A stretch of 64,000 nt of DNA from Akkermansiaceae bacterium. Lineage in GTDB: Bacteria > Verrucomicrobiota > Verrucomicrobiia > Verrucomicrobiales > Akkermansiaceae. Positions 1-64,000 of this stretch are shown here, piece after piece. The position numbers were made by a program, and so were the translations under genes. The stretch lies in assembly GCA_025354565.1 (NCBI GenBank), contig JANXMQ010000220.1, forward strand, positions 1 to 64,000. Reading direction: 5' to 3'. The notes beneath the pieces were generated by a model. The model worked only from the letters and a program-made list of their open reading frames with translations. It did not search any database and was not told the DNA's origin. Position 1 is the stretch's first letter, and the number at the start of each line of letters is the position of its first letter.

Positions 1-349
1 AGGTTCCAGATGGGTATTGAGGGGAAGTTCTTGTCTCACCCGCCGGGTGAGCGGAAATCACAGCCATGGGAGCATCCATGACTTTGAAATTACGTCACTT
101 GCCGCGTTCTGGCGAGTTTTCCATTTTCCTCTTTAGGATAATTCCTTCGGCTGGGTAAGAGCCGGTCCTCACAAGGTGGAATTTTCAAAGCGATTCCCAT
201 CACGTGAGAGTAATCAGCTAAACTGTTACTGTTTCTGACCCTGTTTCCCCTGTTTCCCCTGTTTCTGTTTAACGTGACCCTGTTTAACGTCGGGGCTGTA
301 GGTGTAATCGTAACGACTGAGCGTGCTGGCGGGATTGCTGGCGCTTTCG
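1..349. other. Gene-free stretch with nested inverted repeats, possible structured RNA
   Basis: No convincing protein gene lies here. On the minus strand it follows ygfA. A perfect 7-bp stem (CTCACCC/GGGTGAG) lies at 35-51 without a T-run. Further in, ATGGGA at 66-71 pairs with TCCCAT at 195-200, CTTTGAAATT at 82-91 pairs with AATTTTCAAAG at 180-190, and CGGCT/AGCCG at 148-164 forms an inner hairpin. Together these could fold into one long rod with a central opening, on either strand. Positions 226-290 are a low-complexity run of CTGTTTCCC-like units. 6S RNA is often linked to ygfA in other bacteria, but I see no sequence that identifies it here. Confidence 0.3.
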
Positions 350-880
350 TCAGTGAATGATCTCATCCATGGCGATGTCATGGGATTCTGGAAAGGTGTT
401 GGGAACGATCTGGCAGGGGAAACAGATGCCGATTTTGAGGGCGTCTGGGCGGGCATTTGCTAGGGTTCGATCGTAGTAGCCCCGGCCCCGGCCAAGACGT
501 CCGCCGTCGTGATCAAAGGCAAGACCGGGGCAGAGGAATGCGTCGATTTCCGGCAGCGGGACGGTGGGTGAGCCGGGGGCGGGTTCGAAGATTTGGAAGG
601 GTCCGGGGATGAGATTTTCCCCCGTGTGGAAGGTGAGGTCGAGGCCGGTGATTTTAGGATAGACCCAGCGCCGATCTGGATGGCGGCGGATCATTTCCGA
701 TAGATCGACCTCGCCGGGGAGTGCTGCATAGACGGCGATGGTGCGGAGGTCGGGATGGGTTTGGAGCCAGGTGTCCATGGCGGCGCAGGCGGCATCCGAG
801 CTGGTGCTTAAAGTGGTCAAGGTCCGGCGCATGGTGGCGCGGAGTTGTGATTTTTCAGGAGTTGGATCGGGAATTGCCAC
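350..880 (-). CDS. ygfA: 5-formyltetrahydrofolate cyclo-ligase
   Basis: This 176-residue protein matches the 5,10-methenyl-THF synthetase family, which uses ATP to convert 5-formyl-THF to 5,10-methenyl-THF in the cytosol. The glycine-rich signature GRLGRGRGYYDR near residues 128-139 is the family's ATP/folate loop. The N-terminal KSQLRATMR helix, the YAALPGEVD stretch and the PGLAFD segment appear in the expected order. Length is slightly short for the family (about 180-200) but nothing appears missing. It is transcribed away from the next gene, whose reading frame begins just beyond its start, so the two probably share a divergent promoter region. Confidence 0.9.
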   Translation of the reverse strand: MAIPDPTPEKSQLRATMRRTLTTLSTSSDAACAAMDTWLQTHPDLRTIAVYAALPGEVDLSEMIRRHPDRRWVYPKITGLDLTFHTGENLIPGPFQIFEPAPGSPTVPLPEIDAFLCPGLAFDHDGGRLGRGRGYYDRTLANARPDALKIGICFPCQIVPNTFPESHDIAMDEIIH

Positions 881-916
881 TTGCCAAGAATCGGACTTCT
901 TCCATCCTTAGCCCCG

Positions 917-1480
917 ATGATGCGTTTTTGGCAAGCCACGGCGGTATTTTTAATGACGGTTTCTCTGCTGCGTGCGGAGGAGGGGGCGAAGTCATTCGCA
1001 TGGAACGCGCCTAAAGTAGCGGTCAGCGTGTTCACCCGGGATCTCGGGATGTTGGATTCCGAGCGTGAGGAATACGCCACGAATCTTGCGACGCTGGCAG
1101 CGAATCGGGTGGTAAGTAGCAAGGCGACAGCATCCGCGCTGGCGGACGCCCGCCGGATTTTGGCGCTGGCGCTCCAGCTTTCCCCGCGCAACAAGCGGGC
1201 TGTGGTGGTGAATTTCCAATTCACGAAGGGCCTGCTGCCCGAGGTCACGGATGGAGCCTACAGCCCACAGGTGTTCGCCCGGCTGATTTTGACTCGGGGG
1301 CAGCTTTTGACGAAACAAGGGGGCGAGGAAAACCAGAAATTGGCCCGTTATTTCATCCAACTCGCCGCCGAGTTGGATCCGAAAAACGATGACGCTGTCT
1401 ATGCCAGCGAGCTTCAACGACTGGATCACGGAGCACTCGACTGGACGCCGATCACGGACCCGGAGGCGAGTAAGCCCTGA
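917..1480 (+). CDS. Secreted protein of unknown function, TPR-like
   Basis: I do not recognise the family. The frame is open from a TTG at 881, but the ATG at 917 is preferred because the product then begins MMRFWQATAVFLMTVSLLRA, a good signal peptide. The mature part is helical, with ALADARRILALALQLSPRNKRA and a later YFIQLAAELDPKNDDAVYA segment, both resembling tetratricopeptide helices. It is therefore probably a small periplasmic scaffold protein. The next gene starts 15 bp after its stop and may be cotranscribed. Confidence 0.6.
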   Translation: MMRFWQATAVFLMTVSLLRAEEGAKSFAWNAPKVAVSVFTRDLGMLDSEREEYATNLATLAANRVVSSKATASALADARRILALALQLSPRNKRAVVVNFQFTKGLLPEVTDGAYSPQVFARLILTRGQLLTKQGGEENQKLARYFIQLAAELDPKNDDAVYASELQRLDHGALDWTPITDPEASKP

Positions 1481-1494
1481 GAGCTTGAAGGGAT

Positions 1495-1965
1495 ATGGCC
1501 GCGGAAATCGAACGTAAATTCCTCGTCGAGGATGATTCATGGATCGACGGTACCGCAGGTGTTAGAATGATTCAAGGTTACCTCTCCCACGACCCGGAGC
1601 GAACGGTAAGGGTACGGCTCGCGGGGGGAAACGCGTGGCTCACAATCAAGGGTCGCAGTGAGGGCATCACGCGGGCGGAGTTTGAATATGCAATTCCACC
1701 GGCGGACGCGCGGGAGATGTTAGAATGGTGCCTGCCCGGGGTGATCTACAAAACACGGCATCGAGTACCCTACGGCGGGCATGTCTGGGAGGTCGATGTT
1801 TTCCATGCTGAAAATGCGGGCTTGGTGGTTGCGGAGGTGGAACTGGAGGACGCTTCGATTTCTCCAGAGCTGCCGCCGTGGGTGGGGGCGGAGGTTTCGG
1901 CGGACCCTCGTTATTTCAACTCATGCCTGGCAATATATCCCTACGCGGAATGGGCGGATGAATAA
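1495..1965 (+). CDS. CYTH domain protein (triphosphate tunnel metalloenzyme)
   Basis: A 156-residue single-domain CYTH protein. The N-terminal EIERKFLV motif is the hallmark of the superfamily, and alternating charged beta strands follow (TVRVRL, WLTIKGR, RAEFEY, YKTRHRV, WEVDVF, VVAEVELE), supplying the acidic and basic residues that line the tunnel. Bacterial single-domain members usually hydrolyse inorganic triphosphate or related triphosphates. Class IV adenylate cyclase is a less likely alternative. The sequence does not decide the substrate. Confidence 0.85.
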   Translation: MAAEIERKFLVEDDSWIDGTAGVRMIQGYLSHDPERTVRVRLAGGNAWLTIKGRSEGITRAEFEYAIPPADAREMLEWCLPGVIYKTRHRVPYGGHVWEVDVFHAENAGLVVAEVELEDASISPELPPWVGAEVSADPRYFNSCLAIYPYAEWADE

Positions 1966-2102
1966 TGGGTAGGCAAGACTCGTGCGATGCTTCTCGCTTT
2001 CATTCCACATTTCCACAACGCCAACTGCGGTTTGATCAATCTTTCTCCAATCTCCCGCTTGCCACCGCCGTGCATCCATTTACCCTTGCTCAAGAATCTC
2101 AC

Positions 2103-2984
2103 ATGAAAATCTGGCTCGACGGTAAATTGGTGGACGAATCTGAGGCAAAGGTATCGGTCTTTGACCATGGCTTGCTCTACGGGGACGGGGTGTTTGAAGG
2201 CATTCGTTTTTACAACGGACGCATTTTCCGCTTGGAGGAACATATTCGGCGGCTGTTCGATTCCGCCAAAGCAATCCTGTTAAATCTGCCATGGACGCAG
2301 GCGGAAGTTTGCAAGTTCACCTGTGAAACGGTCGCGGCAAACGGTCTGACCGACGGCTACATTCGTCTGGTCATCACCCGTGGCGCGGGGGAACTCGGGC
2401 TGAACCCCTACCTCTGCCCGAAGCCGTCGATGTTCATCATCGCCTCGACGATCAAGCTCTATCCCGACGAGACCTATCAGAACGGCCTCGCAATCATCAC
2501 CTGCGCGACTCGCCGCCCGGCCCCCGGCGCGCTGATGCCGCAAGTGAAGTCGCTCAACTACCTGAACAACATCATGGCCAAGGTTGAGGCGATCCAAGCA
2601 AACGCGCTGGAAGCCGTGATGCTCAACGAGCAGGGCTACGTCGCGGAGTGTACGGGCGACAATTTGTTTCTCCTGAAAAATGGCACACTGCTCACGCCCT
2701 TCATCAGCGATGGCGCACTTGATGGCATCACTCGCGCGGTCATCCTCGAAATCGCGGAAAATCTCGGCGTGCCATTCAAGGAGTGCTCGTTGACACGGTA
2801 TGATATATTCACGTCGGACGAGTGTTTCCTCACCGGCACTGCGGCTGAGGTGATTCCCGTTGTCGCGCTTGACCGGCGCGTGATCGGCACCGGCAAGCCC
2901 GGTCCATTCACCGCCCGATTCCTCGAAGCATTCCACCAACTTACCATGAGCACTGGCACTCCCTTTGCTTTGGCAAGTGAATGA
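2103..2984 (+). CDS. ilvE: Branched-chain amino acid aminotransferase (class IV PLP)
   Basis: The product transfers amino groups between glutamate and branched-chain 2-oxo acids in the last step of Leu/Ile/Val synthesis. The frame is open from 1965, but the ATG at 2103 gives the standard fold-type IV start MKIWLDGKLVDESEAKVSVF and a normal length of 293 residues. Visible signatures are HGLLYGDGVFEGIRFYNGR near the N terminus, VKSLNYLNN containing the PLP lysine, EAVMLNEQGYVAECTGDNLF, and a C-terminal TGTAAEVIPV. leuC/leuD lie elsewhere in the window, so the pathway is scattered. D-amino acid aminotransferase is the main alternative, but the motif set fits IlvE better. Confidence 0.9.
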   Translation: MKIWLDGKLVDESEAKVSVFDHGLLYGDGVFEGIRFYNGRIFRLEEHIRRLFDSAKAILLNLPWTQAEVCKFTCETVAANGLTDGYIRLVITRGAGELGLNPYLCPKPSMFIIASTIKLYPDETYQNGLAIITCATRRPAPGALMPQVKSLNYLNNIMAKVEAIQANALEAVMLNEQGYVAECTGDNLFLLKNGTLLTPFISDGALDGITRAVILEIAENLGVPFKECSLTRYDIFTSDECFLTGTAAEVIPVVALDRRVIGTGKPGPFTARFLEAFHQLTMSTGTPFALASE

Positions 2985-2993
2985 GCCACGACC

Positions 2994-3503
2994 ATGAAAT
3001 GTGATTTCTGCGAGAAAAAAGCCACCGTTTTCCTGACCCAGCTCGTCGAGGGTCAGATGAAAAAGGTGTGCCTTTGCGACCCATGTGCGAAGGAGCGCGG
3101 AGTCACCGACCCCACGGGTTTCTCGCTGGCGGATCTCTTGTTAGGTGGGCTGCCCGGCGGTCCCGGAACGGTCACGGCCAACGCCTCGCCGGTCGCGGCA
3201 GGCAATGGTCGAAAATGCGCGACCTGTGGCTTTACGCTCGATGACCTGCGTCGTGTCCGCCGCTTCGGGTGCAGCGATTGTTATGCGACCTTCAGCGAGG
3301 AAGTCGGCCAGATGGTGCGCGGGATGCACAAGGGGACCTCGCATATCGGTAAAGTGCCGGAAGGCCTGATGGCACTCCAATTCCGCCACCAGCGCATCGA
3401 GGAACTTCGTTCGCGGCTCGATCAGGCGATCGCCTCAGAGAGCTACGAGGAAGCGGCCGGTATCCGTGATGAAATCCGCCACCTCGATGAAGTGAAACAT
3501 TGA
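2994..3503 (+). CDS. mcsA: McsA, zinc-finger activator of protein arginine kinase
   Basis: A 169-residue protein with two zinc-binding modules: CDFC...CLCDPC at the N terminus and CATC...CSDC around residues 77-100. A C-terminal UVR motif (LRSRLDQAIASESYEEAAGIRDEI) binds ClpC-type partners. In Bacillus, McsA activates McsB and takes part in metal and heat stress responses. All four CxxC pairs appear intact, which suggests an active adaptor. The next gene, mcsB, starts 28 bp downstream, and clpC follows it directly. Confidence 0.9.
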   Translation: MKCDFCEKKATVFLTQLVEGQMKKVCLCDPCAKERGVTDPTGFSLADLLLGGLPGGPGTVTANASPVAAGNGRKCATCGFTLDDLRRVRRFGCSDCYATFSEEVGQMVRGMHKGTSHIGKVPEGLMALQFRHQRIEELRSRLDQAIASESYEEAAGIRDEIRHLDEVKH

Positions 3504-3531
3504 AAATTTCCTCACCTAACAGTCCACCATC

Positions 3532-4659
3532 ATGATGCGCTTCTCCACCCTCATCAAGCACCCCGCCGATTGGATGACCGGCGGGCAAGGGGAGCATGGT
3601 GCCGTGCTCACCTCGCGCATCCGCCTTGCCCGGAATCTGAGCCGCCAACCATTTCCCGGCTGGGCCAAGCGTGACCAACGGGCTGCCGCCCTCGATCTGC
3701 TGCGGCCCGCGGTGGAATCCCTGCCCGCGATGAAAGGCGCGTTCTCCCATGAACTCGGCGATCTAACATCGGTGCAGAAACAAGTCCTCGTCGAGCGCCA
3801 CTTGATTTCGCGCGAGCACGCCGCCCGAGGTGATGGGTCGGCAGCCGTCATCGAGCGCCGCCAGACCTTCAGCCTGATGCTCAATGAGGAGGATCATTTG
3901 CGGATGCAGGCCATTCGTCCGGGACTCCAGCTAACAGCGGCTTTCAACGCCTTGGCCGAGCTGGACACGGAATTGGAAAGCTCGCTGGAATTCGCCTTCG
4001 ATCCCAAGCTCGGTTATCTCACCACCTGTCCGACCAATCTCGGCACCGGCCTGCGTGCCTCCGCCATGCTGCACCTGCCCGGCCTCGTCCTCAGCGACCA
4101 GATCGGCCAAGTCCTTCAAGCGGTCAACAAGATCGGTCTGGCCGTCCGCGGCCTCTACGGTGAAGGCACCGAGTCACTCGGAAATCTCTATCAAATTTCC
4201 AACCAGTCCACCCTCGGTGAGAGTGAGGAAACGATCATCCGTCGCCTGGAGCGGGTGATTTCCCAGGTTTCCAGTCACGAGCAGAACGCCCGCGAGAAGC
4301 TGCTGGAGGACGATCCGGAAATGGTTTCCGACAAAATCGGTCGCGCTTACGGGGTGTTGCGGCACGCCCACATCATCGACTCCAAGGAGGCGCTCAACCA
4401 CCTCTCGCTGCTGCGCCTCGGTGGCATGCTCGGTTTTTTTCCACCGGAAACCGTGATGGCGTGCGACACGCTGCTGATGGATATCCAGCCCGCCCACCTC
4501 CAGCTTCACTCCGGGCGTAAACTTTCACCCGAAGAACGCGATGCAATTCGTGCGGAAATCGTGCGCTCCCGTTTGCATTCTCTCGAATCCCCTGATAACC
4601 GTATCTCATCGAACGACGGAAAGACTTTTTCCGACCCCATCAACCCAGGCGACCCATGA
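3532..4659 (+). CDS. mcsB: McsB, protein arginine kinase
   Basis: This member of the ATP:guanido phosphotransferase family phosphorylates arginines on proteins and so marks them for ClpCP. Recognisable elements are LTSRIRLARNLSRQPFP near residue 26, the NEEDHLRMQ segment, TTCPTNLGTGLRASAMLHLP with the active-site cysteine region, and the C-terminal LNHLSLLRLGGMLGFF that matches the phosphoarginine-binding RLG region. Length (375) is slightly above that of the Bacillus enzyme. Its stop overlaps the start of clpC in ATGA, implying translational coupling. No ctsR repressor gene is adjacent, unlike the Firmicutes operon. Confidence 0.92.
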   Translation: MMRFSTLIKHPADWMTGGQGEHGAVLTSRIRLARNLSRQPFPGWAKRDQRAAALDLLRPAVESLPAMKGAFSHELGDLTSVQKQVLVERHLISREHAARGDGSAAVIERRQTFSLMLNEEDHLRMQAIRPGLQLTAAFNALAELDTELESSLEFAFDPKLGYLTTCPTNLGTGLRASAMLHLPGLVLSDQIGQVLQAVNKIGLAVRGLYGEGTESLGNLYQISNQSTLGESEETIIRRLERVISQVSSHEQNAREKLLEDDPEMVSDKIGRAYGVLRHAHIIDSKEALNHLSLLRLGGMLGFFPPETVMACDTLLMDIQPAHLQLHSGRKLSPEERDAIRAEIVRSRLHSLESPDNRISSNDGKTFSDPINPGDP

Positions 4660-7199
4660 ACAACTTCACTCCACGAGCCCAACAAGTCCTCGCTCTCGCC
4701 CGTAAAGAAGCGGACCGTTTCAACCATTCCTACGTCGGCACTGAGCACTTGCTCCTCGGCCTGATCAAGCTCGGTCAAGGCGTGGCCGTGAACGTGCTCG
4801 AACGCATGGGCCTTGAGTTGGAAGCCGTCCGCATGGAGGTGGAAAAGGAAGTTGGTTCCAGCCCACCCCAGAAGTCAGCGGGAAATATCCCTTACACTCC
4901 GCGGGTGAAAAAGGTGCTCGCCCTCGCCAACAAGGAAGCCAAGGCACTCAACCATTCCTACGTCGGCACCGAACACCTTCTCCTCGGCCTGCTCCGTGAA
5001 GGCGAAGGCGTCGCCGCCCGCGTGCTCAAGCGCCTCGACGTGGACATCCAACGCACTCGCAATGAGATCCTCGCGGAAATCGACCCGAATTTTTCCCCGG
5101 ACGATCAGGACGATGACGACGACGATGAGGCCGATGACAGCGACGGACCCTTCGAGGACGAAAGCCCACCCCAAGCCCCGGCGGCGGATAGCGACGCGAA
5201 ATCGAAAACCCCGGCCCTGAAAGCCTTCGGTCGCGATCTTACGAAAGTCGCCCGCGAGGGTGGCCTTGATCCGGTGATCGGTCGCGAGAGCGAGATTGAG
5301 CGGGTCATTCAAATCCTCTGCCGCCGGACGAAAAACAACCCGGTCCTCATCGGCGAGGCGGGCGTCGGCAAGACGGCCATCGTCGAAGGCCTTGCTCAGG
5401 AAATCGCCACCGGGAACGTGCCCGAAATTCTTCGCGACAAGAAGGTCATCACCCTCGACCTCGCCCTGATGGTCGCCGGCACGAAATACCGTGGCCAATT
5501 CGAAGAACGCATCAAGGCGGTCATGGACGAGATTCGCAAGGTGAAGAACGTCATCCTTTTCATCGACGAGCTACACACCATCGTCGGTGCCGGTTCCGCC
5601 GAGGGGGCGATGGATGCCTCTAACATTATCAAGCCCGCCCTCAGTCGCGCTGAGTTGCAATGCGTCGGTGCCACCACGCTCAACGAGTATCGCAAATACA
5701 TCGAGAAGGACTCCGCGCTGGAACGTCGTTTCCAACAGGTTAAAGTCGAGGAGCCGTCCGTCGATGACGCGATCAAGATCCTCGAAGGACTTCAGGAGAA
5801 ATACGAAACCCACCACAAGGCGAAGTACACTCCGGAGGCCATCGCTGCATCGGTGAAACTAACATCGCGCTACCTAACCGCCCGCTTCCTGCCGGATAAG
5901 GCCATCGATGTGCTCGACGAGGCTGGCTCCCGCGCCCGCATCGGCACGATGACCCGCCCGCCCTCAATCAAACAGTTAGAGGCCGGCATCGTGCAGATCA
6001 ACCGCGACAAGGTGGCTGCCATTGCCGAGCAGAATTTCGAAAAAGCCGCCTCGCTCCGAGACGATGAAAAACACGCGAAGAAGGCTCTGGAGGAGACACT
6101 GAAAAACTGGCGCGCCTCGTCCGAGGAGACCATCGTCACCGTCACCGACGACGACATCATGGCCGTGGTTTCCAAATGGACCGGCGTGCCACTCCGCCGC
6201 ATGGAGGAAAAGGAAACGGAGAAATTGCTTAAAATGGAGGATGAGCTGAAAGGCCGCGTCATCGGCCAGAACGAGGCCGTGACCGCCATTTCCAAAGCCC
6301 TCCGCCGTTCCCGTGCCGACCTCAAGGACCCACGCCGCCCGATCGGCTCCTTCCTGTTCCTCGGCCCGACCGGTGTTGGCAAAACCTATCTCGCTCGCAA
6401 CCTAGCAGAGTTCATGTTTGGCGACGCCGACGCGCTGATCCAGATCGACATGTCCGAGTACATGGAGAAATTCACCGCCAGCCGCCTGATCGGCTCGCCT
6501 CCGGGCTATGTCGGCTACGAGGAAGGTGGTCAGCTTTCCGAAGCCGTTAGACGCCGACCTTACTCGGTCGTGCTGTTTGACGAAATCGAAAAAGCCCACC
6601 CGGACGTGATGAACCTCCTCCTGCAAATTCTTGAGGAAGGTACCATCACCGATTCGTTAGGCCGCAAGATCGACTTCCGGAACACGATCATCATCATGAC
6701 TTCTAACGTCGGTGCCTCCAGTATCAAGCGCCAGACCACGCTGGGTTTCGGCGCGATGGCCGCAGACGATGCGGACCACGAGGGCATGAAAGCGAAGATT
6801 CTGGAGGAGTCGAAACACTACTTCAAACCGGAGTTCCTCAACCGCCTCGACGGCCTCATCGTTTTCCACATGCTGGAAAAAGTGGATCTCAACCAGATCG
6901 TCGATCTCGAAGTCAGCAAGCTCGTCAAGCGGCTCAAGGACAAGGACATCGTGCTTACCCTCACCGCCGAGGCCCGCGATTTGCTGGCGACCAAGGGCTT
7001 CGATCCCGCTTACGGCGCAAGGCCGATGCGCCGGGCCGTCGAGCGTTTCCTCGAAGACCCGCTCGCCGAGTCGCTACTGCGTGGCGACGTGAAACCGGGC
7101 GACTTCGTGAACGTCGTGAAAAAAGCCGAGGCCGAGGAACTCGATTTCGTCGCCACCCGTCCTGAGCCCGAGCAAGAAACCAGCGAAGCCAGCGTCTGA
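4656..7199 (+). CDS. clpC: ClpC, AAA+ unfoldase of the Clp protease
   Basis: An 847-residue Hsp100 protein that unfolds substrates for ClpP. It contains two N-terminal Clp repeats ([16 protein letters not shown] and [16 protein letters not shown]), a strongly acidic linker around residues 148-165, a first AAA module with Walker A GEAGVGKT near residue 233, a UVR-like [14 protein letters not shown] middle region that marks it as ClpC rather than ClpA/B, and a second AAA module with GPTGVGKT near 569. The start overlaps the mcsB stop. The acidic linker after the N domain is longer than I expect from Bacillus ClpC. clpP is not in the window. Confidence 0.95.
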
Positions 7200-7313
7200 A
7201 AATGCAGTCGTGGACTTCAGTCCGCTCTTCATTCAGTCCGGCCCTCTTGGTTCAAATTCCGCAACGCCATAGCCACAGGATTTCCACTCAAGGAGGAGTG
7301 AGGTGAATGGGAT

Positions 7314-9578
<2,265 letters not shown>

Positions 9579-9644
9579 TCAAAAGCAATTGCTCCGCCAA
9601 AATATTCATGATATTTCCCGCTGGATCAACGGTTCGCAGATGAC

Positions 9645-9660
9645 TGTGAATAACTTGGGA
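9645..9660 (+). repeat. 16-bp direct repeat, copy 1 (DnaA-box-like)
   Basis: The sequence TGTGAATAACTTGGGA is identical to the copy at 9965-9980. The flank is loosely repeated too: GTTCGCAGA just upstream here and GTTTGCAGA upstream of copy 2. The first nine bases differ from the reverse-complement DnaA box TGTGGATAA at one position. Confidence 0.7.
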
Positions 9661-9964
9661 AAACAGCGCCACCTTGTTTATTTAAGCGACGTTATGTGAC
9701 GAAGCCGTGCTGGGCAGTCAGAATTTGGCGGCAAGCCGAATCGCACATGCCAATTATGGTGCAGTTTCTGATCGCCGTGGATTTTAATTCGAAATTGTAT
9801 GCTTGATAATTGAATATAAGTGACTTAAAAGGTTGTGAAGAAGTTATTCGCACTTGCTAGCACGATATTCACACGTGATTCCGGTGGGTGATCTACCCTC
9901 TTCTTGGCGGGCGGCTTGAAATTTAAACCTAACGAATGTGACGGCAGCAGTTTGCAGACTTCAA

Positions 9965-9980
9965 TGTGAATAACTTGGGA
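9965..9980 (+). repeat. 16-bp direct repeat, copy 2 (DnaA-box-like)
   Basis: Exact match to 9645-9660, start to start 320 bp away. It lies about 250 bp upstream of the gene at 10228. Confidence 0.7.
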
Positions 9981-10227
9981 GAATCTCCATTTTCACCATT
10001 CCAAATCCTTATGAAATCAACGAAATGGCAGCCTGGAAGTTCGCTCAAACGATTGCTTCGGACGACTCGTCGCGGGACTGCGGGGATCGGCAGCCGTAAC
10101 GGGCCGGGAAATCTCTTGCCGCTGTTGGATGCTTTACTCTTTACGCCAGCCTGCGATCTCTTCAGACAAGTGGCCCGCCGCATGAAAATCATGAGGCACT
10201 TTTTCGAACTCATCCCAACTATCCATC

Positions 10228-10659
10228 ATGGACATCCAAATCGCCACGCTTTGTGACTTCGCAGCCGACTACAATGGCAAGCTCGTCATTTCTGGAACCT
10301 TCGACACCCTTGCGGCCCGCGCCGTGCCAGTGGTGCATCCGTCCTGCGCCCTCGCCATGCGCTTCTGCTTCACGCCGGAAGATGCCGGACGCCACAAGCT
10401 CTCCATCAACATCATCAACGAGGACGGCGAGTCGCTCGATCCTAACAACATGCCGATCGAGCCCGAATTCGAAGTTCAGCTTCCGAAAAACGTGCCGTTC
10501 CTCACCCGCAACATCGTGATGAATCTCCAGGGTCTCCGTTTCGAGCAAGCCGGTATTTACTCCATCGACATCGGCTGCGACGGCGAAATCCTCGTTCGCC
10601 TGCCGCTCCGCATTGTGATGGTCACTCAAGGCACGAACGGCGAAACTCAGATGGCGTAA
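10228..10659 (+). CDS. Conserved small protein, possibly DUF6941
   Basis: The 143-residue product begins MDIQIATLCDFAADYNGKLVI and continues SGTFDTLAARAVPVVHPSCA. This LCDxA...GKL.I.GTFD opening with a later INEDG segment resembles a conserved bacterial family of beta-sandwich proteins that I recall as DUF6941, but I am not certain of the number. There is no signal peptide and no obvious catalytic motif, so a cytosolic beta-rich protein is likely. The function is unknown. It stands alone between the long intergenic region and an SDR gene on the same strand. Confidence 0.75.
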   Translation: MDIQIATLCDFAADYNGKLVISGTFDTLAARAVPVVHPSCALAMRFCFTPEDAGRHKLSINIINEDGESLDPNNMPIEPEFEVQLPKNVPFLTRNIVMNLQGLRFEQAGIYSIDIGCDGEILVRLPLRIVMVTQGTNGETQMA

Positions 10660-10686
10660 GCGCTTGGCATGGTGTATGACAGCGTC

Positions 10687-11493
10687 ATGCCAGACACATC
10701 ATCATTTTCCTGTGCCCTCGTCACCGGTGCTTCATCCGGCCTTGGCGAGGAGTTCTCACTTCAAATCGCGCCACGGGTCGGCAAGCTCGTGCTTGTGGCG
10801 CGGCGCGAATCCCGGTTGCTTCTGTTAGCCGACCGGATTCGTGGCAGCTACCCGCATGTCGCCGTCGCGGTGTTTGCCGTGGATTTGAATTCGCCAACGG
10901 AACGCGATCAACTGGCGAAAACTCTGACTGCCAGAGGCTTTTTGCCGGATTTGTTAGTCAACAACGCCGGCCTTGGCGACTACGGAGAATTCGCCTCTGC
11001 GGATTGGGAAAAACTCCAGTCAATGCTGCATGTGAATATCGAGGCGTTAACGCATCTCAGTCATTTGTTAGTTCCGGGAATGATTCGCCGTGGTGGTGGG
11101 GCGATTATCAATGTGAGTTCACTGGCGAGCATACTGCCGATCCCGGATTTCGCGGTGTATGCGGCGACCAAGGCTTATGTGAGCAGCTTTTCCGAAGCGC
11201 TGCGAATCGAGTTGCGCGAGCATCATATTCCGGTTCTCGCCGTTTGTCCCGGTCCGGTTAGAACGGAGTTTGGCAAGGTTTCGCAGCGTTCTGCGGATTC
11301 TCCGGGGATGCCAGCGAAGAAGTCGTTCTACGTGCCGAAGGAGCAAGTCGTCGCCGAGTCTCTAGCAGCCTTGGACCGGAATGCGGCGCGCGTTTATCCG
11401 GGGCTGAAAACAGCGGCGGCGGCGCTGGTAATCTCCGCCTTGCCGTTGTTCGTGCTGCGTTACGTGATGAGCTTCCGACCGCGGCGATCTTGA
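10687..11493 (+). CDS. Short-chain dehydrogenase/reductase
   Basis: A classical SDR with the NAD(P)-binding motif VTGASSGLGEEF near the N terminus, NNAGLGDYGEF in the middle, the catalytic serine in VSSLASILPIP, and YAATKAYVSSFSEALRIEL giving the YxxxK pair. An arginine cluster after the first strand (VARRESR) favours NADPH. The C terminus carries a hydrophobic AALVISALPLFVLRYVM segment that may anchor it to the membrane. The frame is open from 10669. I chose the ATG at 10687 because it places the Rossmann motif at the usual distance. The substrate cannot be told. Confidence 0.88.
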   Translation: MPDTSSFSCALVTGASSGLGEEFSLQIAPRVGKLVLVARRESRLLLLADRIRGSYPHVAVAVFAVDLNSPTERDQLAKTLTARGFLPDLLVNNAGLGDYGEFASADWEKLQSMLHVNIEALTHLSHLLVPGMIRRGGGAIINVSSLASILPIPDFAVYAATKAYVSSFSEALRIELREHHIPVLAVCPGPVRTEFGKVSQRSADSPGMPAKKSFYVPKEQVVAESLAALDRNAARVYPGLKTAAAALVISALPLFVLRYVMSFRPRRS

Positions 11494-11594
11494 GGGGTTC
11501 TGTCTCCACCGCCTCACCGACTCTGTAAGAACTATTTTGAAATGCTACTCAGAGGCTGTCGCCTTGGAGACATCATTTTCGATAGGGTCGCGCG

Positions 11595-11834
11595 GTGAAG
11601 ATGCTTAATTTGAGGGACGTTCTTTCCGGCAACATCAAGGCTTTCCGTGGGAAAGAAGGCTTATCGCAAGAGGAATTCGCAGCCCGATGCGGGCTTCATC
11701 GCATCTACATCGGTTCGGTGGAGCGACAGGAGCGCAATGTGACACTTGAGACATTGCAGCAACTCTCGACCGCGATGGAAATGTCTGCCGCTGAATTGCT
11801 GACGCCCCGGAGTACGAAAGGCCCTATTTCGTGA
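11595..11834 (+). CDS. XRE-type regulator, probable restriction-modification controller protein
   Basis: A 79-residue helix-turn-helix protein: NIKAFRGKEGLSQEEFAARC, then GLHRIYIGSVERQERNVTLE, which is the recognition helix and following turn typical of C proteins and other XRE regulators. The start is GTG at 11595, with ATG at 11601 as an alternative. Its stop overlaps the GTG start of the putative restriction endonuclease (GTGA at 11831-11834), so the two are translationally coupled, as in C-R operons that delay nuclease expression. I saw no clear C-box palindrome upstream. Confidence 0.85.
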   Translation: MKMLNLRDVLSGNIKAFRGKEGLSQEEFAARCGLHRIYIGSVERQERNVTLETLQQLSTAMEMSAAELLTPRSTKGPIS

Positions 11835-12901
11835 AAAATCTGGCACGGGCGAAGGCATACGTCAGGAGGATCGCGGCCAGCGGACTTTCCATTTATGATC
11901 CAGTTGAGATCGGAAGCGATCTATGGATTCCCTCGGATTTGCTGGAAGTGTTGTTGCAGACTGAAATGGCTGGGTATCAATTTGGGGCGGTTGCACTCAG
12001 AACGAGGTCGAAACTCGCCAAAAGCGAAGTCTGCCGCGTATTGGGTTATCCGGTTCCGAATTCATTCCAGAAAATGAAACAGCAAGCCCGCTTTCCTAGC
12101 CAGAACTTCGATACGTATGTCCAAACTGCTGACAATTTGCAGATATGGAATGCGGAGATTGCCCCGGCTCGGCGCTACGTGTTGATCCGTCCCAATGCCG
12201 AAGGAATTATCCAGCGGGTTCGTGTGGTGACTGGTGCGGACCTCGCACCGTTGGATCGAACCGGAAAACTCACGCGGAAATTTCAGGCGAGGATTTCGGA
12301 TCTCACTCAGGTCCGTCTAGCTTCCGGCAAAGATACTTCCAATCTGAGCAAAGTGATTTCCAACGGGCATCCGGCTGTTTCAAAAAAGTCACCGATAGAT
12401 CAACCGGAATCCGCCACCCTCTTTTCTATCAAGGAGTTATTCGCGACAATATTATCATTAGTTGGAAAGAGTTTCGAGAACCCCGGAATTCTTCAGGAAC
12501 GCAATCGCGGCGGGCTTTTGCACGGTTTGGTTTCCGCCGCTTTGGGCTATAGCGATCATGCTGACAATGGCAGGTTTCCCGACATTCGGCATCAACTGTT
12601 GGAGGTGAAACTCCAGACATCTCCCACCATCGACCTCGGGGCAATCTCGCCGGACAGCGACGAACTTTTGGATTTGCCCGCTATCGACCGAGTCCGTGTC
12701 CGGCATCAGGATGTCCGTTATGCGGTGATTTGCGGGTTAGTGACCGAGACTCGGATAACGCTCACCGGACTGGTAGTCGTTACCGGAAAGGATTTCTATA
12801 CCATCTTCGAGAAGTTCGGCGGGCTTGTGATCAACAACAAGTATCAGCTTCCGCTACCCCGAAATTTTTTCGATCAAAACACCGAAGGCATCTTCGACTA
12901 G
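11831..12901 (+). CDS. Putative type II restriction endonuclease
   Basis: A 356-residue protein that I cannot place in a named endonuclease family. Identity is inferred from position (directly after a controller gene and converging on a DNA methylase) and from a PD-(D/E)xK-like core in its C-terminal half: FPDIRHQLLEVKLQ around residues 250-265, giving D, E and K at plausible spacing. The start is GTG, overlapping the controller stop. Its 3' end overlaps the methylase 3' end by 48 bp. The GLLHGLVSAALGY stretch before the core may belong to the fold. The recognition site is unknown. Confidence 0.75.
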   Translation: MKNLARAKAYVRRIAASGLSIYDPVEIGSDLWIPSDLLEVLLQTEMAGYQFGAVALRTRSKLAKSEVCRVLGYPVPNSFQKMKQQARFPSQNFDTYVQTADNLQIWNAEIAPARRYVLIRPNAEGIIQRVRVVTGADLAPLDRTGKLTRKFQARISDLTQVRLASGKDTSNLSKVISNGHPAVSKKSPIDQPESATLFSIKELFATILSLVGKSFENPGILQERNRGGLLHGLVSAALGYSDHADNGRFPDIRHQLLEVKLQTSPTIDLGAISPDSDELLDLPAIDRVRVRHQDVRYAVICGLVTETRITLTGLVVVTGKDFYTIFEKFGGLVINNKYQLPLPRNFFDQNTEGIFD

Positions 12902-14521
12902 TCGCTCGCATTCAGCTTCCAGTTGAGAAGTATCCTCGGAGGGCTTTCGGCGATGGATTTCTTTCGCCAATTCTATCAACCTGATAGATGAAGATGCCGT
13001 AGGATCGGGGATCGGGAACTGCTCGACGTATTGGGTCATGAAGCGCCGCCGTCCGGCGTAGAGCTTGTTGTTAAACTTGTGATCGTAGAAGGACTCGATG
13101 AACTTGGAATTCCCCACGGAGAGTGCGAGCCATAGCAGATCCGTATCTTCGGAACGGGAGGGAATCATCCAATAACAGTCACCGTTGACCACGGCCCCGG
13201 TAAGGTCGATCCAGCAGGTCGGCTTTTCGGAAATGTCGGTGAAGATGAGCTTCGGCTGATCCCAGGAGGCCGGGTTTTGGGGCACCCAGATTTCAAACCA
13301 TTGCCGGTTAGCTTCGATCACGTAGCGTCTTCCTTCGAGTTGGGCTCGATGGGCTTCCAGGTAACGCAGGGTGATCGGATGGCGGTCAATTTCAATGGCC
13401 TGACGTTTGCCTTCGCGGATTTCGTGAGTGTAGAGAATTTCCCGTTCGCGTTTGGACAAATCCACCCGAAACCGCGATGCGACGTGATGGGTAATCAATG
13501 GCCGGAGTAGCTCTGGGCGATCTGCTAGAGTAGTGTCTTTCCAGTTGCCGATGAACACGTTGTCTGCGGTGGTTTTTACACCGACTCGGATTTTTCCGAT
13601 CTCTCCGAATGTCCGAAATGTGTGCTGTCTGACTATTTCCAACCAAGCATCGTTCTCCACACTCGCTAGCCGCCATACTTCATCGGCTCTCTGAGTTTCT
13701 AAACTGCCGTGCTGGACCAAATAAGTTACCCCACCTACCTCCACCGGACCTTGGAGCTTGAGCGCGTCGAAGATGCTTTCAGCTTTCGATTCAGGCGGGA
13801 AGGAGGTGGTGTAGATCGTGCTGAATTTCGGCAGATCCGTCGGAATGCCGACTTGGGTTTTCTTGCGCAGGATGAGCACCACCGGAAGCACTGCGGCCTC
13901 GAAGAGTTTCGTGTCGCCGAAATCCCATACATGAAGAATGTCGAAATCCCGAAGCAGCCCGGCGCGGACATTGGCACCGGCTTTGGTGGTCATGAAGCGA
14001 TTGGAAACGATAACACCGGCGATTCCACCGGGTTTCAGCGATAGGGAAATACAGGCGAGAAAGGCAAAATAGAGATCGATACGCCCGGTATGGTTGAACA
14101 CCGAAGCGAGCCGCTGCGCAGAGGCGGCTCCGAGCACTTGGGTCCGGACGTAAGGCGGATTGCTGATCGCCGCATCGTATTCTGGAACTGGCGTCGTTTG
14201 AAAAAGATCATCGGCATTGCCGCCAAATCGCGCGAGGAAGTCCGAGTGAATGAGAGCGTAGGAATGCTTGGAGATGCTCTTTCCTAACAATATATCCGCC
14301 TGTTCAAGTGCCGGTGCGTCGATATCGAATCCATCAAACTGGTGCTTGGTTCCCAGCTTGCCGGAGAGCGCATGCAACAGAACTCCATCGCCGACAGCGG
14401 GATCGAGAATGCGGAGTTTTTTTCCGGCAGGGAGTTGTTCCGCGACTTGATCCGCCACAAAATCCGCGAGTCCTTCGGGAGTGTAGTGAGCGCCCTTTTC
14501 CTTGCGACTCCGCGCGGACAT
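12854..14521 (-). CDS. N6-adenine DNA methyltransferase of the type II system
   Basis: The 555-residue product starts MSARSRKEKGAHYTPEGLAD if the ATG at 14521 is used; an upstream ATG at 14566 would add 15 residues. The HYTPE segment, motif I (ILDPAVGDGVLLHAL) and catalytic motif IV (SNPPYVRT, near residue 120) are those of gamma-class N6-adenine methylases such as M.TaqI. The large C-terminal half would be the target recognition domain. It converges on the nuclease gene with a 48-bp tail overlap. It should protect host DNA at the same site that the nuclease cuts. Confidence 0.9.
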   Translation of the reverse strand: MSARSRKEKGAHYTPEGLADFVADQVAEQLPAGKKLRILDPAVGDGVLLHALSGKLGTKHQFDGFDIDAPALEQADILLGKSISKHSYALIHSDFLARFGGNADDLFQTTPVPEYDAAISNPPYVRTQVLGAASAQRLASVFNHTGRIDLYFAFLACISLSLKPGGIAGVIVSNRFMTTKAGANVRAGLLRDFDILHVWDFGDTKLFEAAVLPVVLILRKKTQVGIPTDLPKFSTIYTTSFPPESKAESIFDALKLQGPVEVGGVTYLVQHGSLETQRADEVWRLASVENDAWLEIVRQHTFRTFGEIGKIRVGVKTTADNVFIGNWKDTTLADRPELLRPLITHHVASRFRVDLSKREREILYTHEIREGKRQAIEIDRHPITLRYLEAHRAQLEGRRYVIEANRQWFEIWVPQNPASWDQPKLIFTDISEKPTCWIDLTGAVVNGDCYWMIPSRSEDTDLLWLALSVGNSKFIESFYDHKFNNKLYAGRRRFMTQYVEQFPIPDPTASSSIRLIELAKEIHRRKPSEDTSQLEAECERLVEDAFGVLIEKISG

Positions 14522-14608
14522 TTGTTTTTCCCTGCGCGGCTCCAGAGCAATAATGGGCGGAATCATAACGGGTTCATCTGAACATCATTTGAGCAGATGT
14601 CAACTATT

Positions 14609-15094
14609 TCAGTCATTCCATTTCGTGGATTTCCTCATCCACCACTCACGGGCGAGTGGGATTTGGATCAGGAACGCGGCCAGAAAGCAGAACGTGATAT
14701 CCGGAATGAAAGTCGGATGCAGGTCCGGCGTGAGGCGATTGCGATACGCGGCAATCGCGAGGGTGGTGCCGACGATGAAATGAAATGGCCCTAGCAATTT
14801 GACCAATCCTAAGAAATTCAGCGGTCGAAAACAGGCCAGCGCGGAAGCGATGCCAATGCATCCGAATGTGCAGGAAGCCATGCGCAGCCAATAGTCTATC
14901 AGCGGATCGTAGGCGATTTCATTCGCTCCCATCTCATGGAGCTGATTTGTCACAGCTTGCCAAGGAGCGAAGGTGAAGAAAAAGGAAATCCCCCAGCCGC
15001 AGGCGCTGACAAGCAGGCCGAGCCGCAGGATATTCAGCCAGATGCGTTCGGTGGGAAGCATGGCGAATGGTTGCGAAATGTGGGTTTTCTTCAA
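14609..15094 (-). CDS. Small membrane protein of unknown function
   Basis: The product has four probable membrane segments: LRLGLLVSACGWGISFFFTF, ASCTFGCIGIASALACF, LLGPFHFIVGTTLAIAAY and ITFCFLAAFLIQIPLA. The start is TTG at 15094, overlapping the gltA stop in TTGA; an ATG at 15061 would give 150 residues. It is last in the scpB-pheA-gltA run on this strand. No family is recognised and no catalytic residues stand out. Confidence 0.7.
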   Translation of the reverse strand: MKKTHISQPFAMLPTERIWLNILRLGLLVSACGWGISFFFTFAPWQAVTNQLHEMGANEIAYDPLIDYWLRMASCTFGCIGIASALACFRPLNFLGLVKLLGPFHFIVGTTLAIAAYRNRLTPDLHPTFIPDITFCFLAAFLIQIPLAREWWMRKSTKWND

Positions 15095-16383
15095 ACCCGT
15101 TCAGCGATGGGCTGGTAGGCGCGCAATGTCTTGCCGGTGTAAATCTGGCGTGGGCGGGAAATGCGGCTGTCCGCATCGTCCATGACTTCCTTGTAGTTCG
15201 CGACCCAGCCGGGCATCCGGCCGATGGCGAAGAGCACGGTGAACATATTCATCGGGATGCCGATGGCGCGCATGATGATGCCACTGTAGAAATCGACATT
15301 CGGATAGAGTTTGCGTGAAACGAAGTATTCGTCGTGGAGCGCGACTTCCTCGAGTTTCTTGGCGATGTCCAGCAGCGGATCCGCGACATGGAGCTGGGCG
15401 AGCACTTTGTCGCACTGTTCCTTGATGATCACGGCGCGAGGATCGAAACTCTTGTAAACGCGGTGGCCGAAGCCCATCAGGCGGCGGTTGCCGACCTTGT
15501 TTTTGACTTGATCGAGGAACTTGGAACCGTCGTCGCCGTCCTTGTGGATTTCCTCTAACATCTCAAGCACTGCCTGGTTCGCGCCGCCATGGAGCGGACC
15601 CCACAGAGCACAAACCCCGGCGGAGGCGGAGGCGAAAACATTGGCTTGGCTGGAGGCGACCATGCGGACGGTGGAGGTCGAGCAATTTTGTTCGTGGTCG
15701 GCATGAAGGAGGAAAATCAGATCGAGCGCACGGACGACTTCCGGCTTCAACTCGTAGTCTTCGCCGGGCAGCGAGAACATCATGTGCAGGAAATTCTCGG
15801 TAAATTTCAGATTGGTTTTCGGATAGCTTGGAGGCAGTCCGGCGGCTTTGCGGTAGGAACAAGTGGCGATGGTGCGGGTCTGGGAAATGAGTCGCGCGGC
15901 ATGGACTGGGAACGCTTCTTTGAGTGTCTTGTAACGCGTCTTCATGCTTGGGTAGGCCGAGGATGCATGGATCATCGCGGAGAGAATCGACATCGGATGG
16001 GCCTTTGGTGGAAACGCGCCGAAGTGATGTTGCATGTCCTGATGGAGCATCTGGTTTTCCGTGAGAAGCGCGGAAAAGGCGGCGAGTTCCGTGGCGGTGG
16101 GCAGTTCGCCGTAGATGAGCAGGTAGGCGGTCTCAATGAAAGTGCTTTTCAGCGCGAGTTCGGCGATGTCGTAACCGCGGTATTGGAGGATGCCTTTTTC
16201 CCCGTCGATAAAAGTGATCGCGCTCTTGCAGGCCCCGGTATTGCCATAGCCGGGGTCCAACGTGATGCAGCCGGTTTTCGCACGGAGCGCGCCAACGTCG
16301 ATCCCCACTTCGTTTTCGGTTCCTACAACTGTCGGCAGCGTGAGAGGCTTGCCATCGATGATCAATTCCACTGTTCCATTCAT
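15091..16383 (-). CDS. gltA: Citrate synthase
   Basis: This 430-residue type II-like citrate synthase condenses acetyl-CoA with oxaloacetate. Landmarks include LDPGYGNTGACKSAITFIDG, ILQYRGYDIAELA, the HADHEQNCSTSTVR segment with a conserved histidine, LWGPLHGGANQAVLEML and GFGHRVYKSFDPRA. The frame is open for nine codons upstream, but MNGTVELIIDGKPLTLPTV at 16383 is the natural start. It follows pheA after a gap of about 115 bp. Together with icd it provides two enzymes of the oxidative TCA branch within 9 kb. Confidence 0.95.
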   Translation of the reverse strand: MNGTVELIIDGKPLTLPTVVGTENEVGIDVGALRAKTGCITLDPGYGNTGACKSAITFIDGEKGILQYRGYDIAELALKSTFIETAYLLIYGELPTATELAAFSALLTENQMLHQDMQHHFGAFPPKAHPMSILSAMIHASSAYPSMKTRYKTLKEAFPVHAARLISQTRTIATCSYRKAAGLPPSYPKTNLKFTENFLHMMFSLPGEDYELKPEVVRALDLIFLLHADHEQNCSTSTVRMVASSQANVFASASAGVCALWGPLHGGANQAVLEMLEEIHKDGDDGSKFLDQVKNKVGNRRLMGFGHRVYKSFDPRAVIIKEQCDKVLAQLHVADPLLDIAKKLEEVALHDEYFVSRKLYPNVDFYSGIIMRAIGIPMNMFTVLFAIGRMPGWVANYKEVMDDADSRISRPRQIYTGKTLRAYQPIAERV

Positions 16384-16497
16384 GCGGGGAGGTTTTACGC
16401 AGCCCTGCAAGATTTATGCCAGCTTCCATTGCAGCGAAATTTCTTATTCCTGCGAGAAGCCCGATTCCCCGAGGAATTTCCGGTCTGAAATCGCAAG

Positions 16498-17568
16498 TCA
16501 CTCGCCAGCATCCGGATACGAACCGAGCAATTTCACCAGCGAGCAATGGTTTCCGAGCTCCTCCAAGGCCTCGGAGACTTTGGTGTCGTTGCAGTGGCCT
16601 GCCAGATCGACGTAGAAAATGTATTCCCAGTCCTTGCGCTTGGACGGGCGGGACTCGATTTTTGACATATTGATGTGAAATTGATCGAAGGCTTGCAGCG
16701 CCTTGACTAGCGAGCCGGGGCGGTCGTGGATGGCGAACAAGATGGAAGTCCGGTCATTGCCGGTCGGCGGGCAGGGTTTCTCGCCGATGACGAGAAAGCG
16801 CGTGGTGTTGGTCGCACGATCTTGGATGGACTCCTCGATCAGTGTCAGTCCATACATTTCCGCAGCTAGAGGGCCACCGAGGGCGGCTGCTCCATGGTCC
16901 GCTTGATCTCTGGCGATTTGCGCGGCCTTGGTGGTGGAGGAAACCTCGACCAGATCGGCGTCCGGGAAATTTCTCAAAATCCACGCCCGGCATTGCCCGA
17001 AAACCTGCGGATGCGAGTAGAGCGTCTTGATTTTTTCGCGTGGGATCGTGGCCATCAGCCCGTTCTCGATGCGGAGTAAAATTTGCGCGCAAATGTGCAA
17101 AGGCGAGTCCACGAAGAGATCTAACGTGTGGGAAACCGCGCCTTCGGTGGAGTTTTCAATCGGCACGACACCGTAGTTCGCGGCACGGCGGGCGACCTGA
17201 TCGAAGACATCGGAGAAATTCGGCTGCGGCGAGTAGTTCACCGAGTGGCCGAATTTTTTGATCGCCGCCTGATGCGTCCATGTCCCTTCCGGTCCGAGGT
17301 AAGCGATGGTTAGATCGTCCTCCAATGCCAGTGCGGCGGACATGATTTCCCGATAGATCGCGCGGATGGATTTTTCCGGCAGGCGACCCTGGTTCATTTC
17401 TATCAGGCGGCGCAACAGTGCTTCCTCGCGCTCGGGGGCGTAGATTTGCAGGCCATCGCGTTTTTTTACCAGGCCCACTTCATGCACCAGCTCGGCACGG
17501 CGGGAGAGTAGATCTAGCAGATCACGGTCAATGGTGTCGATCTGGTTGCGGATGTCGTCGAGATTCAC
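16498..17568 (-). CDS. pheA: Bifunctional chorismate mutase/prephenate dehydratase
   Basis: A 356-residue P-protein for phenylalanine synthesis. The N-terminal AroQ chorismate mutase (about 1-85) contains IRNQIDTIDRDLLDLLSRRA and LVKKRDGLQIYAPEREE. The dehydratase domain (about 87-265) contains YLGPEGTWTHQAA, VVPIENSTEGAV and the TTRFLVIG motif with its catalytic threonine. The C-terminal ACT domain (about 275-350) has the ESRPSKRKDWEYIFYVD phenylalanine-binding signature, so feedback inhibition by Phe is expected. scpB ends 13 bp upstream, so the two are probably cotranscribed. Confidence 0.95.
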   Translation of the reverse strand: MNLDDIRNQIDTIDRDLLDLLSRRAELVHEVGLVKKRDGLQIYAPEREEALLRRLIEMNQGRLPEKSIRAIYREIMSAALALEDDLTIAYLGPEGTWTHQAAIKKFGHSVNYSPQPNFSDVFDQVARRAANYGVVPIENSTEGAVSHTLDLFVDSPLHICAQILLRIENGLMATIPREKIKTLYSHPQVFGQCRAWILRNFPDADLVEVSSTTKAAQIARDQADHGAAALGGPLAAEMYGLTLIEESIQDRATNTTRFLVIGEKPCPPTGNDRTSILFAIHDRPGSLVKALQAFDQFHINMSKIESRPSKRKDWEYIFYVDLAGHCNDTKVSEALEELGNHCSLVKLLGSYPDAGE

Positions 17569-17581
17569 GGTGGTGGGAAAA

Positions 17582-18307
17582 TTAGGATTCGCTCGAGGAT
17601 TCGTCGCCCGCTGCGGCAGGCGGGATGCCGATGGGGCCGAGGGCGAGTTGTTGCTCGGAATCGCTGGTCGGGGTGGGAGCCTCCTTGGCCTCAGGCAACT
17701 TCACCTTGCGGAGTTCCGTGGCATTCGGCAGATCGTCGATCGAGCGGATACCGAAGTGCTCGAAGAACAGATCGGTCGTTTCATAGAGCAGCGGACGGCC
17801 TGGCAGTTCGGCCCGGCCACCGATGCGAATCAGGTCGCGGTCGAGGAGTTTTTGGATCATGCCATCGCAGGACACGCCCCGGACCGCCTCGATGGCGGCC
17901 TTGGTGATGGGCTGGCGATAGGCGATGATGGCCAGCGTTTCCATCGCCGGACCGCTCATCCGCTCGGGTTTGCGACCGGGGAAAAGCTGGCGGACGAATT
18001 CGCCGTATTCCGTCCGGGTGTAGAGTTTCCAGCCCGTCGGACGTTCGATCAGGGTGAACGCGCGGCGGCCATCCTGATAAGTTAGATTCAGCTCGGCAAT
18101 CGCTGCGATGACCGCTTCCGAGGAGGTCGCGGCCAGTGCCAGCAACCATTCCGGCAGGGCAGGGGATTCCTTGCCTTCGTCCGTTTCGCGGATTTTCACA
18201 TCCTCCGCCTCGGCGACGCGGGCGCGGACTAGCCGAGCAATTTCCTCCGGTGATAGAGGATTTTGGGAGGCGATGAGGAAAGCTTCGACGATGGCGCTGA
18301 GCTGCAT
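17582..18307 (-). CDS. scpB: ScpB, SMC-kleisin condensin subunit
   Basis: ScpB helps SMC and ScpA compact and segregate the chromosome. The product has two winged-helix domains, with IVEAFLIASQNPLSPEEIARLV at the start and ETLAIIAYRQPITKAAIEAV plus GVSCDGMIQKLLDRDLI in the second half, all characteristic. The ATG at 18307 (MQLSAIVEAFL) is preferred over an upstream in-frame ATG at 18346. The C-terminal 45 residues are a proline/serine-rich tail without clear structure. scpA is not in the window. Confidence 0.93.
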   Translation of the reverse strand: MQLSAIVEAFLIASQNPLSPEEIARLVRARVAEAEDVKIRETDEGKESPALPEWLLALAATSSEAVIAAIAELNLTYQDGRRAFTLIERPTGWKLYTRTEYGEFVRQLFPGRKPERMSGPAMETLAIIAYRQPITKAAIEAVRGVSCDGMIQKLLDRDLIRIGGRAELPGRPLLYETTDLFFEHFGIRSIDDLPNATELRKVKLPEAKEAPTPTSDSEQQLALGPIGIPPAAAGDESSSES

Positions 18308-18511
18308 GGTGGGGCCGCATTCTACGGAACCGAAGGGGCATTTCAAGTCTCCTGCCCAAAACCTGAAGAATCACTTATTTTGCCTAACGTGAACTTTCCG
18401 CTTGATGGACTGAGAATCACGGGCTAACCCACCGCGCTCTTCACGCTCTCGCGATTTTATTGCGGGTCGGGCGGGAATAGATTTCATCACCCGCATCATC
18501 ATCTCTACGCC

Positions 18512-19627
18512 ATGGCTGCGAAGAACACTACCTCAAAACCTGCTCCCTCAAAAGGGAAAACGAAGCCCGCCGTCAAGCCCTCAAAGCCCGCCCCGGCGGT
18601 GAAGAAGCCCGCTGCGAAAGTGGTGAAAAAGGCGACCCTAGCGAAGAAACCAGCCCCGGCGAAGAAGACACCCGCTAAATCTCCTGCAAAAGCTCCGGCA
18701 AAAGCTCCCGTTAAAGCACCGGCAAAAGCTCCCGTAAAAGCACCGGCAAAAGCACCGGCAAAAGCCCCAGCAAAAGCTCCCGCAAAAGCACCGGCAAAAG
18801 CACCGGCAAAGAAAACTCCGCCGATTAAGAAGGCGATTGCTGAGAAGCCAGTCAAAAAAGTTCCCCCTCCCGCCGCGCCCGTCTTGAAGACTGCGCCACC
18901 GATAAAAGCCCCCCCAGTCGTTGCCGTGGTCGCTCCGGTGAAAGCCGAAGCCCAGCCGAAACCTGCCGTGCAGGTGAAAGTCGAAGTCCAAGCGAAACCT
19001 GCCGCTCCCGCGAAAAAGGCTCCGGTCACCAAGAATCATCGCTCATCCGTAGTCGATTTCCCCGCACCGCCAGCGCCGATCAAGCCGCCCTTCGTGCCGC
19101 CCAAGGCTCCGGTCAGCCACAGTGGCGAGGTCGTCCCAGCGGGCAGCAACGGCAGCCACAGCCCAGCCTTCGTCCAGAAGCAACGCCAGCGTTTGCTGGA
19201 TCTTCGCGACGAGCTTGTCGATGCGGTTTCCGGCATGGCCCGCGATACCATCCGCAATGCGCCGGAAGGTTCCGAAGCGTCTGGCAGCGGCCAGCATCAG
19301 GGTGATGCCGGCAGCGATGCCTATGACCGCGATTTCGCCCTCTCCATGCTCGCGAAGGAACAGGACGCGATTTATGAAATCGAACAGGCCCTCCGCCGAA
19401 TCCAAGCGAGTTCTTATGGAATCTGTGAAATATCCGCCCGCAAGATTCCGCAGGCCCGGCTTGAGGCCATTCCCTTCGCTCGTCTAACCGTCGAGTGTCA
19501 GGCTCAATGGGAGAAGGAATATGGCAACCGGCGCTTCCGTCCGTCCAATGAAGTTGGCTTCAGCGGCGGAAAATATGTCGAGGAAGAAGAATCTGAAACA
19601 GTTTCGCTTGACGAAGACGACGATTAA
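18512..19627 (+). CDS. DksA/TraR-like protein with histone H1-like lysine-rich tail
   Basis: The 371-residue product has two parts. Residues 1 to about 215 are almost only Lys, Ala and Pro, with ten PAKA/PVKA tetrapeptides from residue 58, resembling eukaryotic H1 tails and bacterial Hc1-type DNA-binding tails. Residues from about 225 match DksA/Tra[18 protein letters not shown], an acidic [19 protein letters not shown] and [20 protein letters not shown]. The zinc finger keeps only the first cysteine of each pair region (C in GICE, C in VECQ), so zinc binding is doubtful. It may bind both RNA polymerase and DNA. L33 and S18 genes follow. Confidence 0.85.
18683..18811 (+). repeat. 12-bp in-frame tandem repeat encoding PAKA
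   Basis: Ten units close to CCGGCAAAAGCA run in phase with the reading frame from codon 58, with synonymous differences and two GTT/GTA valine variants. The DNA repeat makes copy-number change likely, so this stretch may vary between strains. Confidence 0.9.
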
Positions 19628-19650
19628 AGCATTCTCCCGCCCCCAAAGTC

Positions 19651-19824
19651 ATGCCACGCGAGATTATCATTCTAGAATGCACCGAAGCGAAAGCCGAGGG
19701 CAAGCCGACTTCACGTTATGTCACCACCCGTAACAAGAAGAGCCTCCGCACCCCAGGCCGTCTGGAGAAAGTGAAATTCAATCACTTCCTCAAGCGCCGC
19801 ACCCTTCACCGCGAACTCCGCTAA
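19651..19824 (+). CDS. rpmG: Ribosomal protein L33
   Basis: A 57-residue protein reading [20 protein letters not shown], then [20 protein letters not shown] and a basic tail ending LHRELR. The [10 protein letters not shown] and [11 protein letters not shown] stretches are L33 hallmarks. The zinc cysteines of the C+ form are absent apart from one in LEC, so this is a C- type L33. It is followed 12 bp later by rpsR. Confidence 0.93.
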
Positions 19825-19836
19825 CACCAGCTTCCC

Positions 19837-20079
19837 ATGTCCGAGCCTAAAACCATCCAACGCCGCATCAATTTCCGCAAGGCGAACCGCAAGATGACGC
19901 GCCGCCGTCACGACATCCCTGCGGATCAAGTTGTCGCCACCAATCCTGAGCTGCTCACGAAGTTCACGACTGAAACCGGGAAAATCCTGCCGCGCCGTGT
20001 CACCGGAGTTTCCGCCAAGCTGCACCGCAAGATCAACAACGCGATCAAGCAGTCCCGCGCCATCAGCCTATTGCCATAA
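19837..20079 (+). CDS. rpsR: Ribosomal protein S18
   Basis: An 80-residue small-subunit protein. The central [15 protein letters not shown] (in place of the usual ...YKD...L..FI) is divergent, but [19 protein letters not shown] and [14 protein letters not shown] are diagnostic of S18. It is the last gene before a strong terminator and is cotranscribed with rpmG. Confidence 0.92.
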
Positions 20080-20102
20080 CCCGGTAATTCAGACAAATTT
20101 GG

Positions 20103-20135
20103 AAAAACCGACTCGTGAAAACGTGTCGGTTTTTT
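20103..20135 (+). terminator. Rho-independent terminator after rpsR
   Basis: ACCGAC at 20107-20112 pairs with GTCGGT at 20125-20130, extended inward by CGT/ACG around a GAAA tetraloop and followed by a run of six Ts. The A-run before the stem also pairs with the T-run, so it could act in both directions. Confidence 0.9.
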
Positions 20136-20146
20136 CTGTTTAAAGG

Positions 20147-20374
20147 ATGCGTTCTACGAGGCTCGTTGAGCCTATTTCATCTTGGAAAACGCCAGTCAGA
20201 CTCGAGTGCCGCCCTGAGAAATCGTTGCTCGCTACCGGTGCCGCCACTCCCTTTGAAGTGACCTTCACGCCGCCCTTTGCAGGCCCACGCGAGGCGGCCA
20301 TCCCGCTGCAGCGCCATGATGAGGATGCCCCCCTGTTCGTTATCCGCCTCTCCCGCATCGGCGTGGCTCCTTGA
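20147..20374 (+). pseudogene. Fragment of a choice-of-anchor D (ASH-like) domain
   Basis: The 75-residue frame ends TPFEVTFTPPFAGPREAAI...RHDEDAPLFVIRLSRIGVAP. This strand pattern matches the end of a choice-of-anchor D/ASPM-SPD-2-Hydin repeat, which normally reads F.VTFTP..AG...A...I.S.DED..PF...L.G.G. Such repeats occur in large secreted proteins and a free single copy is not expected, so I read this as a gene remnant between the rpsR terminator and ptsH. It could still be translated. Confidence 0.5.
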
Positions 20375-20449
20375 ACGGTGTTAGGAAAACTTTTACCTTG
20401 GAGCAATCCGCCAGAATTTGTAAACAAAGCCCGGCGCAAGCCGATCCTC

Positions 20450-20716
20450 ATGCCTAAAAAAGACTTCACCATCCTCAACAAGCTCGGCATCCATGCCCGC
20501 CCCGCAGCGCAATTCGTCAAAACAGCCAATCGCTTCGAGTCGGACATCTTTGTTGAAAAGGACGGCGAGGAAGTCGATGGCAAGAGCATCATGGGACTGA
20601 TGATGCTGGCCGCTGGCAATGGTTCGATCATTTCCGTGAGCGTGGAGGGGCCTGATGCTGACGCCGCGCTGGCCGCCATCGAAGACCTCATCAATCGCAA
20701 GTTCGAGGAGGATTGA
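20450..20716 (+). CDS. ptsH: HPr, phosphocarrier protein
   Basis: An 88-residue HPr with the active histidine in NKLGIHARPAAQFV (His15-like) and the regulatory serine region GKSIMGLMMLAAGNG (Ser46-like). It starts at ATG 20450; the longer open frame from 20378 is not needed. HPr relays phosphate from enzyme I to sugar EIIA components or acts in regulation. No EI, EII or HPr kinase gene is adjacent, so in this genome it may be regulatory rather than part of a sugar uptake system. Confidence 0.93.
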   Translation: MPKKDFTILNKLGIHARPAAQFVKTANRFESDIFVEKDGEEVDGKSIMGLMMLAAGNGSIISVSVEGPDADAALAAIEDLINRKFEED

Positions 20717-20826
20717 TCCGAAAGTCGGGGGCATTCCTGAGATTCCGGGTTGCACGGCGGGCTGCGGGCGACCAAGGTGCCACCGGGTCACGTGCTTGTC
20801 TGACCGCCGATTTTTTTTCCAGAACG

Positions 20827-21489
20827 ATGAATAATTCCAGTGGCGAACCGTCCAACACCGCGCTGGGGCCTGTCGGTCCCATCGATCTGGATGCCACGAT
20901 GAATGATCCGGACGATGATTTCCGACTTGTCGCCCTCGCGCAACAGGGCGACACCCGTGCCTATGACGCGTTGGTCACCCGGCACCGTGGAAGGATATTC
21001 GCCATGATCCGCAACATGATCCATCAGGAAGCTGACGCCTGGGACCTCTCACAGGAGGTCTTCATCAAGGCGTGGCACGCGTTGCCGAAATTCGAGGCCA
21101 AGGCCCGGTATTCCACCTGGCTCTATCGGATCGCCCACAACGTCGTTTACGATTGGGCGCGGAAACGGAAAATCGAAAGCGCCGGTGAGCTGAATGATGA
21201 GATTTTCGAGCGGGAACGGATCGATTCCGCCTCGTTCACCACCCCCTCCGGCGGCGAATCGCCGGATGCCTCGATGGTCAATGGCGAGCTGCGAATGAAA
21301 ATCCAGATCGCCCTCGGCAAGCTCTCTGCCGAGCATCGGGAAGTCGTTATTTTAAAGGACGTTCAAGGTCTCTCCTATAAGGAAATAGCCGATGCGATGT
21401 CGAGCACCATGGGTACCGTGATGAGTCGCCTATTTTATGCGCGCCAAAAACTCCAAGCCTTGCTAAAAGATGAATATGAAGCCCGATGA
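20827..21489 (+). CDS. ECF-type RNA polymerase sigma factor
   Basis: A sigma-70 family protein of 220 residues. Region 2 is seen in YDALVTRHRGRIFAMIRNMI, DAWDLSQEVFIKAWHALPKF and YSTWLYRIAHNVVYDWARKR. Region 4 is seen in LPAEHRE-like LSAEHREVVILKDVQGLSYK and EIADAMSSTMGTVMSRLFYA. The ATG at 20827 is chosen over the frame opening at 20713 because the latter adds unstructured residues. It overlaps by 20 bp a gene for a single-pass membrane protein that is probably its anti-sigma factor. Confidence 0.92.
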   Translation: MNNSSGEPSNTALGPVGPIDLDATMNDPDDDFRLVALAQQGDTRAYDALVTRHRGRIFAMIRNMIHQEADAWDLSQEVFIKAWHALPKFEAKARYSTWLYRIAHNVVYDWARKRKIESAGELNDEIFERERIDSASFTTPSGGESPDASMVNGELRMKIQIALGKLSAEHREVVILKDVQGLSYKEIADAMSSTMGTVMSRLFYARQKLQALLKDEYEAR

Positions 21490-22069
21490 AGCAACGCTGG
21501 CCCTGTGGCTGGATGACGAACTGAGTGGTGAAAATCTCGCTGCGGTTGAGGCGTGGGCGGTCACCGAGCCGGATCAAATCGCCGCTCGCGATGACATCCG
21601 ACATTTGCGGACAATGCTAATCGCCACAATTCCGGCCAGCGAGGAGCCACCGTTTCCAGATTTTTTTAACAGCCGGGTGTTGCAGGCGATCTGCGAACAA
21701 CCGGTAAGAAGCGAGGTTGTTCGGAAACCGCGCAATTCATGGTATTCTTGGCTGATGCCGCTAGTAGGTTGCGCGGGTATGGCGATGGCGTTTTGGGTCG
21801 GAAAAAATTCCCAATCCCCGCCGGAATACAACGTGGCTGGTGCACCCAAGGCGATTCCCGTGGAGCCGGATGTTTACACACCGGAGACCGGGGTGGAAGC
21901 CAAGTGGTATTCCAGCAAGGATGCTTCGGCAACCGTGATCGTCCTTAACGGTGTGGCCGCCATCCCTGATACGACCGATTTTTCAGCTACCGCAGCCATA
22001 GCGGTAGAGCGTGACATCGACTCTACGGCGGAGCGCGAAACCTCACCGGCAATCGAAATAGGACCATGA
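21470..22069 (+). CDS. Probable membrane anti-sigma factor
   Basis: A 199-residue protein. The N-terminal cytosolic part (EATLALWLDDELSGENLAAV) resembles the short helical, zinc-less anti-sigma domains that follow ECF sigma genes. A single membrane segment lies around residues 90-108 (WLMPLVGCAGMAMAFWVG), and the rest would be periplasmic. Its overlap with the sigma gene supports the role. I did not identify a named domain. The stop overlaps the next start in ATGA. Confidence 0.75.
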   Translation: MNMKPDEATLALWLDDELSGENLAAVEAWAVTEPDQIAARDDIRHLRTMLIATIPASEEPPFPDFFNSRVLQAICEQPVRSEVVRKPRNSWYSWLMPLVGCAGMAMAFWVGKNSQSPPEYNVAGAPKAIPVEPDVYTPETGVEAKWYSSKDASATVIVLNGVAAIPDTTDFSATAAIAVERDIDSTAERETSPAIEIGP

Positions 22070-22587
22070 TGAACTGCCGCGAATGGCTCAGATCGGGCGT
22101 GATCGCGCTGGCAATCGCAGTTTCCCAAATTGCGCTGGCCCAGGACGATCCGGGCCGGGCGACCATTGGTCGGGTGAGCGTCACGGTCTATTATGCGACC
22201 AATGGCGATCCCAAGGTGGCCGGCCCCAAATCCTCCGAAGTCGGCTTGGAAGATTTGAAGCGCTTGCGTGGCGGGCCGGAGCAGTTCCGATTCAAACATT
22301 ATCGGATGCTCGGGCAGGACGTGCAACCCTTGCTGCGGAGCTATGAAAGTTGGGCTCAGCCGCTGCGACCGTCGGATCTGGTGCTGGTCCGCTTCGAGGC
22401 CCGCAGTCGGCCGACGAAACTAGCGACGGGATTGAATTTGGAGCTCTGGCTGGACCGGAAGAAGGTTTTAAAAACGGACGCCCGCTTGGAGGGCAACCGT
22501 CCGCTCAACGTGGTCGGTCCTGCGTGGCGGGGCGGTTGGTTGATCATTACGGTTGCCCTTGCGCCCAAAGGTAATCCCGGCTCATAA
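22066..22587 (+). CDS. Secreted protein of unknown function in sigma operon
   Basis: The 173-residue product has a signal peptide (SGVIALAIAVSQIALA, cut before QDDPG) and a beta-rich mature part with VSVTVYYATNGDPKVAGP and LVLVRFEARSRPTKL. No family is recognised. It overlaps the anti-sigma gene in ATGA and leads into the DUF1573 gene, so it probably belongs to the same envelope-response operon. Confidence 0.75.
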   Translation: MMNCREWLRSGVIALAIAVSQIALAQDDPGRATIGRVSVTVYYATNGDPKVAGPKSSEVGLEDLKRLRGGPEQFRFKHYRMLGQDVQPLLRSYESWAQPLRPSDLVLVRFEARSRPTKLATGLNLELWLDRKKVLKTDARLEGNRPLNVVGPAWRGGWLIITVALAPKGNPGS

Positions 22588-22594
22588 TAGACGC

Positions 22595-23287
22595 ATGAAA
22601 TTTGCAATCGGCATGTGGTTGGTGCTCGCGGGACTGGTCCAAGCGGCTGGCTTGGAGTTCGCTGAGTTGATCAATGAAGTCAACGCGGCCTCTGACGCGA
22701 CCTCCGTGACGGCGGATTTCAACTTCACAAACAAGGGCGATAAACCCGTGACCATTGCCAAGGCCGATCCGACGTGCTCTTGCATAAAGGTGCAGATTTC
22801 CGAAGGCAAGCTCACCTACGCGCCGGGTGAGTCCGGAGTGATTCGGACCTCCTTTGAAGTGGGGAATTTCTCGGGATCCGTCGATAAGGTTGTGGCTTTG
22901 TATATCGACAACGACAAACCTGACCATCCCTCCATGCAGATTACCGTCCGAGTTCACATTCCGGTGATCGTCGGCATGGAGCCAAAGACCCTGAAGTGGG
23001 AGCTCGGCGGCAAGGCGGAACCTAAGACGGTTCAGATCCGCATGGCGGAAGGCAAGCCGATCCATGTGGTCGATGTGAAGTCCTCTTCGGAGGCGTTTTC
23101 CTGTGAACTAAAGACGTTAGAGGAAGGAAAAAAATACGATCTGGTGGTTACGCCGAAGATCATGGATGTGCCGAGTATCAGCGTCATCCGGATTCAGACG
23201 GATTGTGAAATAGTAAGATACCGGGTCCAGCAGGCTTTCGCGGTGATCCCCCGACCTACCCCCTCGGCAACTCCCAGCAAGCCATGA
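22595..23287 (+). CDS. DUF1573 periplasmic protein
   Basis: A signal peptide (MKFAIGMWLVLAGLVQAAG) precedes an Ig-like domain with the DUF1573 signature: VTADFNFTNKGDKPVTIAKA, PTCSCIKVQ and YAPGESGVIRTSFEVGNFSG. A second beta domain (about 120-215) has no assigned family. The paired cysteines in CSC may bind metal or form a disulfide. The start is the ATG at 22595, eight bases after the previous stop. It overlaps the rhodanese gene in ATGA. DUF1573 proteins are common in Bacteroidota, Verrucomicrobiota and Planctomycetota, with no firm function known. Confidence 0.88.
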   Translation: MKFAIGMWLVLAGLVQAAGLEFAELINEVNAASDATSVTADFNFTNKGDKPVTIAKADPTCSCIKVQISEGKLTYAPGESGVIRTSFEVGNFSGSVDKVVALYIDNDKPDHPSMQITVRVHIPVIVGMEPKTLKWELGGKAEPKTVQIRMAEGKPIHVVDVKSSSEAFSCELKTLEEGKKYDLVVTPKIMDVPSISVIRIQTDCEIVRYRVQQAFAVIPRPTPSATPSKP

Positions 23288-23769
23288 TCAAGGGCATCAG
23301 CGAACTGGTCGCGATTCTCGCAATTTCCCTCGGCGCTGCAGGCACCACCTATTGGCTCAAGGGGCCACCCGTGCGCCTGTTTGTTTGTGATCCCGCCAGC
23401 TTGAAACCGGACGAAATTTGTCTCCAACAGCTTTCACCCGCCACCAAGGTTTTGTGGGTGGACGCCCGTCATCGCAAGGAATGGGAGGAAAGCGGGGTGC
23501 CGGACTCGGCCTTGTGGAATCTGGATGCGAGCGAAAACATGCAAACCTTCGAGGCCGACATCGCCGCGCGAATCTTGGAATCGCCGCGCGTCATCGTCTA
23601 TTGCGGGGATGAGAACTGCGGTCTAAGTCGTCAGGTCGCCGAGCGAATTCGGGCGCTACAACTCGGAGCCGAGGTTTCGGTGCTGCGCGGGGGCTGGCGC
23701 GCCCTCAACGAGGCGGGGCGGACCCGTAGTGGTGGGGCGATGATTAAGGATTCCAATCCAAAGTCTTGA
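23284..23769 (+). CDS. Membrane-anchored rhodanese-like protein
   Basis: An N-terminal membrane segment (ELVAILAISLGAAGTTYWL) anchors a rhodanese domain, with WVDARHRKEWEESGVPDSAL, the active-site loop YCGDENCGLSRQVAERI and a C-terminal VSVLRGGWRALNEAG. The loop contains two cysteines, one at the usual catalytic position. It could carry sulfane sulfur or act in thiol redox chemistry outside the membrane. It is the last gene of the sigma operon, and its tail overlaps a convergent gene by 26 bp. Confidence 0.88.
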   Translation: MIKGISELVAILAISLGAAGTTYWLKGPPVRLFVCDPASLKPDEICLQQLSPATKVLWVDARHRKEWEESGVPDSALWNLDASENMQTFEADIAARILESPRVIVYCGDENCGLSRQVAERIRALQLGAEVSVLRGGWRALNEAGRTRSGGAMIKDSNPKS

Positions 23770-25237
23770 GATCGATCGCTTCAAGATAAGGCATGCTTGG
23801 CTTGTCCTCGGTGTTCCAGCGGAGCATTACGGTACAGGCCTTGGCTTTGCCGTATCTCAAGCTGTAAGTGCCATCTTCCAACATCAGGCCGATTTTGGAT
23901 TGCCGACCGAAGCAGGCTAAGGCGATTTCTTTGGCATTGTCCTGAGGCAGCAGTTTCAAGGTTAGCTTTTTTTCGCGGTTTGGAACCCGCTCGTCGTAAC
24001 ATGCGGCGACCGGATTGATGATGACTTGGAAAATCCCCGCTTTATCCGATGGCTTTTTTGCATAGGCCGCCAGTCGCCCGCCGTAGGAATCAAGAAATGG
24101 ATCCACCACGATTTTGGGTTGTCCCGTGCCTCGCGTCCTAACGAGAATGGTGTGAGGATTGGTTCGGTTGTTGCCCGCATCGAAATTCACGTTGTGATAG
24201 ATATCGACGACTTGCTCTACGGTATTGGTCTCCCGCGAGTAGTTTTCGATCTTGATGGTCGGAGGTAGTGGACCAGCGAGGCAGGATTTCGCGAGATCCG
24301 CTTCCGGCGTGTGGCTTTCGATTAGCGGCAGGCGCTCGGCCAGCGTCTTTGCGGCAAGGAATTTCTCCAACACTTCCATGGCGGCTTCGTCAGGGGATTG
24401 TTGTTCGATCCCATTGGGAAGCTCTGGCGGTGGTTCCAAGATCGACGGTTTCTCCGCTGGCGGAACTGGCATGGACTGGGAGTTTTTATCATCCGGTTTG
24501 CCGGTGTTGCGTTGCGGAAAATTGTCATCAGGGAGGATTTTTATCGGGGTGGGGGATTTAATCGATCCGCCGTTGGTTGGTCCCTTGTTCTGATTTTTGA
24601 GAAAAGTCATCACGCCGAAGACGATTGCCGCGATGGAAATCATGAAGAGCAAAGGCAGCACAAACCGGATGAAGCGGTTTCCGTGGCGGGGGTGCCTAGG
24701 CAACGGATTTGGCCCGCCATGAGAGATTTTCGTTTCCGCAACGTGCTTGGCGACGGGTTCCCCTTGGCTGGCACGGTTCGGCAATTGACGGGGTTCGGGA
24801 CGTAGGACGGTGGGGGAAACTGGCGTCGTCGGTTCGGTCCGCACCGGAGCCTCGGCAGGGGACTGATAGAGCGGCGTGGTTGCGGGCGGCGCTGGAATGG
24901 GTGCCGGCTGATAAGCTGGAGGGGCGTATGCCTCAGGCTGCGGGGACGGAGGGGAATAAGCAGGCGCTTGATAGGCAGGCGCTTGCTGCACGGGAGCTTG
25001 ATAGGTCGGAGCTTGCTGGGCGAGAGGTGACACCGCAGGGGCCGAAGTTGTAGCTGCCGGATAACTCGGCTGGACATACACGGGCGGCGGCGGGGCGATC
25101 GGGGTTTGCGGCGGATAAGGTGCCTGAATCAAGGTGCTACAAGATGGACACGGGCCCACAACACCGGCGAGCGTAACCGGGACGGTCAGCTTGATTCTGC
25201 AAGCCGGACACAGGAATGTAACGGATTCAATGGCCAT
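23744..25237 (-). CDS. Zinc-ribbon, proline-rich single-pass membrane protein
   Basis: The 497-residue product starts with a zinc ribbon (CPACRIKLTVPVTLAGVVGPCPSC). Next is a Pro/Gln/Tyr-rich linker (about 45-150) of QAPAYQAP-type units, a basic stretch, and one membrane segment (FVLPLLFMISIAAIVFGVMT). The outer domain opens with MEVLEKFLAAKTLAERLPLI. The protein at 36644 has the same architecture and a matching ARKFLEARTVAELLPLV segment, so the two are paralogues. Function unknown. A sensing or scaffolding role is only a guess. Confidence 0.8.
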   Translation of the reverse strand: MAIESVTFLCPACRIKLTVPVTLAGVVGPCPSCSTLIQAPYPPQTPIAPPPPVYVQPSYPAATTSAPAVSPLAQQAPTYQAPVQQAPAYQAPAYSPPSPQPEAYAPPAYQPAPIPAPPATTPLYQSPAEAPVRTEPTTPVSPTVLRPEPRQLPNRASQGEPVAKHVAETKISHGGPNPLPRHPRHGNRFIRFVLPLLFMISIAAIVFGVMTFLKNQNKGPTNGGSIKSPTPIKILPDDNFPQRNTGKPDDKNSQSMPVPPAEKPSILEPPPELPNGIEQQSPDEAAMEVLEKFLAAKTLAERLPLIESHTPEADLAKSCLAGPLPPTIKIENYSRETNTVEQVVDIYHNVNFDAGNNRTNPHTILVRTRGTGQPKIVVDPFLDSYGGRLAAYAKKPSDKAGIFQVIINPVAACYDERVPNREKKLTLKLLPQDNAKEIALACFGRQSKIGLMLEDGTYSLRYGKAKACTVMLRWNTEDKPSMPYLEAIDLKTLDWNP

Positions 25238-25333
25238 TTGGATTAGCGCGGAACCTACTAAGAAAACGGCGGCTCGTCAATCCTTCTGAAAAGTTAAGTA
25301 ATTGGCCAAGCGATTTCGCGCATCCGGTTACTT

Positions 25334-28090
25334 TCAATCCGAGGTGTCGCTGCGGGAAATGAGTTTGGTGAACTGTTGTTCTAGCATTTTAAGAAGTTCG
25401 GGTTCCTCGATTTTCCCCCCGTCCGCAGTGGTGATGTAAAGGGTGTCGATGGCGACGCCTTTCTCGGTGCTGATGCGGGCGTGGGCGGTATTGAAGCCGT
25501 TCTGATTGATAGCATTGAAAAGATCATGCAGCAGGCCGATGCGGTCGAGGGCTTGAATTTCCACCGTGGTGCAGGTGGGGTGGAGATGGTTGCTGACGTA
25601 GGCGCGGACCGGGACAGTGATGCCGTGATCCGAGCGGGGTTTGAGGAAATTGACTTTGCGGCGCAGAAATTTCTCCGGTTCGTAATTTTCGGCGGCGAGG
25701 ATGGCTTCGAAGGTTTCGAGATAACGCTTGCGGGTGGCGGGGGCGGATACTGGCTCGAAGTTAGTGGTGCACACCCGGAAGATGTTAACGACAATGCCGT
25801 CGTTACGGGTGAAGAGGTCTGCGGATAGAATGTTGATTTGCTCAGAGGCGAGGGCGCAGCAGATTTTCTCTAGCAGCAGCGGCTTGTCGCGGGTGGCGAG
25901 GACAAGTTCGGTATAGCCTTTGTCGGTGTGATCGATCCACTTGATGCAGGACGCGAAAGGATCGGCGCTCTCGGCCTCGCGTTGGAGGAAATGGCGGACG
26001 GTACGAACTTGGGTGACGATATGGGCGGCTTGGCGAAAATAGAACGCTGCGGCGGGCATCCGCTCGAAGTGCTGTTTCACGTCCGGATGGTAGTCCTCGC
26101 GCATGATACTGATGACTTCGGTGCGCAGGGCGAGGCGGTCGGCATCCAGCTTGCGGGTGTATTTTTCCCGTCCGCCTTCGAGAAAAGCGCGGGTGGCGGA
26201 ATGGAGTTGGAGCATCAGGCTTTCCTTCCAGCCGGTCCAGCCCTCGGCTGAAGTGGCGTTGGAATCGGCGAAGGTGAAAAGGAAGAGCGCGTCGAGATTG
26301 GACGGGGTTTTGACGATTTTCGCGAAATCGGCGATGACTTCCGGGTCGTCGAGATTGCGGGTCGTCGCGGTGCGCCAAAAGGCCAAGTGGTGATCGACCA
26401 AATACATGATCAACGTGCGCCGGGCACCTTGGATTTGGAGGCGACTGCACAGGCGTGAAGCGAGCATGGCAGAGCCGTCGATGTGTTCTCGGACATTCTC
26501 GGCGCGACCGGTGTCGTGGAGAATGACGGCGAGATAGAGGGCGTAGGCGTCCTGGATTTCGAGAAACAGCCGTCGATAGACCTCGCGCCGGGGATTGGTC
26601 TCGGCGATGAGTTGGTCCAACTGCTCGACGCAGCGCAGCGTGTGCTCATCGGCGGTGTAGCGGTGAAAAAACTCATGCTGGACGAGACAGTCGAGGGCAC
26701 CGAATTCCGGCAGATAGAGGCCGAGGAAGCCGACCCGGTGCATCTGGCGGAGGATGCTGGCGACGTCGCCTTTGCGTTCGAGAATCGCTTGGAAGGTCTG
26801 GCGGTTCGCCTTCGAGTAGCGGAACTGGCGGTCGATATCTGGCCAATGCGCTTTCACCAGCTTGCGAAGCGGTGGGCTGAGGCGCAAGCCACGGACTTGG
26901 CAATGCTGAAACAGGCGCATCATCCGGTTGGGATCCTCTTTGAAAATCTCTGGGTTTGTGGCATAAATCCGGCCCTCACGCGCGATGAAGCCGTCGAACT
27001 CCTCCCGCGTTTTTCTACGAAATGTGAGGAAGGACCGGAGTCCGGTGTCGGCCGAATTTTCCTCCTCGATCTGGAAAATTTCCATCAACGAGCCGGTGTG
27101 CTGATAGATGTTGCGGGTGTGCCGATAGTAGTCCCGCATGAAAGCCTCGGTGCGGCGGAGGATGCTCTTCTGCGGGTAGGCGAAGGCGGTGGCAACGATG
27201 CCCTGCAACTGGAGGGTGAGCTGGTCGGTGGCTTTGTGCGCGTGGTAGTGAAGCTCGTTGCGGACGCGGTGGAGGAAATCATAGGCCTCCTCAAGTTCGC
27301 GATGGCCGTCAGGTGTTAGCAATTTCGCCTCCACCAGATCTGCTAGATCCTTGCTGCCGTGTTTAACCAGGGCGACCCATTGAATGTTCTGATAGTCGCG
27401 CATCCCGCCGCAGCCTTCCTTGACGTTCGGCTCTTGGAGGAAAACGGTGCGCGAGTATTTCGTGTGGCGGGTCCGTAGATCCAGACTGCGGAGTTCAAAA
27501 AAAGCGGCCTGTCCCCTGGTGATGCACTCCTTGGCGAAGCGAGCTTGGAATTGGCTGAAAAGCGGTTCCGCGCCCACGATCCGGCGGGCATCCATTAGCG
27601 AGGTTTTATTTTCCTGATCCGCCCGCGCCTGCTCGACGCACTCCGGGACCGACCGGCAGGCGTGGCCCACCTTGAAGCCGACGTCCCATAACAGATAGAG
27701 CACGTCCTGCACGAGCTCCTGCAATGGCAACGGCAGTTTGGTGGAAGCCCGGGGCAGGAGAAATAGGATGTCCACATCCGACCGCGGATTGAGCGTGCTG
27801 CGTCCGTAGCCGCCAGTGGCCACCAATGCGATGGGGAGCACCTGACCTTTGCGGGCGTTGAGCGAGGCCGTGAAAATCGAGATGATCACCGTGTCGATAA
27901 GCGCCGCACGGGCGCGTGCGACTTCCAGTCCACCCGCGCCTTCGCGATGCTGGATCAAAATGTGATCCTCCTCGATTTTTAAAAACTGCTTATAGAGCGC
28001 GATCCGCTCGGCTGGCGATAGCTGGCCTTCCAATGCGGGCTTGAGCGCTTCCTTCGCACGTTCTTCGAGGGTGTTGAGGTGGATTTGCAT
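25334..28090 (-). CDS. glnD: PII uridylyltransferase/uridylyl-removing enzyme
   Basis: A 918-residue nitrogen sensor that modifies PII according to glutamine level. The nucleotidyltransferase motif GGYGRSTLNPRSDVDILFL lies near residue 92. The HD domain for uridylyl removal is marked by DEHTLRCVEQL and LAVILHDTGRAENVREH, and two C-terminal ACT domains by ELVLATRDKPLLLEKICCAL and VEIQALDRIGLLHDLFNAI. In the HD motif the usual HDIGKG is HDTGRA, a mild divergence. It lies 29 bp downstream of psd on the same strand. No glnB/glnK is in the window. Confidence 0.95.
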   Translation of the reverse strand: MQIHLNTLEERAKEALKPALEGQLSPAERIALYKQFLKIEEDHILIQHREGAGGLEVARARAALIDTVIISIFTASLNARKGQVLPIALVATGGYGRSTLNPRSDVDILFLLPRASTKLPLPLQELVQDVLYLLWDVGFKVGHACRSVPECVEQARADQENKTSLMDARRIVGAEPLFSQFQARFAKECITRGQAAFFELRSLDLRTRHTKYSRTVFLQEPNVKEGCGGMRDYQNIQWVALVKHGSKDLADLVEAKLLTPDGHRELEEAYDFLHRVRNELHYHAHKATDQLTLQLQGIVATAFAYPQKSILRRTEAFMRDYYRHTRNIYQHTGSLMEIFQIEEENSADTGLRSFLTFRRKTREEFDGFIAREGRIYATNPEIFKEDPNRMMRLFQHCQVRGLRLSPPLRKLVKAHWPDIDRQFRYSKANRQTFQAILERKGDVASILRQMHRVGFLGLYLPEFGALDCLVQHEFFHRYTADEHTLRCVEQLDQLIAETNPRREVYRRLFLEIQDAYALYLAVILHDTGRAENVREHIDGSAMLASRLCSRLQIQGARRTLIMYLVDHHLAFWRTATTRNLDDPEVIADFAKIVKTPSNLDALFLFTFADSNATSAEGWTGWKESLMLQLHSATRAFLEGGREKYTRKLDADRLALRTEVISIMREDYHPDVKQHFERMPAAAFYFRQAAHIVTQVRTVRHFLQREAESADPFASCIKWIDHTDKGYTELVLATRDKPLLLEKICCALASEQINILSADLFTRNDGIVVNIFRVCTTNFEPVSAPATRKRYLETFEAILAAENYEPEKFLRRKVNFLKPRSDHGITVPVRAYVSNHLHPTCTTVEIQALDRIGLLHDLFNAINQNGFNTAHARISTEKGVAIDTLYITTADGGKIEEPELLKMLEQQFTKLISRSDTSD

Positions 28091-28119
28091 CAGATGAAAA
28101 TGTTATGGATTAGATGTTA

Positions 28120-29013
28120 TTAAGCGAAGCGGCCCATGCGGCTGCCCATGCGGGCGTAGAGCTCGATTTGATTGGCGGAACTCTCCAGCAAATCCGCATC
28201 CAGCCGGATGGTTCCCGCCTCGAAAAGTGTGATAGTCGAAGAACCTCCGAAGCCGAAGAACCCTTTTTCCTCACCCTTCGCGACGGGTTGATCAGGCGTG
28301 TAAGTTTGCTGAATCGTGCCCACACAGGTCGCGCCGATTTCCATGCAAATCACCGTGCCGAAGCGTTCGGTTTTCAGCTTCATCACCGTGCGTTTGTTCG
28401 TCCAGAGATACGCCAGCCGCTGGCGCAGGGCGATGGGATTCACAGAAAAAAGCGGCTCCCCGATCAAGCGCGTCTCGCCCGCAATCCCCGCCACAGGGAA
28501 ATGAAAACGATGGTAATCCACCGGGCAGAGCCGCGAAAGCACCAAGGCGCCATCCCTATAATCCTCAGCAAGTTTGGCATCACCCAGTAGCGCAGTCAGG
28601 TCGAATTTCTGCCCCTTCACGAACACGCCCTCGATTTCCGCAGCATCCTGAAATCCCAAATGCCGCCCATCCGCCGGGAAAACGACGTTGGCTTCATCCG
28701 CATCGATTGGCCGCGCCTCCGACTTCAGCTTGCGGAAGAAAAACTCGTTGAAACTCCGGTAAGACCCCGGCGCGTCCGCGAACTCCGCCGGGTCCAGCCC
28801 ATACTCCGCGATGAATGGCGCCACCCGCGCGGCAGACTGCGGCGTGTTCATCCGCCGACCATACCATTTCGAGAAAATCGGGCGTTTCACGAAGGCATTT
28901 AGCGCGATCTTCCCTAATGGATTTCCATACGCCCAACGCAGAAAGCCCTCCCCGTAAACCTGTTCGGTCTCAAGGGTTCCCGTGTGGCGGTTGAAATAGC
29001 GGATTGGTTCCAC
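28120..29013 (-). CDS. psd: Phosphatidylserine decarboxylase proenzyme
   Basis: The 297-residue enzyme makes phosphatidylethanolamine at the membrane. Recognisable regions are YRSFNEFFFRKLKSEARPID, VVFPADGRHLGF, LCPVDYHRFHFPVAG and the autoprocessing site FGFGGSSTITLFE, where GGSS replaces the LGST of the Escherichia coli enzyme, as in the group including Clostridium. Self-cleavage before the serine would give a short alpha chain with a pyruvoyl group. It is cotranscribed with glnD. Confidence 0.93.
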   Translation of the reverse strand: MEPIRYFNRHTGTLETEQVYGEGFLRWAYGNPLGKIALNAFVKRPIFSKWYGRRMNTPQSAARVAPFIAEYGLDPAEFADAPGSYRSFNEFFFRKLKSEARPIDADEANVVFPADGRHLGFQDAAEIEGVFVKGQKFDLTALLGDAKLAEDYRDGALVLSRLCPVDYHRFHFPVAGIAGETRLIGEPLFSVNPIALRQRLAYLWTNKRTVMKLKTERFGTVICMEIGATCVGTIQQTYTPDQPVAKGEEKGFFGFGGSSTITLFEAGTIRLDADLLESSANQIELYARMGSRMGRFA

Positions 29014-29126
29014 AGCCGGCTTGTAGTGGCGGTTCGCCTACCGCGCAAGCGTGACGGCAGATCGCTTGCGCCGCATCCGCCGTCTTCGTTCTTTCCTTCA
29101 GTCATCGCGAAGCATAGATTCAAGGC

Positions 29127-29402
29127 ATGACCACCCTCTCGGATCATCTGTTTTGGGATGTGGACCGCTCCGGGATTGATCCTGAGCGTCACGCGGCATG
29201 GCTGGCGAAGCGGGTGCTGGAATATGGCCGGTGGCGGAATTGGCAGATTCTCGTCGCTCACTATGGCAAGCTGCGGCTTGCCGAACTGGCAACCGGATTG
29301 CGAAGTCTGCACCCCCGGGCCTTGGCATTTTGCAGCGCATGGTTTCAACTCCCACTCTCGGCTTTCCGATGCTCCACTTCGCCGCAATTCCAAACTCCGT
29401 AA
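29127..29402 (+). CDS. DUF6922-type protein, AbiEii-linked
   Basis: The 91-residue product reads TLSDHLFWDVDRSGIDPERH, then WLAKRVLEYGRWRNWQILVA and HYGKLRLAELATGLRSLHPR. This matches small proteins (DUF6922 as I recall) usually encoded immediately before an AbiEii-type nucleotidyltransferase. Such pairs are thought to be toxin-antitoxin or phage-defence modules. Here the partner frame (29369) is truncated. The antitoxin-like member looks intact, ending AFRCSTSPQFQTP. Confidence 0.65.
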   Translation: MTTLSDHLFWDVDRSGIDPERHAAWLAKRVLEYGRWRNWQILVAHYGKLRLAELATGLRSLHPRALAFCSAWFQLPLSAFRCSTSPQFQTP

Positions 29403-29617
29403 ATGCTTTACTCGGCGGTTTGGCCTCGCACGATGGATTGGCGGCTTTTGCGCTGGGTGGTGACGTGGAAAAGGAGGCCGCTGGACGTGGCTATAGAGTA
29501 AACTGGCGGAAAATGGGCTCCTCCGAGCCGTCCGGGGACACCGCTGAACTGTCCGGGGACGCGGCTAGAAATGTGTTTGGAGCGGCTTTCGTTCATGGGA
29601 GCGACGCATTTGGCTGA
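29369..29617 (+). pseudogene. Truncated AbiEii-like nucleotidyltransferase
   Basis: The frame starts at ATG 29369, overlapping the preceding gene by 34 bp as in intact pairs. The first 31 residues (MLHFAAIPNSVNALLGGLAS...LAAFALGG) follow the AbiEii opening MLH..., ...LL..L..., L..F.L.GG. The match stops at GG, where intact proteins read GGTALALQ, and the rest is unrelated low-complexity sequence with a repeated TCCGGGGAC. The catalytic part is lost at about 29461. This is based on motif memory and should be checked. Confidence 0.5.
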
Positions 29618-29630
29618 CTCGGCATAGTGC

Positions 29631-30158
29631 TCATGGCTGAAAGGAAACCGGCGGGGAAATGGCAGTCGAATACCGCTCGGCATATCCGGCCAAGAAATCC
29701 CAGCCGGGCGTGGTGCGATACTCCCAAGTAAGCTTCTCAGCGGGATATGTCTGGGTAATGGGCTGAATGATGGCGGCAACATCGGCGTCGGGAGCGACGC
29801 AGAAGTAGTAATGACGAAAGCCGCCAAATGTCTCGACGAGAATGGGCACGCCGCGAGGTGGTGAGTCGAACGCCGAAGTAATCGCAACGTCGAAATCTTC
29901 GAGCGTCTTGTTGTATTCGGGCTCGGGGCGGCCGTCAGGGTAGCGGTGGGTGAACTCGTGCGACACCACAGCAAGACGCGAGTAACGCTTGCGGTTGGTG
30001 GGCGTGTCCACGTTGGTTGGTCGCCGAAGATAGAGCGGAAAGGTCTCATACGTGTGGCCCGACCCAACCCAGTGGCGCTATGGACGAGAAAAACGCCAGA
30101 CGAGGAAGGCAACGAGTGCGATGACGGCGACGATACAGGCAATCTTCAAAGCGATCAT
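29631..30158 (-). pseudogene. Cassette gene for membrane-anchored DUF695-like protein with in-frame stop
   Basis: Translated from ATG 30158, the product begins MIALKIACIVAVIALVAFLV (a membrane anchor), reaches WRFSRP, meets TAG at 30078-30080, and then continues in the same frame with RHWVGSGHTYETFPLYLRR and a globular domain to 29631. The globular part (FGGFRHYYFCVAPDADVAAI, then LTWEYRTTPGWDFLAGY) resembles DUF695. Restart at a GTG (30011) could still give a 126-residue soluble piece. The start lies 22 bp after an attC-like site, as for a cassette gene. A sequencing error could also explain the stop. Confidence 0.6.
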
Positions 30159-30179
30159 TGGCGGACGGCGTTCTCATGC

Positions 30180-30272
30180 GCCTAACGACTCAAGCTCAGC
30201 GACCCGGCCCACGGGACGCCACGATTGCAACCGGGACGTAATGGCCGGGTTCGCTGCAGAGCATGGTTAGGC
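30180..30272 (-). other. attC-like recombination site 1
   Basis: Read on the minus strand, the site opens GCCTAACCATGCTCTGCAGCG and closes CGCTGAGCTTGAGTCGTTAGGC. The outer boxes fit the attC consensus RYYYAAC...GTTRRRY, and the inner arms are imperfectly complementary, as attC hairpins require. It lies between the stop of the DUF4190 gene (30280) and the start of the next gene (30158), the normal position in a cassette array. The core for recombination would be GTTAGGC at 30186-30180. Confidence 0.75.
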
Positions 30273-30279
30273 CACGGTC

Positions 30280-30564
30280 TCACTGCTGAATCCAATTCTG
30301 TCCATGAGCGCCTTGGTAAGCACCGATAGCAGAGTTGATGATGGTCAAAACTAGGCCGATGATACTCAAAGTAAGCCCGGCAACCGCCGTCCCTCGGCTC
30401 GTAGATTTCATGCCCTTCAGCGACATTACCAGTCCGACAATCGTGACGGGAAAGCCGAATAGCGGGAGAAACCAAGCGAGCATCCCGATGATGCCCAAAA
30501 CAAGTCCTGCCGTGGCTTTGCCTGTGGGGTTTTCTGTTGGAGTTGGTGAGGTGTTATTGTCCAT
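30280..30564 (-). CDS. DUF4190 small membrane protein (cassette gene)
   Basis: A 94-residue protein with a short Pro/Thr-rich N terminus and two membrane helices: ATAGLVLGIIGMLAWFLPLF...VTIVGLVMS and TAVAGLTLSIIGLVLTIINS. The repeated A.AGL.L.IIG pattern is typical of DUF4190. No enzymatic residues are evident. It starts 40 bp after an attC-like core (GTTAGAC at 30610-30604) and stops 8 bp before attC-like site 1, so it is a self-contained cassette of about 424 bp. Confidence 0.8.
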   Translation of the reverse strand: MDNNTSPTPTENPTGKATAGLVLGIIGMLAWFLPLFGFPVTIVGLVMSLKGMKSTSRGTAVAGLTLSIIGLVLTIINSAIGAYQGAHGQNWIQQ

Positions 30565-30603
30565 ATAGTTTGTAGTGTGTTGTGTTTGCTAAATAATCGA
30601 GCG

Positions 30604-30781
30604 GTCTAACATGTTATTCGATGACGAGTCGTGATGTTTTACGACTCGTCGCATAGCAAACTGGTTTTTGCCGATTCATAGGTGTAAACTGCGTGACTCA
30701 GCGTTTCCCGGCAAGGATCAATTTGCCGGGGAGTAACGATTACGAGCGGTGATTTCGGGCGACGCGTGCGGGTCTAGTGGC
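30604..30781 (-). repeat. Long repeat copy A, containing attC-like site 3
   Basis: A 176-bp block (30606-30781) matches 32075-32250 with six mismatches and no gaps. At its cassette-facing edge, 30604-30670 looks like an attC: GTTAGAC core on the minus strand, imperfect arms, and a perfect 10-bp stem GACGAGTCGT/ACGACTCGTC with an 8-base loop. The opposite box (GTTTTTG on plus, 30664) is degenerate. Further on, CCCGGCAA/TTGCCGGG forms a second perfect hairpin. The extra 110 bp would be the 3' end of the cassette carrying this attC. Confidence 0.8.
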
Positions 30782-31020
30782 TGTTTCCTCGGTGCCATAC
30801 TCCCAGCACGGAGGCATTGGGCGGGTCTTGGATTTGCACGTTCGCAGTGGTCCGATTTTTTCGGCGGACGGACCTCGCTATTTGATTTCTCCAATCGGCC
30901 TCGCGATTTGGCCTCTTTATTGAGGTGCACACGACTGCCGTAACTGTCCCGATTTTCGCCTCGCCCTTTTAACTGATTTCTTCACCGAAAAGTCGCTTTG
31001 AGGTGAGTATCATGCTGACC

Positions 31021-31446
31021 CTATTCGATCTTCAAATTTGAAAAATCTAGGCCCGACCCCGTCCATCCGCGTAGCGACGTTGGAGTTGAGCTGCCAGTCG
31101 GAACAACGCTCCTTGGAATGAGGATGAGAAGGCCCCACAAGAGGCTAGCGAGGCCAAGCCAAGCCGAAGCTACCGTTGCAGCGATGAGCGACTCTCGCCG
31201 GAGACTGAAATATGCTAGGACAACGTAGATGAGCAGACCCAAGCCGCAGACTACAGCAAAAAAAATCGCAATATAACGTCCGTGTATCGTGTCGTGAGAC
31301 ATAGCCACTAAGTCCCGCGTTGCCTGATATGGTAAGAGCACAAGCATATGTGTGCCTGTCGGAGTAACAAGTGAGCGGAGATAGCTGAGCAGGAAGATCA
31401 ACGCGGGAATCAACAAAATAGCGACAATGGCGAGTTTCTTTTTCAC
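31021..31446 (-). CDS. Polytopic membrane protein (cassette gene)
   Basis: A GTG start at 31446 gives 141 residues beginning VKKKLAIVAILLIPALIFLL, with about four membrane helices, including IAIFFAVVCGLGLLIYVVLA and TVASAWLGLASLLWGLLILI. The family is not recognised. The start lies 27 bp after the core of attC-like site 2 and overlaps the stop of the preceding frame in GTGA. About 240 bp without a gene follow its stop before repeat copy A. Confidence 0.65.
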   Translation of the reverse strand: MKKKLAIVAILLIPALIFLLSYLRSLVTPTGTHMLVLLPYQATRDLVAMSHDTIHGRYIAIFFAVVCGLGLLIYVVLAYFSLRRESLIAATVASAWLGLASLLWGLLILIPRSVVPTGSSTPTSLRGWTGSGLDFSNLKIE

Positions 31447-31838
31447 GATTTCAGAGAAGCGCTCGGCGAGTCGCCTAACGACCCCAAGCTCAGCGACGGC
31501 AGAGTGCGGCGCGGCATGGTGGGCGGCAAGGCGTCGGCGGAAGCAGGTGCCGTGACGCACGGAGCAGTTCGCTGCAGCGCATGGTTAGCGAAGGATTCAA
31601 TTCTGTTTTGCTCAGGTTTAGTTGACTGAAGCTTTGCGGCTCTGATGACGGTTGCGACGAACGCGCAAATACAAACTGCGGGAGCAACCTGCAAATACGT
31701 CCATTCGATTCCGGATCCCTGGAAGCCAGCCCCGCCGGGTTGGGATTGCAGTGTCCGCACAAACAACGTGTGCATAGTAATCGTCGTGAAGTATGCCGTT
31801 ACGAAAACGTAGAAATATGAGGATAGAAACTTCTTCAT
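31443..31838 (-). CDS. Small membrane protein whose frame reads through an attC site
   Basis: The 131-residue frame begins MKKFLSSYFYVFVTAYFTTI and has a second hydrophobic stretch (VAPAVCICAFVATVIRAA). From about residue 83 it runs through attC-like site 2, which gives the tail NHALQRTAPCVTAPASADAL. It ends with TGA at 31445-31443, overlapping the GTG start of the next cassette gene. NHALQRT-type tails are a known sign of attC translated as protein. The native domain is therefore probably only the first 80-85 residues. Confidence 0.6.
   Translation of the reverse strand: MKKFLSSYFYVFVTAYFTTITMHTLFVRTLQSQPGGAGFQGSGIEWTYLQVAPAVCICAFVATVIRAAKLQSTKPEQNRIESFANHALQRTAPCVTAPASADALPPTMPRRTLPSLSLGSLGDSPSASLKS
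31473..31590 (-). other. attC-like recombination site 2
   Basis: On the minus strand it opens CGCTAACCATGCGCTGCAGCG and closes CGCTGAGCTTGGGGTCGTTAGG. Both arms closely match site 1, so the two sites are homologous. The opening box CGCTAAC departs from RYYYAAC at its first two bases, while the GTTAGGC core is perfect. The site is longer (118 bp) than site 1 (93 bp), with the variable centre differing, as expected of attC sites. Confidence 0.72.
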
Positions 31839-31878
31839 GGGTGTAGTTGATGGCGCTTTGTTGGTGCGTGGAAGGTGC

Positions 31879-32052
31879 TTATCTGAATGTAAGCAACGAC
31901 ATTATTGCTGCGGCCAACACGAGCGCGCCGACGGCTGCGATAAGAAATTGACGTCGCTGCAATGCGGTAGCTGTTTGATAGCGACGAACCGTGAAAGCAA
32001 TTGCGAACAGCGAGAGGACAACGAAAAATATAATGAGGGATAAGTCTTTCAT
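31879..32052 (-). CDS. 57-residue two-helix membrane protein (cassette gene)
   Basis: The frame from ATG 32052 to TAA 31879 encodes MKDLSLIIFFVVLSLFAIAF, then TVRRYQTATALQRRQ, then FLIAAVGALVLAAAIMSLLT-FR. That gives two membrane helices joined by a basic loop. It begins 20 bp after an attC-like core (GTTAGGC at 32079-32073), the usual cassette spacing. No homologue is recognised. It shares a cassette with the 131-residue frame that follows. Confidence 0.55.
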   Translation of the reverse strand: MKDLSLIIFFVVLSLFAIAFTVRRYQTATALQRRQFLIAAVGALVLAAAIMSLLTFR

Positions 32053-32072
32053 TGCAGATGATGCGCGGAGTC

Positions 32073-32250
32073 GCCTAACATGTTATTCGATGACGAGTCG
32101 TGATGTTTTACGACTCGTCGCAAAGCAAACTGGTTTTGGTCGATTCATAGGTGGAAACTGCGTGACTCAGCGTTTCCCGGCAAGGATAAATTTGCCGGGG
32201 AGTAACGATTACGAGCGGTGATATCGGGCGACGCGTGCGGGTCTAGTGGC
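32073..32250 (-). repeat. Long repeat copy B, containing attC-like site 4
   Basis: Positions 32075-32250 match copy A (30606-30781) at 170 of 176 positions by eye. The same 10-bp and 8-bp perfect hairpins are present. The core facing the cassettes is GTTAGGC (32079-32073, minus). The opposite degenerate box is GTTTTGG at 32133. The cassette that should lie upstream on the minus strand has no recognisable gene in 32251-32687. Confidence 0.8.
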
Positions 32251-32687
32251 GGAGGCTCGAGGCGGGGCGGTGAACATCGAAGGGAAGAGGCCGGGATGCA
32301 CCTGTCCGTTATGACAGTTTCCCTATGACAGTTTCCCAGACAAAAGGTAGTCCCCCCATATCCTAAGAGGATCGCAGTGCCTAAATCATAAGCGGGGGTC
32401 TGAAGTGAATGGGGTCAGCTTACAGGGTCAATCCTGTAACGAGATGGCGAGTCGCCCCGCGCTCCATTCGAGGGGGCGTTAGAGTGTTTGGGGGATGTGC
32501 TTGCCGGTGAGCGGGATGGTGCGGCATCGGAGGTCGTGAGCTGCCGGACTTGCGCCCGTAGCGGTGAATTCCGCCGTCGGCAAGATCAGCGAGGGTTGAA
32601 GTTTTTGCCGGGCTGCTTGCCATACGGTTACTTGGAATTTCCCGTTTCCACTTGCGCCGTGCTGGACGCGGGCTTATCGCCGCGCAC
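32251..32687. other. Gene-free region with tandem repeat and hairpin
   Basis: No convincing gene. ATGACAGTTTCCC occurs twice in tandem at 32311-32323 and 32325-32337. A stretch from GTAACG (32434) to CGTTAG (32482) is an imperfect inverted repeat of about 50 bp ending in GTTAGAG and might be a decayed attC-like site. GGGGTCAGCTTACAGG near 32410 resembles debris seen beside small REP-type repeats. The region marks the end of the cassette array. Confidence 0.4.
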
Positions 32688-33275
32688 ATGAATGCCCGAG
32701 CCGCCTGCCTGCTTGCCAGCGTTGTGATGCTTTCCCAGTGCGAGAAAAAAAAGGAAATCACCGTCACTGAAATCCGTGCGGCGACGACCCGCGACGCTGC
32801 GCCCAAGCTATTTGCGACCAGCGACGAACGCTTCCGCGATGCCAAGCCGAGTCCGGTCCAAGGAGATACTCCTGCTACTTGGTTGACGGTCCCGGCCACC
32901 CAGATGCGCTTGCTGAACTACCGTTTCGGCGACAGCGGCTTGGGCGAGGTCTGGGTGTCCATGTCCCAAGGTTCTGTGTTGGATAATGCGAACCGCTGGC
33001 TCAAACAGTTCGGCGCGAGTCCGCTTGATCCCGCAGCTCTGGGGAAACTGCCGACCCTTGCCATCGCCGGTGCGGATGGCGTTTTCGTGACAGCGGCGGG
33101 TGATTACGCGGGCGGCATGGGCGCACCGCCGAAGCCGGGTTTCGCGCTTGCTGGCGTCGTTGCGACGGTGGATGGGAAGATTCTCACGGTGAAAATGATC
33201 GGCCCCAAAGCCGAGGTGGAAGCCGCGAAACCGGTGTTCGAGACCTTCGCCAAAAGCCTCCGCATGGCTGAATGA
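32688..33275 (+). CDS. Lipoprotein of unknown function upstream of ResB
   Basis: The ATG at 32688 gives a lipoprotein signal MNARAACLLASVVMLSQCEK with the lipobox LSQC. The mature protein (about 175 residues) contains WLTVPATQMRLLNYRFGDSG and VWVSMSQGSVLDNANRWLKQ, a pattern I associate with small envelope proteins encoded next to cytochrome c maturation genes in this phylum, though no named domain is certain. Its stop overlaps the ResB start in ATGA, so they are probably coupled. Confidence 0.78.
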   Translation: MNARAACLLASVVMLSQCEKKKEITVTEIRAATTRDAAPKLFATSDERFRDAKPSPVQGDTPATWLTVPATQMRLLNYRFGDSGLGEVWVSMSQGSVLDNANRWLKQFGASPLDPAALGKLPTLAIAGADGVFVTAAGDYAGGMGAPPKPGFALAGVVATVDGKILTVKMIGPKAEVEAAKPVFETFAKSLRMAE

Positions 33276-34564
33276 TTGAGCCCGGAAATTCCGTATCCCG
33301 CCCCGCCCTTCAGTTCATGGATATTTCAAAAACGCCACCACCGCTCAAAGCTCCTAGGTCGATGCTTGGAAAAATCTTCGACGTGCTTTCCGGGTTCGGT
33401 CTCGCCACGATCACCCTGATCCTGCTCGGGTTGTTGACTTGGTTTGCCACGTTGGAACAGGTCGATAACGGTCTCTATCCGACGCTCAATAAGTATTTTG
33501 CGACCGACTGGGGCCATATTTTCGTTTTGCCGGAACTCTACATCAACGGCAAGTATGTGCCAGTGCCACCCCTGCCGGGCGGCTATTTCGTCTGCGCCGT
33601 GCTGTTGGTGAATCTCATCCTCGGCGGCATCATCCGCATCAGGAAGGGCTGGAATCACTTCGGCAATCTCGTCGCCCACTTCGGCATCATTTTCATGCTC
33701 TTGGGCGCGGGCGTGACCTATCATTTTTCCGAGCGTGGCAACATGGCAGTGTCGGAAGGGGAGTCGAGCAATGTGGCGGAGGATTACTTTGAATACGTGG
33801 TCGAAGTGGCGGAAATCAAGGAGGGTAAAGTCGAGCAAATCCACGTCATCCGCGGCAAGGACATCGACGATCTCGCCGCCGGAAATCTCCGCACGTTCCG
33901 GTTGCCGGACTTTCCCTTTGATCTGGAAATCAGCGGCTATCTGCCAAACGCGGTTCCAGTCTCCGCAACCGAGCGGGCACCGGACCAGGGGCAACTCATC
34001 GCTGACGGCTATTTCCTGATGGAGAAGCCCAAGCCCGCCAAGCCCGAGCCAGCCGAGCAATATACGGCTGCCTGCTATGCCCGGATTCTCCCGCGCGATG
34101 CCGGGAAATCCGCGCCATTCATTCTAGCAGGCGCGAGTTTTCACCCGTTTTCTTATCGCATTCAAGACCGTACTTTCACTGTGGATATGCGCAAACGGCT
34201 GTGGCCCATGCCATTCACCTTGACGCTGAACCACTTCACCGCAGCCTTCCATGCGGGCACGATGCGGCCATCCAAGTTTGTAAGCGAGGTCACCCGCAGC
34301 GAGAGCGGCGGCGAGGCGAAAGTGACGATCCAGATGAACGAGCCGATGCGCTACGAAGGTCTCACGTTTTTCCAAGCCAGCTATGGCCCGCCCGGCGCAG
34401 GTCCGGGAGAGAAAATGTATTCGGTGTTTGAGGTTGTTAGGAATCCTGCCGACCAGTGGCCGAAGTACAGTCTCATCATCGTCGCCGTCGGCATGTTCAT
34501 CACCTTCATGATCAAACTCGTTTCCTTCCTCACCGCAGGTTCACGCAAGCAACGCCATGTCTAA
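33272..34564 (+). CDS. ResB-like cytochrome c biogenesis protein
   Basis: The 430-residue membrane protein has helices at about 40-65 (VLSGFGLATITLILLGLLTW), 100-120, 130-155 (LVAHFGIIFMLLGAGVTYHF) and near the C terminus (SLIIVAVGMFITFMIKLVSF), separated by a large periplasmic domain containing LTFFQASYGPPGAGPG. This is the ResB/Ccs1 layout of system II, which supplies reduced apocytochrome to CcsA for heme attachment. It overlaps ccsA by 8 bp. Confidence 0.88.
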   Translation: MIEPGNSVSRPALQFMDISKTPPPLKAPRSMLGKIFDVLSGFGLATITLILLGLLTWFATLEQVDNGLYPTLNKYFATDWGHIFVLPELYINGKYVPVPPLPGGYFVCAVLLVNLILGGIIRIRKGWNHFGNLVAHFGIIFMLLGAGVTYHFSERGNMAVSEGESSNVAEDYFEYVVEVAEIKEGKVEQIHVIRGKDIDDLAAGNLRTFRLPDFPFDLEISGYLPNAVPVSATERAPDQGQLIADGYFLMEKPKPAKPEPAEQYTAACYARILPRDAGKSAPFILAGASFHPFSYRIQDRTFTVDMRKRLWPMPFTLTLNHFTAAFHAGTMRPSKFVSEVTRSESGGEAKVTIQMNEPMRYEGLTFFQASYGPPGAGPGEKMYSVFEVVRNPADQWPKYSLIIVAVGMFITFMIKLVSFLTAGSRKQRHV

Positions 34565-36539
34565 TAATTCCTCAAAAGTCGGACGCTGGATCGCCGCCGG
34601 ACTCGCCTTGTTAGGGTTGGCTGCGGTGTTCTATAATCTCGTGATCGACAATATGCCGAAAGGCGAGATCCGGCAGATTGCGAACTATACAGCCTGGAAT
34701 AAGGAAACCCTCAAGATCGCGGAAACCATCCCCGTGCAGGACGGTGGCCGCATCAAGCCATTATCTACTTTTGGCGGATTTAAAATGCTAAGTTTGCATG
34801 GCGCACGATCCATGGAAATCAAGGATGGCAGTGGCAAACCCGTGAAAATCACGCCGATCGGCTGGATGATGGATACCTTGTTCCGGCCCTTGCTTGCGAT
34901 CAAACTGCCCACCTTCCGGATCGACAACTCTGCCGTGCTCGAAGCCATCGGTGTGACCGTAGGCAACAAGCGTGATCGCTACAGTTATGCGGACATCGAG
35001 CCGGGCCGCGAGAAGCTCATTGAGCTCGCTAAATCGTATGAAGCCATCGAGAAAGGAAAGCGCGATCCGGTGCAGGATCAACTGATCGCACTGGCCTATA
35101 ATTTCCGCGAGTATGAAAGTTTGTTAGGTTATTTTGGCTTTGCCCGCACTGGCGTGGAGCTGCGTGGTTCCGGCAAAAACGGTGGTCCGGACCAACGTGC
35201 TGACATCAGCGCGGTCATGCTGACGGTGCCGCAAATCCGGGAATCGGTTGCACAAACCACCGCCCAAGGGCTGCCGATGGATGCACACATCCAAAGTCTG
35301 ATGGAGCAAGTGATCGACGCTGCGAATAATGCCAAATTCGGCATCATCATTTTGCCGCCCGCAGATCCCGAGGAGAAAATCTGGTTCAGTGCTGGCAATG
35401 CCATCGCAAGTTCCATTGGCGCTGCCAAGCAAAGCCCGCAGCTCGCCATTCACGACATCAAGATGCTCGAAACTACCGCCCGAGCCGTCGAGGAAGACGA
35501 GGGGGATTTCCGCACCAAGCTCACGACCCTGCGGGATGATTTGGTCAAACGCGCCGAAGCGCGCGGCGACTATAAACATATCGCCCTAGAGGTCGATTTC
35601 TACCGGATGAATTGGTTTCTCAATGCGCTCGCTTTCTATATCTTGGCATCCATCACCGCCCTCGCCATGTGGACTCTTGGCGCAGGAACGGCGGGACGCG
35701 TGCTGTTTTGGATCACCCTCGCGGCCACCGTCACGGGACTTGTATTATGTATCGTTCCCATCGTGCAGCGCTGTATCATCATGCAGCGTCCGCCCGTGGG
35801 AAATTTGTATGACACTATCATTTTCATCGCCGCCAATGTTGTGCTTTTCTCGTTGATCATCGAGTGGATGACCCGCCGCCGATTCGCGCTTGGGATTGCG
35901 CCTATTCTCGGCACTTTGTTAATCATTCTCGCTCGCCGCTTCGAGGTGGGTGATGCCAATGACAATATGGATCCGTTGGTGGCGGTATTGAATTCCAACT
36001 ACTGGCTGACTATTCACGTCCTCACCATTACCTTGGGTTATGCCGCTGGCTTGCTCAGTGCGTTTCTATCATTTATTTATCTACTTACGCGCGGTTTGAG
36101 ATTGTTCGACGACGATCGCGACATGCGCCGCTTTTTCACCCGCGCCGTGTACGGGATGGTTTGTTTAACACTTTTCCTCGCACTCGTCGGCACCGTGCTT
36201 GGTGGGATTTGGGCGAATGATTCTTGGGGCCGTTTCTGGGGTTGGGATCCCAAGGAGAACGGGGCACTACTCATCGTGCTTTGGACGCTCTCGATCCTCC
36301 ACGCTCGCCTCGGCGGCTATATCAAGGAATGGGGCCTGCATTTCGCCGCCGTGTTTACCGGGGCGGTGGTGACGTTTTCCTGGTGGCATGTGAATTTCCT
36401 CAACACCGGCCTGCACAGTTACGGCTTCACGACTCAGAAAGGCACACTCTGGATTTTTTACGGCGTCATCCTCGCCATCCTTCTCTTTGGCGTGATCGTC
36501 CAGGCTCTTGAAAAAAATAGGCTGGGTCGGAAATCCTAG
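34557..36539 (+). CDS. ccsA: CcsA/ResC heme lyase subunit of cytochrome c maturation
   Basis: A 660-residue protein with an N-terminal helix, a periplasmic domain of about 320 residues, and a C-terminal multi-helix CcsA domain with the tryptophan-rich heme-handling motif WGRFWGWDPKENGALL. Histidines in TIHVLTITLGYAAG and SWWHVNFLNTG fit the external and internal heme ligands. With ResB it forms the system II synthetase that attaches heme to CXXCH sites. The large N-terminal domain is longer than in plastid CcsA. Confidence 0.92.
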   Translation: MSNNSSKVGRWIAAGLALLGLAAVFYNLVIDNMPKGEIRQIANYTAWNKETLKIAETIPVQDGGRIKPLSTFGGFKMLSLHGARSMEIKDGSGKPVKITPIGWMMDTLFRPLLAIKLPTFRIDNSAVLEAIGVTVGNKRDRYSYADIEPGREKLIELAKSYEAIEKGKRDPVQDQLIALAYNFREYESLLGYFGFARTGVELRGSGKNGGPDQRADISAVMLTVPQIRESVAQTTAQGLPMDAHIQSLMEQVIDAANNAKFGIIILPPADPEEKIWFSAGNAIASSIGAAKQSPQLAIHDIKMLETTARAVEEDEGDFRTKLTTLRDDLVKRAEARGDYKHIALEVDFYRMNWFLNALAFYILASITALAMWTLGAGTAGRVLFWITLAATVTGLVLCIVPIVQRCIIMQRPPVGNLYDTIIFIAANVVLFSLIIEWMTRRRFALGIAPILGTLLIILARRFEVGDANDNMDPLVAVLNSNYWLTIHVLTITLGYAAGLLSAFLSFIYLLTRGLRLFDDDRDMRRFFTRAVYGMVCLTLFLALVGTVLGGIWANDSWGRFWGWDPKENGALLIVLWTLSILHARLGGYIKEWGLHFAAVFTGAVVTFSWWHVNFLNTGLHSYGFTTQKGTLWIFYGVILAILLFGVIVQALEKNRLGRKS

Positions 36540-36643
36540 CGCGTACGAGTGCGAGAGGGTTCGGCCAGTTTGCGCCCGCCCGTTGCGGATTTTTCCGGGA
36601 TGGTGAGGCTTGCAGTCTGGAGATGGCAAAGGCAGGGTGAGGC

Positions 36644-37774
36644 GTGACCGAGACCCGTGAGAATGCCCGCCGATGGAGCGGCTATGTTTGCCCGGATTGC
36701 CGGTTCGTGTTTCGCGTGCCGCGGGATCATGACGGGCGGGGGATCGTTTGCCCGAGCTGCCGACGAATGTTGCGGATTCCGGGAGTGGCCGACACGCCGC
36801 CGCCGCTGTTAGCGACCCTGCGGCGGACGGTGGAGGAGCCTGCGGCCATGCCGGACCAAAGGGTGGCGAGGAAGCGGCGGATCGGTGGGAATGATGGCAC
36901 TCCGTGGAACCACTCGTGGGATCTGCCTGCCCTGTGGGCTTCCCGCGTAATCGACAAGCGGCAATGGCGGATATTATGGCTCGGTGGCGGAGTGTTCTCA
37001 TTAATCGTCGCGGCAGTGGCAGTTTCGATGATTGGTGGGCGCAAGGCGGCGGCGCAGATTGCCGCTCCGCAGGGCGTGTCCTTGGTGGTTGTTCCAGCCC
37101 CGGACAAGGTCGCCCCGCAGATTCAAGAACGCACGGAGGCGTCGATCCTCGCGGAGATTGAACCGCTGGCACGAAAATTTCTAGAGGCAAGGACAGTGGC
37201 TGAGCTGTTGCCGTTGGTCCGCAACCCAGCAGTGGCGGCAGATCGGATGAAGGCGTTTTATCCTAATGGAAAAGTCGCGGCTCCGGGGATGGCCTGGTTC
37301 AACTCGGGCGGTGTCACCTCGGCCCGGGGGAAATTCCGGGCGTTGATTGTCACGACCGGTGATCAGTTAGAAAAGCAGATCGCCTTCTTCGATACGCCGC
37401 AGGGGATGAAGGTGGACTGGGAAAGCTGGGTGGGCTGGTCGGACATTTCCTGGGAGCGGTTCATGACAGAACGGCCAGTCACCGGGCATGTGTTCCGGGT
37501 CACGCTGTCGCCGGTGGAATACTACAATTTCGGATTTTCCGACGAGGAGAAATGGCAGTCCTACCGGATGGAATCGCCGAACCATGAACACGCGCTTTAC
37601 GGCTATGTGGAGCGGGGATCGAAGTTGGCTGAGCGGATTCGTCCGGCACCGGATGTGAAGAACATGGAGCTGATCGTTTCATTGAAATATCCCGTCGGCG
37701 CAACATCAAGCGGACAGGTGGAAATCGAGCGCTTCGTGAACGAAGGCTGGGTGCAAGAGGAGGCCGGGCCATGA
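36644..37774 (+). CDS. Zinc-ribbon single-pass membrane protein (paralogue of 23744 gene)
   Basis: A GTG start gives a 376-residue protein with an N-terminal zinc ribbon (CPDCRFVFRVPRDHDGRGIVCPSC), a linker, one membrane helix (LGGGVFSLIVAAVAVSMIGG) and an extracytoplasmic domain starting ILAEIEPLARKFLEARTVAE. The same order and a similar helix-opening segment occur in the protein at 23744-25237. Function unknown. It overlaps the next gene in ATGA, so the two probably act together. Confidence 0.78.
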   Translation: MTETRENARRWSGYVCPDCRFVFRVPRDHDGRGIVCPSCRRMLRIPGVADTPPPLLATLRRTVEEPAAMPDQRVARKRRIGGNDGTPWNHSWDLPALWASRVIDKRQWRILWLGGGVFSLIVAAVAVSMIGGRKAAAQIAAPQGVSLVVVPAPDKVAPQIQERTEASILAEIEPLARKFLEARTVAELLPLVRNPAVAADRMKAFYPNGKVAAPGMAWFNSGGVTSARGKFRALIVTTGDQLEKQIAFFDTPQGMKVDWESWVGWSDISWERFMTERPVTGHVFRVTLSPVEYYNFGFSDEEKWQSYRMESPNHEHALYGYVERGSKLAERIRPAPDVKNMELIVSLKYPVGATSSGQVEIERFVNEGWVQEEAGP

Positions 37775-39162
37775 TCCCGACCACTTACGACAAGGCCCAG
37801 GAACTGAATTTGGACCCGTTGGTTTACGGCACCTTTGCGGAGATCGGCGCGGGGCAGGAAACGGCGAATTACTTCTTCCGCGCGTCCGGCACGGCTGGCC
37901 TCGTGGCGAAGACGATTTCCGCTTATGACATGACCATGAGCGACGCGATCTATGGCCAGACGGAGCGCTATGTATCGGCCGCCCGATTGGCGTCGATGAT
38001 CGAGCATGAATACACGATTTTGCTAGATCGACTCGGTTCCAAACGGGGCCAGGACACCACCTTTTTCTCGTTTTGTAACACCGTCCGCGCCCGTGGCTGG
38101 AAGGATAACGGCGAGTGTCACGGCTGGCTCGGCATTCGCTTCCAGATGAAGCCGGGCGATCCACCCTCGGACATCGTGCTGCATGTTAGACTGCTGGATG
38201 GGCGGACAATCGACCAGATGGAGGCGCTTGGCATCATTGGGGTGAACCTGATCCACTCCGCATTCCGCCATCGCGGGCATTTGAAGAGTTTTGTTGAATC
38301 TCTGTTAGATAATCTGGTGGCCGGGCGGGTGGAGGTGGATTTGTTGAAATTCACCGGTCATGGCTACGGGTTTTTCGACAACCGATTGTGCGCATTGCAA
38401 CTGGTGGAAAGCGGTCTCACGGACGCGACCATGTTCCTGCCGAACGGAGAGGTCGTCCAACCAGCGGAGGCCCTGCACCGGCATCCAGTCCTACTCTTGC
38501 GCGGGAGTTTTGATCCGGTGATGAACGTGCATCTAAAAATGTTAGAACAGGCGCGCGCGGGCTTCGTCAACTCCTTGGAAGAAGCGGATCGCATCGCAGC
38601 CATCGAACTGTGTGAAATTTCCATGCACAATCTACTGCGTGGGCGCGGGGTGGACCCGGTGGATTTCCTGGATCGGGCGGATGCGCTTCAGGCGCTTGGG
38701 AAAACGGTGCTGCTGTCGCGCTGTGCCGAGTTCCACCGGATCGCCGCGTTTCTCCACCGCTATACCAGCCGACCGGTCGGGATCATCCTGAGCATTGGTT
38801 TGCTCAACGAGTTGTTCAAGGCGAAGTGGTCGGACAATCTGGCGGGTGGAGTGTTAGAATCGTTCGGGCGACTCTTCAAGGAGGGCGTCACCCTGCATGT
38901 TTTCCCATGGAAAAACCGCCGCACCGGAGAACTCGTCACGGCGGCAACCTTTCTCCCGCCGGCTGACAGTGTGCACCTCTACCGGCATTTTCTAACGAAC
39001 GAGCGGATTCTAGGTATTCCCTGCGAGGACAGTGAGATTTTATCCTACACCGGGCGCGACGTCTGCCGGATGATTGAGGCGGGCGATCCGCATTGGCAGG
39101 AACTGGTACCTGAGGTGGCATGGACCATGGCCATGCGCCATGCACGGCTCAGGCTGGGTTGA
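37771..39162 (+). CDS. Conserved protein with NadD-like degenerate nucleotidyltransferase motif
   Basis: The 463-residue cytosolic protein is not firmly recognised. The stretch PVLLLRGSFDPVMNVHLKML (about residue 240) resembles the GSFDPVHNGHL motif of NadD/CoaD-type nucleotidylyltransferases with the first histidine replaced by methionine and the glycine before the second by valine. The N-terminal half (GQETANYFFRASGTAGLVAK, then YDMTMSDAIYGQTERYVSAA) has no motif I know. It overlaps the preceding membrane protein gene by 4 bp. An inactive or altered nucleotide-binding role is a guess. Confidence 0.6.
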   Translation: MIPTTYDKAQELNLDPLVYGTFAEIGAGQETANYFFRASGTAGLVAKTISAYDMTMSDAIYGQTERYVSAARLASMIEHEYTILLDRLGSKRGQDTTFFSFCNTVRARGWKDNGECHGWLGIRFQMKPGDPPSDIVLHVRLLDGRTIDQMEALGIIGVNLIHSAFRHRGHLKSFVESLLDNLVAGRVEVDLLKFTGHGYGFFDNRLCALQLVESGLTDATMFLPNGEVVQPAEALHRHPVLLLRGSFDPVMNVHLKMLEQARAGFVNSLEEADRIAAIELCEISMHNLLRGRGVDPVDFLDRADALQALGKTVLLSRCAEFHRIAAFLHRYTSRPVGIILSIGLLNELFKAKWSDNLAGGVLESFGRLFKEGVTLHVFPWKNRRTGELVTAATFLPPADSVHLYRHFLTNERILGIPCEDSEILSYTGRDVCRMIEAGDPHWQELVPEVAWTMAMRHARLRLG

Positions 39163-39169
39163 CTCAAGT

Positions 39170-39643
39170 TCACTCATCCCCATCCATCGGCGTGCGGCGG
39201 TGGGAGGGCGTCTTGAGCAGATCGAAATCCGAGCCGCAATACATGCAGCGAAAGGTCTGGGAGGCGATGATTGAGAGGGTGGAACTCACACCATGGTTGA
39301 GCGGAATATAGCGGACCGCTCGGGCATGGGCGAGAGCCCCTGAATTGATCAGCGGCGTTCCCTTGCAGAGCGGGCAAAGGGCGCGACGGCGTTTGAAAAA
39401 AGCCAGTAGCCACGTCACCGCGCTGAAGGCAAGTCCTCCCATGATGACCTTGGTGGCGATTTCGCTGGGTTCGATGAAAAACAGGATGAAAGCGGTCGCC
39501 GTAGTGATCAGTCCGAAATAATGCAGGGCCGAAAAACACACCGCCACCGTGAATGGTCGGCTCGATGGCAGCGAGCGGGCACGCAATATCTTCTCCCTGC
39601 TTTGGGGCAGATCCTCGGTGCTGCGAGTGATTTCTTGTTTCAT
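39170..39643 (-). CDS. Two-helix membrane protein with zinc-binding cysteines
   Basis: The ATG at 39643 follows a GGAG-type ribosome site and gives about 157 residues. Two helices (FTVAVCFSALHYFGLITTAT and KVIMGGLAFSAVTWLLAFF) are followed by CPLCKGTPLI and, 40 residues later, CMYCGSDF, forming a two-part zinc ribbon. No family is recognised. The gene converges on the one at 37771 with 7 bp between stops. Confidence 0.7.
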   Translation of the reverse strand: MKQEITRSTEDLPQSREKILRARSLPSSRPFTVAVCFSALHYFGLITTATAFILFFIEPSEIATKVIMGGLAFSAVTWLLAFFKRRRALCPLCKGTPLINSGALAHARAVRYIPLNHGVSSTLSIIASQTFRCMYCGSDFDLLKTPSHRRTPMDGDE

Positions 39644-39784
39644 CGCTCCGGGGAGACTCTTCAATCGCGACATACTTTGCAAGTGTTGAATTTTCAGTCA
39701 GTCGGAAAAATGTCCAGCTAGCAATCCCGCATCCGGTGGATTCCGGTTCTTGACCACGGCGGGGTGGGGTTTTAACACTTGCCA

Positions 39785-40498
39785 ATGACACCGCTTTACG
39801 AAGGCAAGGCCAAGCGCATGTGGGCCACGGAAAACCCGGACACCCTGCGCATGGAGTTCAAGAACGACGCCACCGCATTCAATGGGGAAAAAAAAGCCAG
39901 CTTTGAAAATAAAGGCCGCCTCAACAACGAGATCAGCACCCTGATCTACGGTTTCCTCGAAGATGCCGGCGTCCCCACCCATTTCGTCCGCAAGCTCGAT
40001 GCAACGAACGTTGAGGTGAAAAAAGTCACCATCTTGATGGTCGAGGTGATTGTGAGGAATCTATCCGCTGGCAGTTATTGCAAGCGCACCGGCATTGAGG
40101 AAGGCCGCGTTTTTTCCCAGCCGATCATTGAGTTTTCTTATAAAAGCGATGCCCTTGGAGATCCGCTCATCAATGACGATTACATTCGGGAAATGGGCCT
40201 CGCCACGCCGGAAGATCTTGCCCACCTGCGGAAATCCGCGCTACAGGTGAACTCGATCCTGACCGCCTTTTTCGCCAAGTGCGGACTCAAGCTGGTGGAT
40301 TTCAAACTCGAATTCGGACGCCTCGTTTCCGATCCATCCGTCATCGTCTTGGCGGATGAAATCAGCCCGGATGGTTGCCGCCTGTGGGATTTGAAAACCG
40401 GTGAAAAAATGGACAAGGATCGTTTCCGCCGCGACCTCGGCGGGGTGATGGAAGCCTACGAGGAAGTATTGGGACGCCTGAAGAGTTCAATTTCCTGA
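39785..40498 (+). CDS. purC: SAICAR synthetase
   Basis: The 237-residue enzyme joins aspartate to CAIR in purine synthesis. MTPLYEGKAKRMWAT at the N terminus binds ATP; EVIVRNLSAGSYCKRTG, LVDFKLEFGR and LADEISPDGCRLWD are family signatures. The ATG at 39785 is preferred over an in-frame TTG at 39779. No other purine gene is nearby. Confidence 0.95.
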   Translation: MTPLYEGKAKRMWATENPDTLRMEFKNDATAFNGEKKASFENKGRLNNEISTLIYGFLEDAGVPTHFVRKLDATNVEVKKVTILMVEVIVRNLSAGSYCKRTGIEEGRVFSQPIIEFSYKSDALGDPLINDDYIREMGLATPEDLAHLRKSALQVNSILTAFFAKCGLKLVDFKLEFGRLVSDPSVIVLADEISPDGCRLWDLKTGEKMDKDRFRRDLGGVMEAYEEVLGRLKSSIS

Positions 40499-40525
40499 GC
40501 CAAAACAATAGTTATTATTTTGGCT
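40498..40525 (+). terminator. Possible terminator after purC
   Basis: AGCCAAAA (40498-40505) pairs perfectly with TTTTGGCT (40518-40525) around a 12-base loop, starting inside the purC stop codon. The T-tract is only GTTATT, so the signal is weak. Confidence 0.4.
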
Positions 40526-40547
40526 GTTATTGGCTATAAGTGCTTCT

Positions 40548-40718
40548 GTGGACAAAATAGAAGCTATTAATAAGCAGAATCCCAGCGCTCTGGCCCGTGG
40601 CGTGGGGCAGGAGCTCAAGCGCTCAGCGAAAGGCTGGACTCAGGACGAGCTTTCGCCTTTCTATCTGCCTAAATCGATCACCACGATGGTTGGGCAACAG
40701 CACGGGCTGGCGATGTGA
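40548..40718 (+). CDS. Small open frame of unknown significance
   Basis: The frame from GTG 40548 (an alternative TTG lies at 40530) encodes 56 residues: VDKIEAINKQNPSALARGVG, then QELKRSAKGWTQDELSPFY and so on. The composition is protein-like (no low-complexity runs) but I know no family. It could be the remnant of a longer gene. It lies between the purC hairpin and the rimK 3' end. Confidence 0.2.
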   Translation: MDKIEAINKQNPSALARGVGQELKRSAKGWTQDELSPFYLPKSITTMVGQQHGLAM

Positions 40719-40750
40719 TGAAACCCTGCGAGCAAGGGCGAGGCATGAGC

Positions 40751-41647
40751 TTACTTGTCCGTGGATTTCGATGGCTTCACCGCTGTGCGCTCGATGAATT
40801 CGATGATCATGCCAGCGACATCTTTTTTCGATGATTGCTCGATGCCTTCCAAGCCTGGCGAGGAATTCACTTCCATCACCACCGGGCCGTGATTCGAGCG
40901 CAGTAGGTCCACCCCAGCCACGTTGAGGCCCATCGCCTTGGCCGCACTGATCGCCACCGCTCGCTCGTCTGAGGAAATTTTAACGCCTGCGGATGAACCG
41001 CCGCGGTGGAGGTTCGAGCGGAACTCGCCGGGTGCGCCTTGGCGTTTCATGGAGGCCACCACTTTGCCGCCGACCACGACGCAGCGAATGTCTGCGCCCT
41101 CCGCTTCCTTGATGAATTCCTGAACTAGAATGTTCGCATTGAGTCCCTTGAAGGCCTCGATCACCGATTCCGCCGCGTTCGCGGTTTCCGCCAGCACCAC
41201 ACCGACGCCTTGGGTGCCTTCTAACAATTTGATGACCAGCGGCGCACCACCGCACATTTTGATCAGCTTGCCGGTCGCGTCCGTGTGGTGGGCGAAGCCG
41301 GTGACCGGCAGCCCGATGCCACGTTTCGCGAGAATCTGGAGCGAACGCAGCTTGTCGCGTGAGCGGGCGATGGCCACCGAGTCATTGAGACTGAAAACAT
41401 TCATCATCTCGAACTGGCGGACGACCGCATTGCCATAAAACGTATGCCGGGCCGCGATGCGCGGGATGACGGCATCCGCGACCAGTTCCTCACCATCCAC
41501 ATAGATCTTGGGTTTGCGCGAGGTGATGTTCATATAGCAGCGCAGGTAGTCCACGACCCGCACCTCGTGGCCACGGGTGGCGGCGGCTTTGACGAGGGCG
41601 TCGGTGCTGTAGAGCTTGGCGTTGCGGGAGAGAATGAGAATTTTCAT
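40751..41647 (-). CDS. rimK: RimK-type ATP-grasp glutamate ligase
   Basis: A 298-residue ATP-grasp protein closely matching Rim[21 protein letters not shown] at the start, [34 protein letters not shown] in the phosphate loop region, and [20 protein letters not shown] with SSPGLEGIE near the end. RimK adds glutamate to the C terminus of ribosomal protein S6 and can make poly-glutamate. The MBL gene starts divergently 164 bp away. Confidence 0.93.
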
Positions 41648-41810
41648 GCGGGGGAAATCTGGTGGCTTTGAAGGCGGGTTGCGGCTGCGTCAAATAGTCA
41701 TGCGGACCGCTGGTCAATCTCAAAAGCACTTGGAATGCCATGAGCGGGCCATGTTTCGCTTTGCCTCATCCGGCTTCCCGGCTATGCCTGCCCGCAGTTC
41801 ACGCCCCATC

Positions 41811-42419
41811 ATGAAAATTTCCACCTACACCGGCGGCTTCGTCCAGACCAATGGCTACCTCGTCGAGACGCCAGACGGAAATTTCCTCGTCGATGCGCCA
41901 GAAGGTATCGCTGCTTGGACCGTCAGCCGTGGCGTACGCGTCGATGACGTGTTGCTCACGCACCAACACTATGACCATGTGACCGATGCTGCGGAACTCC
42001 AGGCGCTGGGCGCGAAGCTTCACGCATTCTCGGCTTATTCGACCGATCTAACACTTGAAACGATGGTCCGTGGCTGGGGGATGCCGATCGTGGTCGCGCC
42101 CTATCGAATCGACTGCATTTTCGATCTTACCAAGCATCTGTCCATGGCCGGATTGGAAATTTTCCTCGCCTATATTCCAGGTCATTCTACTGACAGCGTG
42201 ACGTTCCATCTCGTCGATCATGGCGTCGTTTTCTCCGGGGATACCTTGTTTGCCGGATCCATCGGACGAACTGATCTAGCCGGTGGCAGCACACCGCAAT
42301 TGCTAGACGGCATCGCCTTGCATCTGATGAACCTGCCGCCGGAAACACGCGTATTGCCGGGGCATGGGCCGGCCACCTTGATCGGCACGGAGGCGCGGGA
42401 AAATCCCTATCTGGATTGA
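41811..42419 (+). CDS. MBL-fold hydrolase, glyoxalase II-like
   Basis: The ATG at 41811 gives 203 residues with the full metallo-beta-lactamase metal set: LTHQHYDHVTDA (HxHxDH), PGHSTDSV, FSGDTLFAGSIGRTDL and LPGHGPATLIG. The short form and the GRTDL segment resemble bacterial glyoxalase II-like thioesterases (GloC type). The open frame upstream to 41616 overlaps the rimK promoter region and is not needed. Confidence 0.88.
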   Translation: MKISTYTGGFVQTNGYLVETPDGNFLVDAPEGIAAWTVSRGVRVDDVLLTHQHYDHVTDAAELQALGAKLHAFSAYSTDLTLETMVRGWGMPIVVAPYRIDCIFDLTKHLSMAGLEIFLAYIPGHSTDSVTFHLVDHGVVFSGDTLFAGSIGRTDLAGGSTPQLLDGIALHLMNLPPETRVLPGHGPATLIGTEARENPYLD

Positions 42420-42426
42420 TGCTGGT

Positions 42427-42945
42427 TTAGGAATTTTCCACCGAATCCTCGGTAACTGTTAGTGCGGTGGCTGCGGGTGTGGAATTGCCGAGTCCGGGGA
42501 TCACGCGGCGGACGAGTCTCTTCAATCCCGAGTCGGCGGCATCGAGTTCCGCCTCGCCTTGGCGCAGGGCTTTTTCCCATGCGGGGGCGAAGCCGGGTGC
42601 CTGCTCACGCATCGCGCGAATCGCGATCTCGTAGGTTTGTAGTAATTTCTGTTCGGCGCGACCGGGTTTCTGTTGGAGTGCAGAGTTGTTGATTCGCAGC
42701 ATTTCGTTTTGTTTGCGCAGCGCGTCCAAGTCGGATTGCAGCGCCTCGTTGCCGCTGGCGTTGATCTTGAGCTGGGTGTTGAGATGGCCCTGAAGGTTTT
42801 TCATTTCCCCCTCTACCCGCTTCAGCTCACGGGTGATGTTGCGGCGGGCGGTGAAGCCGGATTTCCAGAGAAACGCAGCGATCAGCAGGCCTAACAACAA
42901 TCCCTGGGTTAAGGGGTTCTTCAATATTTCGGTTAGTTGGTCCAT
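42427..42945 (-). CDS. Membrane-anchored coiled-coil protein
   Basis: A 172-residue protein with one N-terminal helix (LTQGLLLGLLIAAFLWKSGF) and a long coiled coil (about 35-100; ELKRVEGEMKNLQGHLNTQL, ...ALRKQNEMLRINNSALQQ). The C terminus is Ser/Thr/Ala-rich. No domain is recognised. It follows the Skp-like gene by 12 bp and probably shares its transcript. Confidence 0.7.
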   Translation of the reverse strand: MDQLTEILKNPLTQGLLLGLLIAAFLWKSGFTARRNITRELKRVEGEMKNLQGHLNTQLKINASGNEALQSDLDALRKQNEMLRINNSALQQKPGRAEQKLLQTYEIAIRAMREQAPGFAPAWEKALRQGEAELDAADSGLKRLVRRVIPGLGNSTPAATALTVTEDSVENS

Positions 42946-42957
42946 TGAGGGTATGAT

Positions 42958-43569
42958 TCAGGGCGATTTTACCGAGGTAACCGCAGGCTTCGTGGCGGCG
43001 GGTACGGGTGGTTCGGTGGATTTCATGGCAGCTTGGATGTCGGCGGTAAGGTCGGGCGCGTCTTTGCTAAACAGCACGAATGGCACGCCGGTATTGGTGC
43101 TGCCGGAGCTGTCGAACACCGCATCGTAGCCCTTCTCCTTGGCAATCTGGTTGGATGCCTTCAGGATCCGATTGAGAGTGGCCCGCATTCCGGCGACCAT
43201 CTTGCGGTTGATGGCCTGTTCTTTTTCCGTCTTGAAGCTCTCGTATTCCTGTTGGAGCGTTTGGGCTTCCTGGCGCTTGATTTCATACGTCCGCGCGAGT
43301 TTGCGGCTGGTCGCCTCGTCGAGCGGATGGGCCTTGTCCGAGAGTTGCCCTTGGAGCGCTTGCAACTCGCTGATGATCTTGCGGAGTTGCCCGGCCCGCT
43401 CGTCTTTCATGATTTCATCCCGCTCGTTCTTGATTTGCTGTTGCAGGGCCACGGTCGCGGGCAGTTCGGTGTAAATGTCCTTGACCCGAACCAAGGCAAA
43501 GCGCGGCGCAGCAGCGACCGTGAGAACCGTGGCCAGAAGGAACAGCGGGATGACTTTGATGGGATTCAT
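42958..43569 (-). CDS. OmpH/Skp-family periplasmic chaperone
   Basis: The ATG at 43569 starts a clear signal peptide (PIKVIPLFLLATVLTVAAA), then FALVRVKDIYTELPATVALQ and a long coiled coil (about 50-130) ending NQIAKEKGYDAVFDSSGS, a hallmark of OmpH/Skp proteins. Skp holds unfolded outer-membrane proteins in the periplasm. The C terminus carries a Pro/Ala-rich extension. bamA and lpxD, the common neighbours, are absent here. Confidence 0.88.
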   Translation of the reverse strand: MNPIKVIPLFLLATVLTVAAAPRFALVRVKDIYTELPATVALQQQIKNERDEIMKDERAGQLRKIISELQALQGQLSDKAHPLDEATSRKLARTYEIKRQEAQTLQQEYESFKTEKEQAINRKMVAGMRATLNRILKASNQIAKEKGYDAVFDSSGSTNTGVPFVLFSKDAPDLTADIQAAMKSTEPPVPAATKPAVTSVKSP

Positions 43570-43618
43570 GCTCACGCCAACCATGAAATGACCGGGCCGG
43601 GATGTCGATACCAGATCG

Positions 43619-44065
43619 TCACGGTTCGCCGATGTCCTCGTTCCAAAGCTCCGGTCGATCGGCGATGAATCGTGTCATCAACTCGATGCACTCTGGTTCG
43701 TTGAGCACTTCGAGCGTCACGCCACGGGAAATCAGGTGGGCCTCATCGCCGAGGAAGGTTTGGTTTTCGCCAATCACCACCTTGGGAATCCCGTAAAGCA
43801 AGATCGCCCCGCTGCACATCGGGCAGGGCGAGAGGGTGGTGTAAATTACGCATTCCCGGTAAACCGCCGCGCTCTGGCGACCGGCATTTTCCAAGGCATC
43901 CATCTCCCCGTGGAGTGTCGTGCTGCCCTTTTGCACCCGACGGTTGTGGCCGTGGCCGATGATTTTTCCATGGTGAACCAGCACGCTGCCGATGGGGATG
44001 CCGCCCTCGGCGAGTCCCCGGCGCGCTTCGTCAACTGCCGCTTGCATGTATTGATCCATGGCCAT
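43619..44065 (-). CDS. Zinc-dependent nucleoside/cytosine deaminase
   Basis: A 148-residue CDA-fold protein with HGEMDALENAG supplying the zinc histidine and catalytic glutamate and SPCPMCSGAILLYGIPKVV supplying the cysteines. Residue order resembles yeast-type cytosine deaminase and guanine deaminase more than tRNA adenosine deaminase TadA (the GEMDA after H rather than AE). The substrate remains uncertain. It is probably first in a run with the Skp-like and coiled-coil genes. Confidence 0.85.
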   Translation of the reverse strand: MAMDQYMQAAVDEARRGLAEGGIPIGSVLVHHGKIIGHGHNRRVQKGSTTLHGEMDALENAGRQSAAVYRECVIYTTLSPCPMCSGAILLYGIPKVVIGENQTFLGDEAHLISRGVTLEVLNEPECIELMTRFIADRPELWNEDIGEP

Positions 44066-44173
44066 TGAATATGCAGAAGGCAGGCCGCTTCGTCGATTAA
44101 ATCCATGAACGGCACAGAAATTGCCTTATGTCCCATCCGCCCATCGTATTTTACCCACTTATCGCTCATCACC

Positions 44174-45235
44174 ATGCCTAAAGTCCGTCTCGCAGGAACC
44201 GTTCGCGGGGAAAAAGATCCTAACCGGGAAGTCCGCGCCCGACTTCTTTACAGCCTTTTCAGCAAGGGCTGGGATATTTATAATTCAAATGGCGACCAGC
44301 GGATTTCCCTATCCAACATCGAGCGCAAGATCATCGAGTCGGACGCGTTCGTGTTCACGCCCGGAGCCACGCTGGAGGATTTGTTCAAGGCGGTTTCGGT
44401 CTTTGTCGGCTACCAGACGCTCGATGTAAACCTCGCGGGAAAACCCACGGTTTTGCTAAATTCCGATGGTTCATGGGACTGCCTGTTTTCCCTACTCACG
44501 CATCTCAATGGCCTAGGCACGGTGAAGCAGGACCATCATGATTACCTGCTGTTAGCCAAGTCGCCCGAAGAGGTTATCGAACTCCTGGAAATCGCCCGTC
44601 GCGAGGGGATTCCGAGCGTTGGACGCGAAAAGATCGGCACCAGCACCGTGGGTTCCTTCGATACGCCATTGCCTGCGGACCATGAGGGCAGCGTTTGTGT
44701 TTTCTGCTCGGCCTCGATCGAGGATCCGGCCTATCTAAGCGACGGTTACGAGTTCGGAAAACAGCTCGCGGAAAACCACCTCGGTTGTGTCTCCGGGGCG
44801 GGGAATTCAGGCATCATGGGCGAGGTTGTCCGCGGTTCTGTGGATGCCGGCGGCTGGACCGGTGGCTCGAACGTCCCGCACATTATCGAACTCGAAGGCC
44901 TGCCCGTCGGTCTGTCCAGCTTCTGGCTCAAGCCGGACATCTACACGCGGATGGAAGTCATGATCCAGAATTCGGACGCATTCATCATCTTTCCCGGTGG
45001 CTCGGGCACCGTGCAGGAAATGCTCGCGTTGATGATATTCAAATACCAAGGCCATCCCTCGATGGCGGGTAAGCCGGTGATCGTTTTCAATCGCAAGGAC
45101 GCCAACGGCCACGCTTTCTGGACGCCGCTCATCGAAATGCTCAGCAACTGGTGCTACGATGACGAGTTTGTGGTGGTGGAAAAACTCAACGACCTAATCC
45201 CTATGGTCCAGAATCTCAGACAAAAAAGTAGATAG
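44174..45235 (+). CDS. Tandem LOG-family protein
   Basis: The 353-residue product (start ATG 44174) has a standard LOG/lysine-decarboxylase-like C-terminal half: VCVFCSAS, SGAGNSGIMGEVVRGSVD and FPGGSGTVQEMLALM, the PGGxGTxxE motif that releases cytokinin-type bases from nucleotides. The N-terminal half appears to be a diverged copy (VFTPGATLEDLFKAVSVFV in place of the motif). LOG enzymes act as phosphoribohydrolases on nucleoside monophosphates. In bacteria the natural substrate is often unknown. Confidence 0.8.
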   Translation: MPKVRLAGTVRGEKDPNREVRARLLYSLFSKGWDIYNSNGDQRISLSNIERKIIESDAFVFTPGATLEDLFKAVSVFVGYQTLDVNLAGKPTVLLNSDGSWDCLFSLLTHLNGLGTVKQDHHDYLLLAKSPEEVIELLEIARREGIPSVGREKIGTSTVGSFDTPLPADHEGSVCVFCSASIEDPAYLSDGYEFGKQLAENHLGCVSGAGNSGIMGEVVRGSVDAGGWTGGSNVPHIIELEGLPVGLSSFWLKPDIYTRMEVMIQNSDAFIIFPGGSGTVQEMLALMIFKYQGHPSMAGKPVIVFNRKDANGHAFWTPLIEMLSNWCYDDEFVVVEKLNDLIPMVQNLRQKSR

Positions 45236-45309
45236 CGTTCAGTCACCCGTCTGCCACCATCGACCGTGATGGATTTGGAAACGACCTGTTGCATGTTTTT
45301 CTCCTCATC

Positions 45310-45491
45310 GCTCCAAGGTCCTTGGTGATGCCTTCCTTGGAGAAGTTGGATCCCATCCAGTGCCACCAAACGTAGGCGCGGGCATTTACCGGAGGATTTT
45401 TGAAATCGCTCTCAAGCGCGGAATCCGCGGCATGCAGGGAAAGCGTGCGGCCAGCGCGAGCACTGCCGGGATATGGATGAGATATTTCATT
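45310..45491 (-). pseudogene. N-terminal remnant of a GH106-type rhamnosidase-like enzyme
   Basis: From ATG 45491 the sequence MKYLIHIPAVLALAA is a signal peptide. A one-frame shift then gives LHAADSALESDFKNPPVNAR, then AYVWWHWMGSNFSKEGITKD, the start signature of GH106-like glycosidases (NPP..ARP..WWHWM.GN.TKEGI..DLEAM). The match stops at KDLGAM, after which the frame runs into unrelated sequence. Signal peptide and enzyme start are thus joined by a frameshift, and everything downstream of about residue 60 is missing. The rest of 45236-45669 has no other gene. Confidence 0.65.
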
Positions 45492-45544
45492 GTGAATGTT
45501 TGGGTTCTAATTCGATTGAGCGGGACTGTTATGGCTGCTGGAAT

Positions 45545-45665
45545 GAGTTAGAATTCGAGTTTTACCACGTCCATGGGTTGTGCGGAGGTCGGCAGGCAGA
45601 GCGATAAGCAAGTTATCGGCAGAAGCATGAGAAACGAGGGCAGGAAGCAACAGCAGTGATTTCAT
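45545..45665 (-). pseudogene. Signal-peptide remnant of a secreted protein
   Basis: ATG 45665 opens MKSLLLLPALVSHASAD, a signal peptide, followed soon by stops. In a shifted frame, LCLPTSAQPMDVVKLEF follows, as if the original mature protein began there. It lies 4 bp beyond the stop of the GH43-like gene. The identity of the lost enzyme cannot be told. Confidence 0.35.
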
Positions 45666-45669
45666 GGAA

Positions 45670-46767
45670 TTACTTTATGGGAGCGATGGGAAACTGTACG
45701 TTGGTGCTGACCTTGCCGTTTTTCTGATAGCCATCCGCAGCACCGAAGAGATAAGCGGGTTCTCCATTTTCGATGAGGAGGAACGGGCGCTCGATCCGGG
45801 TGCTGCTGGTTTTTCCGTCTTCGAGTGGATAGGTGCCGCCGAGCACCTTTGGGTGGGTGGCGGGCTTCCAATCCAGGCCGTCTTCGGACTGGAACATGCA
45901 GAGTCCTCCCGAGGCACCGCTGAACGTGCCGACCACGTCGCGTGCGACCGCATAGTAGCGGTTAGCATACTTCGCGCTGAACCAGATGAACGGATCCTCT
46001 GCGACCATCCAGTGTTTGCCGGGACTCTCCGATTCGAAGATATGTCCCTGCTTTTTCACATAGGGACCTTCCGGTTTGTCAGCGACTGCCACGCCGAAAC
46101 GCACGTTTCCCCCCATTGCTTTTCCCTCGGCATATTGCACGGCCTTGTAGATCAGAAGGACTCCACCGTCCGGTCTCATGCAGGCGGCGGGATTGGTGGT
46201 GCAGAGGGAATCAAAGGATTTCTTGTCGTCGGTAATGTCCACGATCGGCTGGTCGAGACGTTTCCACGGGCCTGCCGGATTTTCCGCGATGGCGACGCCG
46301 ACGCGTTGGTGGTTGCGATGCATCGGATAGTCCTTTCCGTCGCCGTAATTGCCCATGTAGTAGAGGTAGTATTTTCCGTTATGGAAAAACGCGTTGGCAT
46401 TGTGGGTGACGTCCGCATCCCAGTATTTTTTGCCAGTGGCGGGATTGATTCCACGCGGTGGGAGAGCGACGTTGACCGGCTGGTAAGGACCGGCGGGCTT
46501 GTCGGAGACCGCGTAGGCGATTTCGGAATGAATCGCCCACCCGGGAGCGAAGCCAAACTTGGCGGGCCAGCGGGAGTAGAAGAGGTGGTATTTCCCATCG
46601 GGGCCTTTGACGGGGGCACCGCACCAGACGTGATAGCCAACCTCGCCGAAACGATTCGCAGAGGGAAGCGGTTGGATGCGGGAACCGAGGTCGAGTTCAT
46701 CGGCACGAACTAACGAGAAAATGGCGAAGTATGGGGTCAACAGTAGCAATAGGAAACGACGGATCAT
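45670..46767 (-). CDS. Secreted five-bladed propeller glycosidase (GH43-like)
   Basis: The 365-residue protein has a signal peptide (FLLLLLTPYFAIFSLVRA) and propeller motifs: VWCGAPVKGPDGKYHLFYSR, NANAFFHNGKYYLYYMG, AACMRPDGGVLLIYKAVQ and AEDPFIWFSAKYANRYYAVA, with acidic residues at each blade. Such enzymes (GH43/117-related clans) release sugars from side chains of plant or algal glycans. The exact family is not resolved. It follows the GH16 gene on the same strand by about 57 bp, so the two may form a transcript. Confidence 0.8.
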   Translation of the reverse strand: MIRRFLLLLLTPYFAIFSLVRADELDLGSRIQPLPSANRFGEVGYHVWCGAPVKGPDGKYHLFYSRWPAKFGFAPGWAIHSEIAYAVSDKPAGPYQPVNVALPPRGINPATGKKYWDADVTHNANAFFHNGKYYLYYMGNYGDGKDYPMHRNHQRVGVAIAENPAGPWKRLDQPIVDITDDKKSFDSLCTTNPAACMRPDGGVLLIYKAVQYAEGKAMGGNVRFGVAVADKPEGPYVKKQGHIFESESPGKHWMVAEDPFIWFSAKYANRYYAVARDVVGTFSGASGGLCMFQSEDGLDWKPATHPKVLGGTYPLEDGKTSSTRIERPFLLIENGEPAYLFGAADGYQKNGKVSTNVQFPIAPIK

Positions 46768-46824
46768 CGATGTGAGTGATTTTACGAAATAGTCGGTTGG
46801 GTGTGATGGAAAAAATGATGGTCT

Positions 46825-48075
46825 TCATTTGCGTTGATAGACTCGAACGTAGTCAACTTCCATGCAGGTTCCGTCGATGGCGTCGGTGACTTTGCCGGCC
46901 CATGGAATTATCGCCAAACTGAGCCAAATCGGAGCTGGGTGATCGCAAATGGTATTCTTCTCCCGGCGCAGCTCCCGGCCGTTGAAATAGAATATCAGCT
47001 CCTTATCGGTCCATTCGAGACCATAGGTCTGAAAGTCCTTGGCTAGGTTGTAGTTACCTTTTTTCACATCGAATGAAGCCATCACCACCCATTTTGAACC
47101 GTCATACCATGAGACTTCATAATCATCGATCATGCTTTGCCATGAGTTTCCAGAAAGGTAGCCATTGGTGAACTGGACGCAGCCAATTACCCGCTCTTCA
47201 GGAAATTCCAACTCGATCCATTTCTGGCCCTCTTTCTGCGAAGTCCAACGGGTTTCGATTTTTCCATCGGCGACCTTCGTAGCGGTCTCCTGACCCGTCT
47301 TTGCGAATCCACTCGCAGTGATCTTCGCTTCCTTGCAGAAATTGATCAGTTCGGGTAGATCCGTCTCAGGTGATAGAGTATCCGGGTATCCGGCAGGAAT
47401 GACGTTGTAGGCGCGAATCTCACCGATGTGGACGTAGCTTTCGTGCTTCGACGAGAGCCTCAGGCGACGTGTTTTCACTGGAATTTCAAGTTGGATGTTA
47501 ACGTCGGGACGGACACCAAATGAAAAAGTTTTGGACGAACTTGGATGGGTCTTCCTGCCGTTGACTGTGGTGACATCGGTGTGGTTGTGGATGTTCGTAT
47601 TCACCTCATTCGGGAAATGTCCCTCGTTGATGTCGATTTCGAATGTTTTTTTACCTGAAGCAGGCGGGGTGTTGGTCATCAGCCAGAACGAGTTGTTAGT
47701 TCCTTGTGCAGCGGCGTAACGGTAGCGGCATTCGAAGTAACCATATTGAAATCTTTCCTTGGTCCAGATATTGCCGGAGGTCCAGTCATTGCCGCCGCGC
47801 GATTCCTTTTTATTGATGAGTTTCAATGTTCCGTCGGAGACGATCACGTTTTCTCGCCAACGGCTGCAAAGGATGTGGGTGCTGCCGGAATTCTGCGAGA
47901 TCCAGTGCTCGTCGAGCTTGTCATTCGGGTAATCAAACTCGTCGCTCCAAGTGAGTTTCCACTTCGTTGGTCCACCGGGAAGCAGCGATTCCGCAGTGGG
48001 GACTGCGGATGTGATTGGGGTAAGGAATGCTAACAGAATGAGTGCGGCTGCGCCGAAAATGTTAGGTTGTTTCAT
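46825..48075 (-). CDS. GH16 endo-glycanase with an inserted F5/8C-type domain
   Basis: The 416-residue secreted enzyme begins with a signal peptide, then LTWSDEFDYPNDKLDEHW and KTFEIDINEGHFPNEVNTNI, the GH16 ExDxxE catalytic line (E, D, E). Between this and the usual continuation FQTYGLEWTDKELIFYFNG lies an insert of about 140 residues with an F5/8C or discoidin pattern (KVADGKIETRWTSQKEGQKW, IELEFPEERVIGCVQFTNGY). The C-terminal strand MEVDYVRVYQRK is typical of GH16. Substrate could be laminarin or a sulphated algal galactan. Confidence 0.85.
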   Translation of the reverse strand: MKQPNIFGAAALILLAFLTPITSAVPTAESLLPGGPTKWKLTWSDEFDYPNDKLDEHWISQNSGSTHILCSRWRENVIVSDGTLKLINKKESRGGNDWTSGNIWTKERFQYGYFECRYRYAAAQGTNNSFWLMTNTPPASGKKTFEIDINEGHFPNEVNTNIHNHTDVTTVNGRKTHPSSSKTFSFGVRPDVNIQLEIPVKTRRLRLSSKHESYVHIGEIRAYNVIPAGYPDTLSPETDLPELINFCKEAKITASGFAKTGQETATKVADGKIETRWTSQKEGQKWIELEFPEERVIGCVQFTNGYLSGNSWQSMIDDYEVSWYDGSKWVVMASFDVKKGNYNLAKDFQTYGLEWTDKELIFYFNGRELRREKNTICDHPAPIWLSLAIIPWAGKVTDAIDGTCMEVDYVRVYQRK

Positions 48076-48079
48076 TGAA

Positions 48080-48365
48080 TCACGGGGCTGGCGTCACCAC
48101 TAGGCGGGCGAATTTCTCGGCGTCCGGTGCTTGCGGTATGGTTAGGGTAACGGTGTCGAATCCGGTTGGAGTATCCTTTTGGACAGTTACGCCGGGATTG
48201 TTCGCCAAGGCTGTCTCCGGAACCGTGTAGCTGTCCGGCCAGGAAGTCAGGGTGGTGCCGACCTGGATGGCCACTGTGGTACTGCTGTCAATGGAGGTTT
48301 GGGCGCACTGGAAGGTGAAGATCAGTTTGCCGCCGTTAGTTGTCAAGGTGAAGAGTCGGTCCGTG
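48080..48365 (-). pseudogene. C-terminal end of a secreted protein cut off by an IS
   Basis: The frame upstream of 48080 reads DRLFTLTTNGGKLIFTFQCA, then VAIQVGTTLTSWPDSYTVPE and TVTLTIPQAPDAEKFARLVV, a common ending for large secreted Verrucomicrobia proteins (beta-rich domain closing with FARL.V). A stop lies just before the match at the IS boundary, so the 5' part has been lost. Its other half is not visible on the far side of the IS. Confidence 0.6.
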
Positions 48366-49529
48366 CAGGGCTAACTCATTTTGATACAATCCGCACTTGT
48401 GCTAAACAAGTGTTTGATTTACATGGGCCGGATGGCTTGCAAGAAGACCCGTAATGAAGAGTATGCCGGAGGGTTTCCACCCGGCATGGAAGATTAGATG
48501 AGACGACTTCGAACGCTTCGCCAAACTCAAGGAAACCTGGCTGCGCGGCTTCCTTAAACTCCCGCATGGCACCCCCAGTGACGACACCTTCCGCCGCAAC
48601 TTCACCGCTCTCGCCCCCAAGGGCTTCGTTGAATGCTTCACCGCCCACGTCCGCTCCATCCGTCCTGATCTGGCAGACGAACTCATCGCCATCGACGGCA
48701 AAACCGTGCGCCACAGCTTCGACCACGGCGACCCGGAAAGCAGCCTCCACCTCATCAGCGCCTGGGCCGACGGCTGCGGGCTCACCCTCGGTCAATTGTT
48801 AGTCGACGGCAAGACCAACGAAATCACCGCCGTCCCCAAGCTCCTGCGCCAAATCGACGTGAGAGGCACCACCGTCACCCTCGATGCCATGGGCTGTCAG
48901 AAAAAAATCGCCCAGGAAATCCACTTCGCCGGTGCCCACTACCTCCTCGCCCTCAAAGCCAACCACGGCACACTTCATGGCGAAGTCACCGCCCTCTTCG
49001 CCGATCCCGAAGCCCTCGATTACGGCAAAGCCAAAGGCAACCAAGTCCGCCACCACGATCCCGGTCCGGAAAAATCCCACGGTCGCATCGAGCAGCGCGT
49101 CGTCAAGGTCACCGACTACCTCGACTGGTTCGAGCCCGAGGAGCGCAAACATTGGTTAGGTCTGCGCAGCCTTGTCGAGATCACCAGCACGCGCCAGCAC
49201 AAGGGCGAAACGAGCACCGAGAAACGCTACTACCTCACCAGCCACGCGCCGGAAGCCGAGCTGCTAGGCGGACTGGTCCGCCGTCACTGGGGCATCCGAG
49301 AACCGCTGCCACTGGGTCCTGGATATGACCTTTGACGAAGACGACTGCCGCGTCCGCAAAGGCCACGCCGCCCAAAACCTAGCCCTGCTGCGCAAACTCA
49401 CCCTCAACCTTCTATGTCACGATCAAAGCATCAAAGACACCATGCGCGGTAAACGCATCCGCGCCGCGCTGTACGAAAAAACCCTCGAAACCCTCCTGAA
49501 ACTCAACATTTCAAAATGAGGTAGCCCTA
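48366..49529 (+). mobile_element. Degenerate ISAs1-family insertion sequence
   Basis: Terminal inverted repeats CAGGGCTAACTCATTTTGA (48366-48384) and TCAAAATGAGGTAGCCCTA (49511-49529) match at 17 of 19 positions and bound a broken ISAs1-type transposase. The CAGGG/CCCT(A) ends fit the family. I see no target-site duplication at the edges, so rearrangement may have removed one flank. The element is shorter (1164 bp) than I expect, with the transposase N terminus missing. Confidence 0.8.
48508..49519 (+). pseudogene. ISAs1 transposase, N-truncated and frameshifted
   Basis: Translation from 48508 gives DDFERFAKLKETWLRGFLKL, DDTFRRNF, ELIAIDGKTVRHSFDHGD, LDAMGCQKKIAQ and ALKANHGTLHGEV, matching ISAs1-type transposases. 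The first 45-50 residues are absent, and a stop precedes the match. An extra C at 49296-49297 turns HWGIENR... into [12 protein letters not shown] and a stop at 49335. The correct frame resumes as [20 protein letters not shown] to 49519. The protein cannot be made whole. Confidence 0.85.
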
Positions 49530-49606
49530 CGGAAAGATCCGAGGATATACACGCGCCCCCAAGGCCGTATCCGGACGTTGATTTTGCCAATTTTAACCCA
49601 CTCGAA

Positions 49607-50566
49607 ATGATTACGCTCCGCATCGCCGCAGCTATTTTACTTTCCGGGCTGCTTTCCATCGCGGCCCCCCCGGAGCGGAAATTCGACCGATTCCCAAGTT
49701 TCCACGATCCCTCGACGCCGATCCGCGAAGGCACCCTGTGGGTCGTCTTCGCAACCGGCAACGGCATCCTCACTCGCTACTCGCAGGATTTGAAAACCTG
49801 GACCGAGGGCGAGCCGGTCTTCAAGAAGTTTCCCGCATGGCATCAGGAAATCGTTCCAAGCCAAAAAGGCCACCTTTGGGCACCCGATGTCATCCGGGTT
49901 GGCGATCGTTTTCTGCTTTATTATTCCGTCTCCGGTTGGGGAAAAAAAGTGTCCGCCATCGGTCTCGCCAGCAGCCCCTCGCTCGATCCGAAAAACCACG
50001 ACTCTCAGTGGAAGGACGAGGGTATCGTCATCCGCTCCGACGAGAAATCGCCATTCAACGCGATCGACCCACAGTTGTTAGCCGACACCGACGGCAGCTT
50101 GTGGATGGTCTTTGGCTCGTTCTGGACCGGCATCCAACTCATCGAGCTGGACCCAAAGACCGGCCTCCGCAAAGGCGACAAAATCCAACAACTCGCGTGG
50201 CACGAAACGATTGAGGCCGCATCCCTGCTCAAGCACGAAGGCTATTACTATCTGTTTGTGAACTGGGGCCTCTGCTGCCGCGGCGTGAACAGCACCTACG
50301 AGATCCGCGTCGGTCGCAGCAAGAAGATCACCGGCCCTTACCTTGATGCCTCGGGCGACGATCTAGCCACCGGCGGCGGCACGGTTTTCCTCAAGTCCGA
50401 GGGCGACCGCATCGGTCCCGGGCAAGCCTCGTTCATCGAGGAAAAGGGCGACACCCGCATGTTTTTTCACTACTATGACCGCGCACGCGGCGGCTCGCCG
50501 ACCCTTGGCAACGTCACGCTCAAGTGGTCCGACGGCAGTTGGCCTGAGGTGGTCAATTCACCCTAA
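49607..50566 (+). CDS. GH43 arabinan endo-1,5-alpha-L-arabinosidase
   Basis: A 319-residue secreted GH43 enzyme. The catalytic residues are visible: aspartate in FHDPS, the pKa-modulating aspartate in NAIDPQLLADTDGSLWMVFG and glutamate in IEAASLLKHEGYYYLFVNWG. HLWAPDVIRVGDRFLLYYSV and GLCCRGVNSTYEIRVGRSK are typical of the endo-arabinanase subgroup. A signal peptide (AAAILLSGLLSIAA) leads it to the periplasm or outside. It starts 77 bp after the IS end. Confidence 0.88.
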   Translation: MITLRIAAAILLSGLLSIAAPPERKFDRFPSFHDPSTPIREGTLWVVFATGNGILTRYSQDLKTWTEGEPVFKKFPAWHQEIVPSQKGHLWAPDVIRVGDRFLLYYSVSGWGKKVSAIGLASSPSLDPKNHDSQWKDEGIVIRSDEKSPFNAIDPQLLADTDGSLWMVFGSFWTGIQLIELDPKTGLRKGDKIQQLAWHETIEAASLLKHEGYYYLFVNWGLCCRGVNSTYEIRVGRSKKITGPYLDASGDDLATGGGTVFLKSEGDRIGPGQASFIEEKGDTRMFFHYYDRARGGSPTLGNVTLKWSDGSWPEVVNSP

Positions 50567-50617
50567 ATTCACAAAACTTTCATCGCCTTCCTACACACTC
50601 TCGGTTAGGATTGCACC

Positions 50618-52951
50618 ATGCGCTTGTCAATTTGCTTCTTCGCTATCCTCGCCTGCCAATCCGCCAGCGCGGAAAGCGCGGACTACGCCGCGGAATTCCA
50701 GGCTGCCCGCAGTGTTGAGAAGTCCGATCCCCAAAAATTCGTGGAGGGAATGCTGCGGAGTTTCCACCACGCAGCGGACGCCGGCAGTCACGAATACACC
50801 TCGGTCGCCGGCCTCAACGCCTGCAGCGGGATTTACCATCAGGGAAAAACCGTTGAGGCCGGCAAGCTCGCCCGCGATGTTCTAACCGCTATGGACCCGC
50901 TGAAGGACGATTTTCCGGAAAGCACTATCCTGCGTCGCGTGCAGATTTTCGGCTACCTGGAGCGCGGACTGTTTGCGGAAGGAAAAACCGGCGCGGCCTG
51001 GCAAGCCAACCGGGCGGCGGCGGAAACATTGCGCGGCAAAAAAATGGCCGCGAACTCAGATGGTCCGGCGATCACCCTGGCAGACCTCGACCACTTGAGC
51101 CCCGAGCTTTTCAGCTTCGGATTGCGTGTCATCGAGCGCGAGGCGGCCTTGCTCGACGTCGCCGGCCGTTCCATTGAGGCCCGCACGCTGCTAGACTCCA
51201 CCGCCACCCATCTCGGCAAGGATTGGCTGAGTCGATTAGAGCCAACCCAACGTTTCTACGCATTCAAGCTTCTCGCCGCCCGCGCGCAACTGATGGATTT
51301 TCTCGGCTACGAAAACGAGGCCATCCAAGCCGAGCAGGAACTGGCCAACAGCCTCGGGGGCGATAAAACCTTGAGGAATTCCCACCTCACATTACGCATC
51401 AATTTGCTCCGCAATCTCTCACAGTGGACCGGTCCCTCGCAGGAAATCCTCGACGAGGCGCGCGCCATCGCCGCCGAATTGAATACCCAGGGCATCGACA
51501 ACAACGTGAACGGATTGCTTGCCAAAATGGAGTTCGACCTTGAGGAGTCGCGGCAGCCGGTGGAAATGCTCCGGCAGAGCGCCCTGAAACGCCGGGGCGT
51601 CGGCGATGCTTACGAAGCGTTTCATTCTGACCGCGACAACCTCGCCCTGCGTGTAAAATTAGGCGACCCAAACCTCGACGCCGATTTCGGCGCACTGCTC
51701 AGAACGCTCCGTGCGCATGGTCACAAAAGCGGCGAACCCACTCTCTATCGGATGTATGGCGACTACCTTCTCGGGCAAAAGCGGCCGGCTGAAGCGATCG
51801 GGATGTATGCCGAATGCCTGCGGATGACCCGTGGCTTTGGCTGGTTCCTCCATGAACCGAAGATCCTCGGGCTACTGATAGACGCGCGCATCGCTGGCGG
51901 CGATCTCGATGGTGCCCGTGCCACCTTGGCGGAACTCGTGCAATGGCTAGAAAAGCATTCTGACGCGCCCGCCACCCGCCGCGCCGGGGCCCAAGCGATC
52001 CGCGCCATAGCCCTCGCGCAACTCGGAGATGAAACAGGCGCGCGCGAGGCATTCCGGCGGGCGCGTGAAATCGGGCGCGACCTTCCCGCCTATCAGCAGC
52101 GCGCTTACACCGAGAAATATGAGGAACTCGTCATCCAAGAAATACCCAAAGCCCCCTCCGCCGTTGCGAGCGTCAGCCCTCCCCAATTGCGCGTGCAACC
52201 GCTGGAGATTGTCGGAATCGCCGAGCCCGGTAAAACGGCGCACACCCGTTTTAGCGTTTTCAATCCCACCGCCTGCGGCATCCTCGGCCACTTCCTGCTA
52301 ACAGGACCGGGTGCGGCTGCAGGAAAATCCAACAGCATTTTATTCCTCGCCGGCCAGCCATCTATCAGCCTTCGCCAGCCATGGACCGTCGCGGCTGGCA
52401 GCGAGGCGCAAATCGAAGTCGCCCTCGCCGCCGACACAGCAATCAACTCGGCGAAAGTCACAGTCGCGTGGGAAAACGAAGGCCAGCCACCCGGACCCGC
52501 CGCGAGCTGGGACGTTTCGTGGGACCCTGCCGCAAGCCGCAGCATCGTTCTCGATGCAAGCCGCTTGGAAGCGAACCCCTACCGCTCCGTCGCCCTGTTT
52601 CACGAACTCGCCATCCCCATCGGAGAAACGGACGGAATCGCCTTCCGCCTGCGTTCGTCCGTTCCGCTGCGCTTTGAATACCTGGATGCACACACCCACC
52701 AACTGGTGGCCATCGACGCCAACGGCAATGGCGATTTCAACGATGCCGGCGATCTGCACGTCCGCGGGCCGGATGGCGTGACTGCCGCGATATTCCCAAT
52801 CGCCGCCGGAGCGCGAACCCTAACGGCCGAGGTGCGGATTTTTTCACCCGACGGCCTTCCCCTGTTAGCCACGGGCGTCCCCCTCGTGCTGGAAGCCGAA
52901 GTCTATCGGGACGGTAACTGGACCAAGGAAGCGGAAGACACGTTGAAATGA
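50618..52951 (+). CDS. Large secreted TPR-containing protein of unknown function
   Basis: A 777-residue protein with a signal peptide (MRLSICFFAILACQSASAES), helical TPR-like repeats to about residue 510 (YADYLLGQKRPAEAIGMYAE, then LDGARATLAELVQWLEKHSD), and beta-rich domains to the end (PLEIVGIAEPGKTAHTRFSV, LRSSVPLRFEYLDAHTHQLV). The middle beta domain resembles the Ig-like ASH/DUF1573 type. No enzyme motif is seen. Protein scaffolding at the envelope is likely. Confidence 0.75.
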   Translation: MRLSICFFAILACQSASAESADYAAEFQAARSVEKSDPQKFVEGMLRSFHHAADAGSHEYTSVAGLNACSGIYHQGKTVEAGKLARDVLTAMDPLKDDFPESTILRRVQIFGYLERGLFAEGKTGAAWQANRAAAETLRGKKMAANSDGPAITLADLDHLSPELFSFGLRVIEREAALLDVAGRSIEARTLLDSTATHLGKDWLSRLEPTQRFYAFKLLAARAQLMDFLGYENEAIQAEQELANSLGGDKTLRNSHLTLRINLLRNLSQWTGPSQEILDEARAIAAELNTQGIDNNVNGLLAKMEFDLEESRQPVEMLRQSALKRRGVGDAYEAFHSDRDNLALRVKLGDPNLDADFGALLRTLRAHGHKSGEPTLYRMYGDYLLGQKRPAEAIGMYAECLRMTRGFGWFLHEPKILGLLIDARIAGGDLDGARATLAELVQWLEKHSDAPATRRAGAQAIRAIALAQLGDETGAREAFRRAREIGRDLPAYQQRAYTEKYEELVIQEIPKAPSAVASVSPPQLRVQPLEIVGIAEPGKTAHTRFSVFNPTACGILGHFLLTGPGAAAGKSNSILFLAGQPSISLRQPWTVAAGSEAQIEVALAADTAINSAKVTVAWENEGQPPGPAASWDVSWDPAASRSIVLDASRLEANPYRSVALFHELAIPIGETDGIAFRLRSSVPLRFEYLDAHTHQLVAIDANGNGDFNDAGDLHVRGPDGVTAAIFPIAAGARTLTAEVRIFSPDGLPLLATGVPLVLEAEVYRDGNWTKEAEDTLK

Positions 52952-53048
52952 TCAAGCGAGAGATGGGGCAAAGTGCAAATCTTGATAGAATGCACCTCCT
53001 TGTCGCACCAACGAACAGGGTCGTGGAAGAGTTCCTTGGTTCGCATTT

Positions 53049-53372
53049 TCACTTGATGAATCCGTTGTGGTTCATGAATTACCAGATGCGCCCCATCCAG
53101 GTATAACTTCCCGTGCCCGGAGCGGCGGCCCTTTGGAAGCAGTGACCACGTCCGACCAACGTGTGGAGATCGGACTGGATTCCCATCCGGCGAAGCTGCT
53201 CCCAGCACTTCACGGAATTCATCGCGGCCCAGCCGTCTGCGTCGCCATGGATGAACAACATCGGACAAGTTGCAAGGTCGAACGAGACAACAGTGTCCAA
53301 TTTGTGAGCAAAGAATCGCCTGATACTTCGCTCTGAAGCTACCCAGCGGGTCTTTGGCGGGCTTTGCTTCAC
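53049..53372 (-). pseudogene. C-terminal remnant of an alpha/beta hydrolase
   Basis: The frame reads CPMLFIHGDADGWAAMNSVK, CWEQLRRMGIQSDLHTLVGR, GHCFQRAAAPGTGSYTWMGR, the end of a BD-FAE/prolyl-oligopeptidase type esterase with the catalytic aspartate (GDAD) and histidine (RGHCF). A TAA at 53079 replaces the glutamate codon expected in GRIWEF; the same frame continues FMNHNGFIK to TGA at 53049. Sequence 5' of the match is unrelated. The nucleophile-bearing half is gone. Confidence 0.7.
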
Positions 53373-53498
53373 CAGATCGGCTTCTTCGCCGTGAAGGGAT
53401 CAACTACGAAATACCTCACTCCAAACGCATAATACACTTGCTTAGATGTCTGTTAGATTTGGAAAAATTTATGCCCATCAGCCTTCAATGCAAATCCA

Positions 53499-53730
53499 CT
53501 ATCGGTATCGAATTTTTAAAACCTCTTGCTCACTGATCAGCGCCATGCAGGCATTGGCACGGGCAGTGGCTTGTGCGCTCTGCGTTGATGAACTGCGCTG
53601 GCTGATGCTGCTCAAGGTTAGTAGTCCGATTGCAATAACCGTTACTAAAACTAACAGCGAGAGCGTGACCACGAGCGCAAAGCCTTTATTTCCACAAAGC
53701 GGTGAGGCGAAAATCCCGCACGATCCATGA
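53499..53730 (-). pseudogene. N-terminal fragment of a type IV pilin-like protein
   Basis: The frame contains GNKGFALVVTLSLLVLVTVI, then AIGLLTLSSISQRSSSTQSA, the prepilin signature (cleavage before F) and the opening typical of large pilin-like proteins of the Verrucomicrobia/Chthoniobacter cassette type. In intact proteins a run like RMALM..GELQ follows. Here it is ACMALI and then unrelated EVLKIRYR and a stop. About 40 residues remain. Confidence 0.65.
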
Positions 53731-54027
53731 ATGTGAACGAAGTGGCCCGGCAGTCGGGGATTTGCCGACGGACCCTTGAGTTGCGGTTTCAAAGGCTGCT
53801 AGGCTGTTCGCCCGCATCTGAGATCCGGCGGGTGAGAATTGCCCACGCGATCGACCTGCTCCAACGCACCAATCTCTCCGTGACGACCGTGGGCCGAGTG
53901 ATCCGGCTTTAGCAGTTCCGAATACATGGCCTCGGTGTTCAGAACCCAACTAGCGACCACGCCACTTCATTATCGCAACCAGTCCCATTCAAACGCGCCG
54001 AAGCAGGCAATACCCACGCAGCATTGA
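53727..54027 (+). pseudogene. AraC/XylS-type DNA-binding domain, frameshifted
   Basis: MNVNEVARQSGICRRTLELRFQ...RVRIAHAIDLLQRTNLSVTTV is the C-terminal AraC HTH pair. A single inserted A near 53904 sends the frame to TAG; removing it restores VSGFSSSEYMASVFRTQLAT, then TPLHYRNQSHS to TGA at 54027, exactly the expected second HTH. The sensor domain upstream is missing, the DNA there being the pilin fragment on the other strand. Confidence 0.75.
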
Positions 54028-54245
54028 GATCGTGCTGCATGAGGTATCGCCACAGCGGCCATTGCCATCCAATTCGCCCCCTAACCGCCACGTTTGCTCA
54101 CCCATGGGGACGGTAATCTTCATGGCTGTTGACGACGAGGTGGACGCAGGTATCAGAAAGGGGAAAATATGGGTAACTCAAATGTTCCAAAAAAGAGCTT
54201 TCTATCAAAAACCACTCCTGTCATGTGGAACACAGTCAATTGACT

Positions 54246-54476
54246 ATGAAAACCCACACGCCCATCGAGAGTTCAAATCGATTTAACGGTAATCTGCGCC
54301 ATTACCATCGTAAATCTGCTGGTCACATACGGACTTGGGACGACTGGGTGGAGGGCGGAGCAGGCGATGCGCTGAAGGCTGACAAAAAGAAGAAATGGCT
54401 CAAATTCCTCGCATACGCTGCGGGTGCAGTCCTGCTTTTTGCGATCATTACCGGCGTGATTTTCGCGTTTTACTGA
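54246..54476 (+). CDS. Small single-pass membrane protein
   Basis: The ATG at 54246 gives 76 residues: a soluble basic N terminus (NRFNGNLRHYHRKSAGHIRT, then WDDWVEGGAGDALKADKKKK) and a C-terminal helix (AYAAGAVLLFAIITGVIFAF). Tail-anchor topology is likely. The codon usage and composition look native. No family is recognised. The stretch 54028-54245 upstream holds no gene I can support. Confidence 0.55.
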   Translation: MKTHTPIESSNRFNGNLRHYHRKSAGHIRTWDDWVEGGAGDALKADKKKKWLKFLAYAAGAVLLFAIITGVIFAFY

Positions 54477-54588
54477 GGCGGTGAGCGGTCGCGGCTGCTT
54501 TCTCGGCCTGTCGCGCATGTGGCTTTGACATTCGGATGCGCCATGCTCAGGTTTCCCGCCCGTCGCCAATCCCGACGGAACTTCAATC

Positions 54589-56013
<1,425 letters not shown>

Positions 56014-56038
56014 TTTCAAAATTCAAATTCCTAACACC

Positions 56039-56641
56039 ATGGCACTCGATCCTGTTCCTTTCGTCACCGGCCGCGCCGTCTTCATCCCCGGCGCGGATAT
56101 TGATACCGACCGCATCATCCCGGCGCGTTTCATGAAATGCGTCACCTTCGATGGTCTCGGAGAATTCGCGTTTTACGACGTGCGCTTCAATTCCGAAACC
56201 GGCGAAAAAACCAATCATCCGCTCAACGATCCCCGTTTTTCCGGCGCATCGATCCTCGTCGCTGGCGAGAATTTCGGTTGCGGCTCGTCCCGTGAGCACG
56301 CCCCGCAATCGCTGCGGAAATATGGCTTCAACGGCTGCATCGCCGAGTCCTTCGCGGAAATTTTCTATGGCAATTCCACCACGCTCGCCATGCCTTGCGT
56401 GATGGCCAGCGCCGCCGACATCGTCGCGATTCGCGATGCGGTGGAAGCGGATCCAACAGTGGAAATCACCATCGATGTGAAAGCGCTCAAGGTCACCACT
56501 TCCAGCGGCCTCGACATCCCGGTCACCATGCCCGACTCCGCCCGCGAAGCCCTGCTTTCTGGCCGCTGGGACCCGATCCAAGAGCTGCTAGATAACGAGC
56601 GAGCCATCGAAGCCAAAGCGGTCGAGTTGCACTACGTTTGA
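56039..56641 (+). CDS. leuD: 3-isopropylmalate dehydratase small subunit
   Basis: A 200-residue swivel-domain subunit: GRAVFIPGADIDTDRIIPAR at the N terminus and ILVAGENFGCGSSREHAPQS, the substrate-binding signature, then GCIAESFAEIFYGNSTTLAM. The ATG at 56039 is used; an in-frame opening at 55967 would lie in leuC. LeuC and LeuD act together in leucine synthesis. Confidence 0.96.
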   Translation: MALDPVPFVTGRAVFIPGADIDTDRIIPARFMKCVTFDGLGEFAFYDVRFNSETGEKTNHPLNDPRFSGASILVAGENFGCGSSREHAPQSLRKYGFNGCIAESFAEIFYGNSTTLAMPCVMASAADIVAIRDAVEADPTVEITIDVKALKVTTSSGLDIPVTMPDSAREALLSGRWDPIQELLDNERAIEAKAVELHYV

Positions 56642-56659
56642 AAATCGACGTTGCGATAC

Positions 56660-56781
56660 TGACATGCGTTAAGGTTTGTGGAATCGTGGCGGTGGTTTTC
56701 AACTGCCTTGGCGTTTTCGTGATTGGGCATGGCGGTTGAAAACCCCCGCCACGGCCCATTCACAAATTCTGATGCACGTCA
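56660..56781. repeat. Large imperfect inverted repeat between convergent genes
   Basis: The 23-bp arms at 56685-56707 and 56731-56753 (GTGGCGG.GGTTTTCAAC against GTTGAAAACC.CCGCCAC) differ at two positions. Outside them TTTGTG (56675) pairs with CACAAA (56761), and TGACATGCGT (56660) nearly pairs with ATGCACGTCA (56772). The result is a 122-bp nested hairpin that could terminate both leuD and the GH2 gene or be a small non-autonomous mobile element. Confidence 0.75.
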
Positions 56782-56795
56782 GGATCTACCCCGGC

Positions 56796-59255
56796 TCATT
56801 TTCCGGGATCGCTCCACTTGGCAGGGGCAAGACCCTCTGCCTGTCCCACAAATGAAATGGGTCCAGGACCATTACGGCGTAGGATAATCTGACAGAGTCC
56901 ATTGTAGGCGGGCAGGGTGGTGGCGTGATGCATGGTGACGAGGCTGGTGGCGTCGCCATTGCCAGCGGCGAGAATTTCCGCAGCACCCGAGACTTCGAAG
57001 CGGAGCTTCTGATTGGAGCGGGGGACGAGGCGGTCTTTCGCATCGGCGATGGTTAATGTTAGATAGATGAGTTCACCCTTGCCGATCTTCGATTCTGCCT
57101 TCACTAACAGCTTTGCGGCGGGCTCGGTCGTGGAGCGATCATCCTCGGCCCATTTCTTGCCATCCTTGTAAGCGACAACATGAAGCTCGCCCGGTTCGTA
57201 AATGACTTTGTCCCAAATCAAGCGGTACTGATAGGGAGTTTTCTTTTGTTTACCCAGCGATTTACCATTGAGAAAAAGTTCCGCCTCGTCGCCAGATGTA
57301 TAGACATGCACGGGCGTGACTTGGCCAACGCGGTCGGGCCAGTTCCAATGCGGCAGGATGTGGGCCATGGGTAAGTCGGGATTCCAGCGGGCCTGATAGA
57401 GGTAGAAGCGATCCTTGGGAAACCCGCAAAGATCGATGATTCCGAAATACGATGAGCGGGAGGGCGGGGTGATTTTGCCGAGTTCGGCGAGTTGTTTTTC
57501 GAGCCGTGTACGCTCGGCGGGATCCTGGATGTTGAGCAGGTTGGTTTGGTCTTTGTTATAGGGTGTCGGCTCACCGAGGTAGTCGAAGCCGGTCCAGACG
57601 AATTCGCCCGGATCCCACGGCTGGCAGCGATCTTGCGCCTCGAACTCGATGTCCGGTCGTTGCGCCCACGCCGGAGCATAAAGATCGTATGAGGACATTT
57701 GGAAATTCGCTTGGCCTTGCGACTTGTTCCACGAAACCGGGAAAAAATACTCGCCGCGTGAACTTATGGTGGAGGCGGTTTCCGTGCCATAGACAGGCAC
57801 CCCGGTTTTTTTTGCGCGAAACTTTTGATAGATTTCCGGCTTGTAGTTAAAGCCGATGATGTCGAGGCCCTTCCAGAGGCCATCGGCAGCGCGGGTGTCG
57901 TTGTTCCCCATCGAGACCGGGCGGGTGTTGTCCTCGGACTTGACGATCTTGCGCAGGGCGTCGGCGGTTTGCCAACCGTCCGGTGAATTCTGATAGCCGC
58001 CGCTGATCTCGTTGCCGATGGACCAAATGATGACCGAGGGATGGTTGCGGAAATTTCTAACCATCAGGCGCAGGTCGCGTTCGTGCCATTCCGTGAAGAA
58101 GCGCGAGTAGTCGTTTTCACTCTTCGGTTTGTCCCAGCAATCGAAAGCCTCGACTTGAAGCAGGATGCCCATGCGGTCGCAAAGATCCACAAAGCCGGGA
58201 GCGGGAGGATTGTGGCTGGTGCGGATGGCGTTGCAGCCCATTTCCTTGAGGATGCGGAGTTGGCGTTCGGCGGCCTCTTGATGCCACGCGGTTCCTAACG
58301 GACCGAGGTCGTGGTGCATGCAGACGCCCTTGAGCGGGGTGTGGACGCCGTTGAGGAGAAACCCTTCGTTTTCATCGAAACGGATGCTGCGGACACCGAA
58401 GGGCGTGGTGATGGAATCCGAGTCTTCTCCCGCCCGGCTGAAGGTGGTGCGCAGAGTGTAGATATGGGGATTCCTCAAGGTCCAGAGCACAGGCTTTTCC
58501 AGTGCAAGCGTGGCCGAGCATGATTGGCCGGAGGTGGATGTTAGTAACTTCCCGTCATCTGATAGAATTTCAAACAGCACTGACATGCCTGCCGGACAGT
58601 CACCATTTTCGGTCTCGAGATCGACTTTGACCGTGGCCTTTTCCGCAGTGATTTCCGGGGTGGTGACGCGGATTCCCTGATGTTTGATATTCTCAATTTT
58701 TGCAGACGACTCCACCAGCCAGACATCCCGATAGATCCCGGCACCTGGATACCAGCGGGATGATTGGTCTTTGTTTTCCAAGCGGATGGCCAAAACATTT
58801 TCCGCGCCCGGTTTGATCGCCGGTGTCAACTCGACGCGATAGGAGGAATAGCCGTAGGGCCAGCCGCCGACTTTTTGGCCGTTCAGGTAGATGGTAGAGT
58901 CGGACATCGCACCATCGATATCCAGATAATAGCGCTTTTCCTTCGCGTCGGCAGGCAAGGTGAAGGTCTTCCGATACCAGCCGATGCCCATCCACGGGAG
59001 TTTGCCGGTGGAGCCGTCAAGTTCCAGGCGGAACGGTCCTTCGATGCCCCAGTCGTGTGGCAGTGAAAGCGCACGCCAAGTGTGGTCATCGAAGCCGACT
59101 GTCGATGGATTTGGTTCAGGCTCGGCGAGTGTGGAGCCATCGGCCACGGTGCCGAAGCGGGCGAAGCGCCAACCCTCGTTGAATGGCGCGCGGGTTCCCG
59201 CGGCGAGGGGCATGACGAGGCAGGCGAGTTGACAGAAGAAAATTTTGGGATTCAT
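56796..59255 (-). CDS. GH2 family beta-galactosidase-like enzyme
   Basis: An 819-residue secreted enzyme with a signal peptide (MNPKIFFCQLACLVMPLAAG). The sugar-binding domain (YLDIDGAMSDSTIYLNGQKV, GGWPYGYSSYRVELTP) and Ig-like domain precede the TIM barrel. The barrel has the acid/base in IWSIGNEISGGY and the probable nucleophile in VPVYGTETAST. A DUF4982-like domain (VHVYTSGDEAELFLNGKSLG) and a further beta domain end the protein. It probably removes beta-linked galactose or similar residues. Confidence 0.9.
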   Translation of the reverse strand: MNPKIFFCQLACLVMPLAAGTRAPFNEGWRFARFGTVADGSTLAEPEPNPSTVGFDDHTWRALSLPHDWGIEGPFRLELDGSTGKLPWMGIGWYRKTFTLPADAKEKRYYLDIDGAMSDSTIYLNGQKVGGWPYGYSSYRVELTPAIKPGAENVLAIRLENKDQSSRWYPGAGIYRDVWLVESSAKIENIKHQGIRVTTPEITAEKATVKVDLETENGDCPAGMSVLFEILSDDGKLLTSTSGQSCSATLALEKPVLWTLRNPHIYTLRTTFSRAGEDSDSITTPFGVRSIRFDENEGFLLNGVHTPLKGVCMHHDLGPLGTAWHQEAAERQLRILKEMGCNAIRTSHNPPAPGFVDLCDRMGILLQVEAFDCWDKPKSENDYSRFFTEWHERDLRLMVRNFRNHPSVIIWSIGNEISGGYQNSPDGWQTADALRKIVKSEDNTRPVSMGNNDTRAADGLWKGLDIIGFNYKPEIYQKFRAKKTGVPVYGTETASTISSRGEYFFPVSWNKSQGQANFQMSSYDLYAPAWAQRPDIEFEAQDRCQPWDPGEFVWTGFDYLGEPTPYNKDQTNLLNIQDPAERTRLEKQLAELGKITPPSRSSYFGIIDLCGFPKDRFYLYQARWNPDLPMAHILPHWNWPDRVGQVTPVHVYTSGDEAELFLNGKSLGKQKKTPYQYRLIWDKVIYEPGELHVVAYKDGKKWAEDDRSTTEPAAKLLVKAESKIGKGELIYLTLTIADAKDRLVPRSNQKLRFEVSGAAEILAAGNGDATSLVTMHHATTLPAYNGLCQIILRRNGPGPISFVGQAEGLAPAKWSDPGK

Positions 59256-59423
59256 GGGTTGTGCGTGATTTCAGGGTAATTCGATCCAGGGATGGTTGTC
59301 CATGCTCGGATTTGAGAAAAATCAGGAGCGACAGGGAAGGGAGTGAGTTTATCCTTGAGAACCGAGCTGGGTTGAAAGTCACGTGAATTTGAGCCAGTAA
59401 GCGGGTCACGTCGTTACAAATCC

Positions 59424-60791
59424 ATGAGAACCCTCAACTTGCTAGCCGCGCTATGGAGCATCGTTTCTTCAGTCTCGGCGATTCAACCCTGCAAGATCGA
59501 AGTTGTGGACAAGTCGAACGGCTGGCCGGTGCCGCTGGTCTGCCTGACGACGACCAGCGAGACATCATTTGTCACCGATAACGCCGGAGTGGTTGCCTTC
59601 GACGCGCCGGAATTCATGGGTCAGGAAACTTGGCTAACTGTTTTTTCGCACGGTTATGAACTCAAGGCCGACGGATTTGGAAACCGCGGCGTTCGCTTTA
59701 CCCCGAAGCCGGGAGGGTCCTTCAAGGTCGAGATCGAACGCAAGCAAATCGCAAAACGGCTCGGTCGCTTGACCGGCGCGGGAATCTTCGCGGAAAGCCA
59801 GAAGCTCGGCCAATTCGCTAGCTGGAAGGAATCCGGTGCCACGGGTTCTGATAGTGCCCAGATGATTGCCCACAAAAACAAGCTGTTCTGGCTCTGGGGC
59901 GACACCAATCTACCCGCATATCCGTTAGGAATCTTTGATACGCCCGTTGCCACCAGTGCGTTGAAACCGTTAGTTTCTCTGAAGCCGCCGCTCGGAATCT
60001 TTTACGACTACGTCCGCAATGAAAAGGGTATGCCGCGCGGGACCATTACTGTGGACGGACCCGGTCCTGTCTGGCTATCGGGCTTGATTTCGCTCGCGGA
60101 CCGCGAGGGCAAGGAACACCTCGTCGCAATGTATTCCAAGATTCCTGAGATGCTGAAAGCCGGCGAATACGGTCTTGCGGAATGGAACGACGAAACCTCG
60201 CGCTTCGACATTATTGCCCCATTCTGGAAGCGCTCGGCTGCCGAACCTGAACCGCCAAAGGTCATCCCTGAAGGACATCCGGCAACCTGCAAAGATGCTA
60301 ACGGAAAATCATGGCTCTATTTCAATGGCCCGCCGACTTTCAAATGCGCCGCGACTTACGAGGCGTGGAAGGATCGCTCGCAATGGCAGGGGATCGAGGC
60401 ACAGAAGTCTTTCAAATCAGTCCACGGCGGCGACGATGTTGCATTGGCTTCCGGCTCGATCGCATGGAACAACTATCGGAAAAAATGGATTCTTGTTTTC
60501 CAACAGAAATTCGGCAAACCTTCAGTTTTCGGCGAGATTTGGTATGCCGAGGGCAAGACGCCGGAAGGCCCGTGGGGACCGGCGGTGAAAGTGGTGACTC
60601 ATGAAAACTATACCTTCTACAACGTGCAAATCGACTGGCAACTCACGTCGCCGGACGAGCCTGTCATCCTATTCGAAGGCACCTACACCACCACCTTTTC
60701 CAGTAACAAAATCAAGACCCCCCGCTACGAGTATAACCAGATACTCTATCGTTTGGATCTCGATGATGCGGCACTCAAGCCAGCCCAGTGA
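59424..60791 (+). CDS. Secreted propeller-type protein with carbohydrate-enzyme features
   Basis: A 455-residue protein with a signal peptide (LNLLAALWSIVSSVSA), a small N-terminal Ig/carboxypeptidase-regulatory-like domain (CKIEVVDKSNGWPVPLVCLT) and a beta-propeller region with KNKLFWLWGDTNLPAYPLGI, VWLSGLISLADREGKEHLVA and GSIAWNNYRKKWILVFQQ. FWLWGDTN resembles DUF4185-type glycosidase propellers. The family is not assigned firmly. It is divergent from the GH2 gene with 168 bp between. Confidence 0.72.
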   Translation: MRTLNLLAALWSIVSSVSAIQPCKIEVVDKSNGWPVPLVCLTTTSETSFVTDNAGVVAFDAPEFMGQETWLTVFSHGYELKADGFGNRGVRFTPKPGGSFKVEIERKQIAKRLGRLTGAGIFAESQKLGQFASWKESGATGSDSAQMIAHKNKLFWLWGDTNLPAYPLGIFDTPVATSALKPLVSLKPPLGIFYDYVRNEKGMPRGTITVDGPGPVWLSGLISLADREGKEHLVAMYSKIPEMLKAGEYGLAEWNDETSRFDIIAPFWKRSAAEPEPPKVIPEGHPATCKDANGKSWLYFNGPPTFKCAATYEAWKDRSQWQGIEAQKSFKSVHGGDDVALASGSIAWNNYRKKWILVFQQKFGKPSVFGEIWYAEGKTPEGPWGPAVKVVTHENYTFYNVQIDWQLTSPDEPVILFEGTYTTTFSSNKIKTPRYEYNQILYRLDLDDAALKPAQ

Positions 60792-60907
60792 GAACTGATT
60801 CTTTCAATCTTCAATCAACAATCGTCAATTCTTCCCTGACGGTATGAATGGATTGATGATAGCCGATTTTGATTGCCAGCGAAGTCCACAAGAACTTCCT
60901 CCTCCGC

Positions 60908-63900
60908 TCAATCCGCGGACAGATGGAGGCGGGCGAAGACGCGAGAGGGTGGGGGAGCGATGAGATAGACGCCGACGCGTTCCATGCCACCGGGCAGGGC
61001 TTCGCGGCGACCACTCCACTGGACTTGGGCGGGGCCGGATTGCCAGTCGGTTAGGTTGGCGGAAATTTCCACGAGATAGTGGATGCCGCCGGCGGTGTAG
61101 GTGGTACCGATGGTGCCGGTGCCGACTGCGAGTTGATGGAAAACAAACTCTGGCGAGGTGGCGGGAGCGGCGGGTAGGAGACTGAGTTCCGGGTGGTCGG
61201 TGACGGCGGGATCAGTGCCGAGGGCGTATTCCGCAAGGTTGCTCTGGCCGTCGGCGTCCGGATCCAGTGCCGGCGCGGCGGGCGGGCCGAGGGTGGTGTT
61301 GAAATGGGCGATTTCCCAAGCATCCGGCAGATGGTCCCCATCGAGATCAGGACTGCTGGCGGGGCCGATGGTGAGGAAGGTGGCGGTGGTTTTCTGGTTG
61401 TCGAAAGTGGCACGGATCCAATCGGTGGAGCGGGCGACGGCGGAGAGGCGGGCCTCGTCAAGGGAGCCGAGGAAATAGGCGGGAGAGGCATTTTCGCCGC
61501 GACCAATGAAGGCATTGTTGGTTTGGCCGGATTGCAGGGTGCCGGTGAAGGCGATGGAGGATTTCAACAGACCATCGGTGTAGAGGCGGACGGTGCTGCC
61601 ATCCCAGGTGCCGCAGACGTGGTGGTATTGATTGTCGTTGATGGTGGTGGGGGAGGATGCGGTGATGTTGGCTGAGGCGGTGGTGAAAACGATGAACTCG
61701 GGCTTGCCGGCAGTGAGGCGGAATTGCCAAACGCGGCCACCCGCAGATCTGTCTTTGTTGAAGATGGCGACGGAGCTGGAGGTGGAGGTTTTCACCCAGG
61801 CCTCGATGGAGATCAGGGAGGGATTGAGGGCGGCGGCATCGGTGATGGCGACGGTGGAGCTGGTGCCATTGAGCGTCGCGCTGCCGGGGATGACGCTGGT
61901 GGTGGCGGTGGTGGTGGCGGTGGTGACTGCGGTGGTGACTGCGGTGGTGACTGCGGTGGTGACTGCGGTGGTGACTGCGGTGGTGACTGCGGTGGTGACT
62001 GCGGTGGCTGTGGCAGTTAGGTTGTTAGGCGAGGAATCTTTGGTGAAGCCGAGAGTGGGATCGAGATGCCAGATGCCGTTGAAGGAGTTGGACCAGACAT
62101 TGGTGGTGGTCGCGGGGGTGGATTGTCCGCTGCGGCCCCACCAGACGCGGATTTGGGTGGTGGTGGTGAGTTGGGGAATTTTCACCCAGACGGAGGAGGT
62201 GCCAGCGGGGTTCCAATTTTCCACCTCATGATCGAGGATCTGAGTGCCGGCGAGGTTGGTGAAACGGAGGTCGCCATAAGCCGGGGAAAGCATTTGGCTG
62301 TAGGCAAAACCGGGAATGATGGTGGTGGAAAGTCGGATCAGGGTGGGGAAATCGGTTAGGGTTGTCGTGCCCGCATAGCCGGTCACGCTGATGATGGCGC
62401 TGGAGGCCCAAAGCGAGAGATCGCCATCGGCGGCGAGGGTGCCGGAGCTGGCGGCCCATGTAGTGCCATGAGGGGTGGAGAGGCGGAATCGAAAGCTCAA
62501 ATTTCCGGCGAGGATGGCGTCGAGGGTGTAGCTCTGGGCACCCGCAGTCTGGGCACCGAGGGCGATGGAGTGCTGCCAAGCGGTGGCCGTGGCTCCGCCA
62601 TCGCTGGTGCCGTAATAGAGGACGAGATCGCCAGTGGTGAGGGCCGGGTCTTTCAAGTCCAGCGTGGCAGCGAAGGTGGCGCGGCCACCATAGGTAAGGG
62701 AGGCGCTGCCTTGGGTGACGAGCGGTAGGTAATCCCCGGTGGTGAAAGACCAGACGCGACCGGCAGTGACCGCGCCGAGCGAGTTGACCGAGTCCACGCG
62801 CCAGTAACGGGTGTTGAGGGCCGGGAGCGGGCCGGTGGCGCGGGTGGTGGCGCGGGTGGTGGTGGTCTGGCGTCCGAGGTATTCCGGCGAGGCGGTGGTG
62901 GCGGCAGTGATGGCGGATTTGCTGGTGCCGAGATAGATGTCGTGAGCTACGGCGGTTTGCCCGGCAGTCCATGTTAGAACGGGGTTAGTGTCGGTGCCGA
63001 TAGCGGAGTCAAGCGGGACTGGCAGGACTGCGGAACGGGAAACGTGGTAGTCCAAAATGTGCAGCGGCGTGGGCGCGGTGCCAGTGATGTTAGTTTCCTG
63101 GGCGTAAACGGAAATGATGCGATCGGCGGTCCAGCGGATGGGATCGGTGATGATGTTGACGGTGTTCGCCTTGCCGGTGGGCAGGGCGGCGGAGAGCGTC
63201 AGTGGGGTTCAATCGTTCCAACTGCTGGCGGGAGTGGCTTCTGGATTGGTGGCGGGATTGGAAGCGGCGATGCGGATGTTCGTGGCATCGCCATACACCA
63301 AGAAGAGGCGGCCATCGTCATCCGCAGCGAGCTTGGCGCGGGAGCCGGTGAGGATGGTCTCATTTTTCCGCCAGACACCATCAGTGCCGCGCCAGTAATG
63401 GACGAAGCGGGAGCCGGAACTGAGGGCGGTGTCGAAAGTGGTCTGATCCGGGCTGGCGGCGGGCAGCATCCAAGCGACGACATGGACGCGGCCCTGCTTG
63501 TCGGTGATCATCGCGCTGTTGTTGATGTAGTTCCGTTTTTGCGGGATGGTCACACCGATGATGTCGGGAGAGTTGGCGGAGATGAAGGACGTGCCGGTGG
63601 TCGAAATGTTAGAGCCAAGCTGATTTTTCCAAGTCCTGCCCGTATCGTCGCTGTAGGCGTAGAGGATGTCATGATTGCTGCTGGCATCCGGGGTTTCCCG
63701 CCAGCACCAGGTGGCGTGGAGGCGACCGTTGGCATCGAAGAAGGTGTTGTCGAAATAGGCATTGCGATCCGTCTGATTGGTCAGGGTGCCAATGTAAGTG
63801 CCGGTGCGGGTGGTGTATTGGCCGACGAGGGACCAGGCATGGGTGGTGCCGGAATATTCGTAGAGAATTTCATCGCCGCCGCCGGAGGAGCCATAGCGAT

Positions 63901-64000
63901 AGGTGAAGAGAAGTTTTCCCGCAGGGGTGGGAATGAAGCGGGGATAGGTGACTTGAGTCATGGCGGAGGGGCCGCCGGTTAGAAGTCGATCCTTGACGAC
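60908..64000 (-). pseudogene. Large BNR_4/fibronectin/DUF2341/LamG protein with in-frame stop, 5' end beyond window
   Basis: Reading in from 64000, MTQVTYPRFIPTPAGKLLFT and repeated propeller units (YAYSDDTGRTWKNQLGSNIS) give a BNR_4 domain. A TGA at 63209-63211 follows SSWND. The same frame then continues TPLTLSAALPTGKANTVNII, DYHVSRSAVLPVPL, an Fn3-like region, DUF2341 (TQIRVWWGRSGQSTP), a LamG domain (FNGIWHLDPTLGFTKDSSPN, LDEARLSAVARS), a dockerin-like DPDADGQSNLAEYALG and a beta end FARLHLSAD. Either a nonsense mutation, readthrough, or a sequencing error splits it. No other frame change is needed. Confidence 0.75.
61919..62002 (-). repeat. 12-bp perfect tandem repeat inside the LamG gene
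   Basis: Seven exact copies of GGTGGTGACTGC (plus strand) encode repeated TAVT on the minus strand, within the start of the LamG domain where intact proteins have no such loop. The exactness suggests recent expansion and strain variation. Confidence 0.92.

Follow-up and report, generated by a model that had tools for sequence, protein, structure and literature searches.

A probable remnant of a chromosomal integron with two attI copies and no integrase gene in Akkermansiaceae bacterium

Clusters of attC sites devoid of an integrase gene are known as CALINs, a category defined together with IntegronFinder 2.0 (PMC9024848). Outside class 1 integrons, the attI sites are poorly described (PMC9024848), and the IntegronFinder pipeline detects attI only for this class. 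In the chromosomal integrons of Treponema, the integrase gene, intI, is transcribed toward attI (PMC3607928). Cassettes terminated by a stretch of attI, called delta-attI cassettes, occur in class 1 and class 2 integrons, and one of them bears 244 nt of attI2 (PMC12901181). Integrons carried by phages are also known (PMC9892861), and a CALIN with its own attI was described in the Shewanella prophage M16-3 (PMC9892861).

The DNA analyzed here, referred to as the window, is a stretch of 64,000 nucleotides of contig C208 from a fragmented draft genome of Akkermansiaceae bacterium (5.1 Mb, 257 contigs, about 95% complete). In the initial annotation of this sequence, the block at 29631-32250 was proposed to be an integrase-less array of gene cassettes with four inverted-repeat attC sites on the minus strand. 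Our analysis confirmed this proposal in part: the cassette array is real, but its four sites fall into two classes, with two attC and two attI. The order of elements on the minus strand is attI-A, cassette 1 with its attC, cassette 2 with attI-B, cassette 3 with its attC, and cassette 4. As had been noticed, the minus-strand genes begin about 20-40 bp past a GTTAGGC or GTTAGAC core, with start codons at 32052 (ATG, core at 32073), 31446 (GTG, core at 31473), 30564 (ATG, core at 30605) and 30158 (ATG, core at 30180). The Rfam scan of the window at the gathering threshold and the blastn search against plasmids gave zero matches each.

Recognition of the attC sites was based on a covariance model of our own (R1), built from eleven aligned sites of other contigs and of G034, a same-genus Akkermansiaceae MAG used for comparison, with the sites of the window excluded. 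In the window, the model matched 31473-31592 (minus strand, 115.2 bits, E = 3.7e-32), which closes cassette 1, and 30180-30275 (minus strand, 53.7 bits, E = 1e-13), which closes cassette 3; these were the only matches below E = 1, and a third one, with E = 4.3, was rejected as noise. Two of the four attC sites proposed initially, 30180-30272 and 31473-31590, were therefore recovered far beyond chance by a model trained without them, and the other two, 30604-30670 and 32073-32139, left unmatched, are best read as the ends of attI. The assertion that the first two sites, numbered by increasing coordinate, share both arms did not hold, as it is the first and third, and the second and fourth, that share sequence.

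The alignment of the eleven attC sites displays pairing of R'' with R' and of L'' with L' and leaves two bases of the L'' arm unpaired; 91% of its cells assigned to pairs were paired, versus 20-40% when the alignment was slid. Covariation was slight, and the shuffle control was weak because most pairs scarcely vary; the main grounds for the pairing are thus complementarity and the slid control, covariation adding less. A genome-wide search for the L'R' arm of attC, GTCGCTGAGCTTGnnGTCGTTAGGC, with at most 3 mismatches gave 14 occurrences, versus 0 of the reversed control. When the sites of the window were folded, the R and L arms of the one at 30180 formed on both strands. For the site at 31473, the L arm, interrupted by bulges, is formed by the bottom strand but not by the top one; this fold was no better than those of shuffled sequences, and its R''/R' pairing varied with the stretch folded. 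Genome-wide, model R1 gave 20 matches at E of at most 0.1, 19 of them solid (E < 5e-4) and distributed over nine contigs. On C69, C24, C217, C224 and C122, attC-bearing cassettes occur without an attI module on the same contig, several of these arrays being close to the end of their contig.

A direct repeat of about 176 nt, present in two copies of 97% identity, both on the minus strand, has its 3' ends at the sites 30604-30670 and 32073-32139. Copy A (32073-32250), at the start of the array, includes a conserved core of 54 nt (32128-32075) and an R box GTTAGGC at 32079-32073, and copy B (30605-30781), inside the array, ends with an R box GTTAGAC at 30611-30605. In the alignment of the copies, the R box GTTAGGC is accompanied by a palindromic core, TAACATGTTA, and by two related boxes of the CGACGA-TCGT type located upstream, an arrangement which recalls the L, R, DR1 and DR2 boxes of attI1. 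The sigma-70 scan near attI recognized no promoter, so no Pc promoter is claimed.

The identity of these modules was judged from the position of their counterparts relative to intI. On contig C284 of G034, an intact IntI gene (400.9 bits, cut-off 265) is followed after about 235 nt by the 54-nt core and then by two attC, with intI, the core and the attC all on the same strand. A module copy of 97% identity occurs after the intI 3' end on another contig of G034 (C268). In the genome studied, on C53, the module is placed between an intI 3' relic, 96% identical to the IntI of G034 over 53 amino acids, and two attC cassettes. In all three cases the module or its core adjoins intI, precedes the first cassette and ends with GTTRRRY, and the core of attI-B is common to the intI-adjacent copies. 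The homology between the copies runs on, in a weaker form, into the intI-attI spacer. Upstream of attI-A it covers 32251-32309 (minus strand), which resembles the intI-attI spacer of C53, as found by blastn against C53, C100 and C268 of G034; no intI sequence is left in this stretch. Two tandem copies of TATGACAGTTTCCC are found just upstream of the attI-A module, at 32310-32337, where the homology to other intI-attI spacers ends, and they may represent an end of an insertion sequence.

Because an intact intI precedes the core in G034, the second and fourth sites of the window are best read as attI, on the basis of their position and conservation. If, instead, all four sites were attC of two subfamilies, the locus would be a plain CALIN with four attC, and the GTTAGRC end with a gene next to it at each of the four sites, as well as a 10-bp hairpin in the second and fourth, would fit such a view. 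Nevertheless, these two sites have no R'' box and no paired L''/L' arms, give no match to the attC model, and have counterparts in C53 and G034 that are flanked by intI on one side and the first cassette on the other, which makes four attC sites extremely improbable.

Copies of the module were found on C208 (the two of the window), C53, C100, C126, C111 and C161, and a diverged one on C11; C72 bears a mere 31-nt match. The copies on C100 and C126 have exactly 141 nt in common, are situated at contig ends and probably represent one locus; counted as such, they bring the number of attI loci in the genome to about seven. Among open-licence papers, we found none that reports a genome with attI at about seven loci. 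The left ends of the copies vary: an intI relic lies directly upstream in C53, cassette 2 upstream of attI-B, and other chromosomal sequence upstream in C111, C161, C100 and attI-A; on C11, too, there is an intI relic, although some 5 kb separate it from the attI copy. A shared signature of these left ends was sought by eye and rejected, since C161 and C100 start near GTT and the others do not. Such a multiplicity with unlike left ends, and the perfect 10-bp inverted repeat in the module, could be expected of an unrelated dispersed repeat, REP-like, MITE-like or a promoter repeat, that happens to adjoin cassettes. We regard this as very unlikely, because the right end is a GTT crossover box every time, with a gene next to it wherever the contig continues, and because a second species keeps the module at its intI 3' flanks, with homology in the upstream intI flank as well. 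Moreover, whenever attC are present on the contig of an attI copy (attI-A, attI-B, C53, C111 and C161), they lie downstream on the same strand, in five cases of five. The double-attI structure was also considered as a misassembly; collapse of k-mers is unlikely, as exact matches between the attI copies of the window and any other copy in the genome do not exceed 58 nt.

The cargo of the array consists of small, mostly hydrophobic proteins of unknown kind. Cassette 1 comprises two minus-strand genes, one for a hydrophobic protein of 57 amino acids (31879-32052), starting 20 bp past the attI R box, and the other for a hydrophobic protein of 131 amino acids (31443-31838), whose ORF reads on through the attC; neither gave a family above the cut-off in family searches. 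The product of cassette 2 (31021-31446, minus strand, 26 bp past R') is a hydrophobic protein of 141 amino acids. The small membrane protein of cassette 3 (30280-30564, minus strand, 94 amino acids) had been assigned to DUF4190, an assignment that falls below the Pfam cut-off (23.6 versus 35 bits), but the companion assignment of a DUF695-like domain to cassette 4 exceeded it (PF05117, 28.4 versus 23.1 bits). The gene of cassette 4 (29631-30158, minus strand) encodes a membrane segment and this domain in one frame, split between the two by an in-frame TAG at 30080-30078, and the attC model found no attC after the gene in the window. A 14-nt fragment at 29331-29344 (minus strand, repeat family D2), identical to the L''-side arm of attC, AACCATGCGCTGCA, is a possible attC relic. 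A DUF6922 gene (29127-29402, plus strand; 58 bits versus a cut-off of 27) lies at the array end, within the inserted stretch. The family searches are consistent with the earlier remark that resistance genes are lacking, as none was recognized, and PADLOC gave zero matches to defence genes in the array.

Cassette 2 differs from its neighbors in the way it ends. Its R' is at 31473, its gene spans 31446-31021, attI-B follows at 30781-30605, and there are 0 matches to the attC model in between. Thus, an ORF is followed by a stretch of attI which replaces attC, and the whole is bounded by core sites, as in delta-attI cassettes. A different origin of attI-B, compatible with the array being an integron remnant, would be a fusion or deletion which joined two arrays and deprived cassette 2 of its attC. 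Copy B is a full module starting, at 30781, inside the intI-attI spacer, about 240 nt of non-coding DNA precede it, and other attI copies are ragged at the left too, all of which would agree with a fusion. On the other hand, cassettes are known whose delta-attI ends are long, reaching 244 nt of attI2 (PMC12901181); structure alone therefore cannot separate the two origins, and we give them about even chances.

The whole insertion spans approximately 29041-32637, between the gene of phosphatidylserine decarboxylase (PSD; 28120-29013, minus strand) on the left and a lipoprotein/resB/ccsA operon (from about 32688, plus strand) on the right. In four relatives (G039, G042, G061 and G009), these two are neighbors, separated by gaps of roughly 100-215 bp; in eight others, PSD was missing from the stretch examined, and these do not enter the count of empty sites. 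Two cassette genes were searched for in 145 relatives, and neither was found in any of them (0/145 for the cassette 2 gene and 0/145 for the cassette 3 protein); the cassette 2 gene occurs nowhere else among the 146 genomes that include the window's own. Hence, with the locus empty in four relatives and two cassette proteins in 0/145, a block conserved in fixed gene order, which would argue against mobile cassettes, is not what the relatives present. The empty sites and the patchy gene content support the earlier suggestion that the cassettes are mobile.

As to the integrase, the absence of a tyrosine recombinase, reported initially for the window, was borne out on the whole contig by a profile search with PF00589, which gave 0 matches on C208. 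No intI sequence was found upstream of either attI-A or attI-B, so the locus is not a complete integron. The label of CALIN given to it earlier is formally correct, since there are two attC by our covariance model (the definition asks for at least two) and no intI nearby, although an integron without intI which keeps its attI is a better description. The proposed search for intI elsewhere in the genome was fruitful to the extent that it disclosed relics on C53, C211 and C11 and one intact, divergent IntI on C166 (TIGR02249, 308 bits), which is 37% identical to the IntI of G034; no intact cognate intI was found in this draft assembly, which is about 95% complete. On its 3.8-kb contig, the intact IntI lies upstream, on the same strand, of an ORF of 586 amino acids that resembles a terminase, though with a weak family match (E = 8e-4); the two occupy 752-3596. 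It is possibly a phage-borne integron integrase; no relatives of it were confirmed in IMG/VR. An integron integrase above the curated cut-off was present in 72 of the 146 genomes searched, the window's own counted, indicating that integrons are common in this order.

The locus presents two types of sites in a defined order and orientation, has lost intI and is inserted relative to its relatives; we are confident that it is what remains of a chromosomal reverse-type integron of Akkermansiaceae bacterium, with intI lost, attI kept and a second attI inside. In the intact state, an IntI tyrosine recombinase would have been transcribed toward attI, and circular cassettes would have been inserted at the R box of the attI of about 54 nt (G^TTAGGC) by its recombination with the folded bottom strand of attC. 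In the present state, with intI gone, attI-A marks the array start, cassette 1 (with its two small membrane genes) and cassette 3 close with normal attC, cassette 2 closes with the second attI copy as a delta-attI-type end, and cassette 4 has decayed and lost its attC. The sites were presumably recombined by an IntI of the type found on C284 of G034, and attI-B may have been placed either through a rearrangement driven by integrase or through the joining of two arrays. The array would now move only if an IntI acted on it in trans. A more speculative idea, which we hold to be rather unlikely, is that attI itself spreads, attI-ended cassettes inserted by a trans-acting IntI seeding new docking platforms at various places in the chromosome; several arrays and about seven attI, with few or no linked integrase genes, would be its outcome.

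The mechanism is that of the known integron; unusual here are how many attI copies lie apart from intI and that one of them sits inside the array. Like a CALIN, the window has two attC, no intI on the contig, and small cassette genes on one strand; unlike it, the array keeps its own attI, with a second one inside. Both the integron of G034 and the relic on C53 run in the direction intI, attI, cassettes, like the Treponema integrons, which belong to another phylum; attI in the present case occurs in multiple copies and is for the most part separated from intI. In cassette 2, as in the attC-ORF-delta-attI cassettes, a stretch of attI replaces attC, but those cassettes come from resistance integrons with attI1 or attI2, whereas here the array is chromosomal, the attI is unrelated, and about 176 nt of it are retained. 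In the CALIN of Shewanella M16-3, too, an array without integrase begins with an attI of its own; two attI are present there, versus about seven in the genome studied, including one within an array. Comparison of copies lying beside intact, decayed and lost intI allowed an attI of an Akkermansiaceae lineage to be defined, and the case shows that integrase-less arrays can retain docking sites, even one inside the array.

Follow-up and report, generated by a model that had tools for sequence, protein, structure and literature searches.

A predicted 131-codon reading frame in an Akkermansiaceae genome runs from a cassette gene straight across an integron attC recombination site and ends on the start codon of the next cassette gene, which raises the question of whether attC sites are translated and can pass ribosomes from one cassette to the next. 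The locus lies in a 64,000-nt stretch of contig JANXMQ010000220.1 (the window), on the minus strand of which two short cassette blocks are found. Three reading frames across attC are distinguished here: frame C is the one that encodes NHALQRT (CCT AAC CAT GCG CTG CAG CGA ACC), frame A hits a TAA in R'', and frame B is usually closed within attC. The features of the two blocks are as follows.

32075-32250, minus strand, block 1: attI-like 176-bp repeat, copy 1, with the crossover between G and TTAGGC at its 3' end
32049-32123, minus strand, block 1: attI-ORF of copy 1, crossing the crossover, reading LRRVVKHHDSSSNNMLGDSAHHLQ to its stop, with a TTG start and an ATG at 32081
31879-32052, minus strand, block 1: first gene of cassette 1 (MKDLSLIIFFVVLSL...), 57 aa
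31443-31838, minus strand, block 1: 131-codon frame, an upstream cassette gene (MKKFLSSYFYVF...) continuing directly into frame C of attC site 2
31473-31590, minus strand, block 1: attC site 2, R'' side CGCTAAC at 31590, R' GTTAGGC ending at 31473
31443-31446, minus strand, block 1: GTGA, the TGA (31445-31443) of the crossing frame overlapping the GTG (31446-31444) of the next gene
31021-31446, minus strand, block 1: next cassette gene, 141 codons, (V/M)KKKLAIVAILL..., predicted membrane-like
30606-30781, minus strand, block 2: attI-like 176-bp repeat, copy 2
30589-30654, minus strand, block 2: attI-ORF of copy 2, reading MRRVVKHHDSSSNNMLDRSII to a TAG stop upstream of the ATG at 30564
30280-30564, minus strand, block 2: cassette gene upstream of site 1, 94 aa, with a weak DUF4190-like match under the Pfam cut-off
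30182-30283, minus strand, block 2: mini-ORF of attC site 1, reading VRPWPNHALQRTRPLRPGCNRGVPWAGSLSLSR to a TAG (30184-30182) within R'
30180-30272, minus strand, block 2: attC site 1, from TAAC at 30269 to the R' end at 30180
30078-30158, minus strand, block 2: putative short gene 3' of site 1, reading MIALKIACIVAVIALVAFLVWRFSRP to its stop

The geometry reported in a first-pass annotation of this DNA is exact. The 131-aa frame crosses attC site 2, reading ...ESFANHALQRTAPCVTAPASADALPPTMPRRTLPSLSLGSLGDSPSASLKS to its stop, and the TGA overlaps the GTG of the next gene at the coordinates given. It had also been noted that site 1 encodes an NHALQRT-type peptide in a frame other than that of the gene upstream of it, which was confirmed; the GTG of this mini-ORF overlaps the TGA of the upstream gene (GTGA, 30283-30280). 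Site 1 thus has a GTGA entry and a TAG exit, and site 2 the less common entry, direct read-through, with a GTGA exit. The crossing frame matched no family in a Pfam search and the 141-codon gene has no homologue among 30 relatives, so both gene models are predictions from sequence alone. The leader of the 141-codon gene is GCGCTTCTCTGAAATC, in which no Shine-Dalgarno-like motif was seen. An Rfam search of the window gave no match. The stretch that separates the 141-codon gene from copy 2 of the attI-like repeat (31021-30781) has no visible attC; the 141-codon cassette therefore appears truncated, and the region appears to consist of two separate blocks.

Both window sites carry the R'' (RYYYAAC) and R' (GTTRRRY) cores of attC bracketing complementary L''/L' arms. 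The cores are GCCTAAC...GTTAGGC in site 1 and CGCTAAC (an imperfect 7-mer)...GTTAGGC in site 2, and the arms are CAGCGA/TCGCTG in both. From TAAC to GGC site 1 measures 90 nt and belongs to the in-phase class, while site 2, with its TAAC at 31587, measures 115 nt and is off phase. As expected of attC, the sequence recurs between different cassettes. The genome to which the window belongs (G000, a 5.1 Mb draft) has about 15 such sites and nine places matching the attI-like repeat, and a search with an R''-half pattern yielded the 178 distinct attC sites, from 114 records, on which the comparisons below were made.

The 176-bp repeat is called attI-like because its homologues are found about 0.2–0.3 kb downstream of IntI sequences with which they share the strand, namely a remnant (on C53) and a complete IntI (L271). 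The latter (TIGR02249, 400.8 bits) is found in the Akkermansiaceae MAG that also holds L060, and has a cassette and then an attC of the window type after it. The integron at this locus (G555:C284) is small and complete: intI and the cassettes share one strand, and attI follows the 3' end of intI. On the window contig no IntI match was obtained, only remnants being found beside related loci in G000; the complete intI-attI-cassette-attC unit is that of G555, and the window array is best described as CALIN-like with attI-like repeats. Many short C-terminal IntI remnants are present in G000 (L002-L008, L037, L040 and L041, on C211, C53, C123, C11, C100, C125 and C172), which suggests repeated decay of integrase genes. 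The only full-length match to the integron integrase model in this genome (L015, on C166; TIGR02249, 308 bits) adjoins an ORF judged by eye to be terminase-like and has no attC beside it, and so may be a phage integrase. Loci of the attI-like repeat are the two window copies, L017, L030, L031, L034, L035, L036 and L270-L272. The repeat has a 9-bp palindromic stem and, in a different frame, a further mini-ORF, M[NS]R.KPVC.ATSRKTSRLVIE, whose TAA lies one base before the crossover ATG.

Frame C is kept open across these sites. Among 88 unique canonical 90-nt sites none has an internal frame-C stop, against 18.0 expected from column permutation (minimum 10 in 500 permutations), whereas frames A and B agree with their permuted expectations (20 vs 15.2 and 86 vs 84.6, respectively). 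This difference shows that the openness of frame C is selected, and an open frame across attC is, by this measure, not a matter of chance in the attC family of the window. Over all 178 sites, frame C reaches R' or passes it without a stop in 155, and frame B in 34. The frame comparison across related attC sites called for by the first-pass annotation thus found the NHALQRT frame to be selectively open.

Such openness might serve to make a functional peptide or C-terminal tail (NHALQRT...), for example a tag or a small protein, and the peptide is indeed nearly invariant in its first codons and at its GSLSLGR end. However, these invariant parts coincide with the arms of the recombination site, and the middle varies equally at the three codon positions, with entropies of 0.94, 0.96 and 0.92 in the variable attC loop. 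Moreover, entry into the frame would yield a free peptide at the majority of sites and a tail at the remainder. Because no third-position excess is seen, conservation of the peptide was rejected as the target of selection, and we regard a peptide function as very unlikely. What matters appears to be that the frame is translated, the peptide itself not being conserved. We infer that frame C is coding from its openness and from the placement of start codons.

The placement of starts upstream of attC is strongly phased. After collapse to 177 clusters with less than 60% upstream identity, an ATG within 30 nt upstream of TAAC was found in frame C 139 times and in the other two phases 17 and 11 times (p=3e-40); for ATGA the counts by phase are 97/7/4. 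Further upstream, at 61–150 nt, ATG has no phase bias (77/62/83). GTG and TTG entry starts have none either and were excluded as evidence; this makes the GTG start assigned to site 1 less secure. Counting any start that feeds the frame, frame C is fed at 165 of 178 sites and frame B at 50 of 178. As the ATG idea arose from the site list and its test relied for the most part on those very sites, loci L140-L176, mostly unread at that time, serve as a partial hold-out, in which the bias is 38/2/0.

An extension of the recombination site, inherited as ATGACG...GCCTAAC and not acting as a start codon, could in principle leave a similar trace, and some bases before R'' are conserved (G at -3 and -6). 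The ATG lies 5, 8, 11, 14, 17, 20, 23, 26 or 29 nt before TAAC, that is, at nine spacings that are multiples of three apart, with unrelated sequence between, across the 177 clusters. Such spacing is the mark of a rule on reading frame and not of a fixed motif, and makes an inherited extension extremely improbable.

Translation would enter frame C by one of three routes. In the first, the cassette gene ends in frame B as ATGA, as do 40 of 52 such genes, with a further 4 ending as GTGA and 3 as TTGA. In the second, the R'' TAA serves as the stop of the gene, whose last codons contain an ATG (phases 41/1/1 for 50 frame-A ORFs). In the third, a gene already in frame C simply continues into attC, which is the route taken by window site 2. 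A frame-C stretch open for at least 120 nt upstream is present at 46 of 178 sites, some of which may be spurious ORFs. Read-through into attC, as first proposed for site 2, is therefore present there and is a minority route; an ATG-started mini-ORF is commoner, usually coupled to the upstream gene by ATGA.

At the other end, frame C stops at a TAG inside R' (CGT TAG GC) in 94 of 178 sites. Since the crossover falls between G and TTRRRY, the last bases of this stop come from the incoming cassette, as they do for ORF-11 of class 1 integrons. The window-type sites (R' half with GGGG; 115, 121 or 169 nt) are off phase, and their frame C crosses R' as TTA GGC. At phase-1 sites of this type the matching TTA frame meets a stop in the 30 nt that follow in 23 of 30 cases, the other frames in 6 and 7 of 30 (p=2e-5), whereas downstream of TAG-ended sites no frame is preferred for closure within 30 nt (31, 34 and 29 of 101). 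This contrast is the best exit-side evidence. Downstream starts lie mostly 10–25 nt past R'. What is conserved at the exit is a stop near the next start, either the R' TAG or a stop within 30 nt. Window-type cassettes also share a loose 5' leader motif, GTTAGGCGnnnCtcGCnCntcccRTGAacg, placed 5–30 nt after R' (e.g. L060, L193 and window 31472-31447), which is possibly an initiation or recombination signal.

The exact overlap of stop and start, which had drawn attention to site 2, is real there and is not what the family conserves. Exact exit overlaps occur in the window, L020, L060, L083, L193, L257 and L260. By phase such overlaps number 15:8:8, marginally above chance (p=0.06), GTG starts alone giving 8:0:4 (p=0.02); beyond this an exact NTGA overlap is not supported as a conserved exit feature. 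The GTGA at site 2 is one exit variant, and the general feature is the frame-C mini-ORF. By itself the geometry of site 2 is weak evidence for coupling, and the site could be accidental, a random ORF crossing a stop-poor attC frame and happening to end on a start. That the exit overlap alone is near chance, that the upstream frame belongs to no known family and that site 2 is without its own ATG near R'' would all fit such an origin, yet it does not explain the frame-specific stop avoidance, the ATG phase bias and the frame-matched exit stops over independent sites. We consider accident unlikely; it may still hold for the single GTGA of site 2, not for the class.

The attI-like repeats are built in a comparable way. 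In window copy 1 the attI-ORF ends in a TGA (32051-32049) that overlaps the start ATG of the first cassette gene. Each of the 11 copies examined has its attI-ORF (consensus MRRVVKHHDSSSNNML up to the crossover) open across the junction in the same TTA frame, the other two frames being closed before or at the junction. The first cassette supplies its stop in 10 of 11 copies, 9–42 nt past the crossover TTA codon, and the remaining copy reaches the contig end. An ORF of the ORF-11 type, crossing the crossover and stopped by the cassette near its start, is thus found in the attI-like copies.

The comparisons among sites demonstrate, at the level of sequence, a selected architecture of entry, openness and exit in frame C: the short ORF is fed by the upstream gene, open through attC and stopped near the next start. 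The proposal that translation passes between cassettes via attC is accordingly strongly supported as far as sequence selection goes, and attC sites of this integron lineage probably double as short coding regions that would relay ribosomes to the next cassette. A ribosome finishing a cassette gene would enter frame C by termination-reinitiation at ATGA, or at an ATG in the last codons of a gene that ends at the R'' TAA, or directly where the gene itself is in frame C. Its passage through attC would keep the mRNA hairpin open. It would then stop at the R' TAG or, where attC is off phase as in site 2, in the first 30 nt or so of the next leader, and reinitiate at the next cassette start, 10–25 nt further; a similar ORF in attI would feed the first cassette. 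Site 2 of the window would be the direct-entry, GTGA-exit version. Translation of frame C, melting of the hairpin and raised downstream expression are the predicted consequences of this architecture. The RNA of site 1 is predicted to form a strong hairpin (z = -4.55) with CAGCGA/TCGCTG paired, while that of site 2 is not more folded than shuffled sequences (z=+1.34), so melting of a hairpin is not supported at site 2 itself.

It had further been suggested that passage would not depend on a fresh ribosome site at the next cassette, and this may be so. A Shine-Dalgarno-like 4-mer precedes 7 of 113 downstream cassette genes, against 75 of 504 control ORFs and 31 of 108 attC-ORF starts. Translation of attC could instead mainly protect the array transcript, as cover against Rho termination or RNase, with no delivery of ribosomes. 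Openness and entry are explained equally well in this way, and arrays are long with usually promoterless cassettes (PMC8876359). However, protection needs no stops near the next start, yet the exit stops are frame-matched, and the downstream genes are poor in Shine-Dalgarno motifs. We hold transcript protection as the main role to be possible though rather doubtful, and it is not exclusive of a ribosome relay.

The ATG bias is seen both in records titled Verrucomicrobiota (69/8/5) and in those titled with other phyla (27/3/4), for which MAG binning is uncertain. Records of Brevifollis gellanilyticus and Lacipirellula limnantheis are among those with attC sites of this family. A generic attC finder applied to the same arrays returned 5 sites in a first version that was too strict and 20 when relaxed, with ATG counts of 11/1/1; these sites are of mixed quality and give a hint only. 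A second attC family is found in G180, a Verrucomicrobiota genome with more than 100 matches to attC arms with GAAC/GTTCGGC cores on many contigs, and with intI on C45 (loci L219-L256, on C10, C17, C31, C33, C38, C43 and C45). With a [TG]AAC anchor 94 sites of this family were obtained, a strict TAAC anchor having given 9 sites and no bias. Frame C is kept open here as in the first family and is fed at 87 of 94 sites, the other frames at 45 and 58 of 94; frame C is mostly closed just before R' (78/94), and the ATG bias is weaker (20/9/7). attC-like sites also occur on contigs classed as viral in IMG/VR (L177-L194, L206-L218 and L257), and may be either phage-borne cassettes or host sequence. 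For attC on viral contigs the ATG bias is not significant (6/4/2), and none was seen in the small samples of VCR (n=11; 1/2/2) or class-1-type (n=23; 6/4/1) attC on such contigs.

The idea of coupling through recombination sites is not new, since ORF-11 and ORF-17/18 of attI1 in class 1 integrons (Hanau-Bercot et al., as presented in section 3.1 of PMC8876359) and a short ORF in attC that relieves a stem-loop translation block, with experimental precedent (Jacquier et al. 2009, as presented in section 3.2 of PMC8876359), have been described. In the account of that review, ORF-11 resembles the present ORFs in being short, in lying in a recombination site and crossing the crossover, in taking its stop from the GTTRRRY core (TAG) or the cassette leader, and in a proposed termination-reinitiation at an SD-poor cassette start. 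As described there, it is confined to attI and has its own SD, whereas here nearly every attC carries an ORF. The attC ORF is here, unlike ORF-11, mostly started by an ATGA overlap with the upstream gene, and an attI-like site unrelated to attI1 carries a frame-matched ORF. For the attC ORF of Jacquier et al., as for ours, it is proposed that the ribosome continues past the cassette stop, prevents the hairpin and reaches the next cassette (PMC8876359). That ORF is described, in the same review, for particular clinical cassettes, while here an entire attC family of environmental integrons shares the feature, which is statistically conserved, with selection on entry, on openness and on exit. In bacterial operons, an ATGA overlap couples translation of adjacent genes by stop/start reinitiation; the second ORF is here a recombination site with an unconserved peptide. 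In the literature searched, most subscription journals lying outside it, we found no paper describing coupling as a general property of an attC family and none with NHALQRT in its text.

It is an evenly balanced possibility that attI, attC and cassette leaders follow a single standard reading-frame convention, forming a modular relay in which exchange is constrained by attC length modulo 3. If so, a cassette inserted anywhere would be fed by the ribosomes of its neighbour, which bears on how distal cassettes are expressed in long, mostly promoterless environmental arrays. The NHALQRT-like tails on predicted proteins of these bacteria are explained as attC sequence and not as domains. If attC is translated, arrays would act as translationally linked operons, attC evolution would be under coding-frame as well as recombination constraint, and the compatibility of cassettes may depend on attC phase.
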